DNA from: Halochromatium roseum
GTDB taxonomy: Bacteria; Pseudomonadota; Gammaproteobacteria; Chromatiales; Chromatiaceae
Length of the DNA: 64,000 nucleotides
NCBI RefSeq assembly: GCF_016653315.1
Contig: NZ_NHSH01000076.1
Span: forward strand, 62,001-126,000
Direction of reading: 5' to 3'
Part shown: positions 1 through 64,000 of the stretch, one piece after another
Layout of the letters: each line of letters starts with the position of its first letter
Position numbering within the stretch: position 1 is the first letter of the stretch
The notes under the pieces: model-generated
Database searches by the model: none
Told to the model about the DNA's origin: nothing
Seen by the model: the letters and a program-made list of their open reading frames with translations, nothing else
Position numbers and translations under genes: made by a program

Positions 1-2
1 AT

Positions 3-1139
3 CTGGCATTACTGCCGGCTCAAGCCGGGCAGCAACGCCGACCTTGGCCGCGACCGTTCGCGCTGGCTTACGATCAGGTGCTCGCGCACCGTGGCAAGCC
101 GGTCTGCGTGCTGGCAAGCGGTGATCCGATGTTCTACGGCATCGGCTCGCAACTGGCTGAGCGCCTACCACCGGACGAACTGCGCGTGCTGCCGGCGCCG
201 TCGTCGATGAGTCTGGCCGCGGCGCGGTTGGGCTGGCCGCTGCAGCAGGTGCGGGTGGTGCCGGCGCACGGCCGCCCGCTGGCGCGCGTCGCGCTCTATC
301 TGGCCGAAGGTGCGCGGTTGCTGGTGCTGAGCGCCGATGGCGATACCCCGGTGACGCTGGCTCGACTCTTGGTTGCGCAGGGTTATGGCGCTAGCCAATT
401 GAGCGTTTTTGGGCGCCTGGGTGGACCAGAGGAAACGCGTCACGACGGCACCGCGGCTTCTTGGCTCGTGAGTACGACCGATGGGGATGCTGTGGTGCCT
501 GAGCCGGCGCTGAATCTGGTGGCGGTGCACTGCCACGCTGATCCTGGAACCCGTCCGCTGTCGCGTCGCAGTGCGCTGCCCGATTCAGCTTTCGAGCATG
601 ATGGTCAGCTGACCAAACGTGATCTGCGTGCACTGACCTTGGCGCGCTTGGCGCCGCAGCCCGGCGAGCGGCTCTGGGATGTCGGCGCCGGCTGCGGCTC
701 GATCGGTATCGAGTGGCTGCGGGCCGAATCCAGCTGTCGGGCGATTGCGATCGAGTCACATCCTGAGCGATGCGGCTTCATCGAGCGTAACCGCGATCGA
801 CTTGGCGTGCCGGGACTTGAACTGGTGACGGGGCGCGCGCCGGAAGCGCTAGTAGGACTCGCGACCCCAGATGCCATCTTTATCGGCGGTGGCCTCACCA
901 TCGAGGGTGTCGTTGAGCAATGTTGGCAAGCACTCAGACCCGGCGGGCGGCTGGTGGCGAATGCGGTCACCCTTCAGACCGAGGCGGCACTGGTAGCCTG
1001 GCGCGAGCGCATTGGCGGCGAGCTGACGCGTGTGAGTGTTGCCCAGGCCGAGCCGCTCGGGCGGTTCGATGGCTGGCGCACGGCGCGGCCGATCACGCTG
1101 CTGAGTGTTGAGAAGCCACTGGCCGACACCAACCGCTAA
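3..1139 (+). CDS. cobL: Bifunctional precorrin-6Y C5,15-methyltransferase (CbiE-CbiT fusion), 5' end cut by window
   Basis: Corrin-ring enzyme of the cobalamin pathway: the N-terminal CbiE-type half methylates C5 and C15, and the C-terminal CbiT half carries the decarboxylating methyltransferase. The frame is open from base 3 and reads LALLPAQAG before the first in-window start codon (GTG at 78), so the gene begins upstream of the window. Visible CbiE motif is [13 protein letters not shown] near base 110. The linker region is followed by [16 protein letters not shown] and the class I SAM-binding loop [14 protein letters not shown] near base 680, as in CbiT. It faces cobB tail to tail with 5 bases between the stops. 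Assignment is from motifs; calling it CobL rather than a separate CbiET name is a nomenclature choice. Confidence 0.93.
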
Positions 1140-1144
1140 CGGCG

Positions 1145-2737
1145 TTAAGGCAGGAACAGGGCGGCAGCGGCAGCCGGGGCCGAGGGAAAGTAGAGGTGCA
1201 GATAGCTGGCCCGGATCGGACCCTGTTGATAGAAGGGCTCGCCCGGTTGGCCATCATGCTGACGGATGCCGTACTGCATGGCGGCGATCGGCGTGCTCAT
1301 GGTTGAGTGATGAAAGCTATGGCCACGCAGCTCGCCGGCCGCATGCGCGAGCGCTTGCATGCCGAGCCCGGCCAGGCGTGGCTGCAAACGACCTGTGCCG
1401 GGCAGCAGGCCAACCATCTCTGCGCTTTGGCCCTGCTTGTCGCTCAGCTGTTCGAGCAGATAGAGCATGCCGCCACATTCGGCATAGAGCGGCCGTCCGG
1501 CGTCGACATGGGCGCGCAGCGCCGCTTTGATGGCGCTGTTGGCGGCAAGCTGCGCCAGGTGAAGCTCCGGATAGCCACCTGGTAGGTAGATGGCATCGGC
1601 CGGATCGAGTGCTTGGTCGCTGAGCGGTGAGAAAAACGCCAGCTCTGCACCCAGCTGTGCGAGCAGTCGCAGATTGGCCGCATAGAGAAACGAGAACGCA
1701 GCATCGCGGGCGATGGCAATGCGACGACCGGCGAGCGGCTTTGGGTATGGGGCCGTCTTCGACGCTGTACTCCAAGGTTCGAGTGCTGAGCCTGAGACTA
1801 TGGCGGACAACGGCCTTGAGCCGCTCGGCGCCTTCGTGTTCGCCATGACCGTTGCGGCTGCTTGAGCAGGCACTGTCGCTCCCGTTCCGGGGACTGTCCC
1901 CGCTAGCCCATCTCTTGGCGCTTGGAAACGAACGGGCTTCGGCAGTGCCGCAAGCTCGGTCGTGCTGATGTGCTCGGCTAACCGATCGAGCCGTTGCTCT
2001 AGATCGGCGATCTCTTGTGCCTGCACCAGCCCCAGATGACGGCTCGGCAGGGCGGCCTCATCGAGCCGGGGCAAGGCGCCAAGATAGGGCACTCCGGCCG
2101 GTATCCCGGCGCGGATCATCTCGGCATGGCGCGCGCTAGCAACACGGTTGGCGGCGATGCCAGCGAAGCAGAGTCCTGGGCGATACTGCATCAGCCCGAG
2201 GGCGAGGGCGCCGAAGGTCTGACCCATGCCGCGGGCATCGATCAGCGCCGCGACCGGCAGGCCGAAGGTCTCGGCCAGATCCGCGCCGGACGGTGAGCCA
2301 TCAAAGAGCCCCATCGCACCCTCGACCAGGATCAGGTCGGCCTCACCCGCGGCCTGGTAGAGGGCGCGCCGGCAGTCGTCCTCGCCGACCATCCACAGAT
2401 CGAGCGGCTCGGCCTCAGTGCCTGCGCCGGCCGCGCGCCCGAGGATCATCGGGTCGAGGAAGTCGGGACCGGTCTTGAACACCCGCACGCGACGGCCGGC
2501 GTTGCGATGATGGCGGGCAAGGGCAGCGGTCAGCGTGGTCTTGCCCTGACCGGAGGAGGTGGCGCTCAGGAAGAGCGCGGGGCACTGATGATCCGGGCTG
2601 CGGTCATGGGCGCAATCAAGGGCGCGATCATGAGTGCCAGCATGGGACTGAGCCGAGCGACGAGCACTGGGCTGCGGCGCGGGACTACGAGTGGAGGCCT
2701 GGCTGGAGTTGCCAGTGTCTGGGCCGAGGTGAGGCAT
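1145..2737 (-). CDS. cobB: Cobyrinate a,c-diamide synthase
   Basis: Glutamine-dependent, ATP-using amidation of the a and c side chains of (hydrogeno)cobyrinate in the cytoplasm. The N-terminal dethiobiotin-synthetase-like ATPase shows SATSSGQGKTTLTAALARHH and FKTGPDFLDP. The C-terminal class I amidotransferase (GATase_3) shows YLPGGYPELHL and the nucleophile motif YAECGGMLYLLEQ, with HSFHHS near the end. 530 aa from the ATG at 2737, somewhat longer than the usual ~450-460 because of a ~48-residue Ser/Arg/His-rich N-terminal tail and a low-complexity linker (residues ~285-340) between the two domains. The frame stays open to 3118, but that would overlap divergent cobE. No start codon lies between 2737 and the ATPase domain, so 2737 is the shortest possible start. 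It has no clear ribosome-binding site. Confidence 0.93.
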   Translation of the reverse strand: MPHLGPDTGNSSQASTRSPAPQPSARRSAQSHAGTHDRALDCAHDRSPDHQCPALFLSATSSGQGKTTLTAALARHHRNAGRRVRVFKTGPDFLDPMILGRAAGAGTEAEPLDLWMVGEDDCRRALYQAAGEADLILVEGAMGLFDGSPSGADLAETFGLPVAALIDARGMGQTFGALALGLMQYRPGLCFAGIAANRVASARHAEMIRAGIPAGVPYLGALPRLDEAALPSRHLGLVQAQEIADLEQRLDRLAEHISTTELAALPKPVRFQAPRDGLAGTVPGTGATVPAQAAATVMANTKAPSGSRPLSAIVSGSALEPWSTASKTAPYPKPLAGRRIAIARDAAFSFLYAANLRLLAQLGAELAFFSPLSDQALDPADAIYLPGGYPELHLAQLAANSAIKAALRAHVDAGRPLYAECGGMLYLLEQLSDKQGQSAEMVGLLPGTGRLQPRLAGLGMQALAHAAGELRGHSFHHSTMSTPIAAMQYGIRQHDGQPGEPFYQQGPIRASYLHLYFPSAPAAAAALFLP

Positions 2738-2768
2738 GATTGAGGTTCGGTGTTGAAGGTCGAGACGT

Positions 2769-3227
2769 ATGGCGCGATCCCCGTTTCCATCCCAGGGCTC
2801 GCCTGGTGAACGACCACCGACGGTCGCCATTGGCATCGGCTGCATGCGTGGCGCTGCGCTGGCGACCTTGGAAGCCGCGGTTGACGCGGCACTGCGCGGC
2901 TTGGGGCCGGCGACGGTGATCGCGCTGGCAAGTCTCGAGCGCAAGCGTGATGAGCCGGCATTATGGCAGCTAGCGCGTTCCCATGGCTGGCCGTTATGGT
3001 TCTTTAGCGCCGACGAATTGGCGGTGGTACCGGTCGCTCGGCCATCGCCGAGTTTAGTGCGCTCGGTCGAGACTGCGTCCGTCGCCGAGGCGGCGGCCTT
3101 ATTGGCGGTAAACCGCAATAGAACGCCAGGCGAGCCGCCGCAGTTGCTGGTCGAGAAGCAAGCGCATCAGGGCGCGGACGGCAAATGGGTCACGGTGGCC
3201 GTGGCGGGTATTCGTTCCCGGCTCTGA
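2769..3227 (+). CDS. cobE: Cobalamin biosynthesis protein CobE (CbiG C-terminal-like)
   Basis: 152-aa protein matching the CobE/CbiG_C family, including the typical opening VAIGIGCMRGAALATLEAAV, the ALASLERKRDEPALWQLA segment and the closing VTVAVAGIRS. In the aerobic pathway CobE is required but its exact chemistry is not settled; the homologous C-terminal half of CbiG accompanies acetaldehyde release in the anaerobic pathway. It is divergent from cobB with only 31 bases between starts, so the two probably share a promoter region. The ATG at 2769 lies ~18 residues upstream of the conserved block and may not be the exact start. Downstream is an IS remnant rather than another cobalamin gene. 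Confidence 0.85.
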   Translation: MARSPFPSQGSPGERPPTVAIGIGCMRGAALATLEAAVDAALRGLGPATVIALASLERKRDEPALWQLARSHGWPLWFFSADELAVVPVARPSPSLVRSVETASVAEAAALLAVNRNRTPGEPPQLLVEKQAHQGADGKWVTVAVAGIRSRL

Positions 3228-3250
3228 TCTCAGGCTAGAATAAACCATCC

Positions 3251-3421
3251 AAGCAGCCACCCAAGCTCAACACCGTCATCCGGCTGATCGCCGGTCTTGG
3301 CGGCTTTCTCGGGCGCAGGTGCGACGGCTAGCCCGGCATGAAGACGCTCTGGCTCGGGCTGCAGCGGATGCGTGACTTCGCCGAGGGAATGCAATTCGCT
3401 CAAGACTTACAGCCCACCTAG
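3251..3421 (+). pseudogene. IS4-family transposase C-terminal remnant
   Basis: Reading in frame from 3251 gives KLNTVIRLIAGLGGFLGRRCDG, then a TAG stop, then PGMKTLWLGLQRMRDFAEG and a terminal stop at 3419-3421. This matches the end of many IS4-type transposases (V.R.IA.LGGFLGRK.DGEPG.K.LW.G..R..D...G), with the TAG falling where the conserved Glu of DGEPG is expected. Only the last ~55 codons survive; no catalytic domain or inverted repeat is seen. It marks an old insertion between cobE and the kinase gene. Confidence 0.75.
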
Positions 3422-3567
3422 CCGAGATGTGTGCAAAGAGATGCGCAAAGAGCTCGAGCGCATTAGAGAAGATGTCGAACGCATTATGCGTCATGACGGT
3501 TGAGCATGATCACCTCCGATGTCAAGGATTGCACCTGCCTCCGTTCGTGGATGCCGACCAGTCCGCA

Positions 3568-6500
3568 ATGACCGGCCGCACAGAAGCGGTCGCACCAGCG
3601 GCCGCACGCGCACCCAAGTGCTTGGCGTTTGCACTGCTGCTCTTGAGCAGCCTTGTCATCGGCCTTGCCAGCGGCGTCACCTGGGCAGAGACGTCCGCCG
3701 CCTCCGCAGCCATCCCCTTGAGCGCCGAGCAGCGAGCCTGGCTCGATACGCATCCTGACATCGTCCTGGATGCCTCGGACCAGTTTGCCCCGGCCTTGAT
3801 CCGTGAGCCAGATGGAACGCTGACCGGTATCTTCAAGGACATGCTCGATCTGCTGAACCAACGGCTCGGCACGGCCATCCGCTTGCAGGTCAGCTCGAAC
3901 TGGGCCGACATCACCGAGCAGGCACTGGCCGGTCAGGTCGATGGCTTGATGGCGGTTGCGCGGTTGCCACTCTGGCTTGAGCGCTTCCTGCTGACGAACA
4001 CCTTCATCAAGGGCCAAGTCTATCTCTTCGCCGGCGCCGAAGAGACACTGGCCGGTCATGGCGTCGATCGTTTGCGTGACCAACGTGTCGGCGTGCTGCG
4101 CGGGCATCGGCACATCAATGGGCTGCTGAGTGCCTCTGCAGACGCGCTCGAGGTCGTTTCCTACGATGACTATCAGGCCATGGCGGCGGCCTTGTTGTCC
4201 GGAGCAATCGATCGCGTGGTGGCGGATAGCACCTTTGAATGGTGGCGCCGCAAACAGTCGTTGGTGGGGATCGAGATCGCCGCCGTTTGGGAAGAAGCAG
4301 AGTACGAGGGTGTGCTGGCGATCCGCAAGGACTGGCCAGAGCTAGTCGAGATCCTCAATCTGGGACTGGCCAGCATCAGCAGCGCCGAGCGCGCCGCCAT
4401 CTACAACCGCTGGCTGGGCTCGTCCATCGATGCCACCCCCGCATCCGCACTCGAGTTGCTCGCGCTCAGCGAGACCGAGCGCGCCTGGCTGCAGGCGCAC
4501 CCCGAGATCCTGCTCGGCATCAGCGATCAGTTCCAACCCGATGTCATCGTCGGCCCGGATGGGCGCCGGTCCGGCTTGGTGGTCGATCTCATCGAACGAA
4601 TCAACGAGCCGCTCGGCGGCCGCCTCAAGCTGCATGTCGAGCGCGACTGGAGCGAGGTCACGCGCAAGGCCAAGGCGCGCGCGATCGATGGGCTGGCCAG
4701 CTCAGCGCCCAATCCGGTCTGGGACCAGCATTTCCTCTACACTGACCCGCTCTATAAGGGCTTTTTTAGTCTCTATCGTCGCGTCGATGATCCGCCGCTC
4801 AGAGACCGCGAGGCACTGGTCGGTCTGCGCGTCGGCTATTTGGCCGGCATGCGGAAGATCGAGACGCTGCTCGCGGACCTGCCTGACCTCACCCTGGTGC
4901 CGCTGGCCGATCATCCGGCCATGGCCAAGGCGCTGATCAATGGCGAGGTCGATGTGCTGGTGGGCAATATCGATCTGGAATGGTGGCGGCGGCAGCACAG
5001 CTCGCTGGCCTTTCACCCAACCGGGATTCTGGTCGGCAGCGAACATCCGGTGGTCATGTCGATCCGCAACGACTGGCCCGAGCTGGTGGGTATCCTGAAC
5101 AAGGCGCTGCGCGCCATCCCCGCGGCCGAGCGCGCGGGCATCGAGCAGCGCTGGCTGGGAGCCGCACCGCCGCAGACAACCGCGCCACGCCTGAAGCTGT
5201 CGGCGTCGGCGCGCGCTTGGCTCGATGAACATCCACGGATTCGCTTCGCGGTGAGTCGTGATTGGGCGCCGGTCGGCTTCTACGACGGCCAAGATCAACC
5301 CGCCGGCATTGCCCCGGACTATCTCGCGCGCATCGGCGAGATGCTCGGCGTGCAGTTCGAGCCGGTGGCGATCGACGACTGGCCGCAGGCCATGGCCGGC
5401 CTGCAACAAGGTGACATCGATCTGCTGCCCGCGGTGACATCCACACCTGAGCGCGAGCGCGACTTCCTCTTCACCGCGCCCTACCTCGAGTTCCCGATCG
5501 CCATCTTTGCCCAGGTGCAGACCCCGCTGATCGACCGGCTGAGCACCTTGCATGGCCAGCGCGTGATCGTCATCGAGGGCCATGCGATTCAACGCTGGCT
5601 GCAAGAGGATCATCCTGGCATGCGGCTGGTGCCGGTGAGCAATGCCCGAGCGGCGGTGCGCGCGCTGGCGCAAGGGCAGGGCGATGCCCTGATCGGCAAT
5701 CTGTTCGCGATCAGTCAGGCGATCGCGCAGGAACAGCTGTTCCAGTTGCGCGTCGCCGGCGAGACGCCCTATAGCTACCGGCTGGCGATGGCCGTGCGCC
5801 CGGACTGGCAGCCGCTGCTGGCGATCTTGGAGCAGGCGCTGGCGGCGATCCCGGCGGCCGAGCGCGAGGCGATTCAAAGCCGCTGGCTGCGCGCGCTGCC
5901 GCCGGAGCGCATCGATGCTCGACTGTTGTCGCAAATCGGGCTGGGCGTCGCGCTGGTGCTGACCTTGATCTTGCTGTGGAACCTGAGCCTGAGACGCGAG
6001 ATCAACCGCCGCCGGCGCGCCGAACGCCGCCTGACCACGAGTGAGCAACGCTATCGTGGCATGGTCGAGTCGGCGCGTTCGGTGCTGCAGTTTTATTCCC
6101 TCGATGCGCGGGGAATCATGCGCGATGTCAGTGCTGGCGCGCGCGAATTCTTCGACATCGACGACAGCGACATGATCGGCAAGCACTGGCGCGAGATCGC
6201 TGACTGGAGTCCCGACACCCTGCCGCGGATCGAGCAGGCACTGGTGGTGTGCTGGCGCGGCCAGACGCCCGCGCCAATGACCTTGTGCTATGCGCTTCAC
6301 GGGGAATCCCGCTATCTGCTCAGCTTTGCGATTCCGGTCAAGGATGACGGCAACCGCGTGGTGCGCGTCGAGGGGCTGAGTGTCAACCTGACCGAGCGGC
6401 TGCGGCTGGAAGAGGCCGTGCGCGGGCTGGAGTCTGATCTACAGGCCCTCGTCGAGCATTCGCCGATTCCGTTGTTGCTGTCAAGCGGGACGCCAGCGCA

Positions 6501-8706
6501 GGCGTTTCTGGTCAATCGGCGCTTTATCGACCTGATTGGGTATACGGTGGAGCAGATCGGTGATCTCGATCACTGGTTCGAGCTGGCCTATCCCGATCCC
6601 GCGTATCGCCGCCAGATGAGCGCCGAGTGGCAACAGCACTTGGAGCGGGCGTTGGCGACCAACGGCGTGGTCGAGCCAATGGAAGCCAGGATTGCCTGCG
6701 CCGATGGGCAGACGCGAATCTTTCGCGTTTTTTCGGTCAGTTTGAATAAACGCAATCTGGTGATGTTCGTCGATATCACCGAGCAGCGCGCGACCGAGGC
6801 GCGGCTGCGCGCGGCGCAAGAGAAGGCGGAGGCGGCCAATCGCGCCAAGAGCGAGTTTCTCGCCAACATGAGCCACGAGATCCGCACGCCGATGAATGCC
6901 ATTCTCGGCATGCAGTCGCTGTGTCTGGACGGGACCCTGGATGAGCGCAAACGCGACTATCTGCTCGCTGCCCACGGCGCCGCCAACACCTTGCTCGGTC
7001 TGCTCAACGATCTGCTCGATCTGTCCAAGATCGAAGCCGGTCAGTTGCGCCTGGATGCGCGCCCCTTCGCGCTATCGGAGATATTCGACCAACTGCGCAC
7101 GCTGGTGGCGCGCCCAGCCGAGGAGAAGGGGCTGGCGCTGGTCATCGATTGCCCGCCCGAGGTGCCGGACATCCTCTACGGCGATGCGCTGCGACTGAGC
7201 CAGATCCTGCTCAATCTGGCGAACAACGCGGTGAAGTTCACCGACCAGGGCGCGATCCAGATCGAGGCGCGGCTGCTCGAGCGCCTCCCGGCCGAGGTCG
7301 ACGCGGTCCGCGAACGGGTGCATCTGGAGTTTCGCGTGCGCGATACCGGCATTGGTCTGAGCGACGAACAGACCGCCCTGCTGTTCCAACCCTTCCACCA
7401 GGCCGATGGCTCCATCACCCGCCGTTATGGCGGCACCGGTCTGGGGCTGTCGATCTGCAAGCGCTTGGCGCTGATGATGGACGGCGCCATTGGCGTGAAC
7501 AGCCAGCTCGGCGTGGGCAGCACCTTCTGGTTCACCCTGTGGCTCCAATGCCCGCTGCCGGGCGAACGACCCGCGCGCGGGAGCGCCCTGTGCTTGGCGC
7601 AAGCGCCGCTCGAGCTGGCCGGACGGCGCGTGCTGTTGGTCGAGGACAATGCGTTCAATCGCGAGGTCGCGCGCGTCCTCTTGGAGCGTGCCGGGCTCAT
7701 CGTCAGCGAGGCCGAGCAGGGCGTTGCGGCGCTGGCGCAACTGCGCGACAAGGGCTGCGCGGCCTTCGATCTGGTGCTGATGGACATCCAGATGCCGGAG
7801 ATGGACGGGCTGGAAGCGACTCGGCGCATCCGCGCACTGCCCGCTGGCCGCGCGCTGCCGATCATCGGCCTGACCGCGCATGTGCGCGATGAGGATGTGG
7901 CCCGCGCCCGCGCGGCTGGCATGGACGCCCATCTGGGTAAGCCCTTCGAGCCCGCGCGCCTCTATGCGCTGCTGGCTGACCAGCTTGGGCTGGCGCGAGG
8001 CGATGGCGTTGGGGATCAGCCCGAGCCTGAATCCGAGCCCGAGTGGCCGGTCGAGACGCTCGATCTGCCCGCCATCGACGGACTCGATCCCGCGGCGCTG
8101 CGGATCACCTTGGGGCCCGATGTCGACGACTGGCGCAAGTTCCTGCGGCTGTTTGCCGACAATCATGGCGCGCGGCTGGCGCACATCGATGCGGCCCTGG
8201 CGGCCGCTGACAGCGCCCGGGCCGAGCAGGAAGCGCATAGCCTGGTCGGTGCCGCCGGCATGCTGGGGCTGACAGCGATTGGCACCGCCGCGCGTGCGTT
8301 GGAAGACAGGCTGCGCGATCAACCACAGGCGCATGCCGAGATTGCCCAGGCACGCACGCAACTCGCCGAGCGGCTGCAGCCGGCACTGGCCGCCATCGCC
8401 GCCTGGCGTGACGCGAACAGGTCGAACAGGATTGATCCGGCCACCGAGGTGCCGACCACCGCTGTGCCGACCGCCGTGCCGGTGAATCACTCCCGCCTGA
8501 GCGAGGTACTCGCCGAACTGCAAGACTTGGCCGAGGCCCATGACCCGCTGGCGGAAGAGCAGTGGCAGCAGGAAAACGCCCTGCTGCACGCTGGCCTCGA
8601 CCCCGACACGTATCGACGCCTGGAAGGTCAGATCACGGGCTATCGCTTTCCCCAAGCCAGTGCCACGCTGGCGCAGGTGCGCAAAGGGCTTGCGCGAGTC
8701 TCGTAA
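3568..8706 (+). CDS. Giant hybrid sensor histidine kinase with three solute-binding domains (BvgS-like)
   Basis: Membrane phosphorelay sensor of ~1,712 aa. Counting from the ATG at 3568: signal peptide ~1-45 (hydrophobic core [18 protein letters not shown]); three SBP_bac_3 periplasmic domains at ~51-286, 299-533 and 543-780, each ending in a version of DWPELV.ILN..L..I..AER..I..RWL; one membrane helix ~789-809; PAS domains ~825-945 and 955-1075; HisKA with [12 protein letters not shown], phospho-His ~1103; HATPase with DTGIGLS and [11 protein letters not shown]; receiver domain with VLLVEDN and phospho-Asp ~1406 in [11 protein letters not shown]; Hpt domain with [12 protein letters not shown], His ~1557. 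All phosphorelay residues are present. The reading frame is open back to 3427, but 3568 is the start that directly precedes the signal peptide. Ligand is unknown; the architecture is that of BvgS/EvgS-type kinases. The response regulator at 8959 is its likely partner. Confidence 0.93.
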
Positions 8707-8821
8707 GACTCGTAAGACTGGCTAAACGCGCTCGAGCAAACGATGCGATGCGCCAAACCCGACCAGGTCAGTGGGCTAAGCGCCACTCCCAGAGTCATCT
8801 TCCTGGGGTATCCTCACCTGC

Positions 8822-9165
8822 AACGCCAGATCACTGGCTATGGTTTCCTCCAAGCCAGCGCCACGCTGGCACGGGTACACAAAGGGCTTGTGCTCATTGA
8901 CTGGCGAGAATCCGAACGATCGACCAGTTCCGAACAGTCTGATGTCGTGGAGTCTGCAATGCCAACAATTCCGTCGATCCTGGTCGTCGACGACCAGGTT
9001 GATAATCTCAAAATGCTATTCAACACGCTGAAGCAAGAGTACCGCGTGCGCGTGGCGAATTCAGGCGCCGAGGCACTGAGCATCGTGCGTCAGTCGGCTG
9101 CGCCCGATCTCTTTCTGCTTGATGTCATGATGCCGGAAATGGATGGCTATGACCTGTGTCGGCGG
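8822..9165 (+). repeat. Direct repeat, copy A (kinase tail + response-regulator head)
   Basis: About 344 bases nearly identical to 9768-10112, offset by ~946 bases. The first ~70 bases encode QITGYGFLQASATLARVHKGL, a copy of the kinase C-terminus at 8629-8693; the rest is the start of the response-regulator gene. Copy A keeps an intact regulator start; copy B is broken. Confidence 0.88.
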
Positions 9166-9708
9166 CTGAAGAGCCTCCCGGGCATCCACGAAACGCCGGT
9201 GATCTTTCTCACCGCCCGGCGTCGCCCGGAGGACGAAATACGCGGATTTGAAGTCGGCGCGGTGGACTATGTCACCAAGCCGGTGAATCCCCGCTTGGTT
9301 CAGGCGCGGATCAAGGCCCAGCTCACCTTGGCCAGGCAGATCAAGCAGGCGCGGAAGGACGTGCGGGCCAGTAGCAACCTGGTGGCGCGTGTGATTCGCG
9401 AACGCAAAGACCAGGAAGCCAAACATGCCTTGCTGGCGCGAGAGATCGACGAGCGCAAACAGGCCGATGTCGCATTGCCCGCCCAGTACCTCGCGCACGA
9501 GCACCCTGCCGGGACAGCTGAGCGCGCAGGTCAGCAGCACCACGGTGCGGACATTGACCCCAATCAACGGCAGCAGCTTCAGACCGACGCTGAGCGGCGG
9601 CAGCCCGATGCCGATCTCGGCGCATTGCTTGATACCGAACAGTCGAAGCCTTCGCTTGGCAGGCGGCCAGCCTCTATGGTAAAACTTCGGTTGATCTATA
9701 ATAAGTAA
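8959..9708 (+). CDS. Response regulator, receiver domain with unusual C-terminal tail
   Basis: Single-domain CheY-like receiver protein, probably the phospho-acceptor for the upstream hybrid kinase. MPTIPSILVVDDQVDNLKML carries the acidic pair D11/D12; phospho-Asp is D55 in LLDVMMPEMDGYDLCRRL; the conserved Thr lies in FLTAR and the Lys in DYVTKPV. A coiled-coil region follows (residues ~130-172, RERKDQEAKHALLAREIDERKQAD), the kind of helix that normally leads into a PAS, GGDEF or kinase module. From residue ~173 the tail is His/Gln/Arg-rich and unlike any domain I know, so the original output domain seems lost by rearrangement. The frame is open back to 8743, but the ATG at 8959 matches the receiver start and is conserved in the duplicate at 9906. 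Confidence 0.8.
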   Translation: MPTIPSILVVDDQVDNLKMLFNTLKQEYRVRVANSGAEALSIVRQSAAPDLFLLDVMMPEMDGYDLCRRLKSLPGIHETPVIFLTARRRPEDEIRGFEVGAVDYVTKPVNPRLVQARIKAQLTLARQIKQARKDVRASSNLVARVIRERKDQEAKHALLAREIDERKQADVALPAQYLAHEHPAGTAERAGQQHHGADIDPNQRQQLQTDAERRQPDADLGALLDTEQSKPSLGRRPASMVKLRLIYNK

Positions 9709-9767
9709 TGGGTGCAACCTGCCGAGCGCGTCCACCGACGCTGGAGCGGCTCCCATCGACAGGGCCT

Positions 9768-10112
9768 AACGCCAGATCACTGGCTATCGTTTTCTCCAAG
9801 CCAGCGCCACGCTGGTGCAAGTACACGAAGGGCTTGCGCTCAGTGACTGGCGAGAACCCGATCGATCGGCCAGTTTAGAACTGGTCTGACGTCGTGGAGT
9901 CTGCAATGCCAACAATTCCATCGATCCTGGTGGTCGACGACCAGATCGATAATCTCAAGATGCTGTTCAACACGCTGAAGCAAGAGTACCCCGTGCGCGT
10001 GGCCAACTCAGGCGCTGAGGTGCTGGGCACCCTGCGCTAGTCGGCTGCGCTCGATCTCTTTCTGCTTGATGTCATGATGCCGGAAATGGATGGCTATGAC
10101 CTGTGTCGGCGG
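9768..10112 (+). pseudogene. Duplicated kinase-tail/response-regulator fragment (direct repeat copy B)
   Basis: Second copy of the junction seen at 8822-9165. It begins with a kinase tail that continues to its own stop (ALSDWRENPIDRPV, TAG), then a regulator start at 9906 (MPTIPSILVVDDQIDNLKML). The regulator frame is ended after 44 codons by TAG at 10038, where copy A has CAG, and similarity stops abruptly at 10112 just after GYDLCRR. The tail here probably preserves the original kinase C-terminus better than the intact gene, which ends early at 8706. Confidence 0.82.
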
Positions 10113-10336
10113 TCGCTCCTAGGCAAGGTTCTGATGACGCCCAGTCAAATATAGCCGATTCCTCGCTGACCACAAGGCAGCCGGCAGCGCGACCTGGCAT
10201 CCAACAGAGCGCCCGAGGGGTCTACAACCGCGCCCGCTTCGCGAAGTTCAGACGCGATGAGGACAGTGATATTGATCTCCGCGGTATTCTAGCCAATTTT
10301 AGCTAAATCGTTTTGGGTGCGGGTGCAGCGAAAACC

Positions 10337-10588
10337 ATGCAAGTCAACATGCACGAGGCGAAGAGCCAATGATCCGGTTTGATCGTTGCGGCAGAGCGTG
10401 GCGAAGACGTGCTGATCGCTCGCAATAGCGTGCCCGTGGCGCGTCTCGTTCCCTATCAGCCGGTACAGATCAAGCCGCCTGGAGCCTGGCGCGGGCTTGT
10501 GCCCTACGCGACCGAGTGGCGCTCACCTGAAACCGACCAGCGTGTCGAGCAACTCTTTTTGGGGGAGCCCAGTGCGCCTCCTGCTTGA
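10337..10588 (+). pseudogene. Phd/YefM-type antitoxin, interrupted by a stop
   Basis: Frame from ATG 10337 reads MQVNMHEAKSQ, then TGA, then SGLIVAAERGEDVLIARN and PVARLVPYQP, the standard N-terminal DNA-binding half of Phd/YefM antitoxins (M.V.MHEAK.QLS.L...A..GE...I.RNG.PVARL.P). The TGA stands where Leu is expected. The C-terminal toxin-binding part follows to the stop at 10586-10588 and is otherwise intact. A TTG at 10379 could restart translation, but it would lack the first part of the fold. It overlaps the toxin start by 17 bases, as in functional pairs. Confidence 0.78.
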
Positions 10589-10661
10589 TACCTGCATCGT
10601 CTAGGATTGGCTGATGGAGGAAATCACCAAGCCAATCTCCTTGAGCGGACTGCGCTCGGTC
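10572..10661 (+). pseudogene. PIN-domain (VapC-type) toxin N-terminal remnant
   Basis: GTG at 10572, overlapping the antitoxin end, reads VRLLLDTCIV, then TAG at 10602, then DWLMEEITKP. LLLDTC is the first acidic motif of PIN ribonucleases. The frame decays after ~30 codons and is cut by the 3' end of selO, so only the first ~10-15% of the toxin remains. Confidence 0.68.
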
Positions 10662-10680
10662 AGCCTCTCGGGCTTTGCTT

Positions 10681-12213
10681 TCAGGTCCCGCAGAAGGTGC
10701 GCTCAACGACCTCATCCGGCCGCGGCGGCTGTCGGTATTCAGCCCGTGCCGGATGCGCCTCATAGGGTTGCGAGACCACCTCGAGCAGTCGGTCGAGTGG
10801 CTCGAGGTCGCCATTGTTGGCGGCGTCGATCGCCTGCTGGACGCGATGATTGCGCGGGATGTAGGCCGGATTCACCGCACGCATCGCCGCTTGGCGCTCG
10901 CTGTCGGACTGGGTCTGGGTGGCCAGGCGCTCGCGCCACTGCAGCGCCCATTGGTCAAACGCGGCCGGGTCTGCGAACAACCTGCGCACGGACGCATCCG
11001 TCGCTGGGTCGTCGGCATCGACCTCGCAGAGGGCGCGAAACGTATTGGTGAAGTCGGCCTGCTGCGCGGCCATGCGCCCGAGCAGATCGAGCGCGAGTTC
11101 ATCATCGCCAGCACGCTCATCGAGCAGGCCGATCTTGGTCCGCAAGCCACCGTAGTAGCGCGTCTCGAAGGCCTTGCCGTAGCTGTCGAGCGCGTTGCGT
11201 GCGGTCTGCTTGGCCTCGTCTTCATCCCCGCCGAGCAGCGGCAGTAGACAATTGGCGAGCTGCGTCAGGTTCCAGTAGCCGATGCGGGGCTGCTGATCCC
11301 AGGCATAGCGGCCAAAGCGATCGATGGAGCTGTAGACGGTCTGCGGATGGAAGGCGTCCATGAAGGCGCAGGGGCCATAGTCGATGGTCTCGCCCGAGAT
11401 CGCCACGTTATCGGTGTTCATCACGCCGTGGATGAAGCCAACCAGCATCCACTGCGCGATCAGCTCGGCCTGGCGCTTGACCACCTGCTCGAGCAGGGCC
11501 TGATAGGGCTGGCCGGTCTCGGCGCAGTCGGGATAATGGCGCGCGATCACATAATCGGCCAGGGTCTTCACCGCCTCGCTGTTGCCGCGGCGGGCGAAGT
11601 ATTCGAAGGTGCCGATCCGCACATGGCCCGCGGCGATGCGCACCAGCACGGCGCCGCGCTCGATGCGCTCGCGATAGACTTCTTCACCAGTCGCGACCAT
11701 GGCCAGTGCGCGCGTCGTCGGGATGCCCAGTGCGGCCATCGCCTCGCCGAGCAGGTATTCGCGCAGCACTGGGCCGAGTACAGCACGACCATCACCAGAG
11801 CGCGAGAAGGGGGTGCGTCCGGCGCCCTTCAGATGGAGATCGCGCCGTACCCCATCGCGGTCGATCAGCTCGCCCAGCAGGATGGCGCGGCCATCGCCCA
11901 AGCTCGGTACGAACTGCGCGTATTGATGGCCAGCGTAGGCCATCGCGATCGGGTCGGCGCCTTCCGGGAGCAGATTACCGGCGAAGATGGCCGCGCCAGT
12001 GGGGGTCGAGATGGCATCGGCATCGAGCCCGAGCTGCTCGGCCAGCGGCCGGTTGAGTCGCAGCAGCCCCGGCTCGGCGACTGGTGTCGGCGGGACGCGC
12101 GCATAGAAGTGCTCGGGGAGGCGCGCGTAGCTATTGTCGAACGTGAAGAGCGGGGCTGCTGTGGTCTCGACCGCGACGCGGTCGAGGCTGTGGAGGTCGC
12201 TGGGGCTGTTCAT
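10681..12213 (-). CDS. selO: SelO/YdiU family protein adenylyltransferase
   Basis: Pseudokinase-fold enzyme that transfers AMP to Ser/Thr/Tyr of protein substrates in redox homeostasis (known for E. coli SelO). 510 aa, close to the family length. Recognisable blocks: FDNSYARLPEHFYARV near the N-terminus, AYAGHQYAQFVPSLGDGRA, HLKGAGRTPFSRSGDGRAVL, the catalytic-loop region FIHGVMNTDNVAI and IDYGPCAFMD, and the closing FCGT that occupies the redox-Cys/Sec site of the family. Start is the ATG at 12213; no strong ribosome-binding site is visible. It stands alone, on the opposite strand from the toxin-antitoxin remnant at its 3' end. Confidence 0.95.
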   Translation of the reverse strand: MNSPSDLHSLDRVAVETTAAPLFTFDNSYARLPEHFYARVPPTPVAEPGLLRLNRPLAEQLGLDADAISTPTGAAIFAGNLLPEGADPIAMAYAGHQYAQFVPSLGDGRAILLGELIDRDGVRRDLHLKGAGRTPFSRSGDGRAVLGPVLREYLLGEAMAALGIPTTRALAMVATGEEVYRERIERGAVLVRIAAGHVRIGTFEYFARRGNSEAVKTLADYVIARHYPDCAETGQPYQALLEQVVKRQAELIAQWMLVGFIHGVMNTDNVAISGETIDYGPCAFMDAFHPQTVYSSIDRFGRYAWDQQPRIGYWNLTQLANCLLPLLGGDEDEAKQTARNALDSYGKAFETRYYGGLRTKIGLLDERAGDDELALDLLGRMAAQQADFTNTFRALCEVDADDPATDASVRRLFADPAAFDQWALQWRERLATQTQSDSERQAAMRAVNPAYIPRNHRVQQAIDAANNGDLEPLDRLLEVVSQPYEAHPARAEYRQPPRPDEVVERTFCGT

Positions 12214-12312
12214 GCTGCGGTCGATTCCCGAGTGGCGCGGTCAGCTTGAGTTGATCGAGGGTGCGGGCAGGCGAACGCATCATCAATGGTGGGCTTGCTT
12301 CCAAAATGGGCA

Positions 12313-13563
12313 TCAGCGCTCGGCGCCGATGCGCTCGTTGTCCGTGGTGATCAATTGCAAACCACCGTCCGGGGTGACCTCAAAGCGGTTGACGGCCTGC
12401 AGCAGCCCGAGGAAACGCTGTTCGGTCTGCATCTGCAGCTCCGGGCAGGCCATCATGGTGCCGGCGATCTGGTCGAATGAGAGTCCCTCGCCGGTCAACG
12501 CATAGCCGCCCATGAAACGGTTGCACCCGCTGCTGCCGGCGACACGGTCGTTCTCCAGGAAGTTGATGGTGACCGAGACTTCATCCGGCACCGGCTCGCC
12601 GGCGAGCGAATGGACCGTCCATTCCTCTCCTTCGAGCAGGGTGCTTGGCTCACCTCCGCAGCCGGTCAGACGCTGATCCTCGATCTCGAGCTCGACGGTG
12701 CTCGGATAAGGCATGCCGGTCATGGTATCGCTGCAGGGGTGCTCACGGATGCGGATGCTGAGGTTCTGATCCGGCAGGCTGTAGACCCGCGTGCCGTTGG
12801 TTTCGATAGGCTCAGGCCGCTTGGCCTTGATCTCGCGGCTGCCGTAGTCGAGCGAGAGCGCGATCTGCTCGCCGCTCAACGTCAGGCTCCAGCCGGGCTC
12901 ATTGCCACGCGCCCTGAACGGCGCCTGCTCGACCGGGACCGCCGCGACGCATTCGGGCAGGGGCTCGCCGGCCAGGCTCAGCAAGGCGCTATGGCCCTGC
13001 GACCAGAAGAAGGTCTCCGGGTCATCCTGGGCCGCGAATTTGGCGCCCGAGGCCGCAGGGGTTGGCAGCAGGTCGATCGTCTTGCCGTTGACACGCAGGC
13101 GCAGCCGATCGTCGATCGCGCCGAGCTCGATCTCGGTCTCGCCACAACGCATGATGGTCGTGAAGCCCATTGGGGTGAAGGGCTGGAGGCGCAAGGTACC
13201 GAGCTCGAGCGGCGCGTCACCCGCCGTGATGGCCACCGGATCGCTGATCCAGGCCGGGCGTCCGCCGCTCCAGATCGCGCTGCGGATCTGGCCGCTGGTG
13301 TCGTGCGGCACCTGTAGCGCAAACGGCAGCGGGACCTGCCGGCCTTCAGTGGCAAAGCGGGTCTCGCCCATGAGCGTCTGATCATCGCTAGCGCGAAATT
13401 CGACCACGACCAGGCTATCCGGGGTTAACGCAATCCGCTGCAGGTAGGTCAGCTGCCCGGAGAGCGTGCGCGTCGTCGGCTCCGCGGCGACGGGGTTTAG
13501 CACGGTGGCGAGGCATGGAATCAAGACGAGTGGAATCAAGACGAGCACACGCAGATCGGTCAC
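12313..13563 (-). CDS. Exported YbaY / MliC / META (HslJ-like) multidomain protein
   Basis: 416-aa secreted or periplasmic protein. Signal peptide ~1-27 (LVLIPLVLIPCLATVLNPVAA). Residues ~33-130 resemble YbaY-type lipoproteins (LSGQLTYLQRIALTPDSLVVVEF). The middle has an MliC-like segment (MRCGETEIELGAIDDRLRLRVNG) and a second COG3650-like block with ARGNEPGWSLTLSGEQI. The C-terminus is a META/HslJ domain (GEEWTVHSLAGEPVPD, GSSGCNRFMGGYALTGEGLSF, TMMACPELQMQTEQRFLGLL). By family, MliC inhibits c-type lysozyme and HslJ-like proteins accompany envelope stress; the role of the fusion is inferred only. The GTG start at 13563 has a GGGAG element 6 bases upstream. Confidence 0.85.
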   Translation of the reverse strand: MTDLRVLVLIPLVLIPCLATVLNPVAAEPTTRTLSGQLTYLQRIALTPDSLVVVEFRASDDQTLMGETRFATEGRQVPLPFALQVPHDTSGQIRSAIWSGGRPAWISDPVAITAGDAPLELGTLRLQPFTPMGFTTIMRCGETEIELGAIDDRLRLRVNGKTIDLLPTPAASGAKFAAQDDPETFFWSQGHSALLSLAGEPLPECVAAVPVEQAPFRARGNEPGWSLTLSGEQIALSLDYGSREIKAKRPEPIETNGTRVYSLPDQNLSIRIREHPCSDTMTGMPYPSTVELEIEDQRLTGCGGEPSTLLEGEEWTVHSLAGEPVPDEVSVTINFLENDRVAGSSGCNRFMGGYALTGEGLSFDQIAGTMMACPELQMQTEQRFLGLLQAVNRFEVTPDGGLQLITTDNERIGAER

Positions 13564-13700
13564 GGCAGCTCCCTCATGATGACAGTCAAGGTGGTTGGAA
13601 AGGCACGGATGCTAATCGCAGACCGCTGGTCTGGCCAGTCCCGTGATGGGTTCTCGCGCCTGGGTGGAATCCGTGCGCATTCCCGTCCTCATCGACAGCC

Positions 13701-14900
13701 TCAGGCTCGGCGGTGTCGGCTGTGCCTGTCGCTTGACCCCATTCGGGTCGCTTGAGCCTCCTCAAGAGGCCTGGATGGACGTTGTTCAGCATCGGTGTCA
13801 GCCTCACTCGGGTCGCTCGGCGCCGTCGCGAAGCCTACACCGATGTGGCTGTTGCAGCTGTCGCAGCTGTTTGCTGACGCCGACTGAGATCGATCTGGCT
13901 CTTGATACCAGGGTAGTCCAGCCTCGGCGCTCCGCTCCAGCTCGGCAATCACCTGCGCGCCCAGCAGCAGGATCACCGCCGCTGCCTCCAAGTACAGCAG
14001 CAAGACCACCACCGTGCCAAGCGAGCCATAGACCAGATTCACCATCGACACCTTGGCGAACCACCAGACCAGCGCGAGCCGGATCAGCTCCCAGAGTGCG
14101 GCGGCGACCAAGCCGCCGATCAGTGCTCTGCCGATGTGGACTGGTACTACCGGGAGCACCTTGTAGATCGATGCAAACAGCAAGGCGACGCCAAAGAAGC
14201 TGGAGGCCCAGAGTCCGAATACCGCAGCGCCAGAGAGGGGCAGGTGCATGCCGAGCAGGCTCAGATCGAGCCGGCCCATGGTATTGAAGAATGCGACCAA
14301 GCCGGTCAGGCCAAGCAATGCGACACCGAGCACGGCGACATAGACATAGGGCAGGAGCGCCGCGACCCAAAGGCGTCGCGATGCGGTGCGGCGATGGCGC
14401 TGGAAGATGATGGCGACGGCGTCATCGAGCATCCGAAACGCCAGCGAGCTGAAGAACAGCATCACGCCAAAGCCGACCCAGCCGATCAGCTGGCGTTGCT
14501 CGAGCAGCGAGCGCAGGGTCTCAACCAGCAGCTCCGAGCGATCCGGCGTCAACAGACGCGCCTGTAACGCGATGACCTCCAGTAGGTGCTCCTCGCTGAC
14601 GACCTTCGACAGCGTCACGGCCAGCACCGCAAACAGTGGAATGATCGACAACAGGATATTGTAGCCGACCCCGCCGGCCAGCAGCAGGCCGCGATTGCGG
14701 TTGAAGTGCTGCAGCACCCGCCGCACGAAGCAGAGCAGGCAGCCAACCCTTGTCAGCATTGCGCGCCGACCGGTCGGGCCTTGCATCGCCATCAAAGCTT
14801 GTCTCTCGAGGTTGGTCATTGATCCGGGAAGCCAAGGTTCAATGCTGCGGAGAGCCTGCAAGCGATCCTGGCTCGATGACATGATCGTCAAGGTTTGCAT
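13701..14900 (-). CDS. YihY/BrkB family inner-membrane protein
   Basis: 399 aa with about six membrane segments in the YihY/virulence-factor BrkB pattern: GLLLAGGVGYNILLSIIPLFAVLAVTL, FGVMLFFSSLAFRMLDDA, YVYVAVLGVALLGLTGLVAFF, AAVFGLWASSFFGVALLFASIYKVLP, and GSLGTVVVLLLYLEAAAVILLLGAQVIAEL (shown here only as landmarks of the helices). The family has no established biochemical function, despite old ribonuclease BN naming. The C-terminal ~80 residues are hydrophilic, Ser/Arg/Asp-rich and probably disordered. The ATG at 14900 is chosen because AAGGTG lies 6 bases upstream; the frame is open to 14915 and a later ATG in MTNLERQ is also possible. Divergent from the aldo/keto reductase across ~295 bases. 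Confidence 0.88.
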   Translation of the reverse strand: MQTLTIMSSSQDRLQALRSIEPWLPGSMTNLERQALMAMQGPTGRRAMLTRVGCLLCFVRRVLQHFNRNRGLLLAGGVGYNILLSIIPLFAVLAVTLSKVVSEEHLLEVIALQARLLTPDRSELLVETLRSLLEQRQLIGWVGFGVMLFFSSLAFRMLDDAVAIIFQRHRRTASRRLWVAALLPYVYVAVLGVALLGLTGLVAFFNTMGRLDLSLLGMHLPLSGAAVFGLWASSFFGVALLFASIYKVLPVVPVHIGRALIGGLVAAALWELIRLALVWWFAKVSMVNLVYGSLGTVVVLLLYLEAAAVILLLGAQVIAELERSAEAGLPWYQEPDRSQSASANSCDSCNSHIGVGFATAPSDPSEADTDAEQRPSRPLEEAQATRMGSSDRHSRHRRA

Positions 14901-15195
14901 GACGCACCTTGCCACCCCGTTTGAGCTGACTGGAGCGCCTCAGGCATCTCCGCGAAAGCCCAAGTCTGGCATGTGCAGCGCGTGTGTGCGCGGCTATTTC
15001 CGTCAAACGCGTTGCGGATGGCCGTTGCGGGGAGGCGGTCTTGGTTCGCGCCCGTCGCGCAGAGTCTGATCTTGACCGCCGGCATCCTCCCTTTGTTAGG
15101 GTATCGTCCATGCAACGGCAACCGGACCTTCAGGTGGCGCCGTTCGATACGCCAGCAGGTCATTGCCATCGACACCCAACTCAGAGGCAGCTCTC

Positions 15196-16191
15196 ATGGA
15201 ATACACCACCCTCGGCGATAGCGGTATCGAGGTTTCACGCATCGGGCTCGGCACCTGGGCCATCGGCGGCTGGATGTGGGGCGGCACCGACCATGAGCAA
15301 TCGGTCGAGACCATCCGGCATGCCGTCGAGCTCGGGATCACCTTCATCGACACGGCAGCGGTCTACGGCATGGGCCGCTCCGAGGAGATCGTCGGCGATG
15401 CCCTACGGCGTCATGGCCTGCGCGACAAGGTCGTACTGGCGACCAAGTGCGGCCTGAACTGGTCCGATGATCATCAGCAGGTCTGGCGCGAGGCGACCCG
15501 GGAGCGGATCATGCGCGAGGTCGACGACTCGCTGCGCCGGCTGCAAACGGACCGCATCGACCTCTACCAGGTGCATTGGCCGGACCCGAAGACGCCGATC
15601 GAGGAAACCGCACGGGCGATGGATGATCTGCTGCAGGCCGGTAAGATTCGGGCAATAGGCGTCTCCAATTACAATGCCGCGCAGATGGACGCCTTCCGTG
15701 CCGTCGCACCCTTGCATGCCAACCAGCCGCCGTACAACCTATTCGAGCGCGACTTGGGCGATGAGGTGCTGCCATACTGTGCCGAGCACGGCATCGGCAT
15801 AGTCACCTATGGCGCGCTCTGCCGTGGGCTCCTCAGTGGACGGATGACGCCGGATCGGGAGTTCGAGGGCGATGACCTGCGACAGTCGGACCCCAAGTTT
15901 CAACAACCCCGTTTCGATCAATACCTCGCCGCTGTCGCAGCGCTTGATGCCTTTGCCCAAGAGTACGCCGGCAAAGACGTCATGGCCCTGGCGCTGCGTT
16001 GGCTGCTCGACCAGCCTGGGCATAGCGTTGCGCTCTGGGGTGCCCGTCGCCCGGCGCAGCTCGACGCTGTCAGCAGCATCGACGGTTGGCAGCTCGACGA
16101 CAGCACGCGCGAGCGCATCGACGCCATCATTGCCGAGCATGTCACCGATCCTGTCGGGCCTGAGTTCATGGCGCCGGGGACGCGTGACTGA
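15196..16191 (+). CDS. Aldo/keto reductase
   Basis: 331-aa NADPH-dependent oxidoreductase with the (beta/alpha)8 aldo/keto reductase pattern. The catalytic tetrad can be placed at Asp52 and Tyr57 (FIDTAAVYGMG), Lys84 (LATKCGL) and His127 (QVHWPDP). GVSNYNAAQMD and the late ALRWLLDQPG and GARRPAQLDA segments match the cofactor region. Substrate cannot be read from sequence. The start at 15196 is preceded by AGAGG and begins the canonical MEYTTLGDSGIEVSRIGLGT. Followed after 21 bases by the SEC-C protein gene, so the two may be co-transcribed. Confidence 0.95.
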   Translation: MEYTTLGDSGIEVSRIGLGTWAIGGWMWGGTDHEQSVETIRHAVELGITFIDTAAVYGMGRSEEIVGDALRRHGLRDKVVLATKCGLNWSDDHQQVWREATRERIMREVDDSLRRLQTDRIDLYQVHWPDPKTPIEETARAMDDLLQAGKIRAIGVSNYNAAQMDAFRAVAPLHANQPPYNLFERDLGDEVLPYCAEHGIGIVTYGALCRGLLSGRMTPDREFEGDDLRQSDPKFQQPRFDQYLAAVAALDAFAQEYAGKDVMALALRWLLDQPGHSVALWGARRPAQLDAVSSIDGWQLDDSTRERIDAIIAEHVTDPVGPEFMAPGTRD

Positions 16192-16212
16192 CGATTAGAG
16201 CCCCCTAAAATT

Positions 16213-17580
<1,368 letters not shown>

Positions 17581-17820
17581 GCGGCCCGTCTGGGTGACAG
17601 GGTATCGAAGCTATCCTGCGGCATTGTCACGCAATGGCCCCAGGGCTCGGCGGTATGTGACGTCCAACGCGGGCATCGCGCAAGCCTAGGGCGCCCGGAA
17701 TGGCGCGCTCACACGCACCTGTAGCCTGCGTCGAGCTACCGGCTGGGACCGGGGCAGGATGCGGTGAGCTGTCGTTGGAGTTGATATGCTAGTGCGCACC
17801 AATCGATCCAAGGTGTCACC

Positions 17821-18366
17821 GTGGAAGCGCTCAAGCTCGCAACCATTGATGATCTACTGCACAGCGCCGACGAGCAGGTTGAACTGATCGACGGAGAGAT
17901 CGTTCGGCGCCCGATGACGCGGCCGTATCACGCGCAGGCTCAAGGCAATACGCGCGAGGAGCTCGGGCCATTCAATCGCCGCTCCGGACCCGATGGCTGG
18001 TGGATTCTCACCGAGGCCAGCGTTGCTTACGAGCCGCACGAGTGCCCGGCCCATGATCTGGCCGGATGGCGTAAATCACGGTTGTCGAGCTTGCCGCGTG
18101 GTTTGATTGACCTGCCGCCGGATTGGGTCTGCGAGATCGTCTCACCTGGCCATGAGCGTAAGGACACACAACAGATTCCACTGCTCTTGCAACGCCACCA
18201 GGTGCCTGACTACTGGCTGATCTGGCCGGAGGAGCGCAAGCTGGTTACCCATCAACTTGAGGCTGGCCGCTATCGCGTCATCGCTACGATGGATCATCAG
18301 CAGCGTGCACGAATCCCACCGTTCGACGAAATCGAGATCGATCTTGGCTACATCCTGGCGGCCTAG
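17821..18366 (+). CDS. Uma2 family PD-(D/E)XK nuclease-like protein
   Basis: 181 aa, usual length for Uma2 (DUF820). EQVELIDGEIVRRPM near the N-terminus, ASVAYEPHECPAHDLAGWRK in the middle, and the DWVCEIVSPGHERKD and VPDYWLIWPEERKL segments give the restriction-endonuclease-like fold signature (Asp of DLAGW, Glu of CEIVSP). The family is abundant in cyanobacteria and phototrophs; function is unknown. GTG start at 17821 has AAGGTG 5-6 bases upstream. Confidence 0.88.
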   Translation: MEALKLATIDDLLHSADEQVELIDGEIVRRPMTRPYHAQAQGNTREELGPFNRRSGPDGWWILTEASVAYEPHECPAHDLAGWRKSRLSSLPRGLIDLPPDWVCEIVSPGHERKDTQQIPLLLQRHQVPDYWLIWPEERKLVTHQLEAGRYRVIATMDHQQRARIPPFDEIEIDLGYILAA

Positions 18367-18610
18367 AACCCTAGTGCGTTCCGGGGCGTTCAGCCAGCCC
18401 GAGCGAGTACGACCTGTCGATGACGCTGATGTCGAGCGCTGCAGCGCCGGCTGCTCGATACCTTGCAGCCTCGCTGGACGCTCTTGTCCGCAGTTGTCAC
18501 TCGACCCGGGATATCGAAAAAGCGTCGAAAATGCCGGCTTCTGCATCCAACGTGCATACTAAATGGCAATTGGCGTCATGCACGACTTCGGTACCACAAA
18601 GGGCGAAAAC

Positions 18611-18745
18611 GTGAACCGAGACCAAACTTTGAAGCTTCTCGCCGAGCACAAGGCAGATCTGGCTCGACGGTTCGGTGTCGTCGAATGGGCGCCCTCCGAG
18701 TCAACCGTTCGGGGCGATCGGCGAGTTGATTTGACTCGCGCATGA
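18611..18745 (+). pseudogene. MNT-type nucleotidyltransferase fragment
   Basis: GTG at 18611 reads VNRDQTLKLLAEHKADLARR followed by FGVVE, then STVRGDRR, ending at 18745. The first part matches the N-terminal helix of minimal nucleotidyltransferases (MntA-type antitoxins). The GS.ARG signature survives as STVRG, with a mutated or frameshifted stretch before it. The D.D catalytic pair and everything after are missing. The last bases overlap the next gene's start. Confidence 0.55.
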
Positions 18746-19416
18746 CGATGCTGGATACCTACTGCGAGCGCGCCGGTGCCGCCGGACTGCTTGCCGAGCC
18801 GATCAACCTGATCACGAATGCGGCCTTCGTTATTGCCGCGGTCTTGGCCGCGCGACGGCTTGCCGCCGAGCCCGATCTCGGGCTGAGCAACAGTTGGGAT
18901 CTCGGCCTGCTGATCCTGTTGCTTGGGGCGATTGGCATCGGTAGCGCACTTTGGCACAGCTTCGCCACCGGCTGGGCGGTGCTTGCCGACGTCATTCCGA
19001 TCACGCTCTTCATCAACCTCTACCTGCTCAGCTTCGGCTGGCGGGTGCTCAGGCTGCGGCCGCTCGCGCTGGCGGGGCTCTGGCTCAGCTATCAGGTACT
19101 CAGCATCGGGCTGGTTGCTCTCACTGGCCCCGAGCTGCTCAATGGCTCGGTCGGCTACCTGCCGGCGCTCGCATTCCTGGGCGGGTTTTGGTGGGTCCTG
19201 CGCCGCCGCACTGATCCGCTCGCACCGACGCTCCTGGCCGCCTGCCTCCTGTTCATTGGCTCATTGACCTTCCGGACCCTCGACGTGGCGCTTTGCGGGA
19301 TGCTACCACTCGGCCTGCACTTTTTTTGGCACGTCCTCAATGCGCTGCTGCTCTTCCTGCTGCTGCGCGGTTTGATTAAGGCGCGCCGGGCGCCACAACA
19401 GGCTCCAGCCGCCTAG
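18742..19416 (+). CDS. Ceramidase-domain integral membrane protein
   Basis: 224 aa with about seven membrane helices. Opens with DTYCERAGAAGLLAEPINLITN and carries SALWHSFATGWAVLADVIPI and GLHFFWHVLNALLLF, the Cys/Glu, Ser/His/Asp and His/His landmarks of the alkaline ceramidase (CREST) hydrolase family. In bacteria this family is uncharacterised; a zinc-dependent membrane amidase or hydrolase is the family expectation. Its 3' end overlaps the convergent gene at 19376 by 41 bases. Confidence 0.85.
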   Translation: MTMLDTYCERAGAAGLLAEPINLITNAAFVIAAVLAARRLAAEPDLGLSNSWDLGLLILLLGAIGIGSALWHSFATGWAVLADVIPITLFINLYLLSFGWRVLRLRPLALAGLWLSYQVLSIGLVALTGPELLNGSVGYLPALAFLGGFWWVLRRRTDPLAPTLLAACLLFIGSLTFRTLDVALCGMLPLGLHFFWHVLNALLLFLLLRGLIKARRAPQQAPAA

Positions 19417-21739
19417 CCCCGCGCCTGGCGATCAGCCAGGCGCCGAGGTAGCAGCCGATGCCGGCCAGCAGCGTGACCGGCTGACCGGCCTGGACCGAGA
19501 GCAGCGTCGCCGTCGATGCCGCCAGCACCGAGGCAAAGCCGTTGATCGCCCAGCTCCAAGACTGCCAGCTGCGGGTGCCGACCAGGTGCTGCAGTGCCCA
19601 GGGAAACGGCCGGCCCATGGCCCAGGTCATCGGCAACAGCAATGCCGCCAGGAGCGGGATGCGCGCGAACAGCGGCAGTGCCAGCAGGGGCTGGCCGGGC
19701 CACCAGAAGGCTAGCACTGCGATGCCGCCGCCGATCGCCAAGGCGCCGAAGATCGGCGGCAAGGCGTCGGCACCGCAGCGCCGCGTGGGCATCGCGCTGC
19801 CGATGCCGGCACCGATCATGAAGACGGCGAAGATCACCGCCGCAGCCAGCACCGGCAGCTCGACGAAGGCGATCGTGCGCTGCAGCAGCGCAAGCTCGAC
19901 CAGCATGAAGCCGAACCCCAGCAGCCCGAAATAGCCGATGACCTCGGCGCGTGTGAAGGCCGCTGAGGCACGCGGCATGCGTCCTAGCGGTGCCAGGATC
20001 AGCAGCGCGGCCGCCAGGGTCGCGACGACCAGTGTCACGGCCGACATCACCAGCGTCCAGTCCAGGTAGCTGGCCGCCCGCGCGCCGAGCCTCTCGAACA
20101 AGCGCGGGATGGTCGACCACTGCATCGCGTGCCAGAAATACGGCCGGTTGATCCCGACTGCGCCGGTCTCGAACCAGCGTGCCTGCTCGGGCATGGCGGT
20201 CTCGCTGAACACCGCCTGGGCGGCCTCGAAGAAGATCGGCGTCTCGAGCAGGTGATAGCGGTTGACCTCCTGCGCGTCGAGCCCGCGATGCCAGACCCGG
20301 TCGAAGCTCCAGCGCTCGGCGAAGCTGCGGATCAGGTTCAGGTCCGCGTCGGTCAGCGGTTGCGGCGAGACCAGGATCAGCAGCGCCTGCATGCCGCGCA
20401 GCGCGGCGACGTGGTTGGCGGGCTCATCGATGCCGGCCGCGCGCAGGCTCGCGGCAACGGTCGCTAGCATGCGCGGCCCCTGCCGCGGTGGGTAATCGAG
20501 CTGCAGCGGAATCGCCAGCAGGCCGTTGTCGTCGAGTCGGGCAAGCGCCGTGCGCAGACCCTGGCGCGTGAGCAGATAGTCTTCGGTTGCCGCGCCGGAG
20601 CCGTCGAAGGTGCGATCGAGCGCGATGACGGCGAATGAATCGCGGTTCGTGGTCAGAAAGCGGACAGGACTGTCCTGGATGGCATCGACCGCCAGGCCGC
20701 GCTTGATGGCCAGCGCCGGCAGGCGGCGGTCGGGCTCGACCCAGCTCAATGGCCGGCCGACCGCGTGCGCGGGGGTCGCCCAGCTGCTGCTGCCGAGCAC
20801 TGCGACCCGGCCGTTGGGGCGCATCTGCAGGGCCAAGGCGGTCAGCGAGGCCTCCGACTGGTCTGGCGCCTGTCGATAATCGCGCTCGATCGGCACCAGC
20901 CGGTCACTGCCGACGATGGCCGCGTCTGAGGCCGCCACTCGGCCAGTCCAGTTCAGGCTCAGGCCCGGTGCCGAGCGCAGGCTGGATGAGCGCACGACAG
21001 TCAGTCGTCCCGCCAGCCCGGGGCGCTGCTCCAGAATCTCGGTATCCGGTAGCGCGAGCACGCGCGAGAGCGCTTTGAAGTCGGAGATCGCAGGCTCGGG
21101 CGGGCTCAAGGTCAGCCAGGACGCTGCGGCCAACAGCAGCGCGGCCGATACCACCCCGATCCGGATGCGGCGCAGCGCCGAGAACAGCACGCAGAAGATC
21201 AGCAACAGCGCAGCGACCAGCGCCAGCGCCGCCTCGGGCATCATCGCGACCAGGAGCAGGGTGCCAAGCAGGGTGCCGATGCCGGAGCCGCCAAGATTAG
21301 CCGCGTACAGCCAGCCGGCGTGCCTGGGCCAGCGCGCGAAGACCTGCCCCAGCGCGAGCCCAGCGCCAAAGAATGGGATAAAGGCGGCGAAGTCGATCGC
21401 CAACAGGCGCAGCAGCTCGGAGGCATCCCAGACCGCCATCAGCGGGCGCAGCGCGACCCAGGCGTGCAACAACAGCACCAACAAGAAACCGGCTGCCGCG
21501 ACTAGCAGCGACAGCACCAGCCAGCGGTCGCCGAAGCGACCCGCGCGCTCACCGATGACGCTGAGCAGCGTGCCCGACGCACCGAACCCGAGCAGCGCCA
21601 GCGCGATGGTCAGTCCGGCGAAGTGGTGCCAATGGCTGAACTCGAACAGCCGCAGCAGGACGATCTCGAACGCCAGCACCGAACCGGCCAGGGCGCCGAC
21701 GGCGACCAAGTGCAGCGGTCTGGGGGCTGCGTCAGGCAT
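19376..21739 (-). CDS. Membrane-embedded spermidine-synthase-like protein
   Basis: 787 aa. About eight hydrophobic helices in the first ~230 residues (starting ALAGSVLAFEIVLLRLFEFS), a soluble domain ~240-540 resembling spermidine-synthase/Rossmann methyltransferases, then another membrane bundle ~570-770. In the soluble domain the usual GGG.G SAM-site motif is not clear (GRVAVLGSSSWA takes that place), so catalytic competence is doubtful. The gene ends inside the convergent ceramidase-like gene. Its start (21739) is one base from the stop of the upstream pcm gene (21741), so the pair is probably co-transcribed and translationally coupled. Function unknown. Confidence 0.82.
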   Translation of the reverse strand: MPDAAPRPLHLVAVGALAGSVLAFEIVLLRLFEFSHWHHFAGLTIALALLGFGASGTLLSVIGERAGRFGDRWLVLSLLVAAAGFLLVLLLHAWVALRPLMAVWDASELLRLLAIDFAAFIPFFGAGLALGQVFARWPRHAGWLYAANLGGSGIGTLLGTLLLVAMMPEAALALVAALLLIFCVLFSALRRIRIGVVSAALLLAAASWLTLSPPEPAISDFKALSRVLALPDTEILEQRPGLAGRLTVVRSSSLRSAPGLSLNWTGRVAASDAAIVGSDRLVPIERDYRQAPDQSEASLTALALQMRPNGRVAVLGSSSWATPAHAVGRPLSWVEPDRRLPALAIKRGLAVDAIQDSPVRFLTTNRDSFAVIALDRTFDGSGAATEDYLLTRQGLRTALARLDDNGLLAIPLQLDYPPRQGPRMLATVAASLRAAGIDEPANHVAALRGMQALLILVSPQPLTDADLNLIRSFAERWSFDRVWHRGLDAQEVNRYHLLETPIFFEAAQAVFSETAMPEQARWFETGAVGINRPYFWHAMQWSTIPRLFERLGARAASYLDWTLVMSAVTLVVATLAAALLILAPLGRMPRASAAFTRAEVIGYFGLLGFGFMLVELALLQRTIAFVELPVLAAAVIFAVFMIGAGIGSAMPTRRCGADALPPIFGALAIGGGIAVLAFWWPGQPLLALPLFARIPLLAALLLPMTWAMGRPFPWALQHLVGTRSWQSWSWAINGFASVLAASTATLLSVQAGQPVTLLAGIGCYLGAWLIARRGARRLEPVVAPGAP

Positions 21740-21740
21740 C

Positions 21741-22580
21741 TCAGCGCTCGCTGTTGCGATCGCCGGTGCGATCGCCGGTGCGTTGTTCGCCAGTTAGGGG
21801 CACGAAGGTCACCGACATCAGATTGCGTGTCCGGGTCTGGCCCTCTTCTGTCTTGGTCACCAGCAGTAGGTTCTGAGTCCAGCCGGCGCGTCCGACCGGG
21901 ATCACCATGCGCTGGCCAGGCTTGAGCTGCTCGATCAGCGGTGGCGGTACGTGCTGCGCGGCCGCGGTGACGATGATTGCGTCGTAGGGCGCAAGCGCCT
22001 GGTAGCCATGGTAGCCATCGCCGTGGATCGCGGTGATGTTGTCGTAGCCAAGCTTGTCGAGCAGGGCGGCGGCTTGCTCGGCCAGTGGTCGAATGATCTC
22101 GATGGTCACAACCTCGACGCCCATGGCGCCGAGAATCGCGGCCTGGTAGCCGGAGCCGGTACCGATCTCGAGCACGCGGTCGCCTGGGGCCAGTTGAAGC
22201 GTTTCACTCATGAAGGCAACGATGAAGGGCTGCGAGATGGTCTGGCCATGGCCGATTGGCAACGGGCTGTCTGCATAGGCCCGATCGTGGAGATCCGGCG
22301 GCACGAATGCATGTCGCGGTACCGAGCGCATCGCCGCCAGCACGGCCTCGTCGGAGACACCGCGTCGCGCGATCTGGCGCTCGACCATCCGCTCGCGTTC
22401 CTCCTCGCGCGCGGCGCCGAAGGTCGGACGCCCTTCGGGACCAGGCGCGTCGGCGTGCAGCAGGACCTCGGTCTCTGTGGGGCTCGTCCTCGCTGAGGAA
22501 GCGTCCGGCTGGGCTAACGCCAGGGACGAGCATGCGAACGAAATCGAGACGAACAGCGTCAAAAGCAAAAGGTCTTTCAT
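21741..22580 (-). CDS. pcm: Exported protein-L-isoaspartate O-methyltransferase
   Basis: 279 aa. Residues ~75-265 are a complete Pcm domain: MVERQIARRGVSDEAVLAAM, PRHAFVPPDLHDRAYAD, PIGHGQTISQP, and SAM-binding VLEIGTGSGYQAAILG. The enzyme methylates isoaspartyl residues to start their repair. Unusual are ~70 extra N-terminal residues beginning with a signal-peptide-like segment (LLLLTLFVSISFACSSLALA, predicted cleavage after ALA), so this copy is probably periplasmic or membrane-anchored rather than cytosolic. GGAG lies ~8 bases before the ATG. The C-terminus ends in a short Arg-Thr-Gly-Asp repeat encoded by a 12-bp DNA repeat. Followed directly by the membrane protein gene. Confidence 0.9.
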   Translation of the reverse strand: MKDLLLLTLFVSISFACSSLALAQPDASSARTSPTETEVLLHADAPGPEGRPTFGAAREEERERMVERQIARRGVSDEAVLAAMRSVPRHAFVPPDLHDRAYADSPLPIGHGQTISQPFIVAFMSETLQLAPGDRVLEIGTGSGYQAAILGAMGVEVVTIEIIRPLAEQAAALLDKLGYDNITAIHGDGYHGYQALAPYDAIIVTAAAQHVPPPLIEQLKPGQRMVIPVGRAGWTQNLLLVTKTEEGQTRTRNLMSVTFVPLTGEQRTGDRTGDRNSER

Positions 22581-22910
22581 GGCCTGTCTCCACTGAAAAC
22601 ACAGTCTCTGTCCCTAAACCGACTATAGTCATAGGGTAGATGGTATGTGATCACCGAGCCTTAGGCCGACTATCCTGAAGGAGGGAGCAGGACGACGGCA
22701 ACAGCACGACTGAAATACAGGGCAGTAGTCTGGCACCCCGTGAGAAGCCCGATTTGAGGGCCATGGTTGAGCGATGACCGGGAAGTAGACAATGGACAGC
22801 CACTGAGTCTGCTATACCTGCGCTTGGCGAGCACAGGGTCGCATTGGGCTTTGCGATATGAAGCCATGACCGCATAATCACCAAGTCTAGAGATCAACTG
22901 GGTGACGACC
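22581..22910. other. Intergenic region between divergent pcm and phosphatase genes
   Basis: 330 bases with no convincing gene. It must hold both promoters; I see no unambiguous -35/-10 pair, repeat or RNA structure. Confidence 0.5.
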
Positions 22911-23582
22911 ATGCCAACGCGACTTTTCTTGGTTCGCCACGGTGCGACGGAGCTGACGGCAGAAGACCGCTTCTCGGGGGCGACCGATGTGCCGCTCTCC
23001 GAGGAGGGGCGAAAGCAGGTCGCAAACCTCGCCAATCGTCTTGCCGACGAGCAGATCGATGCCGTCTATGCCAGTCCGATGGGACGCACGGTGGAGACGG
23101 CACGGATTCTGGCCAAGCCGCATGGCGCTGAGGTGCGCGTGGATTCGGCGCTGCGCGAGATCGACTATGGTCACTGGGAAGGAAAGACCCGCGCCGAGGT
23201 TGAGGCCCAGTACGGCGATGAGTATGAGGATTGGCAGGAAGACCCGCTCACGGTGGCGCCCCGCGATGGCGAATCCGGTGTCCACGTCCTCGCGCGTGCA
23301 CTACCGGTCGTGCGCCGGATCATTGAGCAGCATCAGCATGGCTCAGTGCTGGTGGTCTGCCACAAGGGTACCAACCGATTGTTGATCAGTAGTCTGCTTG
23401 GGTTCGATGCGCGCGGCTATCGGGATCGGCTCGATCAGAGCCCGGCCGCGTTGAATATCCTCGACTTCGTGAGTCCGGTCCGGGCCCGTCTCAGGCTGTT
23501 CAACGATGTCTCGCATTATGAGGGCGTGCCCGATCGCACCTTCTCCCAGCGTCTGTCGCGTTGGTGGGCACCTCGGAGTTGA
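22911..23582 (+). CDS. Histidine phosphatase (phosphoglycerate-mutase-like)
   Basis: 223 aa of the histidine phosphatase superfamily. FLVRHGATELTAEDRFSG has the phospho-acceptor His of the RHG motif; ASPMGRTVETA, LREIDYGHWEGKT and VVCHKGTNRLLIS supply the other active-site Arg, Glu and His. Related proteins include cofactor-dependent phosphoglycerate mutases, CobC and broad phosphatases; DYGHWEG is typical of the latter two, so a glycolytic role should not be assumed. The ATG at 22911 is preferred over GTG 22902 because GGGTGA sits 4 bases upstream and it opens the conserved MPTRLFLVRHG. Confidence 0.9.
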   Translation: MPTRLFLVRHGATELTAEDRFSGATDVPLSEEGRKQVANLANRLADEQIDAVYASPMGRTVETARILAKPHGAEVRVDSALREIDYGHWEGKTRAEVEAQYGDEYEDWQEDPLTVAPRDGESGVHVLARALPVVRRIIEQHQHGSVLVVCHKGTNRLLISSLLGFDARGYRDRLDQSPAALNILDFVSPVRARLRLFNDVSHYEGVPDRTFSQRLSRWWAPRS

Positions 23583-23615
23583 GTCAAGCCCCATCGCGCG
23601 GTGCTCTGATTGAAC

Positions 23616-23646
23616 AGCCCGCATACGCGGGCTGGTATGGCTTTTA
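23616..23646 (+). terminator. Rho-independent terminator candidate
   Basis: AGCCCGC (23616-23622), ATAC loop, GCGGGCT (23627-23633): a perfect 7-bp stem followed ten bases later by TTTT. It lies 34 bases after the phosphatase stop and between two convergent genes. Confidence 0.6.
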
Positions 23647-23667
23647 GCTTGGACTCACAGCCTAGAC

Positions 23668-24645
23668 TCAAGCAGCAGGCTGCTCGGTGCAGGTCAGCGC
23701 CGAGGAGCCGAGCCAGAAGTCCATCCGCTTGTCGAGGAACTCGTCCCAGCGCATGTAGTGCGAGCCGTCGCAGGAGAAGTTGAGCGAGACGATCCCGTTC
23801 ATGATGTTCAGCGAGCCCGAGCGCAGGTAGATGTTCTCGTCCATGTAACGCAACTCGCGGAACTGATCGAACACGGCCTTGACGCGTTCAGCCGGGATCG
23901 CCGCCTCGTCGGGGTAGGCGCGCTGTGGATAGGCCAGGCAGATAGCCGGATCGCTCAGGTCCTCGTAGTCGAGCACCCGGAAATGGTAGGGGTCATCCAG
24001 CAGCCAGAGCGTCGCGCGCGAGCTCGAGAAATGCAGCTTGCCGTGGAAGACGCCGTGGGAGCGGATCAGCTCGGCGATCAGGTCCAGGATCTCGTCGATG
24101 CGCCCGTCCATCAGGCTGTCGACGCGCTGCTGGTAGAACAGGGCGCCGCGGATCGCCGGGTCGCCCTTGAGCTGCAGCCATCGGTCGGATTGCCGGTAGA
24201 GTTCTCGGGTCAAGGGCAGGTCGCGCAGGTCGAAGTCGGCGCCGAGGTAGCCGAGCAGCGTGCCGTCCTCGCGCGTGAGCCGCTGCATCGCGGTCAGCGA
24301 CGGGCGCCGGTTGTTGCGGCTGAGATAGGCCGATGACAGCGAGAAGGCGGCGCCGGCGATGGCGTCGGCCATGTACGGCCGGGTTGTGCGGTCGCGGCCG
24401 AAGTGCTCCGGCAGCAGGCCGCCGGGCGAGACATTGGCGGTGATCTGCCGGGCCTCGTGGTCGAGTAGGTAGAGGTACTTACAGTACGGCAGTCTCTCCA
24501 TCGCCTTGCTCAAAGACTGCTCCAATGCGCTGCGATCGCCCCATGCGTCGCGGCACGCTGTCTCGAGCCGGGAAAGGGCATCCGATAGCCGCGCGTGCAG
24601 GAGCATGCGCTGGCGGGCAATCGCGGTTTGTAGGGCCTCGCTCAT
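23668..24645 (-). CDS. Soluble PDC/Cache sensor-domain protein of the DAB operon
   Basis: 325 aa with no membrane segment or signal peptide. Residues ~45-160 form a PDC-type (Cache) sensor: YLYLLDHEARQITANVSPGG, DRTTRPYMADAI and DGTLLGYLGADFDLRDLP are typical of dCache-like ligand pockets. The C-terminal half (FHGKLHFSSSRATLWLLDD, HYMRWDEFLDKRMDFWLG) has no catalytic motif I recognise. It normally stands next to DUF2309/DabA genes, and here it is the last gene of dabB-dabA-sensor. Cache domains are usually extracytoplasmic, so a cytosolic one suggests sensing of a cytoplasmic metabolite, possibly inorganic carbon; that is inference. ATG 24645 has AGAAGAG just upstream; the frame is open to 24909 without a better start. 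Confidence 0.85.
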   Translation of the reverse strand: MSEALQTAIARQRMLLHARLSDALSRLETACRDAWGDRSALEQSLSKAMERLPYCKYLYLLDHEARQITANVSPGGLLPEHFGRDRTTRPYMADAIAGAAFSLSSAYLSRNNRRPSLTAMQRLTREDGTLLGYLGADFDLRDLPLTRELYRQSDRWLQLKGDPAIRGALFYQQRVDSLMDGRIDEILDLIAELIRSHGVFHGKLHFSSSRATLWLLDDPYHFRVLDYEDLSDPAICLAYPQRAYPDEAAIPAERVKAVFDQFRELRYMDENIYLRSGSLNIMNGIVSLNFSCDGSHYMRWDEFLDKRMDFWLGSSALTCTEQPAA

Positions 24646-24850
24646 GATCTTGCTCTCTTCTGATTGCGACGCAAACTGCGCTCGGATTGGATTGGGATCG
24701 ATACGCGCTCGGGTTGGGAGCGACACGTGCTCGGGTTGGGATGAATGCCGCGCTGGCCATCCTTGGCCAGTGCAACCTCTCTCGTGCATCAGGTCAGCAA
24801 TACCGACACCCTCTTGCTGCCATCTGGCGCTCAGCGCTGTAGGAGCCCGC

Positions 24851-27526
24851 TCACTGACTCGGCACCGCCTGCCAGCCGGCGTGCGGGATGCGCTGCTGGA
24901 TACCGCCATCGTCGTCCATCCGGAACAGGTGCAGCCAGCCGTTGTCGAGCATCTCGCGCACCAGCGGGTGCTTGGCGATGATGTCGTCGATCGGCGCCTG
25001 CGGCGCCTGCAGATAGACGCTCAGGCGCATCGGCTCGTGCACCCAGCGCTTGCCGTCGTGCAATGACTGCATCGGCAGGCCCACGCGCAGGTCGCCGGCG
25101 TTGCCCTCGAGCACGCCGATCGCGCCGCCGACGACATTGTGCAGCACCTTGTTGCCGCTGCCGAAGCGCCGGTTGTCGGTGGTCGAGCCGTAATACTGCA
25201 GGTTGATCCAGCCCGCAACCACCATCGGCGCGGTCATGATCAGCTCGAGCACGCCGAAGCCGCTGTCACCGGTCCAGTCGTAGTCGTGCAGGAAGGTCCG
25301 GCCGCCGAGATCGAGCCCGTGGGTGCGCTCGCGCGGGGCGGCGATGAAGGCCGCGCAGCCGGCCAGCCCCCATTCCGGGCGCACCTGCGACCAGTCGCGG
25401 CTGCGATGGCGGATGTTGGCGGTGATCGCCTGTCGCGAGCGGTGCTCGAGCCCGAGCAGCGCCGCGCGCGACAGCCGCGTCAGCTCACCGGCCTGCTGCA
25501 GCCAGCTGCGCAGCTGCGCCAGCTCCTCGGCGTACTCGCCCGGCAGCACCGCGGTGTCGTAGAGCCGGATCTCATCGACACAGGTGTCGTGCTGCGCGCC
25601 GATGAACCAGGTGTCGTCCGGGATGCGGATGCCGCGCTCGGCGACGCCCTGGCGCACCTTGGGATCATTCAGCAGGGCCGCGCCGATCCGTGCGCTCGCC
25701 TCACCGGTCATGCCGCCGCAGGCGCCGCAGTCGAGGCCGGTCGCGTGCGGGTTGTTGACCACGGTGCTGCCGTGGCCGACCAACAGCACCAGCCGGGCGA
25801 AGTTGTCGGTCATCGACATCGCGCGCAGGATGCCCTCGGCGAGATCGACGCGCTCGGCCTCGGGGATGCCGATGCCTGACCGATGGTGGTGGCTGTGATC
25901 GTGCGCATGGTCGTGTGCCGAGTCCGGTGCTGAACCCCGACTTGAACAGGCGCCGTGGTTGGGCACGTCCAGGCTCGGGCCGACGCGCTTCTCCAGCGGC
26001 GCGTCCAGGTGCAGGTCGTCGGGCGCCGCGACCGGCCGTCCCCAGCCGAAGCTGTCGGCGATGATCTTCGGCGCATAGAGCAGCAGACCCGCGGCCTCGA
26101 CGAACGAGAAGCAGGACGAGGCGCCCATCTTGAACGCCTTCCAGGACTTGCTGATCCCAGTGCGCCGGCGCTGCGTCGCCAGCGCCTGTTCGGCCTCCTC
26201 GGTATCGGCGCCATGCACCTCGGAGCAGACCCGGTACTTGGGCGTCAGCAGCACCGGCATGTGCGAACGCGGCGCGACCGCGCCGAACGGCACATGCTCG
26301 ATCGGCACGCCGAAGAAGCCGGCAAAGCCGAGTGTCTGCGCCCGCGGGCAGATGGTCTCGAACGAGCGGCGCATGACCTCGGAGCGCACGTCGATGCAGA
26401 ACGCGGCCTGGATCACCGGGCGCTGGGTCGCGAGGCGTTCGCCATGCGCGCCGTTCGTGTTGGCCCCATTGCGTAGGTCCGTCATCAGCTGGCGTTGATA
26501 GCCGAGTTCGAAGGCGGTCAGCAGGATGTGCTCGATGTGCTGCGGCTCTGGCGTCGGCTTGGCGGCCGGCTTACCGCGGCTGAGGCGCTTGCAGACCTCG
26601 CGCCAGCGCTTGCTCAGCTCGGGGCTGGCCTTGTGCTCGTAGACCAGCACGTCCCAGGCGAGGCGGATCGCCAGCAGCTCGACGATGGTCTCGTCCTCGC
26701 CGCCGATGAGTTCCTGCTCCCAGCGTAGCAGACGGGTCCAGGCGGCCCAGCCGCCGATGTCCATCAGCGCGGCGTGCATGTAATCGAGCGCGGCATCGGC
26801 CGGGATGCCGAGGCGCCGAATGGCCGAATCAATGCAGTCGCGCGGCAACTCCGGCAGCGCCTTGACCCGGGCGCGCATGCCGCCCTGGCCCATCATCGTG
26901 GTGCTGTAGTCCAGCGCGGCGAAACGGCGCCAGGATTCATAGAGCGACATGCCCTGCCAGGGCCGCTTCCAGGTCGCCTGGCCCATGTCGAAATAGGCCG
27001 CGCAATGATGGCTGATGCGCTCGACGACGAAGCTCGACCAGTCGTCGGCGTCGAGCTCATCGAGTACCGAGGTCAGCAGCGGAACCTGAGCGGATAGGGG
27101 CACCGACGGCGGCGTCGCATCGACGGCCGCCGCTTGACGCAGCTCGGCGGCGCTGAGGTCGCTGCCGCAGCGTGCCGCGGCGGCATCGAGATCCGCGTCG
27201 GTGATGCGTCCGGCCTCGATCTGCTCGCGATAGTAGCTCCGCGGCATGTACATCCGGGCGCCGGCGATGCGCCGCATGGTCTCGGCGGCCTGCTCGAAGC
27301 GCTGATCACGCAGCCCGTGAAACGGATTCACGGCGACGAAGCGATCGAGCGGCCAGACCGGCGCGATGCGGTTGCAGGCGGCGTCGATCTGCTCCGGCAA
27401 GGGTGCCGGCGTCGGCTCGGGCGGGTTGGCCGGGGCCATCGACATCGCTGGGGTGCCGTCGGCGTTGATGCCGATCGGCTGGCGCTCGAGGGTCTGATCG
27501 TCGATGCGGTTGTCTTGCATGTTCAT
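24851..27526 (-). CDS. dabA: Inorganic-carbon transporter subunit DabA (DUF2309)
   Basis: 891-aa large subunit of the DAB energy-coupled inorganic carbon pump: a beta-carbonic-anhydrase-like zinc protein bound to the membrane by DabB. The four predicted zinc-site/active-site residues are present: Cys377 and Asp379 (FCIDVRSE), His585 (LVGHGSTVV) and Cys600 (LDCGACGG); the His-Cys spacing of 15 equals that of the characterised Halothiobacillus protein (H524, C539), from memory of that work. PLDRFVAVNPFHGLRDQ opens the conserved part. Between the two halves of the site is an extra segment around residues 530-555 rich in His and Asp (HDHAHDHSHHHR). Follows dabB by 63 bases. Expected job: convert CO2 to cytosolic bicarbonate using the ion gradient for the Calvin cycle. 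Confidence 0.93.
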   Translation of the reverse strand: MNMQDNRIDDQTLERQPIGINADGTPAMSMAPANPPEPTPAPLPEQIDAACNRIAPVWPLDRFVAVNPFHGLRDQRFEQAAETMRRIAGARMYMPRSYYREQIEAGRITDADLDAAAARCGSDLSAAELRQAAAVDATPPSVPLSAQVPLLTSVLDELDADDWSSFVVERISHHCAAYFDMGQATWKRPWQGMSLYESWRRFAALDYSTTMMGQGGMRARVKALPELPRDCIDSAIRRLGIPADAALDYMHAALMDIGGWAAWTRLLRWEQELIGGEDETIVELLAIRLAWDVLVYEHKASPELSKRWREVCKRLSRGKPAAKPTPEPQHIEHILLTAFELGYQRQLMTDLRNGANTNGAHGERLATQRPVIQAAFCIDVRSEVMRRSFETICPRAQTLGFAGFFGVPIEHVPFGAVAPRSHMPVLLTPKYRVCSEVHGADTEEAEQALATQRRRTGISKSWKAFKMGASSCFSFVEAAGLLLYAPKIIADSFGWGRPVAAPDDLHLDAPLEKRVGPSLDVPNHGACSSRGSAPDSAHDHAHDHSHHHRSGIGIPEAERVDLAEGILRAMSMTDNFARLVLLVGHGSTVVNNPHATGLDCGACGGMTGEASARIGAALLNDPKVRQGVAERGIRIPDDTWFIGAQHDTCVDEIRLYDTAVLPGEYAEELAQLRSWLQQAGELTRLSRAALLGLEHRSRQAITANIRHRSRDWSQVRPEWGLAGCAAFIAAPRERTHGLDLGGRTFLHDYDWTGDSGFGVLELIMTAPMVVAGWINLQYYGSTTDNRRFGSGNKVLHNVVGGAIGVLEGNAGDLRVGLPMQSLHDGKRWVHEPMRLSVYLQAPQAPIDDIIAKHPLVREMLDNGWLHLFRMDDDGGIQQRIPHAGWQAVPSQ

Positions 27527-27542
27527 CGGTCGTGCTCCTCTC

Positions 27543-27581
27543 TGTTCGGGCTCGCTGTTCGGGCTCGCTGTTCGGGCTCGC
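27543..27581. repeat. 13-bp tandem repeat, 3 perfect units
   Basis: Unit TGTTCGGGCTCGC repeated three times without change, then a partial fourth unit, filling most of the 63-base gap between dabB and dabA. Confidence 0.9.
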
Positions 27582-27589
27582 TGTTTGGA

Positions 27590-29203
27590 TCAGGCCAGCG
27601 CCGGTGCAGGCGCGCGGCGGATGGGCCAGAGGCGGGTGATCAGTCGCGTCACCAGGATGTCGACGTAGAGGCCGTTGTAGAGGTGCATCTGGATGGCCAG
27701 CCTGGTCGGCCCCTGGATGCGGGTGAACAGGTGCTGCAAGGTGATCAGACCGATGAACACCACGATGACGGCCAGGCTCAGGCCCATGTCGAAGGCGTTG
27801 AAGCTGGCCTCGACCGGGGTGATGCTGCCGGCGATCGCATGCTCGAAGGCGGTATGCAGACCGAAGTAAGCGATGCAGACGAAGGCGCCGATCGCGGTTG
27901 CGCGCAGCAGCAGCTTGGCGTTGTCCTCGAGCACCAGCGCCTGCAGCAGGAGCTGGGCGACGGCGATGGCGACGATGGCGCCGGTCACGATCAGGGCCGG
28001 TTGATGGGTCGGGTCGATGCCGAACGCGAAGCCGGCGATCAGTGCCATCAACAGCGCGCCCTGGAAGGCGACCAGCCAGTGCCAGGCCTGCGGGGCGCCG
28101 GCGTTGAACTTGAGTGCCGGGGCGCGGAAGCCGTCGACGCTGCTGCCGGAGGCGAGGAAGGCGTGGGCCTTGTAGAGCGAGTGCGCGACCAGGTGCAGCA
28201 GCGCCAGGCTATAGAGCCCGAGACCGGCCTCGAGCAGCATGAAGCCCATCTGCGCCGAGGTCGACCAGGCCAACGAGACCTTGATGCTGGTCTGGGTCAA
28301 CATCACCAGCGACGCGATCGCGAGGGTGGTGAGGCCGATGATGGCCAAGCCATCCAGCGCGGAGCCGGACGCCGACATGATCGGGCTCATCCGGATCACC
28401 AGGAAGGCGCCGGCGTTGACGATGCCGGCGTGCAGCAGCGCCGAGACCGGCGTGGGTGCCTCCATCACCTGCAAGATCCAGCCGTGGAACGGGAACTGCG
28501 CGCACTTGAGCGCGGCGCTGATCACCACCAGCCAGGCGGCCCAGTGCAGCGCGGCCGGCAGCGGCCCCTCGAGCGCGGCCATCGCGGCATAGACCGACTG
28601 GAAGTCGAGCGTCTGCAGGGTGCCGCCGATCAAGAGTACCGCGATCAGTAGGCTGGCATCGCCGATGCGGCTGAACACGAACTTCTTGTGCGCGGCCATC
28701 AACGCCGCCGGGCGCTCCGGGTAGAACACCAGCAGCCGATGCAGGCAGAGGCTGGTCGCCATCCAGGCCAGCGCGAACATCAGCAGGTTGCTGGCGACGA
28801 TCAGGGTCAGGATCGACGCCAGGGTCATCAGCATCCACTTGTGGAAGTGCCCCTCGCGCGTCTCGCCTGCCATATAGTTACGCGAGTAGGTCGAGACGAT
28901 GGCGCCGACCAGCGACACCAGGGCAAGCATGATCACGGTCACGCCGTTGACCAGCACACCGATCGCAAAATCGCCAATGCCGAAGGGTAGGCCGATGGAC
29001 AAGAAGGTGACAGTCTCTGCCGGCCCGAAGCCATGGCCGATGAGACTCATGATGGCGAAGGCAAAGGCCAGCCAGGCGGCGCCGTTGGCGGCGCGGGCCA
29101 TCAGTGCGCCATGGCGATTCGCCGTCTCGCCCGGCACCATGGCGGTGAGCCAGAGCGCTAGTGGTGCCGCGACAGCGGCAGTGGTGACGAGTGTCGATGA
29201 CAT
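27590..29203 (-). CDS. dabB: Inorganic-carbon transporter membrane subunit DabB (NuoL/MrpA-like)
   Basis: 537-aa polytopic protein of the proton-translocating NADH:quinone oxidoreductase subunit-5 family, with the antiporter-type core: FHKWMLMTLASILTLIVASN, WMATSLCLHRLLVFY, HKKFVFSRIGDASLLIAVLL, CAQFPFHGWILQVMEAPTPV and SALLHAGIVNAGAFLVIRM, and QTSIKVSLAWSTSAQMGF. In the DAB complex it is taken to couple cation flow to the DabA zinc site. It lacks neighbours of complex I, so a respiratory role is unlikely. ATG 29203 has GGAGGAG 6 bases upstream. First gene of the leftward dab operon, divergent from modE. Confidence 0.9.
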   Translation of the reverse strand: MSSTLVTTAAVAAPLALWLTAMVPGETANRHGALMARAANGAAWLAFAFAIMSLIGHGFGPAETVTFLSIGLPFGIGDFAIGVLVNGVTVIMLALVSLVGAIVSTYSRNYMAGETREGHFHKWMLMTLASILTLIVASNLLMFALAWMATSLCLHRLLVFYPERPAALMAAHKKFVFSRIGDASLLIAVLLIGGTLQTLDFQSVYAAMAALEGPLPAALHWAAWLVVISAALKCAQFPFHGWILQVMEAPTPVSALLHAGIVNAGAFLVIRMSPIMSASGSALDGLAIIGLTTLAIASLVMLTQTSIKVSLAWSTSAQMGFMLLEAGLGLYSLALLHLVAHSLYKAHAFLASGSSVDGFRAPALKFNAGAPQAWHWLVAFQGALLMALIAGFAFGIDPTHQPALIVTGAIVAIAVAQLLLQALVLEDNAKLLLRATAIGAFVCIAYFGLHTAFEHAIAGSITPVEASFNAFDMGLSLAVIVVFIGLITLQHLFTRIQGPTRLAIQMHLYNGLYVDILVTRLITRLWPIRRAPAPALA

Positions 29204-29311
29204 CTGCTCCTCCCGGGCCAAGGCCCATTGGTTGTCGGTGCAGGCATAACCTAGTGCTCGGCTCTGGAAAGTAAAAATCTATGGTTTCGATAAAATACAT
29301 CACGATTATCT

Positions 29312-30286
29312 ATGGATAAGCCGCCCAAACGGCCTCAGGCTGCCTCTTCGGGAGCGCGAGCGACCTCCGTCAACGTCGGCGGCGAACTCTGGCTCAGCGT
29401 CGGCGAGGTCGCCTTCCTGGGCGAGGCGCGGATCGGGCTGCTCGAGCAGATCGGCGAGCGCGGCTCGATCACCCAAGCCGCCAAGGCAGCAGGGATCAGC
29501 TATAAGGCCGCCTGGGATGCGGTCGACGCGATGAACAACCTCGCCCCGACGCCGGTGGTGGCGACGGCGACCGGCGGGCGGGGTGGGGGCGGCGCACGAC
29601 TCACCGATGAAGGTCGGCGTCTGATTGCGGCCTATCGCACCCTCTCCGCCGAGTACCAGCGTTTCTTGGAGAGCGTGAATGCAGCGCTGGGCGACCGCGA
29701 GGCCGGTGTCGCGATGCTGCAGCGATTGGCCTTGCGCACCAGCGCCCGAAATCAGTTCATCGGCCAGATCGTCTCCGTCACCGCGCGACCGGTGGATGCC
29801 GAGGTCGAGATCGCGATTCAGGGTGGTGCGCGGGTCCGCGCTGGCGTGACCAATGAGAGTGTCGACTGTCTTGGGCTCAAGCCCGGGCGCCATGTCTGGG
29901 CGTTGATCAAGGCCGTGGCCGTGCGGATCGAGCCGGAAACCGCCTGCGCTCGCTCAAGGATCGGCACTCACTCGAGACCTAGCTCAAGCGTTGACACTCG
30001 CCTCAACCAGAGCCCCAGCCCCAGCTCGATTTCCAGCCCAAGTTTCAGCTCCAGTCATGGCACCCGCACCGGCATCTCCGATCTTGGTCTCAATCGGCTC
30101 TGCGGGCAGGTCCAGCGCATCACCCGCAGCGATGGCCCGGCCGAGGTGGTCATCGCACTTGAAGCCGGTATCACGATACGCGGCCTGATCGATGCCGAGC
30201 GTCTGGAGCCGCTCGGGATCAGTGAACAAACATCGGCTTGCGCGCTGTTTGACCCCGCAAGCGTGATCATCGGAGTGAGCGACTAA
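29312..30286 (+). CDS. modE: Molybdate-responsive regulator ModE
   Basis: 324-aa dimeric regulator that binds operators when loaded with molybdate. Winged helix ~25-120: LLEQIGERGSITQAAKAAGI and SYKAAWDAVDAMNN, as in ModE/LysR-type N-termini. First Mop/TOBE domain ~140-205 (RTSARNQFIGQIVSVTARPV), second ~255-320 (GLNRLCGQVQRITRSDGPAE to ASVIIGVSD). The two are separated by ~50 residues rich in Ser, Pro and Thr, far longer than in E. coli ModE, where the domains are nearly contiguous. Starts 108 bases from divergent dabB; the intervening bases 29265-29311 are AT-rich and probably hold promoters. It heads the molybdenum island that follows. Confidence 0.93.
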   Translation: MDKPPKRPQAASSGARATSVNVGGELWLSVGEVAFLGEARIGLLEQIGERGSITQAAKAAGISYKAAWDAVDAMNNLAPTPVVATATGGRGGGGARLTDEGRRLIAAYRTLSAEYQRFLESVNAALGDREAGVAMLQRLALRTSARNQFIGQIVSVTARPVDAEVEIAIQGGARVRAGVTNESVDCLGLKPGRHVWALIKAVAVRIEPETACARSRIGTHSRPSSSVDTRLNQSPSPSSISSPSFSSSHGTRTGISDLGLNRLCGQVQRITRSDGPAEVVIALEAGITIRGLIDAERLEPLGISEQTSACALFDPASVIIGVSD

Positions 30287-30488
30287 GTTGAAATGCGGCA
30301 ACTTTGTATGCCAGCTTGTGGCCCTTGGCCCTTGGCCCTTGGCCATTGGCGCTACTGCTGAGACCGACATGCAGCAAACACAGCCTCCACGCGAACCCTG
30401 AAATCAGGACAATAAGCTCCATTTCCGCCTCTTGATGACCTGCTCAGCCGGGTCATCTGATGTTGTTGACGCCATTCACCTCGAGCCC

Positions 30489-31109
30489 ATGATGCGCAGC
30501 TATATCTACGACGCATTGATCCTCAGACTCACGTCCCAGTGGTACGCGGAGGTGCTCAGGCGCCTGCCCGAGGGCGCTGCGATACTGGACGTCGGCATCG
30601 GCACTGCCGGCGCTCTGCTGGCGAACGGCGATCTGGTGAAGCACAAGGGACTGCGCGTGACCGGTATCGATATCGATGCCGACTATGTCAAGCGCGCCCA
30701 GCGCAGGCTGCGGGATTCGCCGCTGGCGAAGAGCGCCGAGGTCCGTCTCGAATGCGTCTACGATCACCAAGGCGGACCCTACGATGCGGTCTATTTCTCC
30801 GGGAGCTTCATGCTGCTTGCCGAGCCAGAGCAGGCGCTGCGGCATTGCTCGGCGCTGTTGAGCGAGGACGGACGTCTCTACTTGACCCAGACCATTCAGA
30901 TGCGACCCGACCGCTGGATGGAGATCCTCAAGCCGATGCTGAAGCGGGTGACGAGTATCGAGTTCGGTCGCGTGACCTATGAACCGGAACTCAGGGCGCA
31001 GATCAATGCCGCCGGGCTGGAACTGGAGGAGCTCACGACCTTGGCGCGCCACGGCAGCCGGGCGTTTTGCATTGCCGTGGCCAAGCCCGTGAGCGGACGC
31101 CAAGCCTGA
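30489..31109 (+). CDS. Class I SAM-dependent methyltransferase
   Basis: 206-aa methyltransferase. Motif I is AAILDVGIGTAGALL, motif II acidic residue in VTGIDIDADYVKRAQRRL, followed by YDAVYFSGSFMLLAEPEQAL and LSEDGRLYLTQTI. It resembles small UbiE/COQ5-like enzymes; substrate unknown. The frame is open to a TTG/ATG at 30432/30435; ATG 30489 was chosen because it opens the MMRSYIYDALILRLT block that starts the fold, but neither site has a clear ribosome-binding site. Converges with the AlbA_2 gene. Confidence 0.8.
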   Translation: MMRSYIYDALILRLTSQWYAEVLRRLPEGAAILDVGIGTAGALLANGDLVKHKGLRVTGIDIDADYVKRAQRRLRDSPLAKSAEVRLECVYDHQGGPYDAVYFSGSFMLLAEPEQALRHCSALLSEDGRLYLTQTIQMRPDRWMEILKPMLKRVTSIEFGRVTYEPELRAQINAAGLELEELTTLARHGSRAFCIAVAKPVSGRQA

Positions 31110-31183
31110 GCAGGCCTCGAGGTCGGGAATCGTCGGATTCCACCATTGCGCCGATCAGTCAGTGCTTGCCGGACGGCTGAATC

Positions 31184-32440
31184 CTAAACCCGGCCTTCAG
31201 CGAGGGCCGTCGGCATCGCCGCGGCGTAGAGGGTCAAGCACAGCTCAAGGTCATCGATCTGCTCGTAGAGCGGGCAAATACCGGACAGCTGCGTGCTCTC
31301 GCGCAGGATGGTCTCGACGCCAAAGCCGCGCCGGTCCATCAAGAAGCTCTTGCCGAGGCGTGGGTCTTCGACCGGATAGTAGCGACCAAAGAGACTGGTG
31401 AGCACCTCATTGCGCGGGACCGAAAGCCGGGTCATGGACTCCAGGGACAGGGTATTCGGCAGCGCCCCTGGCGAGTGGATTTCGAGGCGGTCGCTGTACA
31501 TGAACAGCCGGATGCGTTGGCCGTGCAGCGAGTAGTCGCGATGGGCGACGGCATTGACGATGGCCTCAAACAGGGCCGCGACCGCGTATTGGGGATAATC
31601 GATGCGGCCGAGCGGTTTGCGTGCTGCCGTGCGCATATTGCGTTGGACGAAATGGAAGGCATCCAGGATCTGCCGGTCGAGCGGCCCGCCGATGTCGCGG
31701 GCATCGATCTGCGCGTTCGGGTCGTTCTCGGTCCCGGTATGGGCGACGGCGATGATCTCGGCATTGCGCAGCCAACGCGCAGGCTCGGTGGTGCACAGCA
31801 GCACGCCGGCCACGGTCGGCCGTGGCTCGCCGGCGACCTCGCGCAACAGGTGCAGTCGGCTCAGTTGGGCGATGGGGTCGCCTTGCTCGACCTTCAGGAA
31901 GCGTCGCAGCAGGAGCGCGTCGAAGTCATCGAAACCACAGCCGGGAACCTCCTGTTCCTCGAAGCGGATCAGTCGCGCTTGACTGCGTTGTTGGAAGAGA
32001 CGCGCGAGCGCGTCCGGCGCGAGTTCCCGTTTGGCATGACCGAGGCGACGAAAATAGCCGTTCGCGCTCTGATGCACCCACAGGCTGCGGGGCACCTCGA
32101 CGAGGATCACCGGGCGCGCCGCGCCGGTGGCATCAGGTAGTTCCAGATGCCGGGTCAGGACATCTAATGGTGGCTTGATGCGATCGGTGCAGAGCGCGGT
32201 GAGCCAGTCTTCGACGCGGTCGAGGTGCTGCAGCGGGATGCCTGTAACAACCCGGCTCTTATCATCCACACCGAGCACCAGCATGCCGCCGCCGGCATTG
32301 CCGAGCGCCGCCAGTTCATCCGATAAGCTGTCGGCATGCGGTGCCTTGACCTTGCCGGCATCGGTGAGCCTGACCTGTTTCAGCTCCAGCGCGGAGTCTT
32401 CGCCCAGGCGGATGCGTTGCAGTAGCTCTGCGGGGGTCAT
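31184..32440 (-). CDS. AlbA_2 (Schlafen-like) / HATPase_c_4 putative transcription or nucleic-acid regulator
   Basis: 418 aa. N-terminal AlbA_2 domain ~5-125: ALELKQVRLTDAGKV then DELAALGNAGGGMLVLGVDD, the ExxxK.....AFANT-type pattern, here with LGNAGG. C-terminal ATPase-like domain ~255-400: YAVAALFEAIVNAVAHRDYS, RIRLFMYSDRLEIHSPGALP, and MDRRGFGVETIL, as in proteins often mislabelled RecG-like helicases; there is no helicase core. The Asn/His of NAVAHRDY fits ATP binding by a GHKL-type pocket. Such proteins are seen as regulators and in defence islands; nothing here points to one over the other. It separates the methyltransferase from modD, with 80 bases to the modD stop. Confidence 0.85.
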   Translation of the reverse strand: MTPAELLQRIRLGEDSALELKQVRLTDAGKVKAPHADSLSDELAALGNAGGGMLVLGVDDKSRVVTGIPLQHLDRVEDWLTALCTDRIKPPLDVLTRHLELPDATGAARPVILVEVPRSLWVHQSANGYFRRLGHAKRELAPDALARLFQQRSQARLIRFEEQEVPGCGFDDFDALLLRRFLKVEQGDPIAQLSRLHLLREVAGEPRPTVAGVLLCTTEPARWLRNAEIIAVAHTGTENDPNAQIDARDIGGPLDRQILDAFHFVQRNMRTAARKPLGRIDYPQYAVAALFEAIVNAVAHRDYSLHGQRIRLFMYSDRLEIHSPGALPNTLSLESMTRLSVPRNEVLTSLFGRYYPVEDPRLGKSFLMDRRGFGVETILRESTQLSGICPLYEQIDDLELCLTLYAAAMPTALAEGRV

Positions 32441-32520
32441 GTCGATCGGTCTTGCCCTGAGTCCAGCGTTGAGGCGATTGCGAACAAGGGCAGTGTAACC
32501 TGATGGTGATCGCGAGTTCG

Positions 32521-33402
32521 CTATTCCTGAGGGAACGGCGATCTCGGGTTGAAAAACCGCACTTGCACATCGCGTGGCGGCGCCAGGTGCGGTGCCGTGG
32601 TCACCAGCAATCGCGCACCGGCGCGGGCGTAGTCTTCGGCGTTCTTGGCGTTGATGCCACCGGCCGCGCCCACCACGGCCTGCGAGCCACGCGCGGCGAG
32701 TGCAGCGACGGTCTCAGTCACCTGCTCGATGGTGAACTTCTCCAGCTGCAGCACGTCCGCATCGGCCCAGGTCAGCGCCTCCTCGGGTGTCGCTACCTCG
32801 ACCACGACCCGCTTCTCCGGACACTGCTGGCGAAGCCGGGCTAGCGTCTGCTCTGGCGGCTCATCGCCGAGGAACAGCCGATGCTCGGCGAAGATCAACA
32901 GCGTCTCCGAGAGGCCATTGCGGTGCATCACCGCACCGCCGGCCTTGAAGGCCTTGACCGCGAGCCGACGATTACCAGGGACATTCTTGCGCGTACCAGC
33001 CACCATCGCGTTCGGATCACCGCGTCGCGCGGCGGCGACGATGGCGGCAGCACTGCTGGCGATGCCACCACACCATTCCATCAGCGTCTGCGCTGTCTTC
33101 CAGCCTTGATGCAGTGCGCCAGCGCTGCCATGCGCCTCGAGCAGTAGCGTTTCTGGAGCGGCCTCGGCGCCAGAGGCAACGTGCGCCTCGGCTTCGGCGC
33201 CGCAGAGCTGGAACATCCGCACCGCTTCCTCAACGCCGCAGACGTGCATTGGGTCGCGAGCGAAGAAACGGATGTTGCCGAGCTTGGCGGTGATGGCGAG
33301 CGATTCGCTGGTGAGGTCGCCAAAGGGAACATCCTCGGCCAGCAGTTGTTGTAGCGCGTGGTCACTGAGCACCGGCGGATTGAAGCTAGGCATGGTCAAC
33401 AT
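32521..33402 (-). CDS. modD: Molybdenum-linked ModD protein (nicotinate-nucleotide pyrophosphorylase paralogue)
   Basis: 293 aa. QQLLAEDVPFGDLTSESLAI, FFARDPMHVCGVEEAVRM, GTRKNVPGNRRLAVKAFKAG, HRNGLSETLLIFAEHR and VVEVATPEEALTWADADVLQ follow the quinolinate phosphoribosyltransferase fold. ModD differs from NadC by ARDPMHVCG-type changes, and its genes lie with modABC in purple bacteria. Its biochemical role in molybdenum use is not established. A NadC assignment is less likely given the mop-mod context. Start at 33402 (ATG) or 33393 (ATG) cannot be decided; neither has a clear ribosome-binding site. A ModE-like inverted repeat lies 134-159 bases upstream. Confidence 0.87.
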   Translation of the reverse strand: MLTMPSFNPPVLSDHALQQLLAEDVPFGDLTSESLAITAKLGNIRFFARDPMHVCGVEEAVRMFQLCGAEAEAHVASGAEAAPETLLLEAHGSAGALHQGWKTAQTLMEWCGGIASSAAAIVAAARRGDPNAMVAGTRKNVPGNRRLAVKAFKAGGAVMHRNGLSETLLIFAEHRLFLGDEPPEQTLARLRQQCPEKRVVVEVATPEEALTWADADVLQLEKFTIEQVTETVAALAARGSQAVVGAAGGINAKNAEDYARAGARLLVTTAPHLAPPRDVQVRFFNPRSPFPQE

Positions 33403-33535
33403 CGATTCGGTTGGGTTGAGAACGGCACATTGTCACTGTCCAACAGTGTCGTGAAGAAGACAGAAGAAGACAGCGAGGGCTGTCATGGCGAGGTGCACCG
33501 TCATTGTGCAAGGGGGTGCCCCCGCTCATGGAGTC

Positions 33536-33561
33536 GCGCTATATCCTAGTGCATATTGCGC
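33536..33561. promoter_or_regulatory. Candidate ModE operator upstream of modD
   Basis: GCGCTATAT, eight bases, ATATTGCGC: an inverted repeat with 8 of 9 arms matching. The E. coli operator has CGCTATAT and ATATAACG arms with the same 8-base gap between them. It lies in the gap between the mop stop and the modD start. Confidence 0.62.
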
Positions 33562-33577
33562 TCCGAGTAAGGCACGT

Positions 33578-34006
33578 TTAAGTTGGCACGCCGAGGATGA
33601 CCTGCGGTGCCTTAATCACGGCAGTTGCATCGACGCCTTCCGCCAATCCGAGCACATCGCAGGCGGCATGCGTGATGGTTGCATGAACGCTGTCGCCGGA
33701 TGCCAGGCTGATGCAAACCTCAGCGTGGATCGGCCCTTTTTCCAAGGCCGTTACCTTGCCTTTGAGGCTGTTTCGTGCCGAGAGGCGAATGCCCGCATCG
33801 TCGGTCATCACGAGCACGGACGAGGCTTTGATCAGCGCGATGACATCCGATCCAGCCTTTAGATTGAGTGACTTGACGCTCTCGTTGGTGACGATGGCAA
33901 CGATCTGCTCGCCACCGGTCAGTGTCACCAAGACCTCCGCGTTAACGGCACCCAAGGTGACCTCTGCCACCTTGCCGCGGAACTGATTACGGGCGCTGAT
34001 CTTCAT
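33578..34006 (-). CDS. mop: Tandem Mop-domain molybdate-binding protein
   Basis: 142 aa made of two Mop/TOBE domains: MKISARNQFRGKVAEVTLGA to IKASSVLVM (1-68), then RLSARNSLKGKVTALEKGPI to IKAPQVILGV (~73-140). The SARNQ.G.V and VTNESV motifs are the oxyanion-site segments. Molbindins of this type assemble into cytoplasmic rings that store molybdate or tungstate. It is divergent from modA, with ~250 bases between, and upstream of modD on the same strand. Confidence 0.92.
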   Translation of the reverse strand: MKISARNQFRGKVAEVTLGAVNAEVLVTLTGGEQIVAIVTNESVKSLNLKAGSDVIALIKASSVLVMTDDAGIRLSARNSLKGKVTALEKGPIHAEVCISLASGDSVHATITHAACDVLGLAEGVDATAVIKAPQVILGVPT

Positions 34007-34152
34007 GCTGTTTCCTCATCAAAGTGTCGGTCTTCGGTTGCGGCGCACCTGTCGTGCTTTGCTAGCGCATCGAGCGATGAGCGCTCGCCTTGGCAGATGG
34101 GTGCGACAGAAACTCGGCATGCATACTGCATACCAGATCAGGAGCTGCCTGG

Positions 34153-34178
34153 CGTTGTTTGTTTGACTATATTACGAT
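34153..34178. promoter_or_regulatory. Candidate ModE operator / promoter of modA
   Basis: CGTTGTTT, eight bases, ATATTACG (34153-34176), followed by AT. The right arm TATATTACGAT differs by one base from the E. coli half-site TATATAACGAT; the left arm is weaker (6 of 8). Arm spacing equals that of the modD site. A TTGACT (-35-like) lies inside it, which would suit repression. It is 79 bases before the modA ATG. Confidence 0.55.
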
Positions 34179-34256
34179 CTCGCCACCCTTGTAAGCTCTG
34201 CAGGATCTAGCGCCGGTGGCAGTTTCCTTCCTTAACTCGATTCAGGAGTCCGTCTG

Positions 34257-35009
34257 ATGCAACCGATTCGCCCCGTTCTCTTCGCTGTGAGCCTGCTGGC
34301 GAGTGGCAGTGTGTCTGCCGCAGAGGTCCAGATTGCGGTGGCGGGCAATTTCACCGCGCCGATGAAGGCGATCATCGCCAGCTTCGAGCAAGATAGCGGC
34401 CATACCGTTAAGGCCTCCTTCGGCTCGACCGGTAAGCTCTATGCCCAGATCAAAAATGGCGCTCCCTTTGAGGCCCTGCTCGCAGCGGATCAGGAGCGTC
34501 CGCAACTGCTCGAGGAGCAAGGACTGGGCGTACCCGGCTCGCGCTATACCTATTCCATCGGCGCGCTGGTGCTCTGGTCCGCTGACGCCAACAAGGTCGA
34601 GGATGGTGCGGCGCTGTTGAAGTCCGGCGACTTCAACAAGCTGTCGATCGCCAACCCGAAGCTGGCGCCCTATGGCGAGGCCTCCATCGAAACCCTAGAA
34701 GCACTTGGCCTGAAGGCCGACGTCGAGCCTAAGCTGGTGATGGGCGAGAACATCGCCCAAACCTATCAGTTCGTTGACACGGGTAACGCCGATATTGGCT
34801 TCGTCGCTCTGTCGCAGGTCATGAGGGACGGCGAGATCGTCAAAGGCTCGGGCTGGATTGTGCCCAGCGAGATGCACGCGCCGATCAGCCAGGATGCGTT
34901 GATTTTGAACAGCGGCCAGGACAACCCGGCGGTGACGGAGCTGTTCGCCTATCTCAAGGGCGAGAAGGCAGAGGCGATCATCCACGACTTCGGCTACGAG
35001 ACCGAGTGA
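34257..35009 (+). CDS. modA: Periplasmic molybdate-binding protein
   Basis: 250 aa. Signal peptide ~1-21 (VLFAVSLLASGSVSA, cleavage before AEVQIAV). VAVAGNFT-like AVAGNFTAPMKAI, FGSTGKLYAQIKNGAPFEAL and LAADQERP give the oxyanion pocket (Ser/Thr of the FGSTGKL loop), and LAPYGEASIETLEALGL and ENIAQTYQFVDTGNADIGFV match the second lobe. Delivers molybdate or tungstate to ModBC. Stop TGA at 35007-35009 overlaps a GTG at 35006 that opens a small frame running into modB. Confidence 0.95.
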   Translation: MQPIRPVLFAVSLLASGSVSAAEVQIAVAGNFTAPMKAIIASFEQDSGHTVKASFGSTGKLYAQIKNGAPFEALLAADQERPQLLEEQGLGVPGSRYTYSIGALVLWSADANKVEDGAALLKSGDFNKLSIANPKLAPYGEASIETLEALGLKADVEPKLVMGENIAQTYQFVDTGNADIGFVALSQVMRDGEIVKGSGWIVPSEMHAPISQDALILNSGQDNPAVTELFAYLKGEKAEAIIHDFGYETE

Positions 35010-35113
35010 CAGACAGCGTCGCGGTGCCGGCCCTGCTCGGCATCCTGTTGCTGATCTCCGCGATCAACGTCTTTCAACATGCCATCAAGGATTCCGCCCA
35101 TGTGGCTCACTGA
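35006..35113 (+). CDS. Possible small membrane peptide coupled between modA and modB
   Basis: GTG at 35006 overlaps the modA stop (GTGA) and opens 35 codons ending TGA at 35111-35113, 11 bases inside modB. The product has one hydrophobic stretch ([19 protein letters not shown]) and a polar tail. The layout would couple translation of modA, this frame and modB. E. coli AcrZ, a 49-residue membrane peptide, is also controlled by ModE and sits beside modABC, but no sequence similarity is claimed. There is no independent ribosome-binding site, and it may simply be spacer. Confidence 0.35.
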
Positions 35114-35777
35114 AACCGATCTCGAGGCCATCTGGCTGACGCTGCGATTGGCGGCGGTCACCACCCTGATTCTGTTCGTGGTTGGTACGCCCGTCGCTTG
35201 GTGGCTGGCGCGCACCCGTTCGCGCTGGAAAGGACCGATTGGCGCCGTGGTCGCGTTGCCGCTGGTGTTACCGCCCTCGGTGCTGGGCTTTTATCTCTTG
35301 GTCGCCATGGGTCCAAACGGACCGGTGGGGCAGCTGACCCAAACGCTTGGTATCGGACTCTTGCCCTTTACCTTCTGGGGACTGGTGGTGGCCTCGGTGT
35401 TCTACTCCTTCCCCTTCATGGTACAGCCGGTGCAAAACGCCTTCGAGGGGATTGGTGATCGTCCACTGGAGGCCGCGGCGACGCTGCGTGCCTCACCGCT
35501 AGATCGTTTCTTCAGCGTCGCGCTGCCGCTCGCGCTGCCGGGATTCGTCACCGCCGGCATTCTCACCTTTGCGCACACCGTCGGTGAGTTTGGCGTGGTG
35601 CTGATGATCGGCGGCAACATCCCAGGGGTAACCCGTGTCGCCTCGGTACAGATCTACGACTATGTGGAGGCGCTGGAATACGGCAACGCCCACCGGCTAG
35701 CGGCGGTCATGTTGGTGTTCTCCTTTCTGGTGCTGCTGGCGCTGTATGTCTGGAATCCGGGGGCGAAGAAGCGATGA
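35100..35777 (+). CDS. modB: Molybdate ABC transporter permease
   Basis: 225-aa inner-membrane permease with about five helices and the ABC permease EAA loop ([20 protein letters not shown] ... [16 protein letters not shown]). [14 protein letters not shown] and [20 protein letters not shown] are typical of ModB. ATG 35100 ([18 protein letters not shown]) is chosen over ATG 35079 because AAGGA lies 9 bases upstream and homologues begin here. Ends with a 4-base ATGA overlap with modC. Confidence 0.95.
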
Positions 35778-37003
35778 ACGAGACGCAAGCGAACACCAAT
35801 ACCGCCGCAGCGGCAGCCGCAGCGGCTGGTGCCGAAACCGGCATGCGGTCGCAGATCGAGGCCCGTTTCCGGGTCGCCTGGCCGGGCTTCACGCTGGATG
35901 TGGACGAACGGCTACCAGCGCGTGGCGTCACCGCCCTGTTCGGCCATTCCGGCTCCGGCAAGACCACCTTGCTGCGCTGCATTGCCGGCCTAGAGCATGC
36001 CGCAGTCGGCCGGCTCAGCTTCAAGGGTTCGGTCTGGCAGGATGCCAAGACCTGGGTGCCGACCCATCGGCGGCCCATTGGCTACGTGTTCCAGGAGGCG
36101 AGCCTGTTTCCGCATTTGACGGTGCTCGGAAACCTGCGCTACGGACAACGGCGCAGTCGCGGGGGCAGTGCGAGCAACAGTCTTGGCAAGCCCACCTTGG
36201 CCATCACTGAAAGCAGCGCTGACACTGATACTGATACTGACACTGACTCAGTCACAGATCGCTTCAGTCTGGAACAGGCGATTGCGCTGCTCGGCATCGG
36301 TCATCTGCTACAGCGCAAACCGGCCGCGCTCTCTGGCGGCGAGCGTCAGCGCGTCGGCATCGCACGAGCGCTGGCGGTGAATCCGCGGCTGCTGTTGATG
36401 GATGAGCCGCTGGCGGCACTGGATCTCAAGCGCAAGCAGGAGATCTTGCCCTATCTAGAGCGCTTGCACGACGAGCTTGAGATCCCGGTGCTCTATGTCA
36501 GCCATTCCCCCGACGAGGTTGCGCGGCTGGCCGATCACATCCTGGTGATGGACGAGGGTCGCGTGCTGGCGAGCGGGCCCCTCAACGAGACCCTCTCCCG
36601 GCTCGATCTGCCGATTCGCCTTGGTGAGGATGCCGGTGTGGTGCTCGATGGCCAGGTTGCCGAGCGCGATGAGCAATGGCATCTGCTGCGCGTTGCCTGC
36701 TGCGGCGCCAGCCTGTGGACCCGCGATAGCGGTGCCGAGATCGGCGCCCATGTGCGGCTGCGCATCCTCGCTCGCGATGTCAGCATCACCCGTGATCCGG
36801 GCCATGCGAGCAGTATCCAAAACACGCTGCCAGCGACGATTCTGTCGCTGGGCGACGACAGTCATCCAGCGCTGCTGCTGGTCAAGCTCGAGATCAGCGG
36901 CTCGCCGGTGTTGGCGCGCGTCACCCGGCGCTCGGCCGACCAGCTCGACTTGGCACCTAGGCAATTGGTCTATGCGCAGATCAAGGCTGTGGCGCTACTC
37001 TGA
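35774..37003 (+). CDS. modC: Molybdate ABC transporter ATPase
   Basis: 409 aa, longer than the usual ~355-365. Walker [15 protein letters not shown]-loop [13 protein letters not shown], signature [15 protein letters not shown], Walker [13 protein letters not shown], switch His in [17 protein letters not shown]-terminal Mop/TOBE domain ~300-405 ([13 protein letters not shown]). Two extras explain the length: an Ala-rich N-terminal tail (residues ~5-17) and a ~40-residue insertion in the helical subdomain with a run of Asp-Thr pairs encoded by a hexanucleotide repeat at 36221-36249. Neither touches an ATP-site motif, so the protein should be active. Last gene of modABC. Confidence 0.94.
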
Positions 37004-37149
37004 GCGCGGGCTGTTCTTGCCATCGGCGTTGCGCAAGCATCCATTCAGCTGCTGCGCGACAGGGCAGCAGCGAAGCCTTACTACTTGACAGCTGGTCTCT
37101 GGTACTGGAGAAAGGTCTGCTTTCTCTTACTGAACGAGGCCGAACACGC

Positions 37150-37656
37150 ATGCATTGGCTGCAGATGCAGAGTTGGTCGCCGTATGTCGTCGGCGCTGCC
37201 ATGGGTGTGCTGAGCTGGTTTACCTTCTTGCTGTCAGACAAGTACCTGAGCTGTTCGACCACTTACGCCCGTCTCAGCGGCATGGTGGAGCGTCGCCTGC
37301 GCGGGTCGGTGGTCGAGCAGAAGGCGTTCTATCGCAAGACGCCGCTGATCGTCGATTGGCAGTTCATGTTCGTGATCGGCATCTTCATCGGCGCCTTTCT
37401 CTCCGCCTTTCTGTCCGATTCGCTGCACCTGGAGATGGTGCCTGAACTCTGGCGCCAGCACTTCGGCGACACGCCGGTACTGCGGTTTCTGGTCGCCTTC
37501 GCCGGCGGTGTGCTAATGGGCATCGGCTCGCGCTGGGCCGATGGCTGCACCAGCGGTCATGCCATCAGCGGCGCGCTGCAGCTGGCGATCAGCAGCTGGA
37601 TTGCGGTGGTCTTTCTGTTTGCGTCTGGCGTGATCGTCGCTCAGCTCATGTACTGA
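37150..37656 (+). CDS. YeeE/YedE family membrane protein (first of a pair)
   Basis: 168 aa, about four helices. It carries the family motif GSRWADGCTSGHAISGALQL with a conserved Cys, and LSCSTTYARLSGM upstream. YeeE/YedE proteins such as TsuA import thiosulfate through a relay of Cys residues; short forms like this work as two-gene pairs. Together with the gene at 37840 it forms such a pair. Substrate is inferred (sulfur species), which fits a sulfur-oxidising organism. Confidence 0.88.
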   Translation: MHWLQMQSWSPYVVGAAMGVLSWFTFLLSDKYLSCSTTYARLSGMVERRLRGSVVEQKAFYRKTPLIVDWQFMFVIGIFIGAFLSAFLSDSLHLEMVPELWRQHFGDTPVLRFLVAFAGGVLMGIGSRWADGCTSGHAISGALQLAISSWIAVVFLFASGVIVAQLMY

Positions 37657-37732
37657 GCGCATCGATCGAGCGCATCGATCGAGCGCATGGATTAAGCGCA
37701 TGAATCGAGCGCATGATTTGCGCGTATGGATT
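37655..37732. repeat. 13-bp tandem repeat, 6 units
   Basis: Six consecutive 13-base units starting inside the stop codon of the first YeeE gene: two identical GAGCGCATCGATC, then four degenerate versions (such as GAGCGCATGGATT and AAGCGCATGAATC). No spacers, so not a CRISPR array. Confidence 0.88.
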
Positions 37733-37839
37733 GCGCCCGGCTTGGGCGCCGCTGAGTCCGCTGATCGCACATCCACCTGAATCAACCGGCCCAACCGGCC
37801 ATGAGCTGCCTGCGGCGCGTGGCAGCAGAGACCGATCCC

Positions 37840-38397
37840 ATGCTCGATAGACTGCATCAACATCGTCGGCTTCAACTTCTGCTCGGGCTGCTCATGGGGG
37901 TGCTGTTCGGCATCCTGTTGCAGAAGGGTGGCCTGACCCACTACGACGTCGTGCTTGGGCAGCTGCTGTTCCGCGACTGGACGGTGGTCAAGATCATGCT
38001 CTCGGCCATCATCGTTGGCGCCATCGGGATCTTTCTACTGAGGTCCTTCGGCCATGTTCGGTTGCAGCCGAAACCGGCCTCACTTGGCGGGTCGGCGATC
38101 GGCGGCATCATCTTCGGTGCTGGGCTGGCCACCCTCGGCTATTGCCCGGGAACGGTCACCGGCGCGATGGGGCAGGGCTCTTATGATGCGCTCACCGGCG
38201 GCTTTTTCGGCATCTTGGTGGGGGCTGGCCTTTTCGCTCACTTCTATCCCTGGCTGGACAAGCACATCCTGAACAAAGGCCGGATTCAGGCTCAGACCTT
38301 TCCCGAGCTTTGGGGCGTCTCGCCCTGGACGCTGGTCTTGCCGATGGTCTTGGTGATGGCGCTGCTGTTGTGGTTCATCGAGCGTTTCAGCGGTTAG
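37840..38397 (+). CDS. YeeE/YedE family membrane protein (second of a pair)
   Basis: 185 aa, about four or five helices. IGGIIFGAGLATLGYCPGTV and GAMGQGSYDALTGG carry the second conserved Cys motif of the family. Complements the first half-protein. ATG 37840 (MLDRLHQHRRLQLLLGL) is preferred to 37801, since the extra residues are polar and not typical; no strong ribosome-binding site supports either. The 13-bp repeat array lies between the two genes. Confidence 0.87.
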   Translation: MLDRLHQHRRLQLLLGLLMGVLFGILLQKGGLTHYDVVLGQLLFRDWTVVKIMLSAIIVGAIGIFLLRSFGHVRLQPKPASLGGSAIGGIIFGAGLATLGYCPGTVTGAMGQGSYDALTGGFFGILVGAGLFAHFYPWLDKHILNKGRIQAQTFPELWGVSPWTLVLPMVLVMALLLWFIERFSG

Positions 38398-38518
38398 CTG
38401 CGATTGCACGACAGACCTGTTCCAAGCCACAGGAGCCCGATGGATCTGCGATTCAAACGCTCTTTTTAACGCGAAGCTCGCGCGATTCATTTTCAGGGGT
38501 GGCGCTATGCGCGTTAGG

Positions 38519-39775
38519 TCAATCGAGCAGAAACTCCGCATAGATGAAGCCAGCGGTCATGCCAAGGAAGAACAGGATGCCGACCCAGCTCAACAGCTTC
38601 AGGATCGGCCCCGGCCGATGCTCTGGCGGGACATTGTCGCCACTCATGACCAGAAAATTGATCACCGCCAAGATCGGCGAGGTGGCGAAGGAAATGATGG
38701 CGGCGAAGCCAAGCAGTTGCAGCAGGTTCTGCACATAGCCGAGCACGATGGCCGAGGCGCCGATCACCGCAATCAAGATCCAGGCCTGATGCACGCGCGT
38801 GAAGGCCGGCAGCAGCTTCGGCGCGAGCAGCGTGGTACAGGCCGCGAGCGCTCGCGGATAGCCATCGACACAGGTCAGCGAGGTGCTGAGCATGGTGACG
38901 AAGGCCGCAAATAGGATCAGCCCATAGGACCAGGCGCCGATGTTGCGCGAATACAGCTCGATCAACTGGTTCGAGAACGCGATCCCGCTCGGCGAAAAGT
39001 GCTCACCGCTGCCATACATGACCAGCGCGCCGAGCGCGAGGAAGACCACTGCCAAGGCGACGGCCATGAAGTAGCCGAGATGGAAATCGATCAGGGTCTC
39101 GCCAACGGTGGCCCGGTGCCCGGTCTGGCGCTCGCGCGAGAACATCCACAGCGAAGACCAGGCCGACAGATCCAAGGGCGCTGGCATCCAGCCCATCAAC
39201 ATGATCAGAAAGCCGAATGAGGCCCAGGTCCAGGGTGAAGGCGGCTCAAACCCAGGCTGCATGACCGGTCCTTCTCCGATCGCGAGCAAGAGCGCTGCCA
39301 AGGTCGAGACGGTCAGCACCACCACGACCAGCTTCGCCATCCCATCGAGCAGTCGGTAATGGCCAAGGAAGATGAACACCGCGCAGCCGATCATGATCAG
39401 CACCGTCAACTGCGGTAGCGGCAACGCCTCGAGCCCAAAGCCGGCGAGCAAGGCCGCGCTCAGCATCGATACTCCGGCGATATTGATGATGCCGGTGAGG
39501 ATGTTGATCGCCAGGAAGATGTAGACGAACAAGTTACCCTTGCGCTGATAGCCGGCGAGCAAGGATTCGCCAGTGGCCGCCGTGTATTTCTGTCCGTACA
39601 GGAAAAACGGGTATTTGAAGAGATTGGCGAGCAACACCAGCCCAACCAACTGCCAGCCGAACTCAGCGCCGGCTCGGGTTGACCAGACCAGGTGCGAGCC
39701 ACCGATGGCCGCGCAGGCCACCAAGAGCCCGGGGCCGAGCGCCTTCATCAACGATGCGCGAGAGATTTGATTCAT
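38519..39775 (-). CDS. Nramp-like divalent metal transporter, non-canonical metal site
   Basis: 418 aa with ~11 helices and the Nramp fold: LMKALGPGLLVACAAIGGSH at helix 1 and MLMGWMPAPLDLSAWSSLW at helix 6. Canonical Nramp metal ligands sit in DPGN of helix 1 and MPH of helix 6. Here helix 1 reads AIGGSH and helix 6 MPAPLD, so substrate may not be Mn2+/Fe2+. This variant occurs in a bacterial subgroup whose substrate is unproven. ATG 39775 (MNQISRASLMKALGPG) chosen over a TTG at 39832; no ribosome-binding site seen. Followed downstream, convergently, by the YeeE pair. Confidence 0.87.
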   Translation of the reverse strand: MNQISRASLMKALGPGLLVACAAIGGSHLVWSTRAGAEFGWQLVGLVLLANLFKYPFFLYGQKYTAATGESLLAGYQRKGNLFVYIFLAINILTGIINIAGVSMLSAALLAGFGLEALPLPQLTVLIMIGCAVFIFLGHYRLLDGMAKLVVVVLTVSTLAALLLAIGEGPVMQPGFEPPSPWTWASFGFLIMLMGWMPAPLDLSAWSSLWMFSRERQTGHRATVGETLIDFHLGYFMAVALAVVFLALGALVMYGSGEHFSPSGIAFSNQLIELYSRNIGAWSYGLILFAAFVTMLSTSLTCVDGYPRALAACTTLLAPKLLPAFTRVHQAWILIAVIGASAIVLGYVQNLLQLLGFAAIISFATSPILAVINFLVMSGDNVPPEHRPGPILKLLSWVGILFFLGMTAGFIYAEFLLD

Positions 39776-39844
39776 GGGGTGAGGCGAATGTCGAGGTGCA
39801 TCTGCATTTTCAAGACTGAGGCCATTCGACAACGGGTGCTTGGC

Positions 39845-40777
39845 TCAACGTAAGGCAAAGGCAACCGGCACCGTGATGGTCAGGCTGGAGCGGCCGAGGC
39901 TAGAGGGGATGCGTGGCATTGGAGAGGCGCGCTCGAGCATGGCTTGAACCTCTTGGTCGAGCAGTTCGTGGCCTGAGCTTTGGACGATCCGTTTCGACAC
40001 CACCCGACCGCTGCGAGTGATGGTGAAGGTTACTTTCACCGTGCCTTCTTGGCGTAGCCGTCGCGCTTGTGCGGGGTAGCGCTTGTGACGCGTGAGCCAG
40101 GTTGCGAGACGCCCGTAGTAATTGCTGGCGCTGGCCTGACCATCATTGCCACTGCCCGAGCCGTCGCTACCGCCCTGGCCATGACCGGTCGCCCCAGCCC
40201 CTGACGGCTCACCATTGCCGTCGCCTGAAACAGAGCGCGCGCGAGCCGCGGCGTTGGCAGGGCGCTCTGGATTCGCCTTCGTTGCAGCGATGCTGGGCCT
40301 GTCTTGGGTGACCTTTGGTTTCTGATCGGGCTTGACGCGTCGAGGCGCTGACAGGCTAGCTGATTCTGGTGTTGGCTGCGGATCGGCCTGTGGCTTTGGT
40401 TCTGGTGTGGGCTCTGGCTCTGGCAGGGGCTTGGCGGCGACGGTCTCGACCGTTGCCACCGGCGGCAAGACAGCCTCTTGCTCGTGCGCACGCTCGGCGT
40501 CGATGGCCAGCTGCGTCTGATCCTCAGATGCCGCTGCCATCGGGCTGGCAGCAGGCGCGGGGCTGGCAACCGGCTGCAGCACAGCCGAGCCAGGCGGCGA
40601 GCCATCTCCACCGGCGCCCGCTGCCGCCGAGAGGCCGCCGTCACCAAGCTCGATGGTGATGCCCGCTGGCACGATCGGGGGCGGCGTTGACAGCTGTACC
40701 AGCGCGAGCGCCAACGCGGCATGCGTCAGGCTAGCAATCAGTAAGGCGATGAGCCAATGGCGAGGGGTGATCTCCAC
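39845..40777 (-). CDS. tonB: TonB energy transducer
   Basis: 310 aa. N-terminal anchor ~8-28 (HWLIALLIASLTHAALALALV) with the conserved SxxxH-like SLTH. Long Pro/Glu/Lys-rich periplasmic spacer ~85-210. C-terminal TonB domain ~215-310: YYGRLATWLTRHKRYPAQAR, GTVKVTFTITRSGRVVSKRI, SSGHELLDQEVQAMLERASP. Transmits proton-motive energy from ExbBD to outer-membrane receptors. GTG start at 40777. Last gene of a five-gene leftward operon, so a complete TonB machine is encoded together; its receptor is not in the window. Confidence 0.93.
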   Translation of the reverse strand: MEITPRHWLIALLIASLTHAALALALVQLSTPPPIVPAGITIELGDGGLSAAAGAGGDGSPPGSAVLQPVASPAPAASPMAAASEDQTQLAIDAERAHEQEAVLPPVATVETVAAKPLPEPEPTPEPKPQADPQPTPESASLSAPRRVKPDQKPKVTQDRPSIAATKANPERPANAAARARSVSGDGNGEPSGAGATGHGQGGSDGSGSGNDGQASASNYYGRLATWLTRHKRYPAQARRLRQEGTVKVTFTITRSGRVVSKRIVQSSGHELLDQEVQAMLERASPMPRIPSSLGRSSLTITVPVAFALR

Positions 40778-40789
40778 AGCGGTGGTGTC

Positions 40790-41233
40790 TTATGTGTCTG
40801 AGCCGGACGCTTGTTGCGCGAGGAGCTGCAGGCGCTCAACGCCGAGCGCGCGCAACTGCTCGAGCAGCTGGCGCAGTTGACCTTGGGTGACCGCGGCATC
40901 GGCCTTCAGGGTGATGCCAAGGCGATTGGCGTCGCCGTCATCCTGAGCCGCACGTATGGATGCCAACCGCGTCGCAAGCCGGTCATTGAGCTGCGCTGGT
41001 GCGACAAGCTCTCCGTCTAGCGCAACGCGCCCCTGGGCATCCATCAGCAGCAGGATGCGCTCAGGCTCTGACAATCGACCCTGTTGCGAGCTTGGCGGAT
41101 CAACCAGCAGTGCCTCTGGGGGGCTGATCTGCCCGGCAATCATGAAAAAGATCAGCATCAGAAAAACGACGTTGATCAACGGGATCAGGGCATCGTCGGT
41201 GTTGGCTCGCTGCCGGGGGACGGTGAATCGCAT
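40790..41233 (-). CDS. exbD: ExbD/TolR family protein (second copy)
   Basis: 147 aa. Single helix with the essential Asp: DDALIPLINVVFLMLIFFMI corresponds to the D.(T/P)PLID.VFLLLIFFM motif, here with Asn in LINV where most family members have Asp (PLIDV). The periplasmic domain follows. The other ExbD copy keeps PLIDV, so the two may form a mixed dimer in which only one subunit carries the proton-relay Asp. That is inference. Confidence 0.9.
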   Translation of the reverse strand: MRFTVPRQRANTDDALIPLINVVFLMLIFFMIAGQISPPEALLVDPPSSQQGRLSEPERILLLMDAQGRVALDGELVAPAQLNDRLATRLASIRAAQDDGDANRLGITLKADAAVTQGQLRQLLEQLRALGVERLQLLAQQASGSDT

Positions 41234-41302
41234 GGTGTCTGTTGGGTTTGGGCAGGTCGGAAACAGTGGGTCGATGGCAGCGGTGGCGAGCCGTCATACA
41301 CC

Positions 41303-41692
41303 TTAGCGCAGTCGCAACACCGGTATACCGGCAGCAGTGAGCTGATCGAAGACCTGCAAGGTCATTTGCAAGGACACGGCATCGTCCGGTTGCACCCAGA
41401 CCCCCAGATCCGGCGCTTGCTGCAGTCGGGCGCGCAGCCGATCGGTCAGCGCCTCGGTCTCGACCGGCTCGCCATTGAGGTCGAGACCGCCATTGGCCTG
41501 AATCCGCAGCAGCAAGGCCGGTTGGCTGTCGGCGCTGGCGATCTGGGTATTGGGGGCATCGAGTGCAACCGCATTCAGCCGCGTCAGACTCGATGCGAGC
41601 ATAAAGAACAGCAGCAGGATGAAGACCACATCGATCAGCGGCGTCAAGCTGATCAGGCGGCGCCGTGGCCGGAGCGGGGGCTCAAACTGCAT
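41303..41692 (-). CDS. exbD: ExbD/TolR family protein (first copy)
   Basis: 129 aa. RLISLTPLIDVVFILLLFFM contains the canonical proton-path Asp. Periplasmic domain ~45-129 ends TAAGIPVLRLR. Starts 11 bases inside the exbB 3' end, a sign of tight coupling. Confidence 0.93.
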   Translation of the reverse strand: MQFEPPLRPRRRLISLTPLIDVVFILLLFFMLASSLTRLNAVALDAPNTQIASADSQPALLLRIQANGGLDLNGEPVETEALTDRLRARLQQAPDLGVWVQPDDAVSLQMTLQVFDQLTAAGIPVLRLR

Positions 41693-42434
41693 CGGTCGCC
41701 GGCACCGAGCTGCTGTTATCGTTACCGCTGACCGAGGGCTTGCCGCTGTCCATCGCGCGCCTGCCCTTTACTGACAGGGCGATCGATTCAGGGCTCAGGT
41801 CGCGTGTGAGCACCCGCGTCACCGCATCCTCCATCTGATGACCACAGCGCTCGACGCGTCGTTCCAGCCAGCTGTGCACCAGGACGACCGGAATGGCGAC
41901 ACTGAGGCCAGCGGCGGTGGTGAGCAGGGCCTGCCAGATGCCGCCCGAGAGGATGGCCGGGTCGACCTGGCTGCCAGCCAGCTCCAGCTGTCGGAAGGCC
42001 TCGATCATGCCCAGCACGGTGCCAAGCAGGCCCAGCAGCGGGCTGAGCGCGGCAATCACCTCAAGGGCGCGGAGCCATGCGCGCAGCTGCTCCAATTTGG
42101 CGCTGGCGAACCGAGTCAACTCTTCCCGCAACAGCCCGAGATCAACAGCAGGCATCGCCAGCCCCTGCAAGGTCCGCGCGAGCAGTTGCGCGGTCGGCTG
42201 GGGACTGCCCTGAAGCACCGCGAGGGCCTGTTGCGGATCCTGTTGGTACCAGTAGCGCAGTGCCTGCTCAGTCGGATCGCTCGCATTGAGCTTGAGGCGC
42301 GAGAACTGCCATAGCTTCACCAAGATGATGGCCAGCGCTGCGATGGAGAGCAACGCCAGTATCCAGAGCACGGGTCCGCCTTGGCCAAAGCTCTCGGCAA
42401 AGGCACCGGATGCGGCTGAGGAGCTGGTACTCAT
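41682..42434 (-). CDS. exbB: ExbB/MotA/TolQ proton channel protein
   Basis: 250 aa with three helices: LWILALLSIAALAIILVKLW near the N-terminus, then VIAALSPLLGLLGTVLGMIE and AFRQLE, and GIWQALLTTAAGLSVAIPVV, the TolQ-type core with the conserved Thr/Ala helix. Forms a pentameric channel with ExbD dimers. Overlaps the upstream acidic-protein gene by 4 bases (ATGA). Confidence 0.94.
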   Translation of the reverse strand: MSTSSSAASGAFAESFGQGGPVLWILALLSIAALAIILVKLWQFSRLKLNASDPTEQALRYWYQQDPQQALAVLQGSPQPTAQLLARTLQGLAMPAVDLGLLREELTRFASAKLEQLRAWLRALEVIAALSPLLGLLGTVLGMIEAFRQLELAGSQVDPAILSGGIWQALLTTAAGLSVAIPVVLVHSWLERRVERCGHQMEDAVTRVLTRDLSPESIALSVKGRRAMDSGKPSVSGNDNSSSVPATDAV

Positions 42435-43084
42435 TTGAACAGGTCGGCGTCGAGCTTCGACGACAGATCGAGCTGCGAGACATTATCGGGCAAGTCCCCA
42501 TCGGGTCCAGCGATCTTGACCAGATCGTTGATCAGGATGCGTCCGACATTGGTGCACTGGGTCTCGGGAAGGTCGAACAGCTTAACGCTGGTCTTGTCTT
42601 TGGCGATGGGCGCCGCATCCAGGGTGAGCCGGCGTTTCACAAAGCCTTTGGTGTCGAACAGAACCAGCTCCAGCTGCAGCGCCTCAAGATTTTGATCCAT
42701 GGCGTTCTCGAACACAAAGTAGACGCGGCAGATATCCTCCACCTGCTCCAGTTTGTTCAGCTCGATGCTGAGTCGGCCTAAGTTGTCTGTATCCGTATCC
42801 GTATCCGTATCAGAATCCGTATCAGAATCTGCACCTGTATCCGCATCGCTTTCGTTATCTGCAGTCGGCGTGGTAGCGGCGGTATCGTCCTCGCCTTCGT
42901 TTGCTGTTGCGGCAGGCTCTGCGTTTTCGTTGGCCTGGACGGAGGTCTCATCCTCAGCGAAGCCGGCAAGGGGTGCAGCCAGCATGACGGCTGCGATCAT
43001 CGCGAGGAGACAGCGTCCGAGGCGCGGACTGCCCTGCTGCAGGAGCAGGGGTGGCCGAGACCACGGCAGTATTCGGTTCGACAT
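42431..43084 (-). CDS. Acidic exported protein heading the TonB operon, function unknown
   Basis: 217 aa. Signal peptide ~20-43 (LGRCLLAMIAAVMLAAPLAG, then FAEDE). Residues ~45-100 are Asp/Glu/Thr/Ala-rich and disordered-looking, ending in a run of Asp-Thr and Ser-Asp pairs. Residues ~102-217 form a likely folded domain with two Cys (DICRVYFVFENA and PETQCTNVGRILINDL) that may make a disulfide. The C-terminal domain looks like a conserved family of unknown function linked to exbB. It overlaps exbB by 4 bases and is first in the operon, so it probably acts with the TonB machine in the periplasm. No function is assigned. Confidence 0.8.
   Translation of the reverse strand: MSNRILPWSRPPLLLQQGSPRLGRCLLAMIAAVMLAAPLAGFAEDETSVQANENAEPAATANEGEDDTAATTPTADNESDADTGADSDTDSDTDTDTDTDNLGRLSIELNKLEQVEDICRVYFVFENAMDQNLEALQLELVLFDTKGFVKRRLTLDAAPIAKDKTSVKLFDLPETQCTNVGRILINDLVKIAGPDGDLPDNVSQLDLSSKLDADLFK
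42789..42846. repeat. Hexanucleotide repeat encoding Asp-Thr/Ser-Asp run
   Basis: GTATCC-type hexamers (complement of GATAC-G) repeated with small changes inside the acidic protein gene. Same coding outcome as the modC repeat at 36221-36249. In-frame, so length change would not break the gene. Confidence 0.82.
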
Positions 43085-43205
43085 GGCTCTAAGTCCTTAA
43101 TCGTGTGATTAGGGTATGGATCAAGCGCGACCATTATCGCGCGATGCGGCCCAGATGCCACGGCTTTGCGCGGGGATGGGAAGATCTGACCCCATAACAG
43201 GGATC

Positions 43206-46200
43206 ATGAAGGCGTTTAGTCCCGCAACTCGCCGCTGGTTCACTCAGCACTTCGACGGTCCGACCGATGCCCAAAGGCGCGGCTGGCCGGTGATTGCGAG
43301 TGGCCGGCATTGCCTGATCACTGCGCCGACCGGTAGCGGCAAGACCTTAGCGGCGTTTCTCTGGGCCATCGATCGCCTGCTCGTTGAGGTGGGCCGAGAG
43401 ATGGGCCAAGAGGTAGACCAAGAAGTGGGCCAATCGGCGCTCAAGCCAAGCCAGCCGTCGACCCAAGTGCCCTGCGCCGGTCTCCGTGTTGAGGCGCGCC
43501 GGTCGGCTCCGCCCGGTACGCGTGTGCTCTATCTGTCGCCGCTGAAGGCGCTGGTGGTCGACATCGAGCGCAACCTGCGTGCGCCCTTGGCCGGCATCAC
43601 CCAGGCCGCCGCAATGCTCGGCACCGGCGGCCAGGCGGCTGCGCTACGGCCGCCGGAGGTTGCGATCCGCACCGGCGACACTCCTGCGCGTGAGCGCCAG
43701 CGCCAGCTCAAGACGCCGGCCGAGATCCTGGTCACCACGCCAGAGAGCCTGTACCTGATCCTTGGCTCGCAGGCCGCTGCCACCCTAAGTCAGATCGAGA
43801 CGGTCATCGTCGATGAGGTGCATGCGCTGGCGCCGACCAAGCGGGGCGCGCATCTGGCGCTGTCACTCGAGCGGCTATGCCTGCTGGTCACCCAGTCCGG
43901 CAATCCAGAGCCACAGCGTATCGGATTGTCGGCGACGATGCAGCCGCTGACCGAGGCGGCACGCTGGCTCGGTGGCGATCGAGCGGTCGAGATCGTTGAT
44001 GCCGCGGCACCGCCGAGACTCGATTTACGCGTCAGCGTACCGGTCCCCGATATGGAGCGCCCACCCCAGCCATTGGTCGAGCAGAGGTCAAAGCCTGCCT
44101 CGGTCGAGCCCGAAGGCGGGCCGATCCTGGGTGAGCTGTTTGCTCGTGAGCAGCAGCATCCAAGCGAAAACCGCTCGGCCGAGAAGGGACTCTGGTCGGC
44201 GATCTATCCCGCCTTGCTCGATGAGATCATGGCGCATCGCTCCACGATTATCTTTGTCAACAGCCGCGGGCTTTGCGAGCGGCTGTCGCAGCGGCTGAAC
44301 GCCTTGGCGGCCGAGCCAGCGGTGGAGGATGACGAAGACAGAGACAGAGACAGAGATGTCGACGGCGTCGATCAAGCAGAAGGCCTTGGCGCGATTTTGG
44401 ATTCGGATGCTGCTCCTGAAGCGCGAGCTTTCGCTGATGAAGGCGGCCTGATCGCGAATCCGAAGGCAGCTCTTGAGCGTGCGGAGCGAGGTCATGACGA
44501 AGCGCAGGATGGGCTGGACAGCGACGAGACTCGCGTCGGCAGGCTGAGCGCAACATCTGAGCGAAAAGCCCGCAGGCACTGGCTCGACGGCATCGATGAG
44601 CCAAGCGCTCCGCTGCCAGAGCTGGTGCGCGCACACCATGGCAGCGTCAGCCATCAGCAGCGCAGCGAGATCGAGGAGGGCCTCAAGCGCGGCAGCCTGA
44701 AGGCCATCGTCGCCACCAGCTCGCTGGAGATGGGCATCGACATGGGTGGGGTCGATCAGGTGTTGCTGGTCGAATCGCCAGGCTCGGTGGCGCGCGGGCT
44801 GCAACGCGTTGGTCGTGCCGGGCACGGTGTCGGCGAGGTCAGCACCGGGCGCATCTTCCCTAAGTATCGCGGCGATCTGCTCGAATGCGCGGTGATCGCC
44901 GAGCGCATGTTGGCCGGCGAGCTGGAGCCGTTCCGGATGCCGCGCAATGCACTCGATGTGCTGGCGCAGCAGCTGGTGGCGCACTGCGTGATGGCTCCGC
45001 GTAGCGTTGATGAGCTGCTGGCGTTGGTCAATCGCGCCGGGCCTTATCGCGAGCTGAGCCGCGCCGCACTCGAGGCGGTGCTCGACATGCTCTCTGGGCG
45101 CTATCCGTCGAGCGACTTCGCCGATCTGCGCCCGCTGCTGGTCTGGGACCGTAGCACCGACCTGCTCAGCCCGCGCAAGGGTGCGCCGATGGTGACGCGG
45201 CTCAATGCCGGCACCATCCCGGATCGCGGGCTCTACGCGGTGCATCTCGGCTCCGAGGGCCCGCGCATCGGCGAGCTGGACGAGGAGATGGTGTTCGAGA
45301 CCCGCGCCGGCGAGTGCATCCTGCTCGGCGCCAGCAGCTGGCGGGTCGAGGAGATCAGCCGTGATCGGGTGATCGTCTCGCCGGCGCCAGGGGAGCCGGG
45401 CAAGCTACCTTTCTGGCGCGGCGATGGGCCAGGCCGGCCGGTGGAGCTGGGCCGGGCGGTTGGGGCCTTTTGTCGAGAGGTTGCGGCGCTGGGGTTTGGC
45501 GCAGCGCCTGAGGACTCCGCCCTTGGAGCCTTGGGTCCGTCCGTTCAGACATCGGCGCTGCCGCCGGGTCAGACTCGGCCAATGGAACAAGCCGCGGCCT
45601 GGATTCGCCAGCGCACACCGCTTGACGCGATGGCTGCCGACAACCTGGCCGCCTACATCCAAGATCAGCGCGAGGCGACCGGGCAGGTGCCGAGCGACCG
45701 CACCATTGTCGTCGAGCGCTTCCGCGATGAGCTGGGCGATTGGCGGATCTGCATCCTGAGTCCCTTTGGTGCGCGCATCCATGCCCCTTGGGCAATGGCG
45801 CTGCAGTGGCGCCTCGAGCGCTGCGAGGGCTTCGAGATCCAGGTGATGTACACCGATGACGGCATCGTGCTGCGCTTGGCCGATGGCGATGCGCTGCCCG
45901 ATCTGACCGATCTGTTGCCTGATCCCGACGAGATCGAGGATCGGGTCACCGAGCAGCTGGCCGACACCGCGCTCTTCGCCAGCCTGTTCCGCGAGAATGC
46001 CGGCCGCGCCCTGCTGCTGCCGCGTCGCTCGGCCAAGGGCCGGCAGCCGCTCTGGGCGCAGCGCTTGAAGGCGCAGAATCTGCTCGCCGTGGTGCGCCGC
46101 TATCCGGCCTTTCCGATCGTGCTCGAGACCTATCGGCAAGCGCTCAGCGATGTCTTCGACCTACCTGGCCTGAAACAGATTCTGAGCGCTCTTCGCTCGC

Positions 46201-48935
46201 GCGCGATCCGCGTGCATGAGGTCGAGACCCGCAGTGCCTCGCCGTTCGCGCGTTCACTGGTGTTCGCCTATGTCACCGCCTACATCTACGAGCAGGATGC
46301 ACCGATTGCCGAACGGCGCGCGCAGGCCCTGACGCTGGATCGCGGCCTACTCGCCGAGCTGCTCGGCGAGGCTGAGCTGCGCGCGTTGATCGATCCTGAG
46401 GTGCTGGAGGCATTGGAGCGCGAATTGCAGCATCTGGCGCCCCTGCGTCTTGTGGATGATCGCAACGAGCCTGCGCATGATCGGGACGAGGCTGGCGCTG
46501 ATGCCGATATCGACGCCGATCCTGTCACCGATCTGGCTGCGATCGATCGGCGCGCGCGCGATCTCGATCAACTGCAGGATCTGCTACGCCGACTCGGTGA
46601 TCTCACCGAGCTCGAGCTGTTAGAGCGCTGTCGGCTGCCGCTAAGCGTACCCGCTGGCGCAGCTTCAGAGGCCGGTCCGACCGAGCAGGCGGCCGAGCAG
46701 GCGACCAAGCAGGCGGCCGAGCAGGCGACCAAGCAGGCGTGCGCTCCACAGACGGACAGGCAGCCAGCCGCCATGGCCGCCCCTTTGTCGACCGCTGTCA
46801 GCTCAGGCGGTGCTTCCGCTGATGCTGCCCGGACCCTCTCCGCTTGGCTCGATCAGCTTCGCGATCAGCGTCGCGCCGCGCAGGTTCGCATCGCTGGCGA
46901 GCCCCGCTGGATCGCCGCCGAGGATGCCGGGCTGTATCGCGATGCGCTCGGCTGCGTGCCGCCAGCCGGTCTCCCGGAAGCGTTCATCGGTGCCACTGAG
47001 GCACCGTTAGAGCAGCTATTGCGCCGCTATGCCCGAACTCATGGCCCCTTTACCAGCACCGAGCCAGCGCATCGATTCGGGCTGCGCGCGGCCCAGCTGG
47101 AGCCGGTGCTCAGGTTGCTCGAGTCCCAGGGCACGCTGGTCTATGGTGAGATTCGACCCAACGGCAGCAGCCCCGAGTGGTGTGATGCCGAGGTCATGCG
47201 GCAGCTGCGTCGTCGCACCCTGGCGCGAGCGCGTGATCAGGTCGCACCCGTCGATGGCGCCACGCTTGGCCGGTTCCTGCCGGCTTGGCATGGGATCGGC
47301 GAGGGGCGCAAAGGTCCTGATCGGCTGTTCGAGGCACTGATCCAGCTCGAAGGCCTGAGTCTGAGCTGGCGCCAGCTCGACCGCGTGCTGCTGCCCGCGC
47401 GGGTGCCGGGCTATCGCAGCGAGGATCTCGATCTGCTGGCGGCCAGCGGGCAGATCATGTGGGTCGGGCGTGGCGCGGCCGGACCCAAGGACGGCCGCAT
47501 CGCGATCTATCGCTCAGAGCATGCGGCGCTCATGCTCGATATCGGCGAGGTGCCGCCGCCGTTCGACCGGCGACTTGATCACGAGCGGCAAACCGCTGAT
47601 GCGAGCAACGACCCCGCTGGGGCAGAGGCATCGAATGCCGCCGCGGCGTCTGCGCGCTTGGCGACGGGAAGCGGCAATGCCGAGGAGTCCGCTCCAGCCG
47701 TGGCTCAGCAAATCGGCGCCGAGCACAAGCCGCAATCCGACCCGACGGCGGCTATTGCCGAGCTGATCCTCGCGCACCTCAGCCGTCGAGGCGCCTGCTT
47801 CCTCTTCGAGCTGCAGCAGGTGGTGGAGCGGGCCAGCTTGGCTCGGCCTGGGCTAGCAGCGGGCGTGAGGGCCGAGCAAGATGCCTTCGAGACGGCGCTT
47901 TGGGATCTGGTTTGGGACGGCCGTATCACCAACGATACCTTTGCACCCTTGCGCTCGCTCGGCCCTGGTCGCTCCAAATCGCCGCGGCCGCGCCGGCGAG
48001 GGCGGTTCAACAGGGGTGCCTTCTCTGCGGGCAGTGCCTTCGGTGGCGGTCTCGCCGGAGGTCGCTGGTCATTGGTCAGGGATCTCGCTGGCGTTGATAC
48101 CTGGCTAGGCGAGGGTGCCGAGGCAGGATCTCTGGATGCTCTGGACGGCTTGGACCCATCAACGGACAGGCTTTCAGCGGTCACAGGCAGGGGCAGGGCC
48201 CCGACCGCGGGAGCCGCTGCAGCCTTGCAGATGACAGAGCGGCTGCTCAGGCAGGCGCAAATGCTGCTGGAACGCTATGGCGTGTTGAGCCGCGAAGCCG
48301 TCGTGGCCGAGGATCTGCCAGGTGGATTCGGCCCGCTCTACAAGGTGCTGAAGCAGATGGAGGAGGTCGGGCAGGTACGCCGCGGCTACTTCGTCGAAGG
48401 GCTGTCCGGCGCGCAGTTTGCGCTGCCTGCGGCGATCGATCGCTTGCGCGCAGCCCGGCTCGACGAGCCACCGCTCAATGGCTTCGACCAGTCGGATGTC
48501 CGCATCCTCGCCGCGATTGATCCAGCCAACCCCTATGGTGCGCTTCTGCCTTGGCCGGAGGCCGTGCAGCCTGGCCCGAAACGCATCGCTGGCGCCTGGG
48601 TGATCCTGGTCGCCGGCAAGCCCATCGTCTATGTCCCCGCCAGCGGCAAGCAGATCCTGACCTTTCCCGATGCCGTCAGCGATGAAGGCAATGAGCTCGA
48701 GCTAGCGCTGGCGGCTTTGCCGCGGGTACCTTCAGCCGGCCGCAAGCGCCTGCTCATCCAGCACATCGACGGCCTGCCAGCGCTCGAATCGCCGCTGCGC
48801 GAGGCCCTGCTTGCCGCCGGTTTCGAGGCCGATTACGACGCCCTAGCGCCAGCCCGCTTCGCGACGGATCGCGCCGGCAGCAGCGGAACTGGTCGCGATC
48901 CCAATGCGATCTCTTGCCGCTGGGCCGCGGGGTGA
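43206..48935 (+). CDS. lhr: Large ATP-dependent helicase Lhr
   Basis: ~1,909 aa superfamily 2 DNA helicase. Walker A ITAPTGSGKTLAAFLWAIDR at ~40, DEVH box at 203-206, LSATM, the C-lobe ATSSLEMGIDMGGVDQVLLV and RVGRAGHGVG. The winged-helix and Lhr core that follows (FRMPRNALDVLAQQLVAHCV, RTPLDAMAADNLAAYIQDQ) shows the full long Lhr form with a C-terminal Lhr-CTD. E. coli Lhr is 1,538 aa; the excess here comes from low-complexity linkers: at ~375-450 (Asp/Arg-rich), ~1155-1195 (Gln/Ala-rich repeat) and ~1450-1510. ATG 43206 (MKAFSPATRRWFTQHFDG) with AGGGA just upstream is preferred to 43116. Acts in replication-coupled or mutagenic-damage repair by family. Confidence 0.94.
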   Translation: MKAFSPATRRWFTQHFDGPTDAQRRGWPVIASGRHCLITAPTGSGKTLAAFLWAIDRLLVEVGREMGQEVDQEVGQSALKPSQPSTQVPCAGLRVEARRSAPPGTRVLYLSPLKALVVDIERNLRAPLAGITQAAAMLGTGGQAAALRPPEVAIRTGDTPARERQRQLKTPAEILVTTPESLYLILGSQAAATLSQIETVIVDEVHALAPTKRGAHLALSLERLCLLVTQSGNPEPQRIGLSATMQPLTEAARWLGGDRAVEIVDAAAPPRLDLRVSVPVPDMERPPQPLVEQRSKPASVEPEGGPILGELFAREQQHPSENRSAEKGLWSAIYPALLDEIMAHRSTIIFVNSRGLCERLSQRLNALAAEPAVEDDEDRDRDRDVDGVDQAEGLGAILDSDAAPEARAFADEGGLIANPKAALERAERGHDEAQDGLDSDETRVGRLSATSERKARRHWLDGIDEPSAPLPELVRAHHGSVSHQQRSEIEEGLKRGSLKAIVATSSLEMGIDMGGVDQVLLVESPGSVARGLQRVGRAGHGVGEVSTGRIFPKYRGDLLECAVIAERMLAGELEPFRMPRNALDVLAQQLVAHCVMAPRSVDELLALVNRAGPYRELSRAALEAVLDMLSGRYPSSDFADLRPLLVWDRSTDLLSPRKGAPMVTRLNAGTIPDRGLYAVHLGSEGPRIGELDEEMVFETRAGECILLGASSWRVEEISRDRVIVSPAPGEPGKLPFWRGDGPGRPVELGRAVGAFCREVAALGFGAAPEDSALGALGPSVQTSALPPGQTRPMEQAAAWIRQRTPLDAMAADNLAAYIQDQREATGQVPSDRTIVVERFRDELGDWRICILSPFGARIHAPWAMALQWRLERCEGFEIQVMYTDDGIVLRLADGDALPDLTDLLPDPDEIEDRVTEQLADTALFASLFRENAGRALLLPRRSAKGRQPLWAQRLKAQNLLAVVRRYPAFPIVLETYRQALSDVFDLPGLKQILSALRSRAIRVHEVETRSASPFARSLVFAYVTAYIYEQDAPIAERRAQALTLDRGLLAELLGEAELRALIDPEVLEALERELQHLAPLRLVDDRNEPAHDRDEAGADADIDADPVTDLAAIDRRARDLDQLQDLLRRLGDLTELELLERCRLPLSVPAGAASEAGPTEQAAEQATKQAAEQATKQACAPQTDRQPAAMAAPLSTAVSSGGASADAARTLSAWLDQLRDQRRAAQVRIAGEPRWIAAEDAGLYRDALGCVPPAGLPEAFIGATEAPLEQLLRRYARTHGPFTSTEPAHRFGLRAAQLEPVLRLLESQGTLVYGEIRPNGSSPEWCDAEVMRQLRRRTLARARDQVAPVDGATLGRFLPAWHGIGEGRKGPDRLFEALIQLEGLSLSWRQLDRVLLPARVPGYRSEDLDLLAASGQIMWVGRGAAGPKDGRIAIYRSEHAALMLDIGEVPPPFDRRLDHERQTADASNDPAGAEASNAAAASARLATGSGNAEESAPAVAQQIGAEHKPQSDPTAAIAELILAHLSRRGACFLFELQQVVERASLARPGLAAGVRAEQDAFETALWDLVWDGRITNDTFAPLRSLGPGRSKSPRPRRRGRFNRGAFSAGSAFGGGLAGGRWSLVRDLAGVDTWLGEGAEAGSLDALDGLDPSTDRLSAVTGRGRAPTAGAAAALQMTERLLRQAQMLLERYGVLSREAVVAEDLPGGFGPLYKVLKQMEEVGQVRRGYFVEGLSGAQFALPAAIDRLRAARLDEPPLNGFDQSDVRILAAIDPANPYGALLPWPEAVQPGPKRIAGAWVILVAGKPIVYVPASGKQILTFPDAVSDEGNELELALAALPRVPSAGRKRLLIQHIDGLPALESPLREALLAAGFEADYDALAPARFATDRAGSSGTGRDPNAISCRWAAG
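46683..46739. repeat. 12-bp in-frame repeat in lhr linker
   Basis: About five 12-base units of the form GAGCAGGCGNCC/AAGCAGGCG, encoding alternating EQAA and KQAT blocks. Confidence 0.82.
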
Positions 48936-48998
48936 GCAGCCGCATATCGGATATCCAGTGCTGCCAGTCGAGACGGCGGCGACGCCAAGGCCTCGTTT

Positions 48999-49751
48999 TT
49001 AGCAAGCGCCGCGATCAGCGCAGACCGGGCACGCGGGATCGAGCGGGATTCTCAACATCCGTATTGCCATGGTCTGCGCATCGAGCAGTAGGAGCTTTGA
49101 GAACAGCGGCTCGCCGTAGCCACTGAGCACCTTGATGGCCTCGGTGGCTTGGATGCTACCGATGATGCCGACCAGCGGTGCCAGCACGCCTTCGCGGGCG
49201 CAGCGCTCGCCTGCTTGCCCATTGTCCGGATAGAGGCATTGATAGCAGGGCTCGCCGGCGCGTCCGGCGAAGACCGCAACCTGGCCTTCGGCGCGGATGG
49301 CAGCGCCGGAGACGAGCGGGATGCGAGCCTTGACACAGGCCTCGTTGACAGCGTAGCGGGTCTGGAAGTTGTCGCTGGCGTCGACGATGAGATCGACCTC
49401 GGCGGCGAGTTCACCAAGGCGCCTCGGGCTTAGGCTACGCTTGATCGGGACCAGCTCGCAGCTGGGATTCAATGCTCTCAAGGTGGCGACGGCGGAATCG
49501 ACCTTGGTCCAGCCGATGCGCTCGCTATTGTGCAGAATCTGCCGCTGCAGGTTGGAGAGGTCGACGGCGTCGAAGTCGGCGAGCAAGAGACGACCGATGC
49601 CTGCAGCGGCAAGATACATCGCCACGGGTGATCCAAGTCCGCCAAGCCCAACGATCAGCACCCGCGACTGTTTCAGGGCTTCCTGTGCCCGCTCGCCGAA
49701 ACCCGGCAGCAGCGTTTGACGGCTGTAGCGGGTTTGTTCATCCGGCGTCAT
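48999..49751 (-). CDS. moeB: MoeB/ThiF/HesA family E1-like adenylyltransferase
   Basis: 250 aa. VLIVGLGGLGSPVAMYLAAA gives the nucleotide loop, LADFDAVDLSNLQRQILHNS the Asp/Arg/Gln ATP contacts, and LIVDASDNFQTRYAVNEACV the catalytic Asp. Two zinc CxxC pairs are present (CYQCLYP and CPVCADRGAC). It adenylates the C-terminal Gly-Gly of MoaD or ThiS. MoeB and ThiF cannot be separated by sequence alone; the molybdenum genes 12 kb away make MoeB reasonable but not proven. ATG 49751 with GGGAGCG upstream is preferred to GTG 49766. Ends opposite lhr, 63 bases apart. Confidence 0.9.
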   Translation of the reverse strand: MTPDEQTRYSRQTLLPGFGERAQEALKQSRVLIVGLGGLGSPVAMYLAAAGIGRLLLADFDAVDLSNLQRQILHNSERIGWTKVDSAVATLRALNPSCELVPIKRSLSPRRLGELAAEVDLIVDASDNFQTRYAVNEACVKARIPLVSGAAIRAEGQVAVFAGRAGEPCYQCLYPDNGQAGERCAREGVLAPLVGIIGSIQATEAIKVLSGYGEPLFSKLLLLDAQTMAIRMLRIPLDPACPVCADRGAC

Positions 49752-49913
49752 GGATGGCGCTCCCACTTTTTATGGACACTGATGTCGCCCAGAACTTGGT
49801 GTCGCACAAGCGGCTAGCGTTTGCGCTCAGTTCGTAGAAGCGCGCGCTCATCGTTGCGCTGGGCGGGCTGACAGCGGTTCCAGCTGGTCATCACTGTTTT
49901 GGTTGGTCAAGGC

Positions 49914-50264
49914 TTAGCCGCCGGCCTGTTCGGTGGCGGGTTGGGCGCGGCCGATCTCGGTGACATCAACAAAGTAATAGCCGCAGGTGGCTGGCGTAAC
50001 GTTTTCGCTGACTGTGCGCGGGTATTTGCGACAACTCGGCGGACGCGCGTAGTAGACGGCACAGCTACTCAGCCCTTCGGCATCGACGCGCAGGAACGGG
50101 CAGGGATAGGGCAACTTGCAACAGGCACCGCAGCGGTTGCAATCGCCACGCCTGCCAGCATCAACGGGCAGGAGCAGCGATGTGACGAAGCGCTGAACCT
50201 TGCGGACCAGCCCGGTGATGAGTTCGAGCAGGGTCTGGCGCCTATGCGGTGGCGTCGTATGCAT
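49914..50264 (-). CDS. YkgJ-family cysteine-cluster protein
   Basis: 116 aa. GDCNRCGACCKLPYPCPFL, SSCAVYYARPPSCRKYPRT and TPATCGYYFVDV give the eight-plus Cys of the YkgJ (CxxCxxCC) zinc or iron chelating family. Function is unknown. AAGGAG lies ~10 bases before ATG 50264. Divergent from fbp. Confidence 0.88.
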   Translation of the reverse strand: MHTTPPHRRQTLLELITGLVRKVQRFVTSLLLPVDAGRRGDCNRCGACCKLPYPCPFLRVDAEGLSSCAVYYARPPSCRKYPRTVSENVTPATCGYYFVDVTEIGRAQPATEQAGG

Positions 50265-50573
50265 CGTTCAGAGACTCCTTAAAAGGGTCGTGGTAGAGGG
50301 TGGTGGTAGACGGTAGAGAGCGCGATTTGGGTCGGCAGTGCGCGGGCGCGAAACCTCTGGCCCCAAGCTGATCTCGTCATTGGCCGGTCATACTACGTGT
50401 CTTGCACTTATTTGACTACGGGCATTGCTTGCGCACAGAGAGTGCTTCATCGGTCGCTGATCGCTATACTGCGCGATTACCCGCTACTTTTTCGTGTGCT
50501 TTGCTGTGTCGCCCGAGCCGAGCCTCGGCTAACGCGGCAAAGTATCCACTCAGATCAGCCAGAGGACTGCTTT
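50265..50573. promoter_or_regulatory. Intergenic control region, YkgJ / fbp
   Basis: 309 bases with no gene. The best promoter-like element for fbp is TATACT at 50465-50470. It lies inside an inverted repeat ATCGC (50460-50464) and GCGAT (50473-50477) with an 8-base gap, which could be an operator. No -35 box is convincing. Confidence 0.4.
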
Positions 50574-51587
50574 ATGCACCACGGTACGACCATCACCCAG
50601 TTCATTGCCGAAGAACAACGCCATGCGCCGGGAGCAACGGGCGAGTTCACCGCGTTGCTCAACGACATCGTCACCGCTTGCAAGATGATCTCGAATCAGG
50701 TCAACCATGGCGCGCTGGTCGGCGCGCTGGGCAGCGCTGGCAGCGAGAATATCCAGGGTGAGACGCAGAAGAAGCTCGATGTCCTCTCCAACCAGATGTT
50801 CATTCAGTGCACCGAGTGGTCGGGTCATGTTGGCGCCATGGCCTCGGAGGAGATGGACGAGATCTACGAGATCCCAAAGGAGTATCCACGCGGCAAGTAT
50901 CTGCTGACCTTCGATCCGCTCGACGGCTCCTCGAATATCGACGTCAATGTCTCGGTTGGCACCATCTTCAGTATCCTGCGTATGGCTGATAACGCTGGCG
51001 ACGCCACCGAGCGCGACTTCCTGAAGGCCGGCACCGAGCAGGTTGCGGCCGGTTACGCGCTCTATGGTCCTTCGACCATGATGGTGCTGACCACCGGCAA
51101 CGGCGTCAATGGCTTTACCTTGGATCAGAACATCGGCGAGTTCATCCTGACGCATCCGAACATGACGATCCCGACGGAGACCGCCGAGTTCGCGATCAAT
51201 GCCTCGAACGGTCGCTTCTGGGAGGCGCCGGTCAAGCGTTATGTCGACGAATGCCTAGCCGGTAAAGAAGGTCCACGGGGCAAAGACTTCAACATGCGCT
51301 GGATAGCCTCCATGGTCGCTGAGGTGCATCGCATCCTGACCCGCGGCGGCGTCTTCATGTATCCGATCGATTCGAAGATGGTCGAGAAGGGGCTGGGCGG
51401 TAAGCTGCGCCTGCTCTACGAGGCGAACCCGATGTCATTCGTCGTCGAGCAGGCGGGTGGCGCTTCGATCACCGGTAAGGAGCGCATCATGGAGATGCAG
51501 CCTGAGGGGCTCCATCAGCGCGTGCCGGTGATTCTTGGCTCACGAGATGAAGTCGAGCGTCTGCAGGGCTATCACAACGAGGGTTGA
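50574..51587 (+). CDS. fbp: Fructose-1,6-bisphosphatase class I
   Basis: 337 aa, normal length. [20 protein letters not shown] is the metal-site motif, preceded by [17 protein letters not shown] and [20 protein letters not shown] give the substrate site. Dephosphorylates fructose 1,6-bisphosphate in gluconeogenesis and the Calvin cycle. The frame is open to 50397, but ATG 50574 ([18 protein letters not shown]) has AGAGGA ~8 bases upstream and is the family start. A large hairpin follows the stop. Confidence 0.96.
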
Positions 51588-51600
51588 GCCGTAGGTTAGC

Positions 51601-51648
51601 GCCTCGCCTTGGTGGCCGCGGGTTCGATGCCCGCGGCCGCGGCGAGGC
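51601..51648. terminator. Large GC hairpin between fbp and DUF29 gene
   Basis: Outer arms GCCTCGCC / GGCGAGGC (8 bp) and inner arms GGCCGCGGG / CCCGCGGCC (9 bp) around a 7-base loop TTCGATG. There is no T-run, so if it terminates transcription it may be on both strands with Rho help. It starts 14 bases after the fbp stop. Confidence 0.6.
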
Positions 51649-51658
51649 ATTATGCACG

Positions 51659-52093
51659 TCAGTTCGGATAGAACGCTGGGTCGGTGACTTGCACCGTGCT
51701 GAAGGGGCAGTCGATCGGAAAGTGCGACTCTTCGAGGTTGGTTTCCTTGACCGCGAGCAGTCGCCCGAGCCGATAGGCCTTTGTGATCTGCTGCTCAAGC
51801 GTGGGCCTGAGGCTCGGATTGTCGTCTAGTAGATCTCCGATCGACAGTCGTTGCTCCTTGATCGTCGCTCGCCAGCTTGGTGAACGCTGCTCTGGCTGAT
51901 GCTGCCATTTCAGCAGATGTGCCAGCAACACCTTGAGACGGTTGGTCAGTTCGCGACGCTCTCTGGCCCCCATGCTCTCGAGCTCCTCCACCAAATGATC
52001 GATGTCGAGCGCGGCATATTGGCCGCTGCGCAACAGGCAGGCTTGCTCTTGCGTCCAGCGATGAAAATCTTGCTCGTAGCCGGTCGTCGTCAT
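51659..52093 (-). CDS. DUF29 family protein
   Basis: 144 aa. YEQDFHRWTQEQACLLRSGQ, DIDHLVEELESMGARERREL, LKVLLAHLLKWQHQPEQRSP and WRATIKEQR are the usual order of DUF29 proteins, which are widespread in cyanobacteria and purple bacteria and have no known function. ATG 52093; the frame is open far upstream but those residues are antisense to the glycosyltransferase. Convergent with fbp. Confidence 0.92.
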   Translation of the reverse strand: MTTTGYEQDFHRWTQEQACLLRSGQYAALDIDHLVEELESMGARERRELTNRLKVLLAHLLKWQHQPEQRSPSWRATIKEQRLSIGDLLDDNPSLRPTLEQQITKAYRLGRLLAVKETNLEESHFPIDCPFSTVQVTDPAFYPN

Positions 52094-52144
52094 TGTTTGC
52101 CTCAACGCGTTGGCGAGTCCCAACGAGTATAGCCTCAGTCGACC

Positions 52145-53311
52145 ATGGACATGCTCGAACCCCAGCCAAAGCGTCAGCTCCAGCCCCTGCCTGATCCCCA
52201 TCCGCTGAGCCTCTCGGTGGTGATCCCGCTCTATCAGGAGCGCGATAACATCGAGCCGCTGTTGGCCCGCATCCATCAGGGTCTGCAAATCTACCCCCAT
52301 CCCTGGGAGCTGATCCTGGTCGACGATGGCAGTCGCGACGGCACTGCCCAGGTGCTGTTTGAGCAGACCGCCCGCTATGGCACGCATGTGCGCGTGATTA
52401 GCTTTCGGCGTAATTTCGGCCAAACCGCAGCGATGCAGGCCGGCTTCGATGCCGCGCGCGGTGCGCTGATCGCAACCCTCGACGGTGATCTGCAGAATGA
52501 TCCGGCCGAGATCCCGCGCCTGATCGACGAGCTGCTGGCGCGTGATCTCGATCTCCTGCAGGGCTGGCGGCGCGATCGTCAAGACGCCTTGCTGCTGCGC
52601 AAGATCCCGTCGCGTCTCGCCAACGGACTCATCGCTCGGGTCACCGGCGTGCACCTGCATGATTACGGCTGCAGCCTCAAGGTCTATCGGTCCGAAGTGA
52701 TCAAGGAGATCCGCCTATTCGGCGAGATGCATCGCTTCATCCCGGTCTGGGTGGCCGGGATCACCGCGCCTGAGCGCATCGGCGAGACCGAGGTCGGGCA
52801 TCGCGCGCGCGAGCTGGGGCAGTCCAAGTATGGGATCTCGCGCACCTTCCGCGTACTGCTCGACCTGCTGGTCGCGTTCTTTTTTCTCCGCTTCGGCGCA
52901 CGGCCCGGCCATTTCTTTGGTGGCATTGGGCTCTCATTCGGCCTGCTTGGCGGATTGATGATGAGCTGGCTGGCCTGGGTCAAGTTCGGGCTCGGTGAGG
53001 ATATTGGTGATCGCCCGCTGTTCTTCGTGGCAATCCTGTTCCTGGTCGCCTCGATCCAATTCCTGACCACCGGTGTCCTGGCTGAGATCATGACCCGCAC
53101 CCTGTTTGCCTCGGGTGACCGGACCCATCACTGCATCTGCCGGCAGACTGATCCGGAGGTCGCCAGCTGGAAGGTCGAGCAGCAACAAGACCGTCCGAGA
53201 TCAGGCGCGCAGACTCGGCGCCAAGCGCTAGCGGGCGGATTTGACCTCACCCCAGAGCAAGCATCGCAGCAGGCCGGTGCCGCGGCTCAGGGCTCGGAGG
53301 GTTCCGTTTAA
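52145..53311 (+). CDS. GT2 glycosyltransferase, ArnC/DPMS-like
   Basis: 388 aa. SVVIPLYQERDNIEPLLARI, LILVDDGSRDGTAQVL, the DXD-type TLDGDLQNDPAEIP and VHLHDYGCSLKVYR identify an undecaprenyl-/dolichyl-phosphate sugar transferase. Two C-terminal helices ~265-330 (LSFGLLGGLMMSWLAW and LFFVAILFLVASIQFL) place it on the membrane. A ~60-residue charged, Gln/Ala-rich tail follows, longer than in ArnC. Stop overlaps the next gene's start by one base (TAATG). Confidence 0.9.
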   Translation: MDMLEPQPKRQLQPLPDPHPLSLSVVIPLYQERDNIEPLLARIHQGLQIYPHPWELILVDDGSRDGTAQVLFEQTARYGTHVRVISFRRNFGQTAAMQAGFDAARGALIATLDGDLQNDPAEIPRLIDELLARDLDLLQGWRRDRQDALLLRKIPSRLANGLIARVTGVHLHDYGCSLKVYRSEVIKEIRLFGEMHRFIPVWVAGITAPERIGETEVGHRARELGQSKYGISRTFRVLLDLLVAFFFLRFGARPGHFFGGIGLSFGLLGGLMMSWLAWVKFGLGEDIGDRPLFFVAILFLVASIQFLTTGVLAEIMTRTLFASGDRTHHCICRQTDPEVASWKVEQQQDRPRSGAQTRRQALAGGFDLTPEQASQQAGAAAQGSEGSV

Positions 53312-54897
53312 TGGGCGCGCGCGACGCATGGTTGACAAGGTTGCTAGTCTCGCCCTGGTTCCTGGTGCTGATCGTCTGGCTCGCCTTCTTCTGGCAGCTC
53401 GGTGCGGTGCCGCTCTACGATCTCGATGAAGGCGCCTTCACCGAGGCCACCCGCGAGATGCTCGCCAGCGGCAACTTCATCACCCCGCACCGCGACGGCG
53501 AGCCGCGTTATGACAAGCCGGTGCTGATCTATTGGTTACAAGCGGCCTCGGTCTCAGTGCTCGGCTGGAGCGAATTTGCGCTGCGGTTGCCATCGGCGAT
53601 GGCCGCCAGCCTCTGGCTGCTGGCGCTCTGGTGGTTCGTGCGCGAGCGGTTGGATGCGACGACCGCGACCATTGCTGGCTTGGTCATGGCGCTCGGGCTG
53701 CAGGTCGCGATCATCGGCAAGGCCGCAGTCGCCGATGCGTTGCTGAACCTCTTCATCGCGCTCAGCTTCTTCGAGATCTACCGCTGGCGGCTGCGGCCGA
53801 CCCGCGCGACCCTGCTGCGAGTCTACCTCTGGCTCGGTCTCGGCTTCCTGACCAAAGGCCCGGTCGCGGTGTTCTTCCCTTTGGTGGTGAGCCTGCTCTA
53901 CTTCAGCTCGCTGCGCGAATGGCGCGCCTGGCTCGCGGCGGTCTTCGAGTGGCGTGGCTGGCTGGTCTTCATCGCGGTGGCCGGTCCCTGGTACCTGGCG
54001 ATCTATCTCGACGACGGTTTAGGCTTCTTTCAGAGCTTCTTCCTCGGTCACAATCTGGGACGTTACAGCGGGGTGAAGCATGGTCATGCTGGCTTCCCCG
54101 GCTATTACTTCGTGATGCTGCCGTTGGTGTTGTTGCCCTTCACTGGCTGGTTTCTCAGTCTGCTGCCGAGGCTGCGCCAACTTTGGGCTAATGAGTTGGA
54201 TCGGTTTCTGCTGCTCTGGTTCGTTACCGTGTTTGCCGTGTTCTCGTTCTCGGGTACCAAGCTGCCGCACTATCTGGTCTATGGCATCACGCCCTTGTTC
54301 ATCCTGATGGCGCGGCATCGCGATGCGCTGAACAACCGCTGGCTGGCCTTTCTGCCGCCGCTGCTGTTGGTGGCCTTGATGGTGGCACTGCCTGACGTCC
54401 TTGGGCTGCTGACAGGGCAGGCCGATCGCGCCCACGAACAGGCCATGTTCGCGGAAGCGGCGCGGGTGCTCGATGGCTGGTATCGGCTGGGTACCTGGAT
54501 TGGACTCGTCGCGATGCTGGGTTTGCTGCTCTGGTCGCAGGTCGGACTCTGGCAGCGACTGATATTGGTTGGCATCGTTCAAACCCTGCTAGTGTTCGGC
54601 CTTTTGGTACCGGCGGTGTTTGCGGTCATGCAGGCGCCGGTCAAACAGGCGGGACTGCTAGCGCGTGAGCTCGATCGGCCAACGGTGGTTTACCGCACCA
54701 GCATGCCGAGCTTCAGCGTCTATCGCGATGCGATCACGCCTGAGAGCGATCGGCCACAGGTCGGAGAGCTGGTGTTCTTGCGCGTCGATAAGCTCGAGCG
54801 GTTGGCCGAGGCCGTGGCGCCGAATCGGCTCGATCTTCGGTATCGTCAAGGGCCGGTGGCGTTGGTGCTGATCGAGCAGCCCGAGGCTCAACGGTAG
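53311..54897 (+). CDS. ArnT-like lipid-linked sugar transferase (GT39/GT83)
   Basis: 528 aa, ~11-12 helices. The N-terminal periplasmic loop LYDLDEGAFTEATREMLASG contains the DE/EA metal-site acidic residues, followed by YDKPVLIYWLQAAS, as in ArnT and related transferases. PLFILMARHRDAL lies late. Should move a sugar from an undecaprenyl carrier (made by the ArnC-like partner) to lipid A or another envelope acceptor; the sugar is not known. Confidence 0.9.
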   Translation: MGARDAWLTRLLVSPWFLVLIVWLAFFWQLGAVPLYDLDEGAFTEATREMLASGNFITPHRDGEPRYDKPVLIYWLQAASVSVLGWSEFALRLPSAMAASLWLLALWWFVRERLDATTATIAGLVMALGLQVAIIGKAAVADALLNLFIALSFFEIYRWRLRPTRATLLRVYLWLGLGFLTKGPVAVFFPLVVSLLYFSSLREWRAWLAAVFEWRGWLVFIAVAGPWYLAIYLDDGLGFFQSFFLGHNLGRYSGVKHGHAGFPGYYFVMLPLVLLPFTGWFLSLLPRLRQLWANELDRFLLLWFVTVFAVFSFSGTKLPHYLVYGITPLFILMARHRDALNNRWLAFLPPLLLVALMVALPDVLGLLTGQADRAHEQAMFAEAARVLDGWYRLGTWIGLVAMLGLLLWSQVGLWQRLILVGIVQTLLVFGLLVPAVFAVMQAPVKQAGLLARELDRPTVVYRTSMPSFSVYRDAITPESDRPQVGELVFLRVDKLERLAEAVAPNRLDLRYRQGPVALVLIEQPEAQR

Positions 54898-54950
54898 ACA
54901 CGACCACAGCGCCCCCCGAGACCGAGGTCGGTTTGAAAAGCAAACGCGGA

Positions 54951-55802
54951 ATGAGCCTGGAACAGGCGCTGACGGCTGGGGCTGAGCGTGATCCCGCAGT
55001 TGTGGCAGGAGGTGCCATCTGGCTGCTCGGGTGGGCGCTAGTCTGCGCCTTGCTCGGCATTGGCTTGCAGCTAATTGGTGACGAGGGCTATCACAGCGGC
55101 TTCCTGACACTTAATCGCCTATTCGCTCAGCTGCCCGCCGGCCTCTGGCAATGGCTGACCGTGCTTGGGGATGAGCGAGTCGCATTGACCTTGGCACTGT
55201 TGCTGTCGTACCAGCATCCGCGTGTCTTTTGGGCGTTGCTCTGTGCCGCGCTGGTGGCGATTGCCTACTCACGCGGGCTCAAGCCCCTGGTCGACGCCGC
55301 TCGCCCGCCTGCGGTATTACCGATCGAAAGCTTCGAGCTGATTGGCGTTCAGCATCGCAAGCATAGCTTTCCATCGGGCCACAGCGTGACCGCCGCGGTC
55401 TTCTTCGGGGTGCTTATTTACTATGCCCAGCAGGCGCGCTGGCGATTCATCTTTCTCGTGTTAGCGACCGCCGCCGGGCTGAGCCGGGTTGCGGTTGGCG
55501 TGCATTGGCCGGTCGATGTGATGGCCGGTCTCGCAGGTGGTGCGCTAGCGGCGTTGGCAGGCGTGGCGCTCGCCCGGCGCAGCCTCTGGGGCCTTTACGA
55601 TCCGGGCGTGCATCTCGCCTTCGTGGTGCTTGCTGGATTTGCCGCGATGGGTCTCTTCTTCGACGACGGTGGCTATCCGGCCGCGGCACGACCGTTGCAG
55701 GTACTTGCTTTCTTCGCGTTGACCATGGCGCTAGTGCAGTACGTACTGCGGCCTATGCTCAGGTCTCTTCGGCCCCCGCGCGCTGCGCATGAGAGAGATT
55801 AG
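54951..55802 (+). CDS. PAP2-family membrane phosphatase
   Basis: 283 aa, ~6 helices. The three PAP2 motifs are KPLVDAARPP, FPSGHSVTAA and SRVAVGVHWPVDVMAG, with the catalytic His in each of the last two. Dephosphorylates a lipid phosphate such as undecaprenyl pyrophosphate or lipid A; likely supports the same pathway as the two transferases. ATG 54951 is preferred to TTG 54933. Ends convergently to the SYLF gene. Confidence 0.9.
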   Translation: MSLEQALTAGAERDPAVVAGGAIWLLGWALVCALLGIGLQLIGDEGYHSGFLTLNRLFAQLPAGLWQWLTVLGDERVALTLALLLSYQHPRVFWALLCAALVAIAYSRGLKPLVDAARPPAVLPIESFELIGVQHRKHSFPSGHSVTAAVFFGVLIYYAQQARWRFIFLVLATAAGLSRVAVGVHWPVDVMAGLAGGALAALAGVALARRSLWGLYDPGVHLAFVVLAGFAAMGLFFDDGGYPAAARPLQVLAFFALTMALVQYVLRPMLRSLRPPRAAHERD

Positions 55803-55833
55803 AGATTGATCAACGCCGTCGTAAGCATCCATA

Positions 55834-55852
55834 GGCGTCACTCCGTGGCGCC
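55834..55852. terminator. Hairpin between convergent PAP2 and SYLF genes
   Basis: GGCGTCAC, TCC loop, GTGGCGCC: 8 paired bases with one G-T wobble. No long T-run follows. Confidence 0.4.
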
Positions 55853-55907
55853 TTGTCCTGCCCAATTTGTGCTCCAGATAATCCCAACAACAGTCGTGGC
55901 CGGCTTT

Positions 55908-56657
55908 TCAGTCAGTAGGAGACGCCGTATTCAAGCTCTGATCAGGCCAATACTTGGTCGCGAGCAGCTTCGCCGAGATCTTCCAGCCGTCGCCGGTGAG
56001 GACGAAGATCGCCTGGCCGCTGTCGTTGAAGTTGAACTTCAGTTGGTCGGTCTGATCGCCAGTCATGGTGCCAGCCTCGGCGCTGGCATCCGTGCCTTGG
56101 GTGACGAACTTGTTAAAGGCAAATGGCGTCTCGAACAGGATCACAGTCTTGGTCGCGAATCCGCCGAAGCCGAAACCGACGCCGACACCACCGCTGCCCA
56201 TCTTCATGTAGGTGCGCTGATCGGTCTCGCGATCGACCGCAACACCGCGACCGTAGCCAGCTGCGACCAGCATCTCAACCTGTCGGCTGACAAAGACCGC
56301 GTAGCCGGCGCTCTCGTCGAACAGCTTCTTGGCCGCAGGCTCCTTGGCAAACAACTGCTCCAGGGTTTCCTCTGTCAGCGCATCGAGCTTGGCGCGCGTC
56401 TCTTCCGGAGTGGCCCCATCAGCAAGATCATACTTGGTTGATTCGACCGTCTGATTTGCACTTTCCGCGGCCTTGTCTAAGGCCTTGCTGGCCGCATCGG
56501 TGGCCGCGCTGGTCGCGGTGCTGATCTGTTCCGCGGTCTTTGCGGCACCCTCCTTGAGCTTCTCGAGCAGCGTTGGCTCGTCTGCGACCGCGAGGGTTGA
56601 GCCGGCAGCCAGAGCCATGATGGCCACTGCAGATCGGACTCGGACAGGATGTTTCAT
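55908..56657 (-). CDS. SYLF (Ysc84) domain lipid-binding protein
   Basis: 249 aa. Signal peptide ~1-24 (AVAIMALAAGSTLAVA, then DEPT). An Ala/Lys/Thr-rich amphipathic helix region ~28-90 leads into the SYLF domain ~105-245: AKKLFDESAGYAVFVSRQVE, GYGRGVAVDRETDQRTYMKM, GGVGVGFGFGGFATKTVILF. Bacterial SYLF proteins are exported and bind phospholipid; role is not settled. Confidence 0.9.
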   Translation of the reverse strand: MKHPVRVRSAVAIMALAAGSTLAVADEPTLLEKLKEGAAKTAEQISTATSAATDAASKALDKAAESANQTVESTKYDLADGATPEETRAKLDALTEETLEQLFAKEPAAKKLFDESAGYAVFVSRQVEMLVAAGYGRGVAVDRETDQRTYMKMGSGGVGVGFGFGGFATKTVILFETPFAFNKFVTQGTDASAEAGTMTGDQTDQLKFNFNDSGQAIFVLTGDGWKISAKLLATKYWPDQSLNTASPTD

Positions 56658-56704
56658 CTGGATCTGGCTCCGGTATAGCGCCTGTTGGTTCGGCTGACCT
56701 CAGC

Positions 56705-56923
56705 CTATTCGGCTGCCGCTTCGGTTTCGGTGCCTTCGGCCGTCTCGGCTTCGGGCTCGGCAGGCGCTGCCTTTGGCTCTGGCGTCTTCAGCAAGCCTTC
56801 GGTCCTGAGTACGGCGACCTTGTCGTCCCCTTGCACCCAACGTTTGCGTTTGTCTTTGACGGCATAGCGGCCTGAGCGCTTCTCATAAATCGTATGGTCG
56901 CGGGTGGTCTTGAGCTTCTTCAT
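56705..56923 (-). CDS. Small basic/acidic conserved protein of unknown function
   Basis: 72 aa. Basic N-terminal half (KTTRDHTIYEKRSGRYAVKD, WVQGDDKVAVLRTEGLL) and an acidic Ala/Glu/Pro tail. AAAGG lies ~7 bases before ATG 56923. The N-terminal part has the look of a small gammaproteobacterial family; no function known. Confidence 0.72.
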   Translation of the reverse strand: MKKLKTTRDHTIYEKRSGRYAVKDKRKRWVQGDDKVAVLRTEGLLKTPEPKAAPAEPEAETAEGTETEAAAE

Positions 56924-57047
56924 CGGTTGCCTTTGTCAGGGGGTTAAGGAAGAGGGGGTTTAGGAAGATTCGATCGGGGCTTGGAGCCGCTAGGCGCTCC
57001 TCGGTCGTCGTGCTGGCTAGGCTCGCAGTCTGCGTGCCAGCGAGTTG

Positions 57048-57365
57048 CTAAGGCAGCACATTCGGGTCGTTCTTATCCTCATTCTGCTCATCGGAGCGCT
57101 GGATATCGATCTCGAACTTCGTGATCAGCGCTGCCATGGCAGCGAGGGCGGCGATAATCGGCGCCAGCAGTGTCAGTGCGCCGCCGACGGCAACACCGGC
57201 GGTCAGCGGTATCTCGAGCAGTGTTGCGCCACCCGGCTTGCGGATGATGAGGCGGCGCACATTGCCCTCGGCGACAAGCTGCTTGACGTAGTCAACCAGC
57301 TCGCTGCCGGCGACGGTGACGCGCTCGCTGAGGCCGCGCCGGGGCTCGTAGGGATCTTTTGACAT
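57048..57365 (-). CDS. DUF4342 domain protein
   Basis: 105 aa. VTVAGSELVDYVKQLVAEGN, VRRLIIRKPGGATLLEIPLT and a hydrophobic helix VAVGGALTLLAPIIAALAAM match DUF4342, a small membrane-anchored family. Charged C-terminal tail. Start ATG 57365 (MSKDPYEPRRG); the frame extends upstream but that part overlaps the srkA end. Confidence 0.88.
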   Translation of the reverse strand: MSKDPYEPRRGLSERVTVAGSELVDYVKQLVAEGNVRRLIIRKPGGATLLEIPLTAGVAVGGALTLLAPIIAALAAMAALITKFEIDIQRSDEQNEDKNDPNVLP

Positions 57366-57490
57366 CTGGGGAGTTGCTCGGCTCGCGTCAATACAATGCA
57401 AGGGTTGTCGAACGGACCGCCTATCATCGACTGAGCCTTGCGGGTGCGTCAACTTCGACACCAGCCTTTGATGAGCAGAAGCGGTCCGGC

Positions 57491-58588
57491 TCAAAACAGC
57501 GCCAGTGGGCCTTCTTGCATTGCCGCGATCTGTTCGCGCAGGATCAGGATCTGCTCTTCCCAATAGCGTGGCGAGTCGAACCAGGGGAAGGCGCTGGGGA
57601 AGGCCGGATCTTCCCAACGTCGCGCGATCCAGGCCGAATGATGGATCAGACGCAGCGTGCGCAGGGCTTCGATCAGATGCAGCTCGCGGGGGTCAAAATC
57701 GGCAAAGTCCCGATAACCCTCAAGCACCGCATCCAGCTGCATCGCCATGGCTTGGCGGTCGCCGGAGAGCAGCATCCAGAGATCCTGGACCGCCGGTCCG
57801 CTGCGCGCGTCGTCGAAGTCGACGAACTGTGGCCCCGCATCAGTCCAGAGCAGGTTGCCGCGGTGACAATCGCCGTGGAGGCGCAGCATGTGCACGGCGC
57901 CGGCGCGCTTGTAGCAGGCCGCGACCTCGGTCAGCGCATGCGCCAGGACGCTCCGGTACGAGGTCTCGAGTTCGCTCGGAATCCAGCCCTGATCGAGCAA
58001 GAATCGGCTGGGCTCCTCACCGAAGTGTTGCAAGTCCAGCGTCGGGCGATGCCGAAACGGCTGACTCTCTCCAACACGATGGATGCGGCCGATGAAGCGG
58101 CCGATCCGGGTCAAGATCTCGAGGTCCTCGAGTTCTGGATCACGGCCGCCACAGCGGATGCTGAGGGAGAAGCGGAAGCCCTGATGTCGGTGCAGACTGC
58201 GGCCATCGATCCGCAGCGGCGGGACTGCAGGGATCTCGCGCTCTGCCAATGCCGCGACAAAGGCATGTTCTTCGGCGATGGCTTCATCGGACCAGCGTCC
58301 AGGCCGATAGAATTTTGCAATCAGTGGTGCCGCGTCATCGATTCCGACCTGATAGACCCGGTTCTCATAGCTGTTCAGCGTCAGCAGATGGCCATCGACG
58401 AGGAAGCCGAGCGATTCGACGGCATTGAGCACCAAGTCGGGGGTCAGATCGGCGTAGGGCTTGAGCTGAGAGGTGTCTTGAGGTGTTGCCGATGCAAGGT
58501 TTGAAGACGCGGTCGCTCCGCTGTGAGACGCCGATCCGTTGTCGGCTGCAACGGATGTTGAGTCGTTGCTCGATGAGGCTGTGGTCAT
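57491..58588 (-). CDS. srkA: SrkA/YihE-type stress-response protein kinase
   Basis: 365 aa with an APH-like kinase fold. NSYENRVYQVGIDDAAPLIA is the ATP-lobe segment; MLRLHGDCHRGNLLW is the catalytic loop (HGDxxxxN) and FVDFDDARSGPAVQDLW the metal Asp motif; YWEEQILILREQI is a family C-terminal landmark. SrkA phosphorylates Ser/Thr and counters stress-induced death in E. coli. The first ~40 residues are Ser/Thr/Ala-rich and extra. ATG 58588 lacks a clear ribosome-binding site, so a start nearer residue 40 is possible. Confidence 0.92.
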   Translation of the reverse strand: MTTASSSNDSTSVAADNGSASHSGATASSNLASATPQDTSQLKPYADLTPDLVLNAVESLGFLVDGHLLTLNSYENRVYQVGIDDAAPLIAKFYRPGRWSDEAIAEEHAFVAALAEREIPAVPPLRIDGRSLHRHQGFRFSLSIRCGGRDPELEDLEILTRIGRFIGRIHRVGESQPFRHRPTLDLQHFGEEPSRFLLDQGWIPSELETSYRSVLAHALTEVAACYKRAGAVHMLRLHGDCHRGNLLWTDAGPQFVDFDDARSGPAVQDLWMLLSGDRQAMAMQLDAVLEGYRDFADFDPRELHLIEALRTLRLIHHSAWIARRWEDPAFPSAFPWFDSPRYWEEQILILREQIAAMQEGPLALF

Positions 58589-58739
58589 AAGAGTGCGCCT
58601 GCTGGACTAACATACATGGTGCGTCGCCAACCCGGATGATGAAGCGCGTGTTTCGGTCAGGTCTGTGACTCAGTGCGCGCCGCCCGCTTGCTCAGCTGGC
58701 CGCGCTGCGATCCGGTCTTGGTGTGAGTGCGGTTGGTTG

Positions 58740-59696
58740 TCAGCTGCAGTCGATCAACGCCTTCAAGACGGACGGCTCGGCGGCACGCTGCAATGCGACA
58801 ACGCCGTTGGCGAGCGGCTCAACGCAATCGATCAATGGGGTTGGGTCGACGCGCTGCTGCTCGAGCAGCCTCAATGCGGCAGGGAAGGGGCCACAGCGCG
58901 AGCCGATGATGCGAATCTCATCCACGACCAGCGTCGACAAAGCCACCGGAACCTCGCCTCGGTAGGTGCTCTTCAGGCAGAGGCAGCCACGCGGGCGCAG
59001 CGCACGTCTGGCCAAGGCGAAGCCGCCGGGCGCGCCGCTGGCCTCGACCACAAGATCATAGTGGCCATCGGCCACCTCCGGCTCCTCGATGCAACGCGCG
59101 CCGATGCCTTGCAGGCGTTGGCGTTGGTGGGCGTGTCGTGCGACGACATCCAGCTCGGCCCCAGTCAAGGCCAAGACGCGCGCGATCAGCTGCCCAAGCC
59201 GTCCGGCTCCGACCAGCAACACCCGATCGGAAGGCTTGATCGGGACCAGCTCCGGGATCTCGAGCGCCGCCGCCAGTGGCTCGACGAAGACAGCAGCGCG
59301 ATCTGGCACGACGTCCGGCACGCGATGCAGGTTGTCTAGGGGCAGACAGAGATACTCGGCGAAGGCACCGTCGTGGTGCTTGATGCCGAGCACCTCTCGG
59401 TTCAAGCAATGATTCGGCCGGCAGGCCAGACATTCGCGGCAGTGACCGCAGCTGATATTGATCGACCCGACGACGCGCTCTCCCACGCGCTCGGGCGCGG
59501 TCGGCGCGCCCGTGATCTCACCGACGAACTCATGCCCGAGCACGCCCGTGAAGGGATAATAGCCGTCCATCAGGGCGAGGTCGGTCGAGCAAACGCCGGC
59601 TAGACGCACCTTCACCAAGGCCTCGCCGGCGGCCGGGGCGGGCATAGGAAGATCGCTTCTGAGTCGAGGCCGGTCGTCGAGCCAAATCGCTTTCAT
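58740..59696 (-). CDS. Zinc-dependent MDR alcohol dehydrogenase
   Basis: 318 aa. AGVCSTDLALMDGYYPFTGV with catalytic-zinc Cys, LGHEFVGEI with the His-Glu, CGHCRECLACRPNHC with four structural-zinc Cys, and VLLVGAGRLGQLIARVLAL as the NAD loop. It resembles glucose/threonine/sorbitol dehydrogenase-type members. Substrate unknown. ATG 59696 has GGAGGA ~7 bases upstream. Divergent from egtB. Confidence 0.92.
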   Translation of the reverse strand: MKAIWLDDRPRLRSDLPMPAPAAGEALVKVRLAGVCSTDLALMDGYYPFTGVLGHEFVGEITGAPTAPERVGERVVGSINISCGHCRECLACRPNHCLNREVLGIKHHDGAFAEYLCLPLDNLHRVPDVVPDRAAVFVEPLAAALEIPELVPIKPSDRVLLVGAGRLGQLIARVLALTGAELDVVARHAHQRQRLQGIGARCIEEPEVADGHYDLVVEASGAPGGFALARRALRPRGCLCLKSTYRGEVPVALSTLVVDEIRIIGSRCGPFPAALRLLEQQRVDPTPLIDCVEPLANGVVALQRAAEPSVLKALIDCS

Positions 59697-60016
59697 CAAC
59701 AGATCCTCCGACAATCGCTTTGGGTTGCTGCGCGCGTTGAGATGCGCTCCGTCAAACAGCTTCGAGAACAGGCCCGCGCCGGTTTGTGCCTTCAGGTTAT
59801 CCTTATCACTCCTTCGAATCACTCCTTCGAATCACTCCTTCGAATCATCCCTTCGAACGAAACGACCGCGACTGGAAATTCGGCTGCAACATCGCCAAAT
59901 CTCTCGCCAGAGCCAATCACGCACCGCTCTTCAGCCTTCATCGCCGTCGGCCGGTGAGCGATCAACCCATCCCAGCCTCTCTCTCAATCGACGAGATCGG
60001 ACACCAGGAGAACCTG
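59697..60016. other. Intergenic region, dehydrogenase / egtB
   Basis: 320 bases without a supported gene. A frame in egtB register stays open from 59786 but its predicted residues are repeat-derived. Holds the 13-bp array at 59807-59858 and the egtB ribosome-binding site AGGAG at its right end. No clear promoter seen. Confidence 0.55.
59807..59858. repeat. 13-bp tandem repeat, 4 units
   Basis: Unit CACTCCTTCGAAT three times perfectly, then CATCCCTTCGAAC. Each unit contains the palindrome TTCGAA. Confidence 0.9.
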
Positions 60017-61321
60017 ATGCCCCTAATGGACGACCCCAGTCTTTACGATGACTATCGCCGCGTGCGAACGTTCACCGAGCAGCTGTGTGAGCCGCTCGAG
60101 ATCGAGGATTACATGCTCCAGGCTGCGGCCGAGGCCAGCCCAGCGAAGTGGCATCTGGCGCATGTCTCCTGGTTCTTCGAGACCTTTCTGCTGCGGCCGT
60201 TCCTGCCCGACTATGCGGTCTTTCATGCGCAATTCGATCATCTGTTCAATTCGTACTACGAGCAGACAGAGGCGGGCTTTTGGCCCCGCTCAAAGCGCGG
60301 GCTGATCTCGCGTCCGACGGTAGCCGAGGTCTATGCCTACCGCCGCCATGTCGACGACGCCATGGCGCGGTTGCTCAGCGACTGTGCGACCGAACACCAA
60401 GCGACGGTGAGGGCGCGGATCGAGATCGGACTCAATCACGAGCAGCAGCATCAAGAACTCCTGTTGACCGATATCAAGTACAACCTGGCCTACAATCCGT
60501 TGCGCCCGGCCTACCGCAGCGAACTGCCCAGGCTGCCTTCGCAAGACCCGGTGCCCCTCACCTTCACCGCCTTCGAAGGCGGTATCCACAGCTTTGGTGC
60601 CGTCGATCAGAGCCAGATCGAGCGCCAAGCCGAACGCCAAGACGAGCGCCCGGCCTTCGCCTACGACAATGAATTCCCGCGCCATCAACGGCTGCTAGAG
60701 CCGTTTCGGCTCGCTGATCGGCTGATCACTAATGCCGAGTACCAAGCGTTTGTCGACGACGGCGCGTATCGCAATCCGGCGCTCTGGCTCTCCGACGGCT
60801 GGGCACGGATCAAGACCGAGGGCTGGCAGGCGCCGCTGTACTGGGAGCAGCTCGATGGCGTCTGGCACGAGACCACCCTCAGCGGTCGCCGCCCGCTGCA
60901 CCCGGCCGAGCCCGTCTGCCATGTCAGCTACTTCGAGGCCGAGGCCTATGCGCGCTGGGCCGGACGCCGACTGCCGACCGAGTTCGAATGGGAGCACGCA
61001 GCCGCTGACCGAGCCGTCGAGGGCCACTTCGTCGACGACGGCCACCTGCATCCCACAGCAGCCGGCACCGGTTCGCTGCAGCAGCTGTTTGGCGACTGCT
61101 GGGAATGGACCGGGTCTGCCTATCTGCCCTATCCACGCTACCGAGCCGTCGATGGCGCCCTTGGCGAGTACAACGGCAAGTTTATGAATGGCCAGATGGT
61201 GCTGCGCGGCGGCTCATGCGCCACCTCGCGCGATCATGCGCGTCATACCTATCGGAACTTCTTCTATCCACACGAGCGCTGGCAGTTCAAAGGCATCCGG
61301 CTGGCGGAGGACTTGGCATGA
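60017..61321 (+). CDS. egtB: Ergothioneine biosynthesis sulfoxide synthase EgtB
   Basis: 434 aa. N-terminal DinB-like part carries the iron His residues: SPAKWHLAHVSWFFETFLLR, then NHEQQHQELLLTDIKYN (HxxxHxE-type). C-terminal formylglycine-generating-enzyme-like domain ~220-434: FRLADRLITNAEYQAFVDDG, PVCHVSYFEAEAYARWAGRR, LPTEFEWEHAA, GDCWEWTGSAY, LRGGSCATSRDHARHTYRNF. Joins a thiol to hercynine with O2. AGGAG stands 8 bases before ATG 60017. Overlaps egtD by 4 bases. Confidence 0.95.
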   Translation: MPLMDDPSLYDDYRRVRTFTEQLCEPLEIEDYMLQAAAEASPAKWHLAHVSWFFETFLLRPFLPDYAVFHAQFDHLFNSYYEQTEAGFWPRSKRGLISRPTVAEVYAYRRHVDDAMARLLSDCATEHQATVRARIEIGLNHEQQHQELLLTDIKYNLAYNPLRPAYRSELPRLPSQDPVPLTFTAFEGGIHSFGAVDQSQIERQAERQDERPAFAYDNEFPRHQRLLEPFRLADRLITNAEYQAFVDDGAYRNPALWLSDGWARIKTEGWQAPLYWEQLDGVWHETTLSGRRPLHPAEPVCHVSYFEAEAYARWAGRRLPTEFEWEHAAADRAVEGHFVDDGHLHPTAAGTGSLQQLFGDCWEWTGSAYLPYPRYRAVDGALGEYNGKFMNGQMVLRGGSCATSRDHARHTYRNFFYPHERWQFKGIRLAEDLA

Positions 61322-62316
61322 TCTCTTCGACCGACCCGACCACGGCGAATCCGATCTACTTCCACGATTACCATCCGACCCCTTCGGACCTACGTGCCGA
61401 GGTGCTGGCCGGGCTTGCACAGCCCCGCAAGCAGCTCTCGCCAAAGCTGTTCTACGACGCCGAGGGGTCGAAGCTGTTCGACGCCATCTGCGAGCTGCCA
61501 GAGTACTATCCGACCCGAACCGAGATCGCGATCCTGCGTGAGCATGGCGCCGAGATGGCACGCCGGCTGGGTCGCGAGGCGCTCTTGGTCGAGCTTGGCA
61601 GCGGCAGCAGCCTCAAGATCCGGGTGTTGCTCGAGGCACTGCAGCCGGCGGTCTATATGCCGGTGGATATCTCCAGCGAGCATCTGCAGCGGTCGGCGCA
61701 AGCGCTTGCGGCGACCTTCCCGAAACTCGAGGTGCATGCGGTTTGCGCGGATTACTCGACACCGTTCGAGCTTCCGGTCGACGATCACTCGCATCCGCGC
61801 GCGGCCTTCTTCCCAGGCTCCTCGATTGGCAATTTCGAGCCCGCGGAGGCTGAGCAGCTGCTGCGTCGCGTGGGTACGATTCTCGGGCCTGAGGGCCGGC
61901 TGCTGATCGGCGTCGACCTGATCAAAGATCGCGCGCGGCTCGAGCGTGCCTACAATGATGCGGCGGGCGTGACCGCGGCGTTCAACATGAACCTGCTCAG
62001 CCGCATCAACCGCGAACTTGATGGTAAATTCGATCTTGCCCGGTTTCGGCACGAGGCCTTTTTCAATGCCGAACAGGGACGCATTGAGATGCACCTGCTC
62101 AGCACCTGTGACCAAGATGTCGATGTGGCTGGCGAGACCTTCAGCTTTCGCGAAGGCGAGACCATCCACACCGAATGCTCACACAAGTACAGCGTGGAAG
62201 GTTTCCACGCCTTGGCCGGCCGAGCTGGCTTCCAGCCCGAGCAGGTCTGGACCGATCCCAAGCAGCTCTTCAGCGTCCATTGCCTCGTCCATCGGGGCAC
62301 ACTCGCGACGGAATAA
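61318..62316 (+). CDS. egtD: L-histidine N-alpha-methyltransferase EgtD
   Basis: 332 aa. [71 protein letters not shown] and [20 protein letters not shown] are the EgtD order. Trimethylates histidine to hercynine, the substrate for EgtB. ATGA overlap with egtB; GGAGGA lies ~8 bases upstream within it. No egtA, egtC or egtE follows, so the route after the sulfoxide is not seen here. Confidence 0.95.
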
Positions 62317-62327
62317 CGAGACAGCCA

Positions 62328-63794
62328 TTGAAGTACCAGGATCTGCGCGATTTCATCGACCAGCTTGAGGGTCGGGGCGAGCTTAAACGCATCCGCATTG
62401 AGGTCGACCCTTACCTCGAGGCCACCGAGATCTGCGACCGCACCTTGCGTGCTGGCGGTCCAGCACTGCTGTTCGAGCGCCCAAAAGGTTCCCGGGTGCC
62501 GCTGCTCGGCAACCTCTTCGGTACGCCACAGCGGGTCGCGCTCGGCATGGGGGAGGAGTCGGTCCAGGCCTTGCGCGAGGTCGGTAAATTGCTCGCCTTT
62601 CTCAAGGAGCCAGACCCGCCAAAGGGGATGAAGGAGGCCTGGCGGACCTTACCGATCTTCAAGAAGGTGCTGGACATGGCTCCGAAGGTGCGCCGCAATG
62701 CGCCCTGCCATGAGCAGATCTTCGAGGGCGACCAGGTTGACCTCGGGCGCTTTCCGATCCAGCACTGCTGGCCTGGCGATGCCGCACCACTGATCACCTG
62801 GGGACTGGTGGTCACCCGCGGCCCGGAGAAATCGCGGCAGAACCTCGGCATCTATCGGATGCAGGTGCTCGGCCGCAACCGGGTCATCATGCGCTGGCTT
62901 GCACATCGTGGTGGCGCGCTCGATTTCCGCGACTGGCAGCGCGCGCACCCGGGCAAGCCGTTTCCGATTGCGGTTGCACTGGGCGCCGATCCGGCCACCA
63001 TCCTCGGCGCTGTCACGCCGGTGCCAGACAGCCTTTCTGAGTATGCCTTTGCCGGTCTGCTGCGCGGGAGTCGCACCGAGCTTGCAGCCTGTATCGGCTC
63101 CGATCTGCAGGTGCCGGCGACCGCCGAGATCGTCCTCGAGGGCCATCTCCATCCGAATGACATGGCGCCCGAAGGGCCATTCGGCGACCACACCGGCTAC
63201 TACAACGAGGTCGACGACTTCCCGGTCTTCACCATCGATCGCATCACCCAGCGCAAGCAGCCGATCTACCACAGCACCTACACCGGACGGCCGCCGGATG
63301 AGCCCGCGATCCTCGGCGTTGCGCTGAACGAGGTCTTCGTGCCGATCCTACAGAAGCAGTTCCCGGAGATCGCTGACTTCTATCTCCCGCCCGAGGGCTG
63401 CTCCTATCGGCTCGCGGTGGTGGCGATGAAGAAGCAGTACCCCGGTCATGCGAAACGCGTGATGCTCGGCGTCTGGTCTTTCCTGCGCCAGTTCATGTAC
63501 ACAAAGTTCGTGATCGTGATCGATGACGATGTCAACGCACGCGACTGGAAAGACGTGATTTGGGCCATGACCACGCGGATGGACCCAGCGCGCGATACGG
63601 TGATGATCGAGAACACGCCGATCGACTATCTCGACTTCGCTTCACCGGTCTCCGGGCTCGGCTCCAAGATTGGTTTTGACGCCACCAGCAAATGGCCGGG
63701 TGAGACGACGCGCGAATGGGGACAGCCGATCCGGATGGATGCGGAGGTCAAGGCACGGGTCGACGAGCTCTGGCCGCGACTGGGTATCACTTAA
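62328..63794 (+). CDS. ubiD: UbiD-type prenylated-FMN decarboxylase
   Basis: 488 aa, close to E. coli UbiD (497). [20 protein letters not shown] at the start, then [40 protein letters not shown] region ([20 protein letters not shown]) with the catalytic Glu of the E(x)5R(x)4E type triad, and [20 protein letters not shown]. Decarboxylates 3-polyprenyl-4-hydroxybenzoate in ubiquinone synthesis; the flavin-prenyl transferase UbiX is not in the window. The start is taken as TTG 62328 because MKYQDLRDF is the family start and the reading frame upstream overlaps egtD in another frame. Confidence 0.93.
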
Positions 63795-63797
63795 AGG

Positions 63798-63870
63798 CCG
63801 CCTCCGCCCCTTGCGTCTGCCATGGCATCAGCGCTGGTGACGGACGCTCCTCGATCCGGGGCGGAGGCGG
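63798..63870. terminator. Long-loop inverted repeat between ubiD and RRM gene
   Basis: CCGCCTCCGCCCC (63798-63810) and its exact complement GGGGCGGAGGCGG (63858-63870) with a 47-base loop, starting 3 bases after the ubiD stop and ending 22 bases before the RRM gene's stop. No T-run. Confidence 0.5.
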
Positions 63871-63892
63871 ACCCGTGCTGAGACCCCTGTGC

Positions 63893-64000
63893 TTAGTAAC
63901 GCTGTTGGGCTCGTTCAGTGCGTGGTTTGGCCTCGTTAACAGTCAGCTTGCGGCCGTCCTGCATGGTGTCGTTTAGTGCTTGGATCGCATCTTCGGCCTC
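63893..64000 (-). CDS. RRM-type RNA-binding protein, 3' part only
   Basis: Read from the right edge leftward the frame gives EAEDAIQALNDTMQDGRKLT, VNEAKPRTERAQQRY and a TAA at 63895-63893. This is the end of a small bacterial RNA-recognition-motif protein (A..AI..LNG....GR.L.VNEA.PR). The 5' part, with the RNP-1 motif, lies outside the window. Such proteins are common in cyanobacteria and some gammaproteobacteria. Confidence 0.85.
   Translation of the reverse strand, partial: EAEDAIQALNDTMQDGRKLTVNEAKPRTERAQQRY

Follow-up and report, generated by a model that had tools for sequence, protein, structure and literature searches.

One of the described systems closest to the locus studied here is the DAB2 complex of Halothiobacillus neapolitanus, which was published as DabA2 plus DabB2 (PMC13144422). 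The site of DabA2 comprises C351, D353, R355, H524, and C539, and the 2026 paper on the structure of DAB2 names regulation among the key unknowns (PMC13144422). Among sensory proteins, the best points of comparison are PctA, KinD, DctB, and CtaA, which contain Cache (PDC) domains of the dCache_1 type. Amino-acid sensors of the dCache_1AA group have the motif Y121, R126, W128, Y129, Y144, and D173, in PctA numbering (PMC10104139), and two other Cache families, YkuI_C and Diacid_rec, are mainly intracellular (Upadhyay 2016, PMC4822843). In a literature search, we found no paper that pairs a PDC sensor domain with dabA. A search for Cache domains together with carboxysomes gave one match (PMC8980812), which concerns PleC/PodJ.

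We analyzed a 64-kb stretch of the genome of Halochromatium roseum ("the window"; contig NZ_NHSH01000076.1, positions 62,001 to 126,000), in which dabB and dabA are followed by a gene for a soluble Cache protein. We call this third gene X. An earlier note, made from the sequence alone, proposed that X is a regulator of DAB activity.

The dabB-dabA-X locus

According to the earlier note, dabB, dabA, and X lie head to tail on one strand, facing away from modE, and the coordinates and strands agree with this (Table 1). The interval that it gave for the three genes (24645-29203) reaches no further than the first base of X, at its start codon, so the third gene itself was left out. X is single-copy in the H. 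roseum genome, and the modE-type gene was also found in three other loci (L002-L004). In another genome of the same genus (G098, L229), which keeps a different dabA type, X is apparently split, close to the end of a contig, into a pair of short frames (G098:C8:105647-105900).

Table 1. Features of the dabB-dabA-X locus, in window coordinates
Feature	Position	Strand	Length or residues	Description	Evidence
dabB	27590..29203	minus	537 aa	membrane subunit of DAB CO2-uptake complex	Pfam PF00361 Proton_antipo_M, E 2e-40; NCBIfam NF006029
dabA	24851..27526	minus	891 aa	carbonic-anhydrase-like subunit	Pfam PF10070 DabA, E 4e-281
dabA-X spacer	24646..24850	minus	205 bp		
X (third gene)	23668..24645	minus	325 aa	soluble two-domain Cache protein	
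Cache/PDC domain of X	24205..24639	minus	residues 3-147	invariant R84, R86, R89, Y91, Y107, D137	AlphaFold2 model, VIA, conservation
C-terminal domain of X	23707..24123	minus	residues 175-313	no Pfam family	
modE-type molybdate regulator	29312..30286	plus		divergent neighbor of dabB-dabA-X	ModE/TOBE models

Both core genes of a DAB system are present: DabB is of the NuoL/Mrp type, and DabA has a zinc site of the form C/D/R/H/C. The zinc-site residues that the earlier note listed as kept in DabA (Cys377, Asp379, His585, and Cys600) were all confirmed in the translation. R381, in the motif CIDVR, is present as well; it corresponds to R355 of H. neapolitanus DabA2 and completes the Asp-Arg pair. 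In their zinc and Asp-Arg residues, the dabB and dabA of the window resemble the DAB2 complex, but X is no part of that complex as published (PMC13144422).

The spacer between dabA and X opens with a partial palindromic repeat of the GCCCGCAAGCGGGCTCCTACAG-/GCCCGCAAGCGGGCTCCTAC-type (window 24837-24850), of which L002 and L003 have a more complete form. The corresponding spacer of L005 measures just 78 bp and lacks the repeat. A scan of the window's 205-bp spacer for promoter and terminator patterns was uninformative, with none found. With spacers of these lengths, dabA and X may be co-transcribed. The spacer between dabB and dabA (27527-27589) is made up mostly of direct repeats of GAGCCCGAACAGC.

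Elsewhere, the window encodes a hybrid histidine kinase of 1759 aa in which three SBP_bac_3 matches are accompanied by PAS, receiver, and Hpt domains (3427-8706), a protein with Schlafen AlbA_2 and HATPase_c_4 domains that is flanked by a methyltransferase and nadC (31184-32440), and a 1939-aa Lhr-type large helicase-related protein (43116-48935).

X is a soluble protein with a single Cache domain

The earlier note described the third gene product as a Cache-type protein without a membrane segment, whose sensing domain lies in the cytosol, and our analysis supports each part of this description. No 19-residue window of X has a mean hydropathy above 0.94, so X has no membrane segment; because it is both soluble and of the Cache type, its ligand pocket is placed in the cytosol. 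The dCache_1 profile matches all 48 of the 48 aligned homologs (best E 9e-11). By itself, the window's X matches this profile with E 1.6e-4, which does not reach the Pfam cut-off. The AlphaFold2 model of X has two domains, with pLDDT above 90 across most of the Cache domain. When compared to known structures with VIA, residues 3-147 matched KinD (Z 15.8, rmsd 4.1 A, 151 residues), CitA (Z 14.3, rmsd 2.4, 127 residues), and YkuI (2w27; Z 13.7). The model and the VIA matches agree on a Cache fold with a long N-terminal helix.

X shares this fold, a helix plus a PAS-like core, with PctA, KinD, DctB, and CtaA. Unlike those proteins, X has a single Cache unit and no kinase, chemotaxis, or GGDEF output, and the transmembrane helices that flank the Cache domain of a membrane-bound receptor are absent. 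With the YkuI_C and Diacid_rec families, X shares the cytosolic location of its Cache domain (PMC4822843). However, YkuI carries an EAL domain, whereas X carries an unrelated and uncharacterized C-terminal domain. A search of plasmids for annotated relatives of X returned a single partial match, on an Acidithiobacillus caldus plasmid (NZ_CP005987): a protein annotated by name as "PDC sensor domain-containing protein," which is 36% identical to residues 33-148 and which matches just the Cache part of X.

The predicted ligand pocket

When X is aligned to PctA and KinD, R89 takes the position of the carboxylate-binding R126 of PctA and aligns with the arginine of the DRSFF motif of KinD. Similarly, Y107 takes the position of Y144, and D137 that of D173, an aspartate that contacts the ligand. 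At other pocket positions, Y91 replaces W128, R84 replaces Y121, and methionine or leucine replaces Y129. We considered whether X might be an amino-acid sensor of the dCache_1AA group. Although R126, Y144, and D173 are kept, the other three motif positions (W128, Y121, and Y129) differ, so we rejected this idea.

We computed conservation over 168 sequences. In the subfamily that includes the window's X, R84, R86, R89, Y107, D137, and R141 are invariant in 70 of 70 sequences. Outside this subfamily, R89 and Y107 are nearly invariant, and R84, R86, D137, and R141 vary in a minority of rows. From the pocket residues, we infer that the ligand is probably a small anionic metabolite that bears a carboxylate.

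The C-terminal domain

In the AlphaFold2 model, residues 175-313 form a confident domain (core pLDDT above 90) with a repeated pattern of a helix plus three strands. When this domain was compared to the PDB, the best Foldseek match had E 0.03, with none at E 0.001 or better, and the best VIA match had Z 4.5. Thus, we found no convincing match in the PDB, although this does not by itself prove a new fold. The candidates (salicylate synthase, SRP9/14, sliding clamps, and Polo-box) were weak matches that are unrelated to each other, and we rejected them.

The C-terminal domain is conserved as strongly as the Cache domain, including at R166, W214, R266, D269, R275, N280, S291, C292, D293, and H296. 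It also exists alone in other genomes, as proteins of ~160-200 aa. In L230 (8025-9315, G042:C1), a beta-carbonic anhydrase gene (Pro_CA E 2e-12) follows 107 bp after a copy of the stand-alone domain. We considered a partnership between the stand-alone domain and carbonic anhydrase, but this neighbor is absent from the other stand-alone loci that we fetched. Another copy (L235 about 5456-7050, G096) faces away from a LysR gene, which is CbbR-like in appearance.

Distribution of X and DabA

We compared 116 genomes from the window's GTDB family (Chromatiaceae). X is present in 80 of these, DabA in 52, and RuBisCO in 98. X and DabA occur together in 42 genomes, X occurs without DabA in 38, and DabA occurs without X in 10. 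Four genomes (G022, G027, G075, and G104) have the same type of DabA as the window and no X anywhere. Just 3 of the 116 genomes have X and dabA within 300 bp of each other, plus one with a dabA relic. The conserved linkage to dabA on which the earlier proposal depended was largely not borne out by this comparison: X is not present wherever DabA is, and it seldom adjoins dabA.

We then considered the whole class, with one genome for each of 157 GTDB families. Of the 38 genomes with X, 36 also have RuBisCO (odds ratio 37, p 3e-12), 35 have SoxB, and 15 have DabA. Among the RuBisCO carriers in this sample, the association of X with DabA is not significant (odds ratio 1.8, p 0.32). Because RuBisCO and SoxB co-occur so closely, these tables cannot separate a role of X in carbon fixation from a role in sulfur lithotrophy. 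Overall, X is common in sulfur-oxidizing, CO2-fixing bacteria, with or without DAB uptake genes; it is also found in iron oxidizers of the Gallionella/Sideroxydans type.

Genes near X

To describe the neighborhoods of X, we kept 80 of the 237 relatives that a genome scan gave, selecting those that resemble the X of the window. In 8 of these 80 loci, dabA lies within about 8 kb of X. The order dabB-dabA-X, all on the same strand, is found within the Chromatiaceae in Halochromatium, Lamprobacter, and Thiohalocapsa. It is found again in two Thiobacillus-type loci (L020 and L025), as part of the arrangement cbbR/dabB-dabA-X/cbbR/csoS2/csoSCA; the DabB of these loci is 60% identical to that of the window. 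In L016, dab genes lie 3 kb from X. The locus fetched from Thiocapsa roseopersicina (L013) has no dabA close to X. In three separate lineages, X is directly behind cbbR (L026, L051, and L043, where the gap is about 30 bp). Finally, carboxysome genes, a nudix gene, and a gene for a CcmP-like shell protein are found beside X in L024, L026, L027, and L032; the contig of L027 ends inside the CcmP-like gene.

All of the copies of X near CO2-fixation genes belong to the window's subfamily, which includes 70 of the 168 sequences and has a FastTree support of 100. In particular, 16 of these 70 are linked to CO2-fixation genes, versus 0 of the 98 elsewhere (p 3e-7, ignoring relatedness). By chance, about 1.7% of X loci would be expected to have RuBisCO or dabA within 8 kb, and an adjacency of the dabB-dabA-X kind has a chance of about 3e-5 per locus. 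There are at least six placements of X beside dabBA, cbbR, RuBisCO, or carboxysome genes, versus about one expected (p 0.001 for 6 of 70 rows). The CO2-fixation neighbors that we scanned for are absent from 54 of the 70 loci in this subfamily and from all 98 others. In the class-wide fetch, just 4 of about 100 loci had such neighbors, which is close to the chance rate.

We also looked for a recurrent signaling partner of X, such as a kinase or a cyclase, and found none among 81 loci. The most common clusters of neighbors in these loci are an NtrC-like regulator (7 loci) and small families that are unrelated. In L025, a DUF6671 reading frame (E 1e-29) lies between dabA and X (about 7208-8000); this frame is mostly deleted in L020, and remnants of it are found in L020 and L196.

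Possible roles of X

We have moderate confidence that X is an orphan cytosolic sensor of a metabolite, that it acts in autotrophic metabolism and is not specific to DAB, and that dabBA-X is one lineage-specific arrangement. Because X is widespread in sulfur-oxidizing CO2 fixers with or without DAB genes, a general role in the signaling of autotrophy is more likely than a dedicated role in controlling CO2 uptake. In the mechanism that we propose, X would be a cytosolic ligand-binding signaling protein of lithoautotrophic, mostly sulfur-oxidizing proteobacteria. Its Cache domain would bind a small anionic carboxylate metabolite via R89 and D137, along with R84, R86, and R141; binding would alter the contact between the C-terminal domain and a partner and would thereby tune CO2 fixation or energy metabolism. 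In Halochromatium, Lamprobacter, and Thiohalocapsa, the single copy of X just happens to sit behind dabBA; in other lineages it sits behind cbbR or beside carboxysome genes instead.

Another possibility, which we view as somewhat doubtful but credible, is that X is a general signaling protein of sulfur and iron lithotrophs (responding, for instance, to the cell's energy or carbon state) and that its contacts with CO2-fixation genes reflect incidental shuffling. This is consistent with the equally strong association with SoxB, with the presence of X in iron oxidizers, and with the absence of a recurrent neighbor at most loci of X. However, incidental shuffling does not fit well with the excess of placements beside CO2-fixation genes, all in one subfamily, or with cbbR-X pairs in three separate lineages. 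A more specific form of the preferred reading seems unlikely: here the orphan sensors, each an intracellular Cache domain joined to a new C-terminal domain, would be an undescribed family of one-component or adaptor proteins that sense CO2-fixation status and that act, in sulfur-oxidizing proteobacteria, together with CbbR and the machinery for concentrating CO2. The arrangements dabBA-X and cbbR-X would be two genomic forms of this family.

The proposal that the DAB complex has X as its dedicated regulator or as a third component, with X sensing bicarbonate or a Calvin-cycle metabolite and gating DabA, is now very improbable. The recurrence of dabB-dabA-X in the Chromatiaceae and in Thiobacillus-type loci, which is unexpected by chance, argues for it. 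However, X adjoins dabA in only a few lineages, DabA is missing from nearly half of the family's genomes that have X, the window's type of DabA occurs without X, and the association with DabA is not significant once RuBisCO is accounted for. Furthermore, either gene can decay beside the other: in G286 (L196), an intact dabBA is followed downstream by a frame-shifted remnant of X, and in G028 (L213), a short remnant of dabA lies ahead of an intact X. That X and dabA each outlive the other speaks against a joint obligatory function. From the distribution of X and the decay in both directions, we reject DAB-specific regulation as the general role of X. A weaker form of the idea survives: one subfamily of X repeatedly settles beside genes for CO2 fixation or CO2 uptake.

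Least probable of all is that X is an enzyme or a scaffold, with a structural Cache fold and a catalytic C-terminal domain: this domain equals the Cache domain in conservation, exists alone, and in one case precedes a carbonic anhydrase gene, but neither the family nor the fold searches matched X to an enzyme, and the carbonic anhydrase neighbor is found at one locus only.

As a putative sensor of autotrophic metabolism, X carries less weight than was first hoped, given its lack of specificity for DAB. Carbon-status sensing in chemolithoautotrophs and the switching of DAB are open questions. For these, X is a concrete candidate: it is a conserved soluble protein of the sensor type, it is found almost only in lithotrophs with RuBisCO, it is recurrently located behind cbbR or dabBA, and it adds an uncharacterized conserved C-terminal domain.
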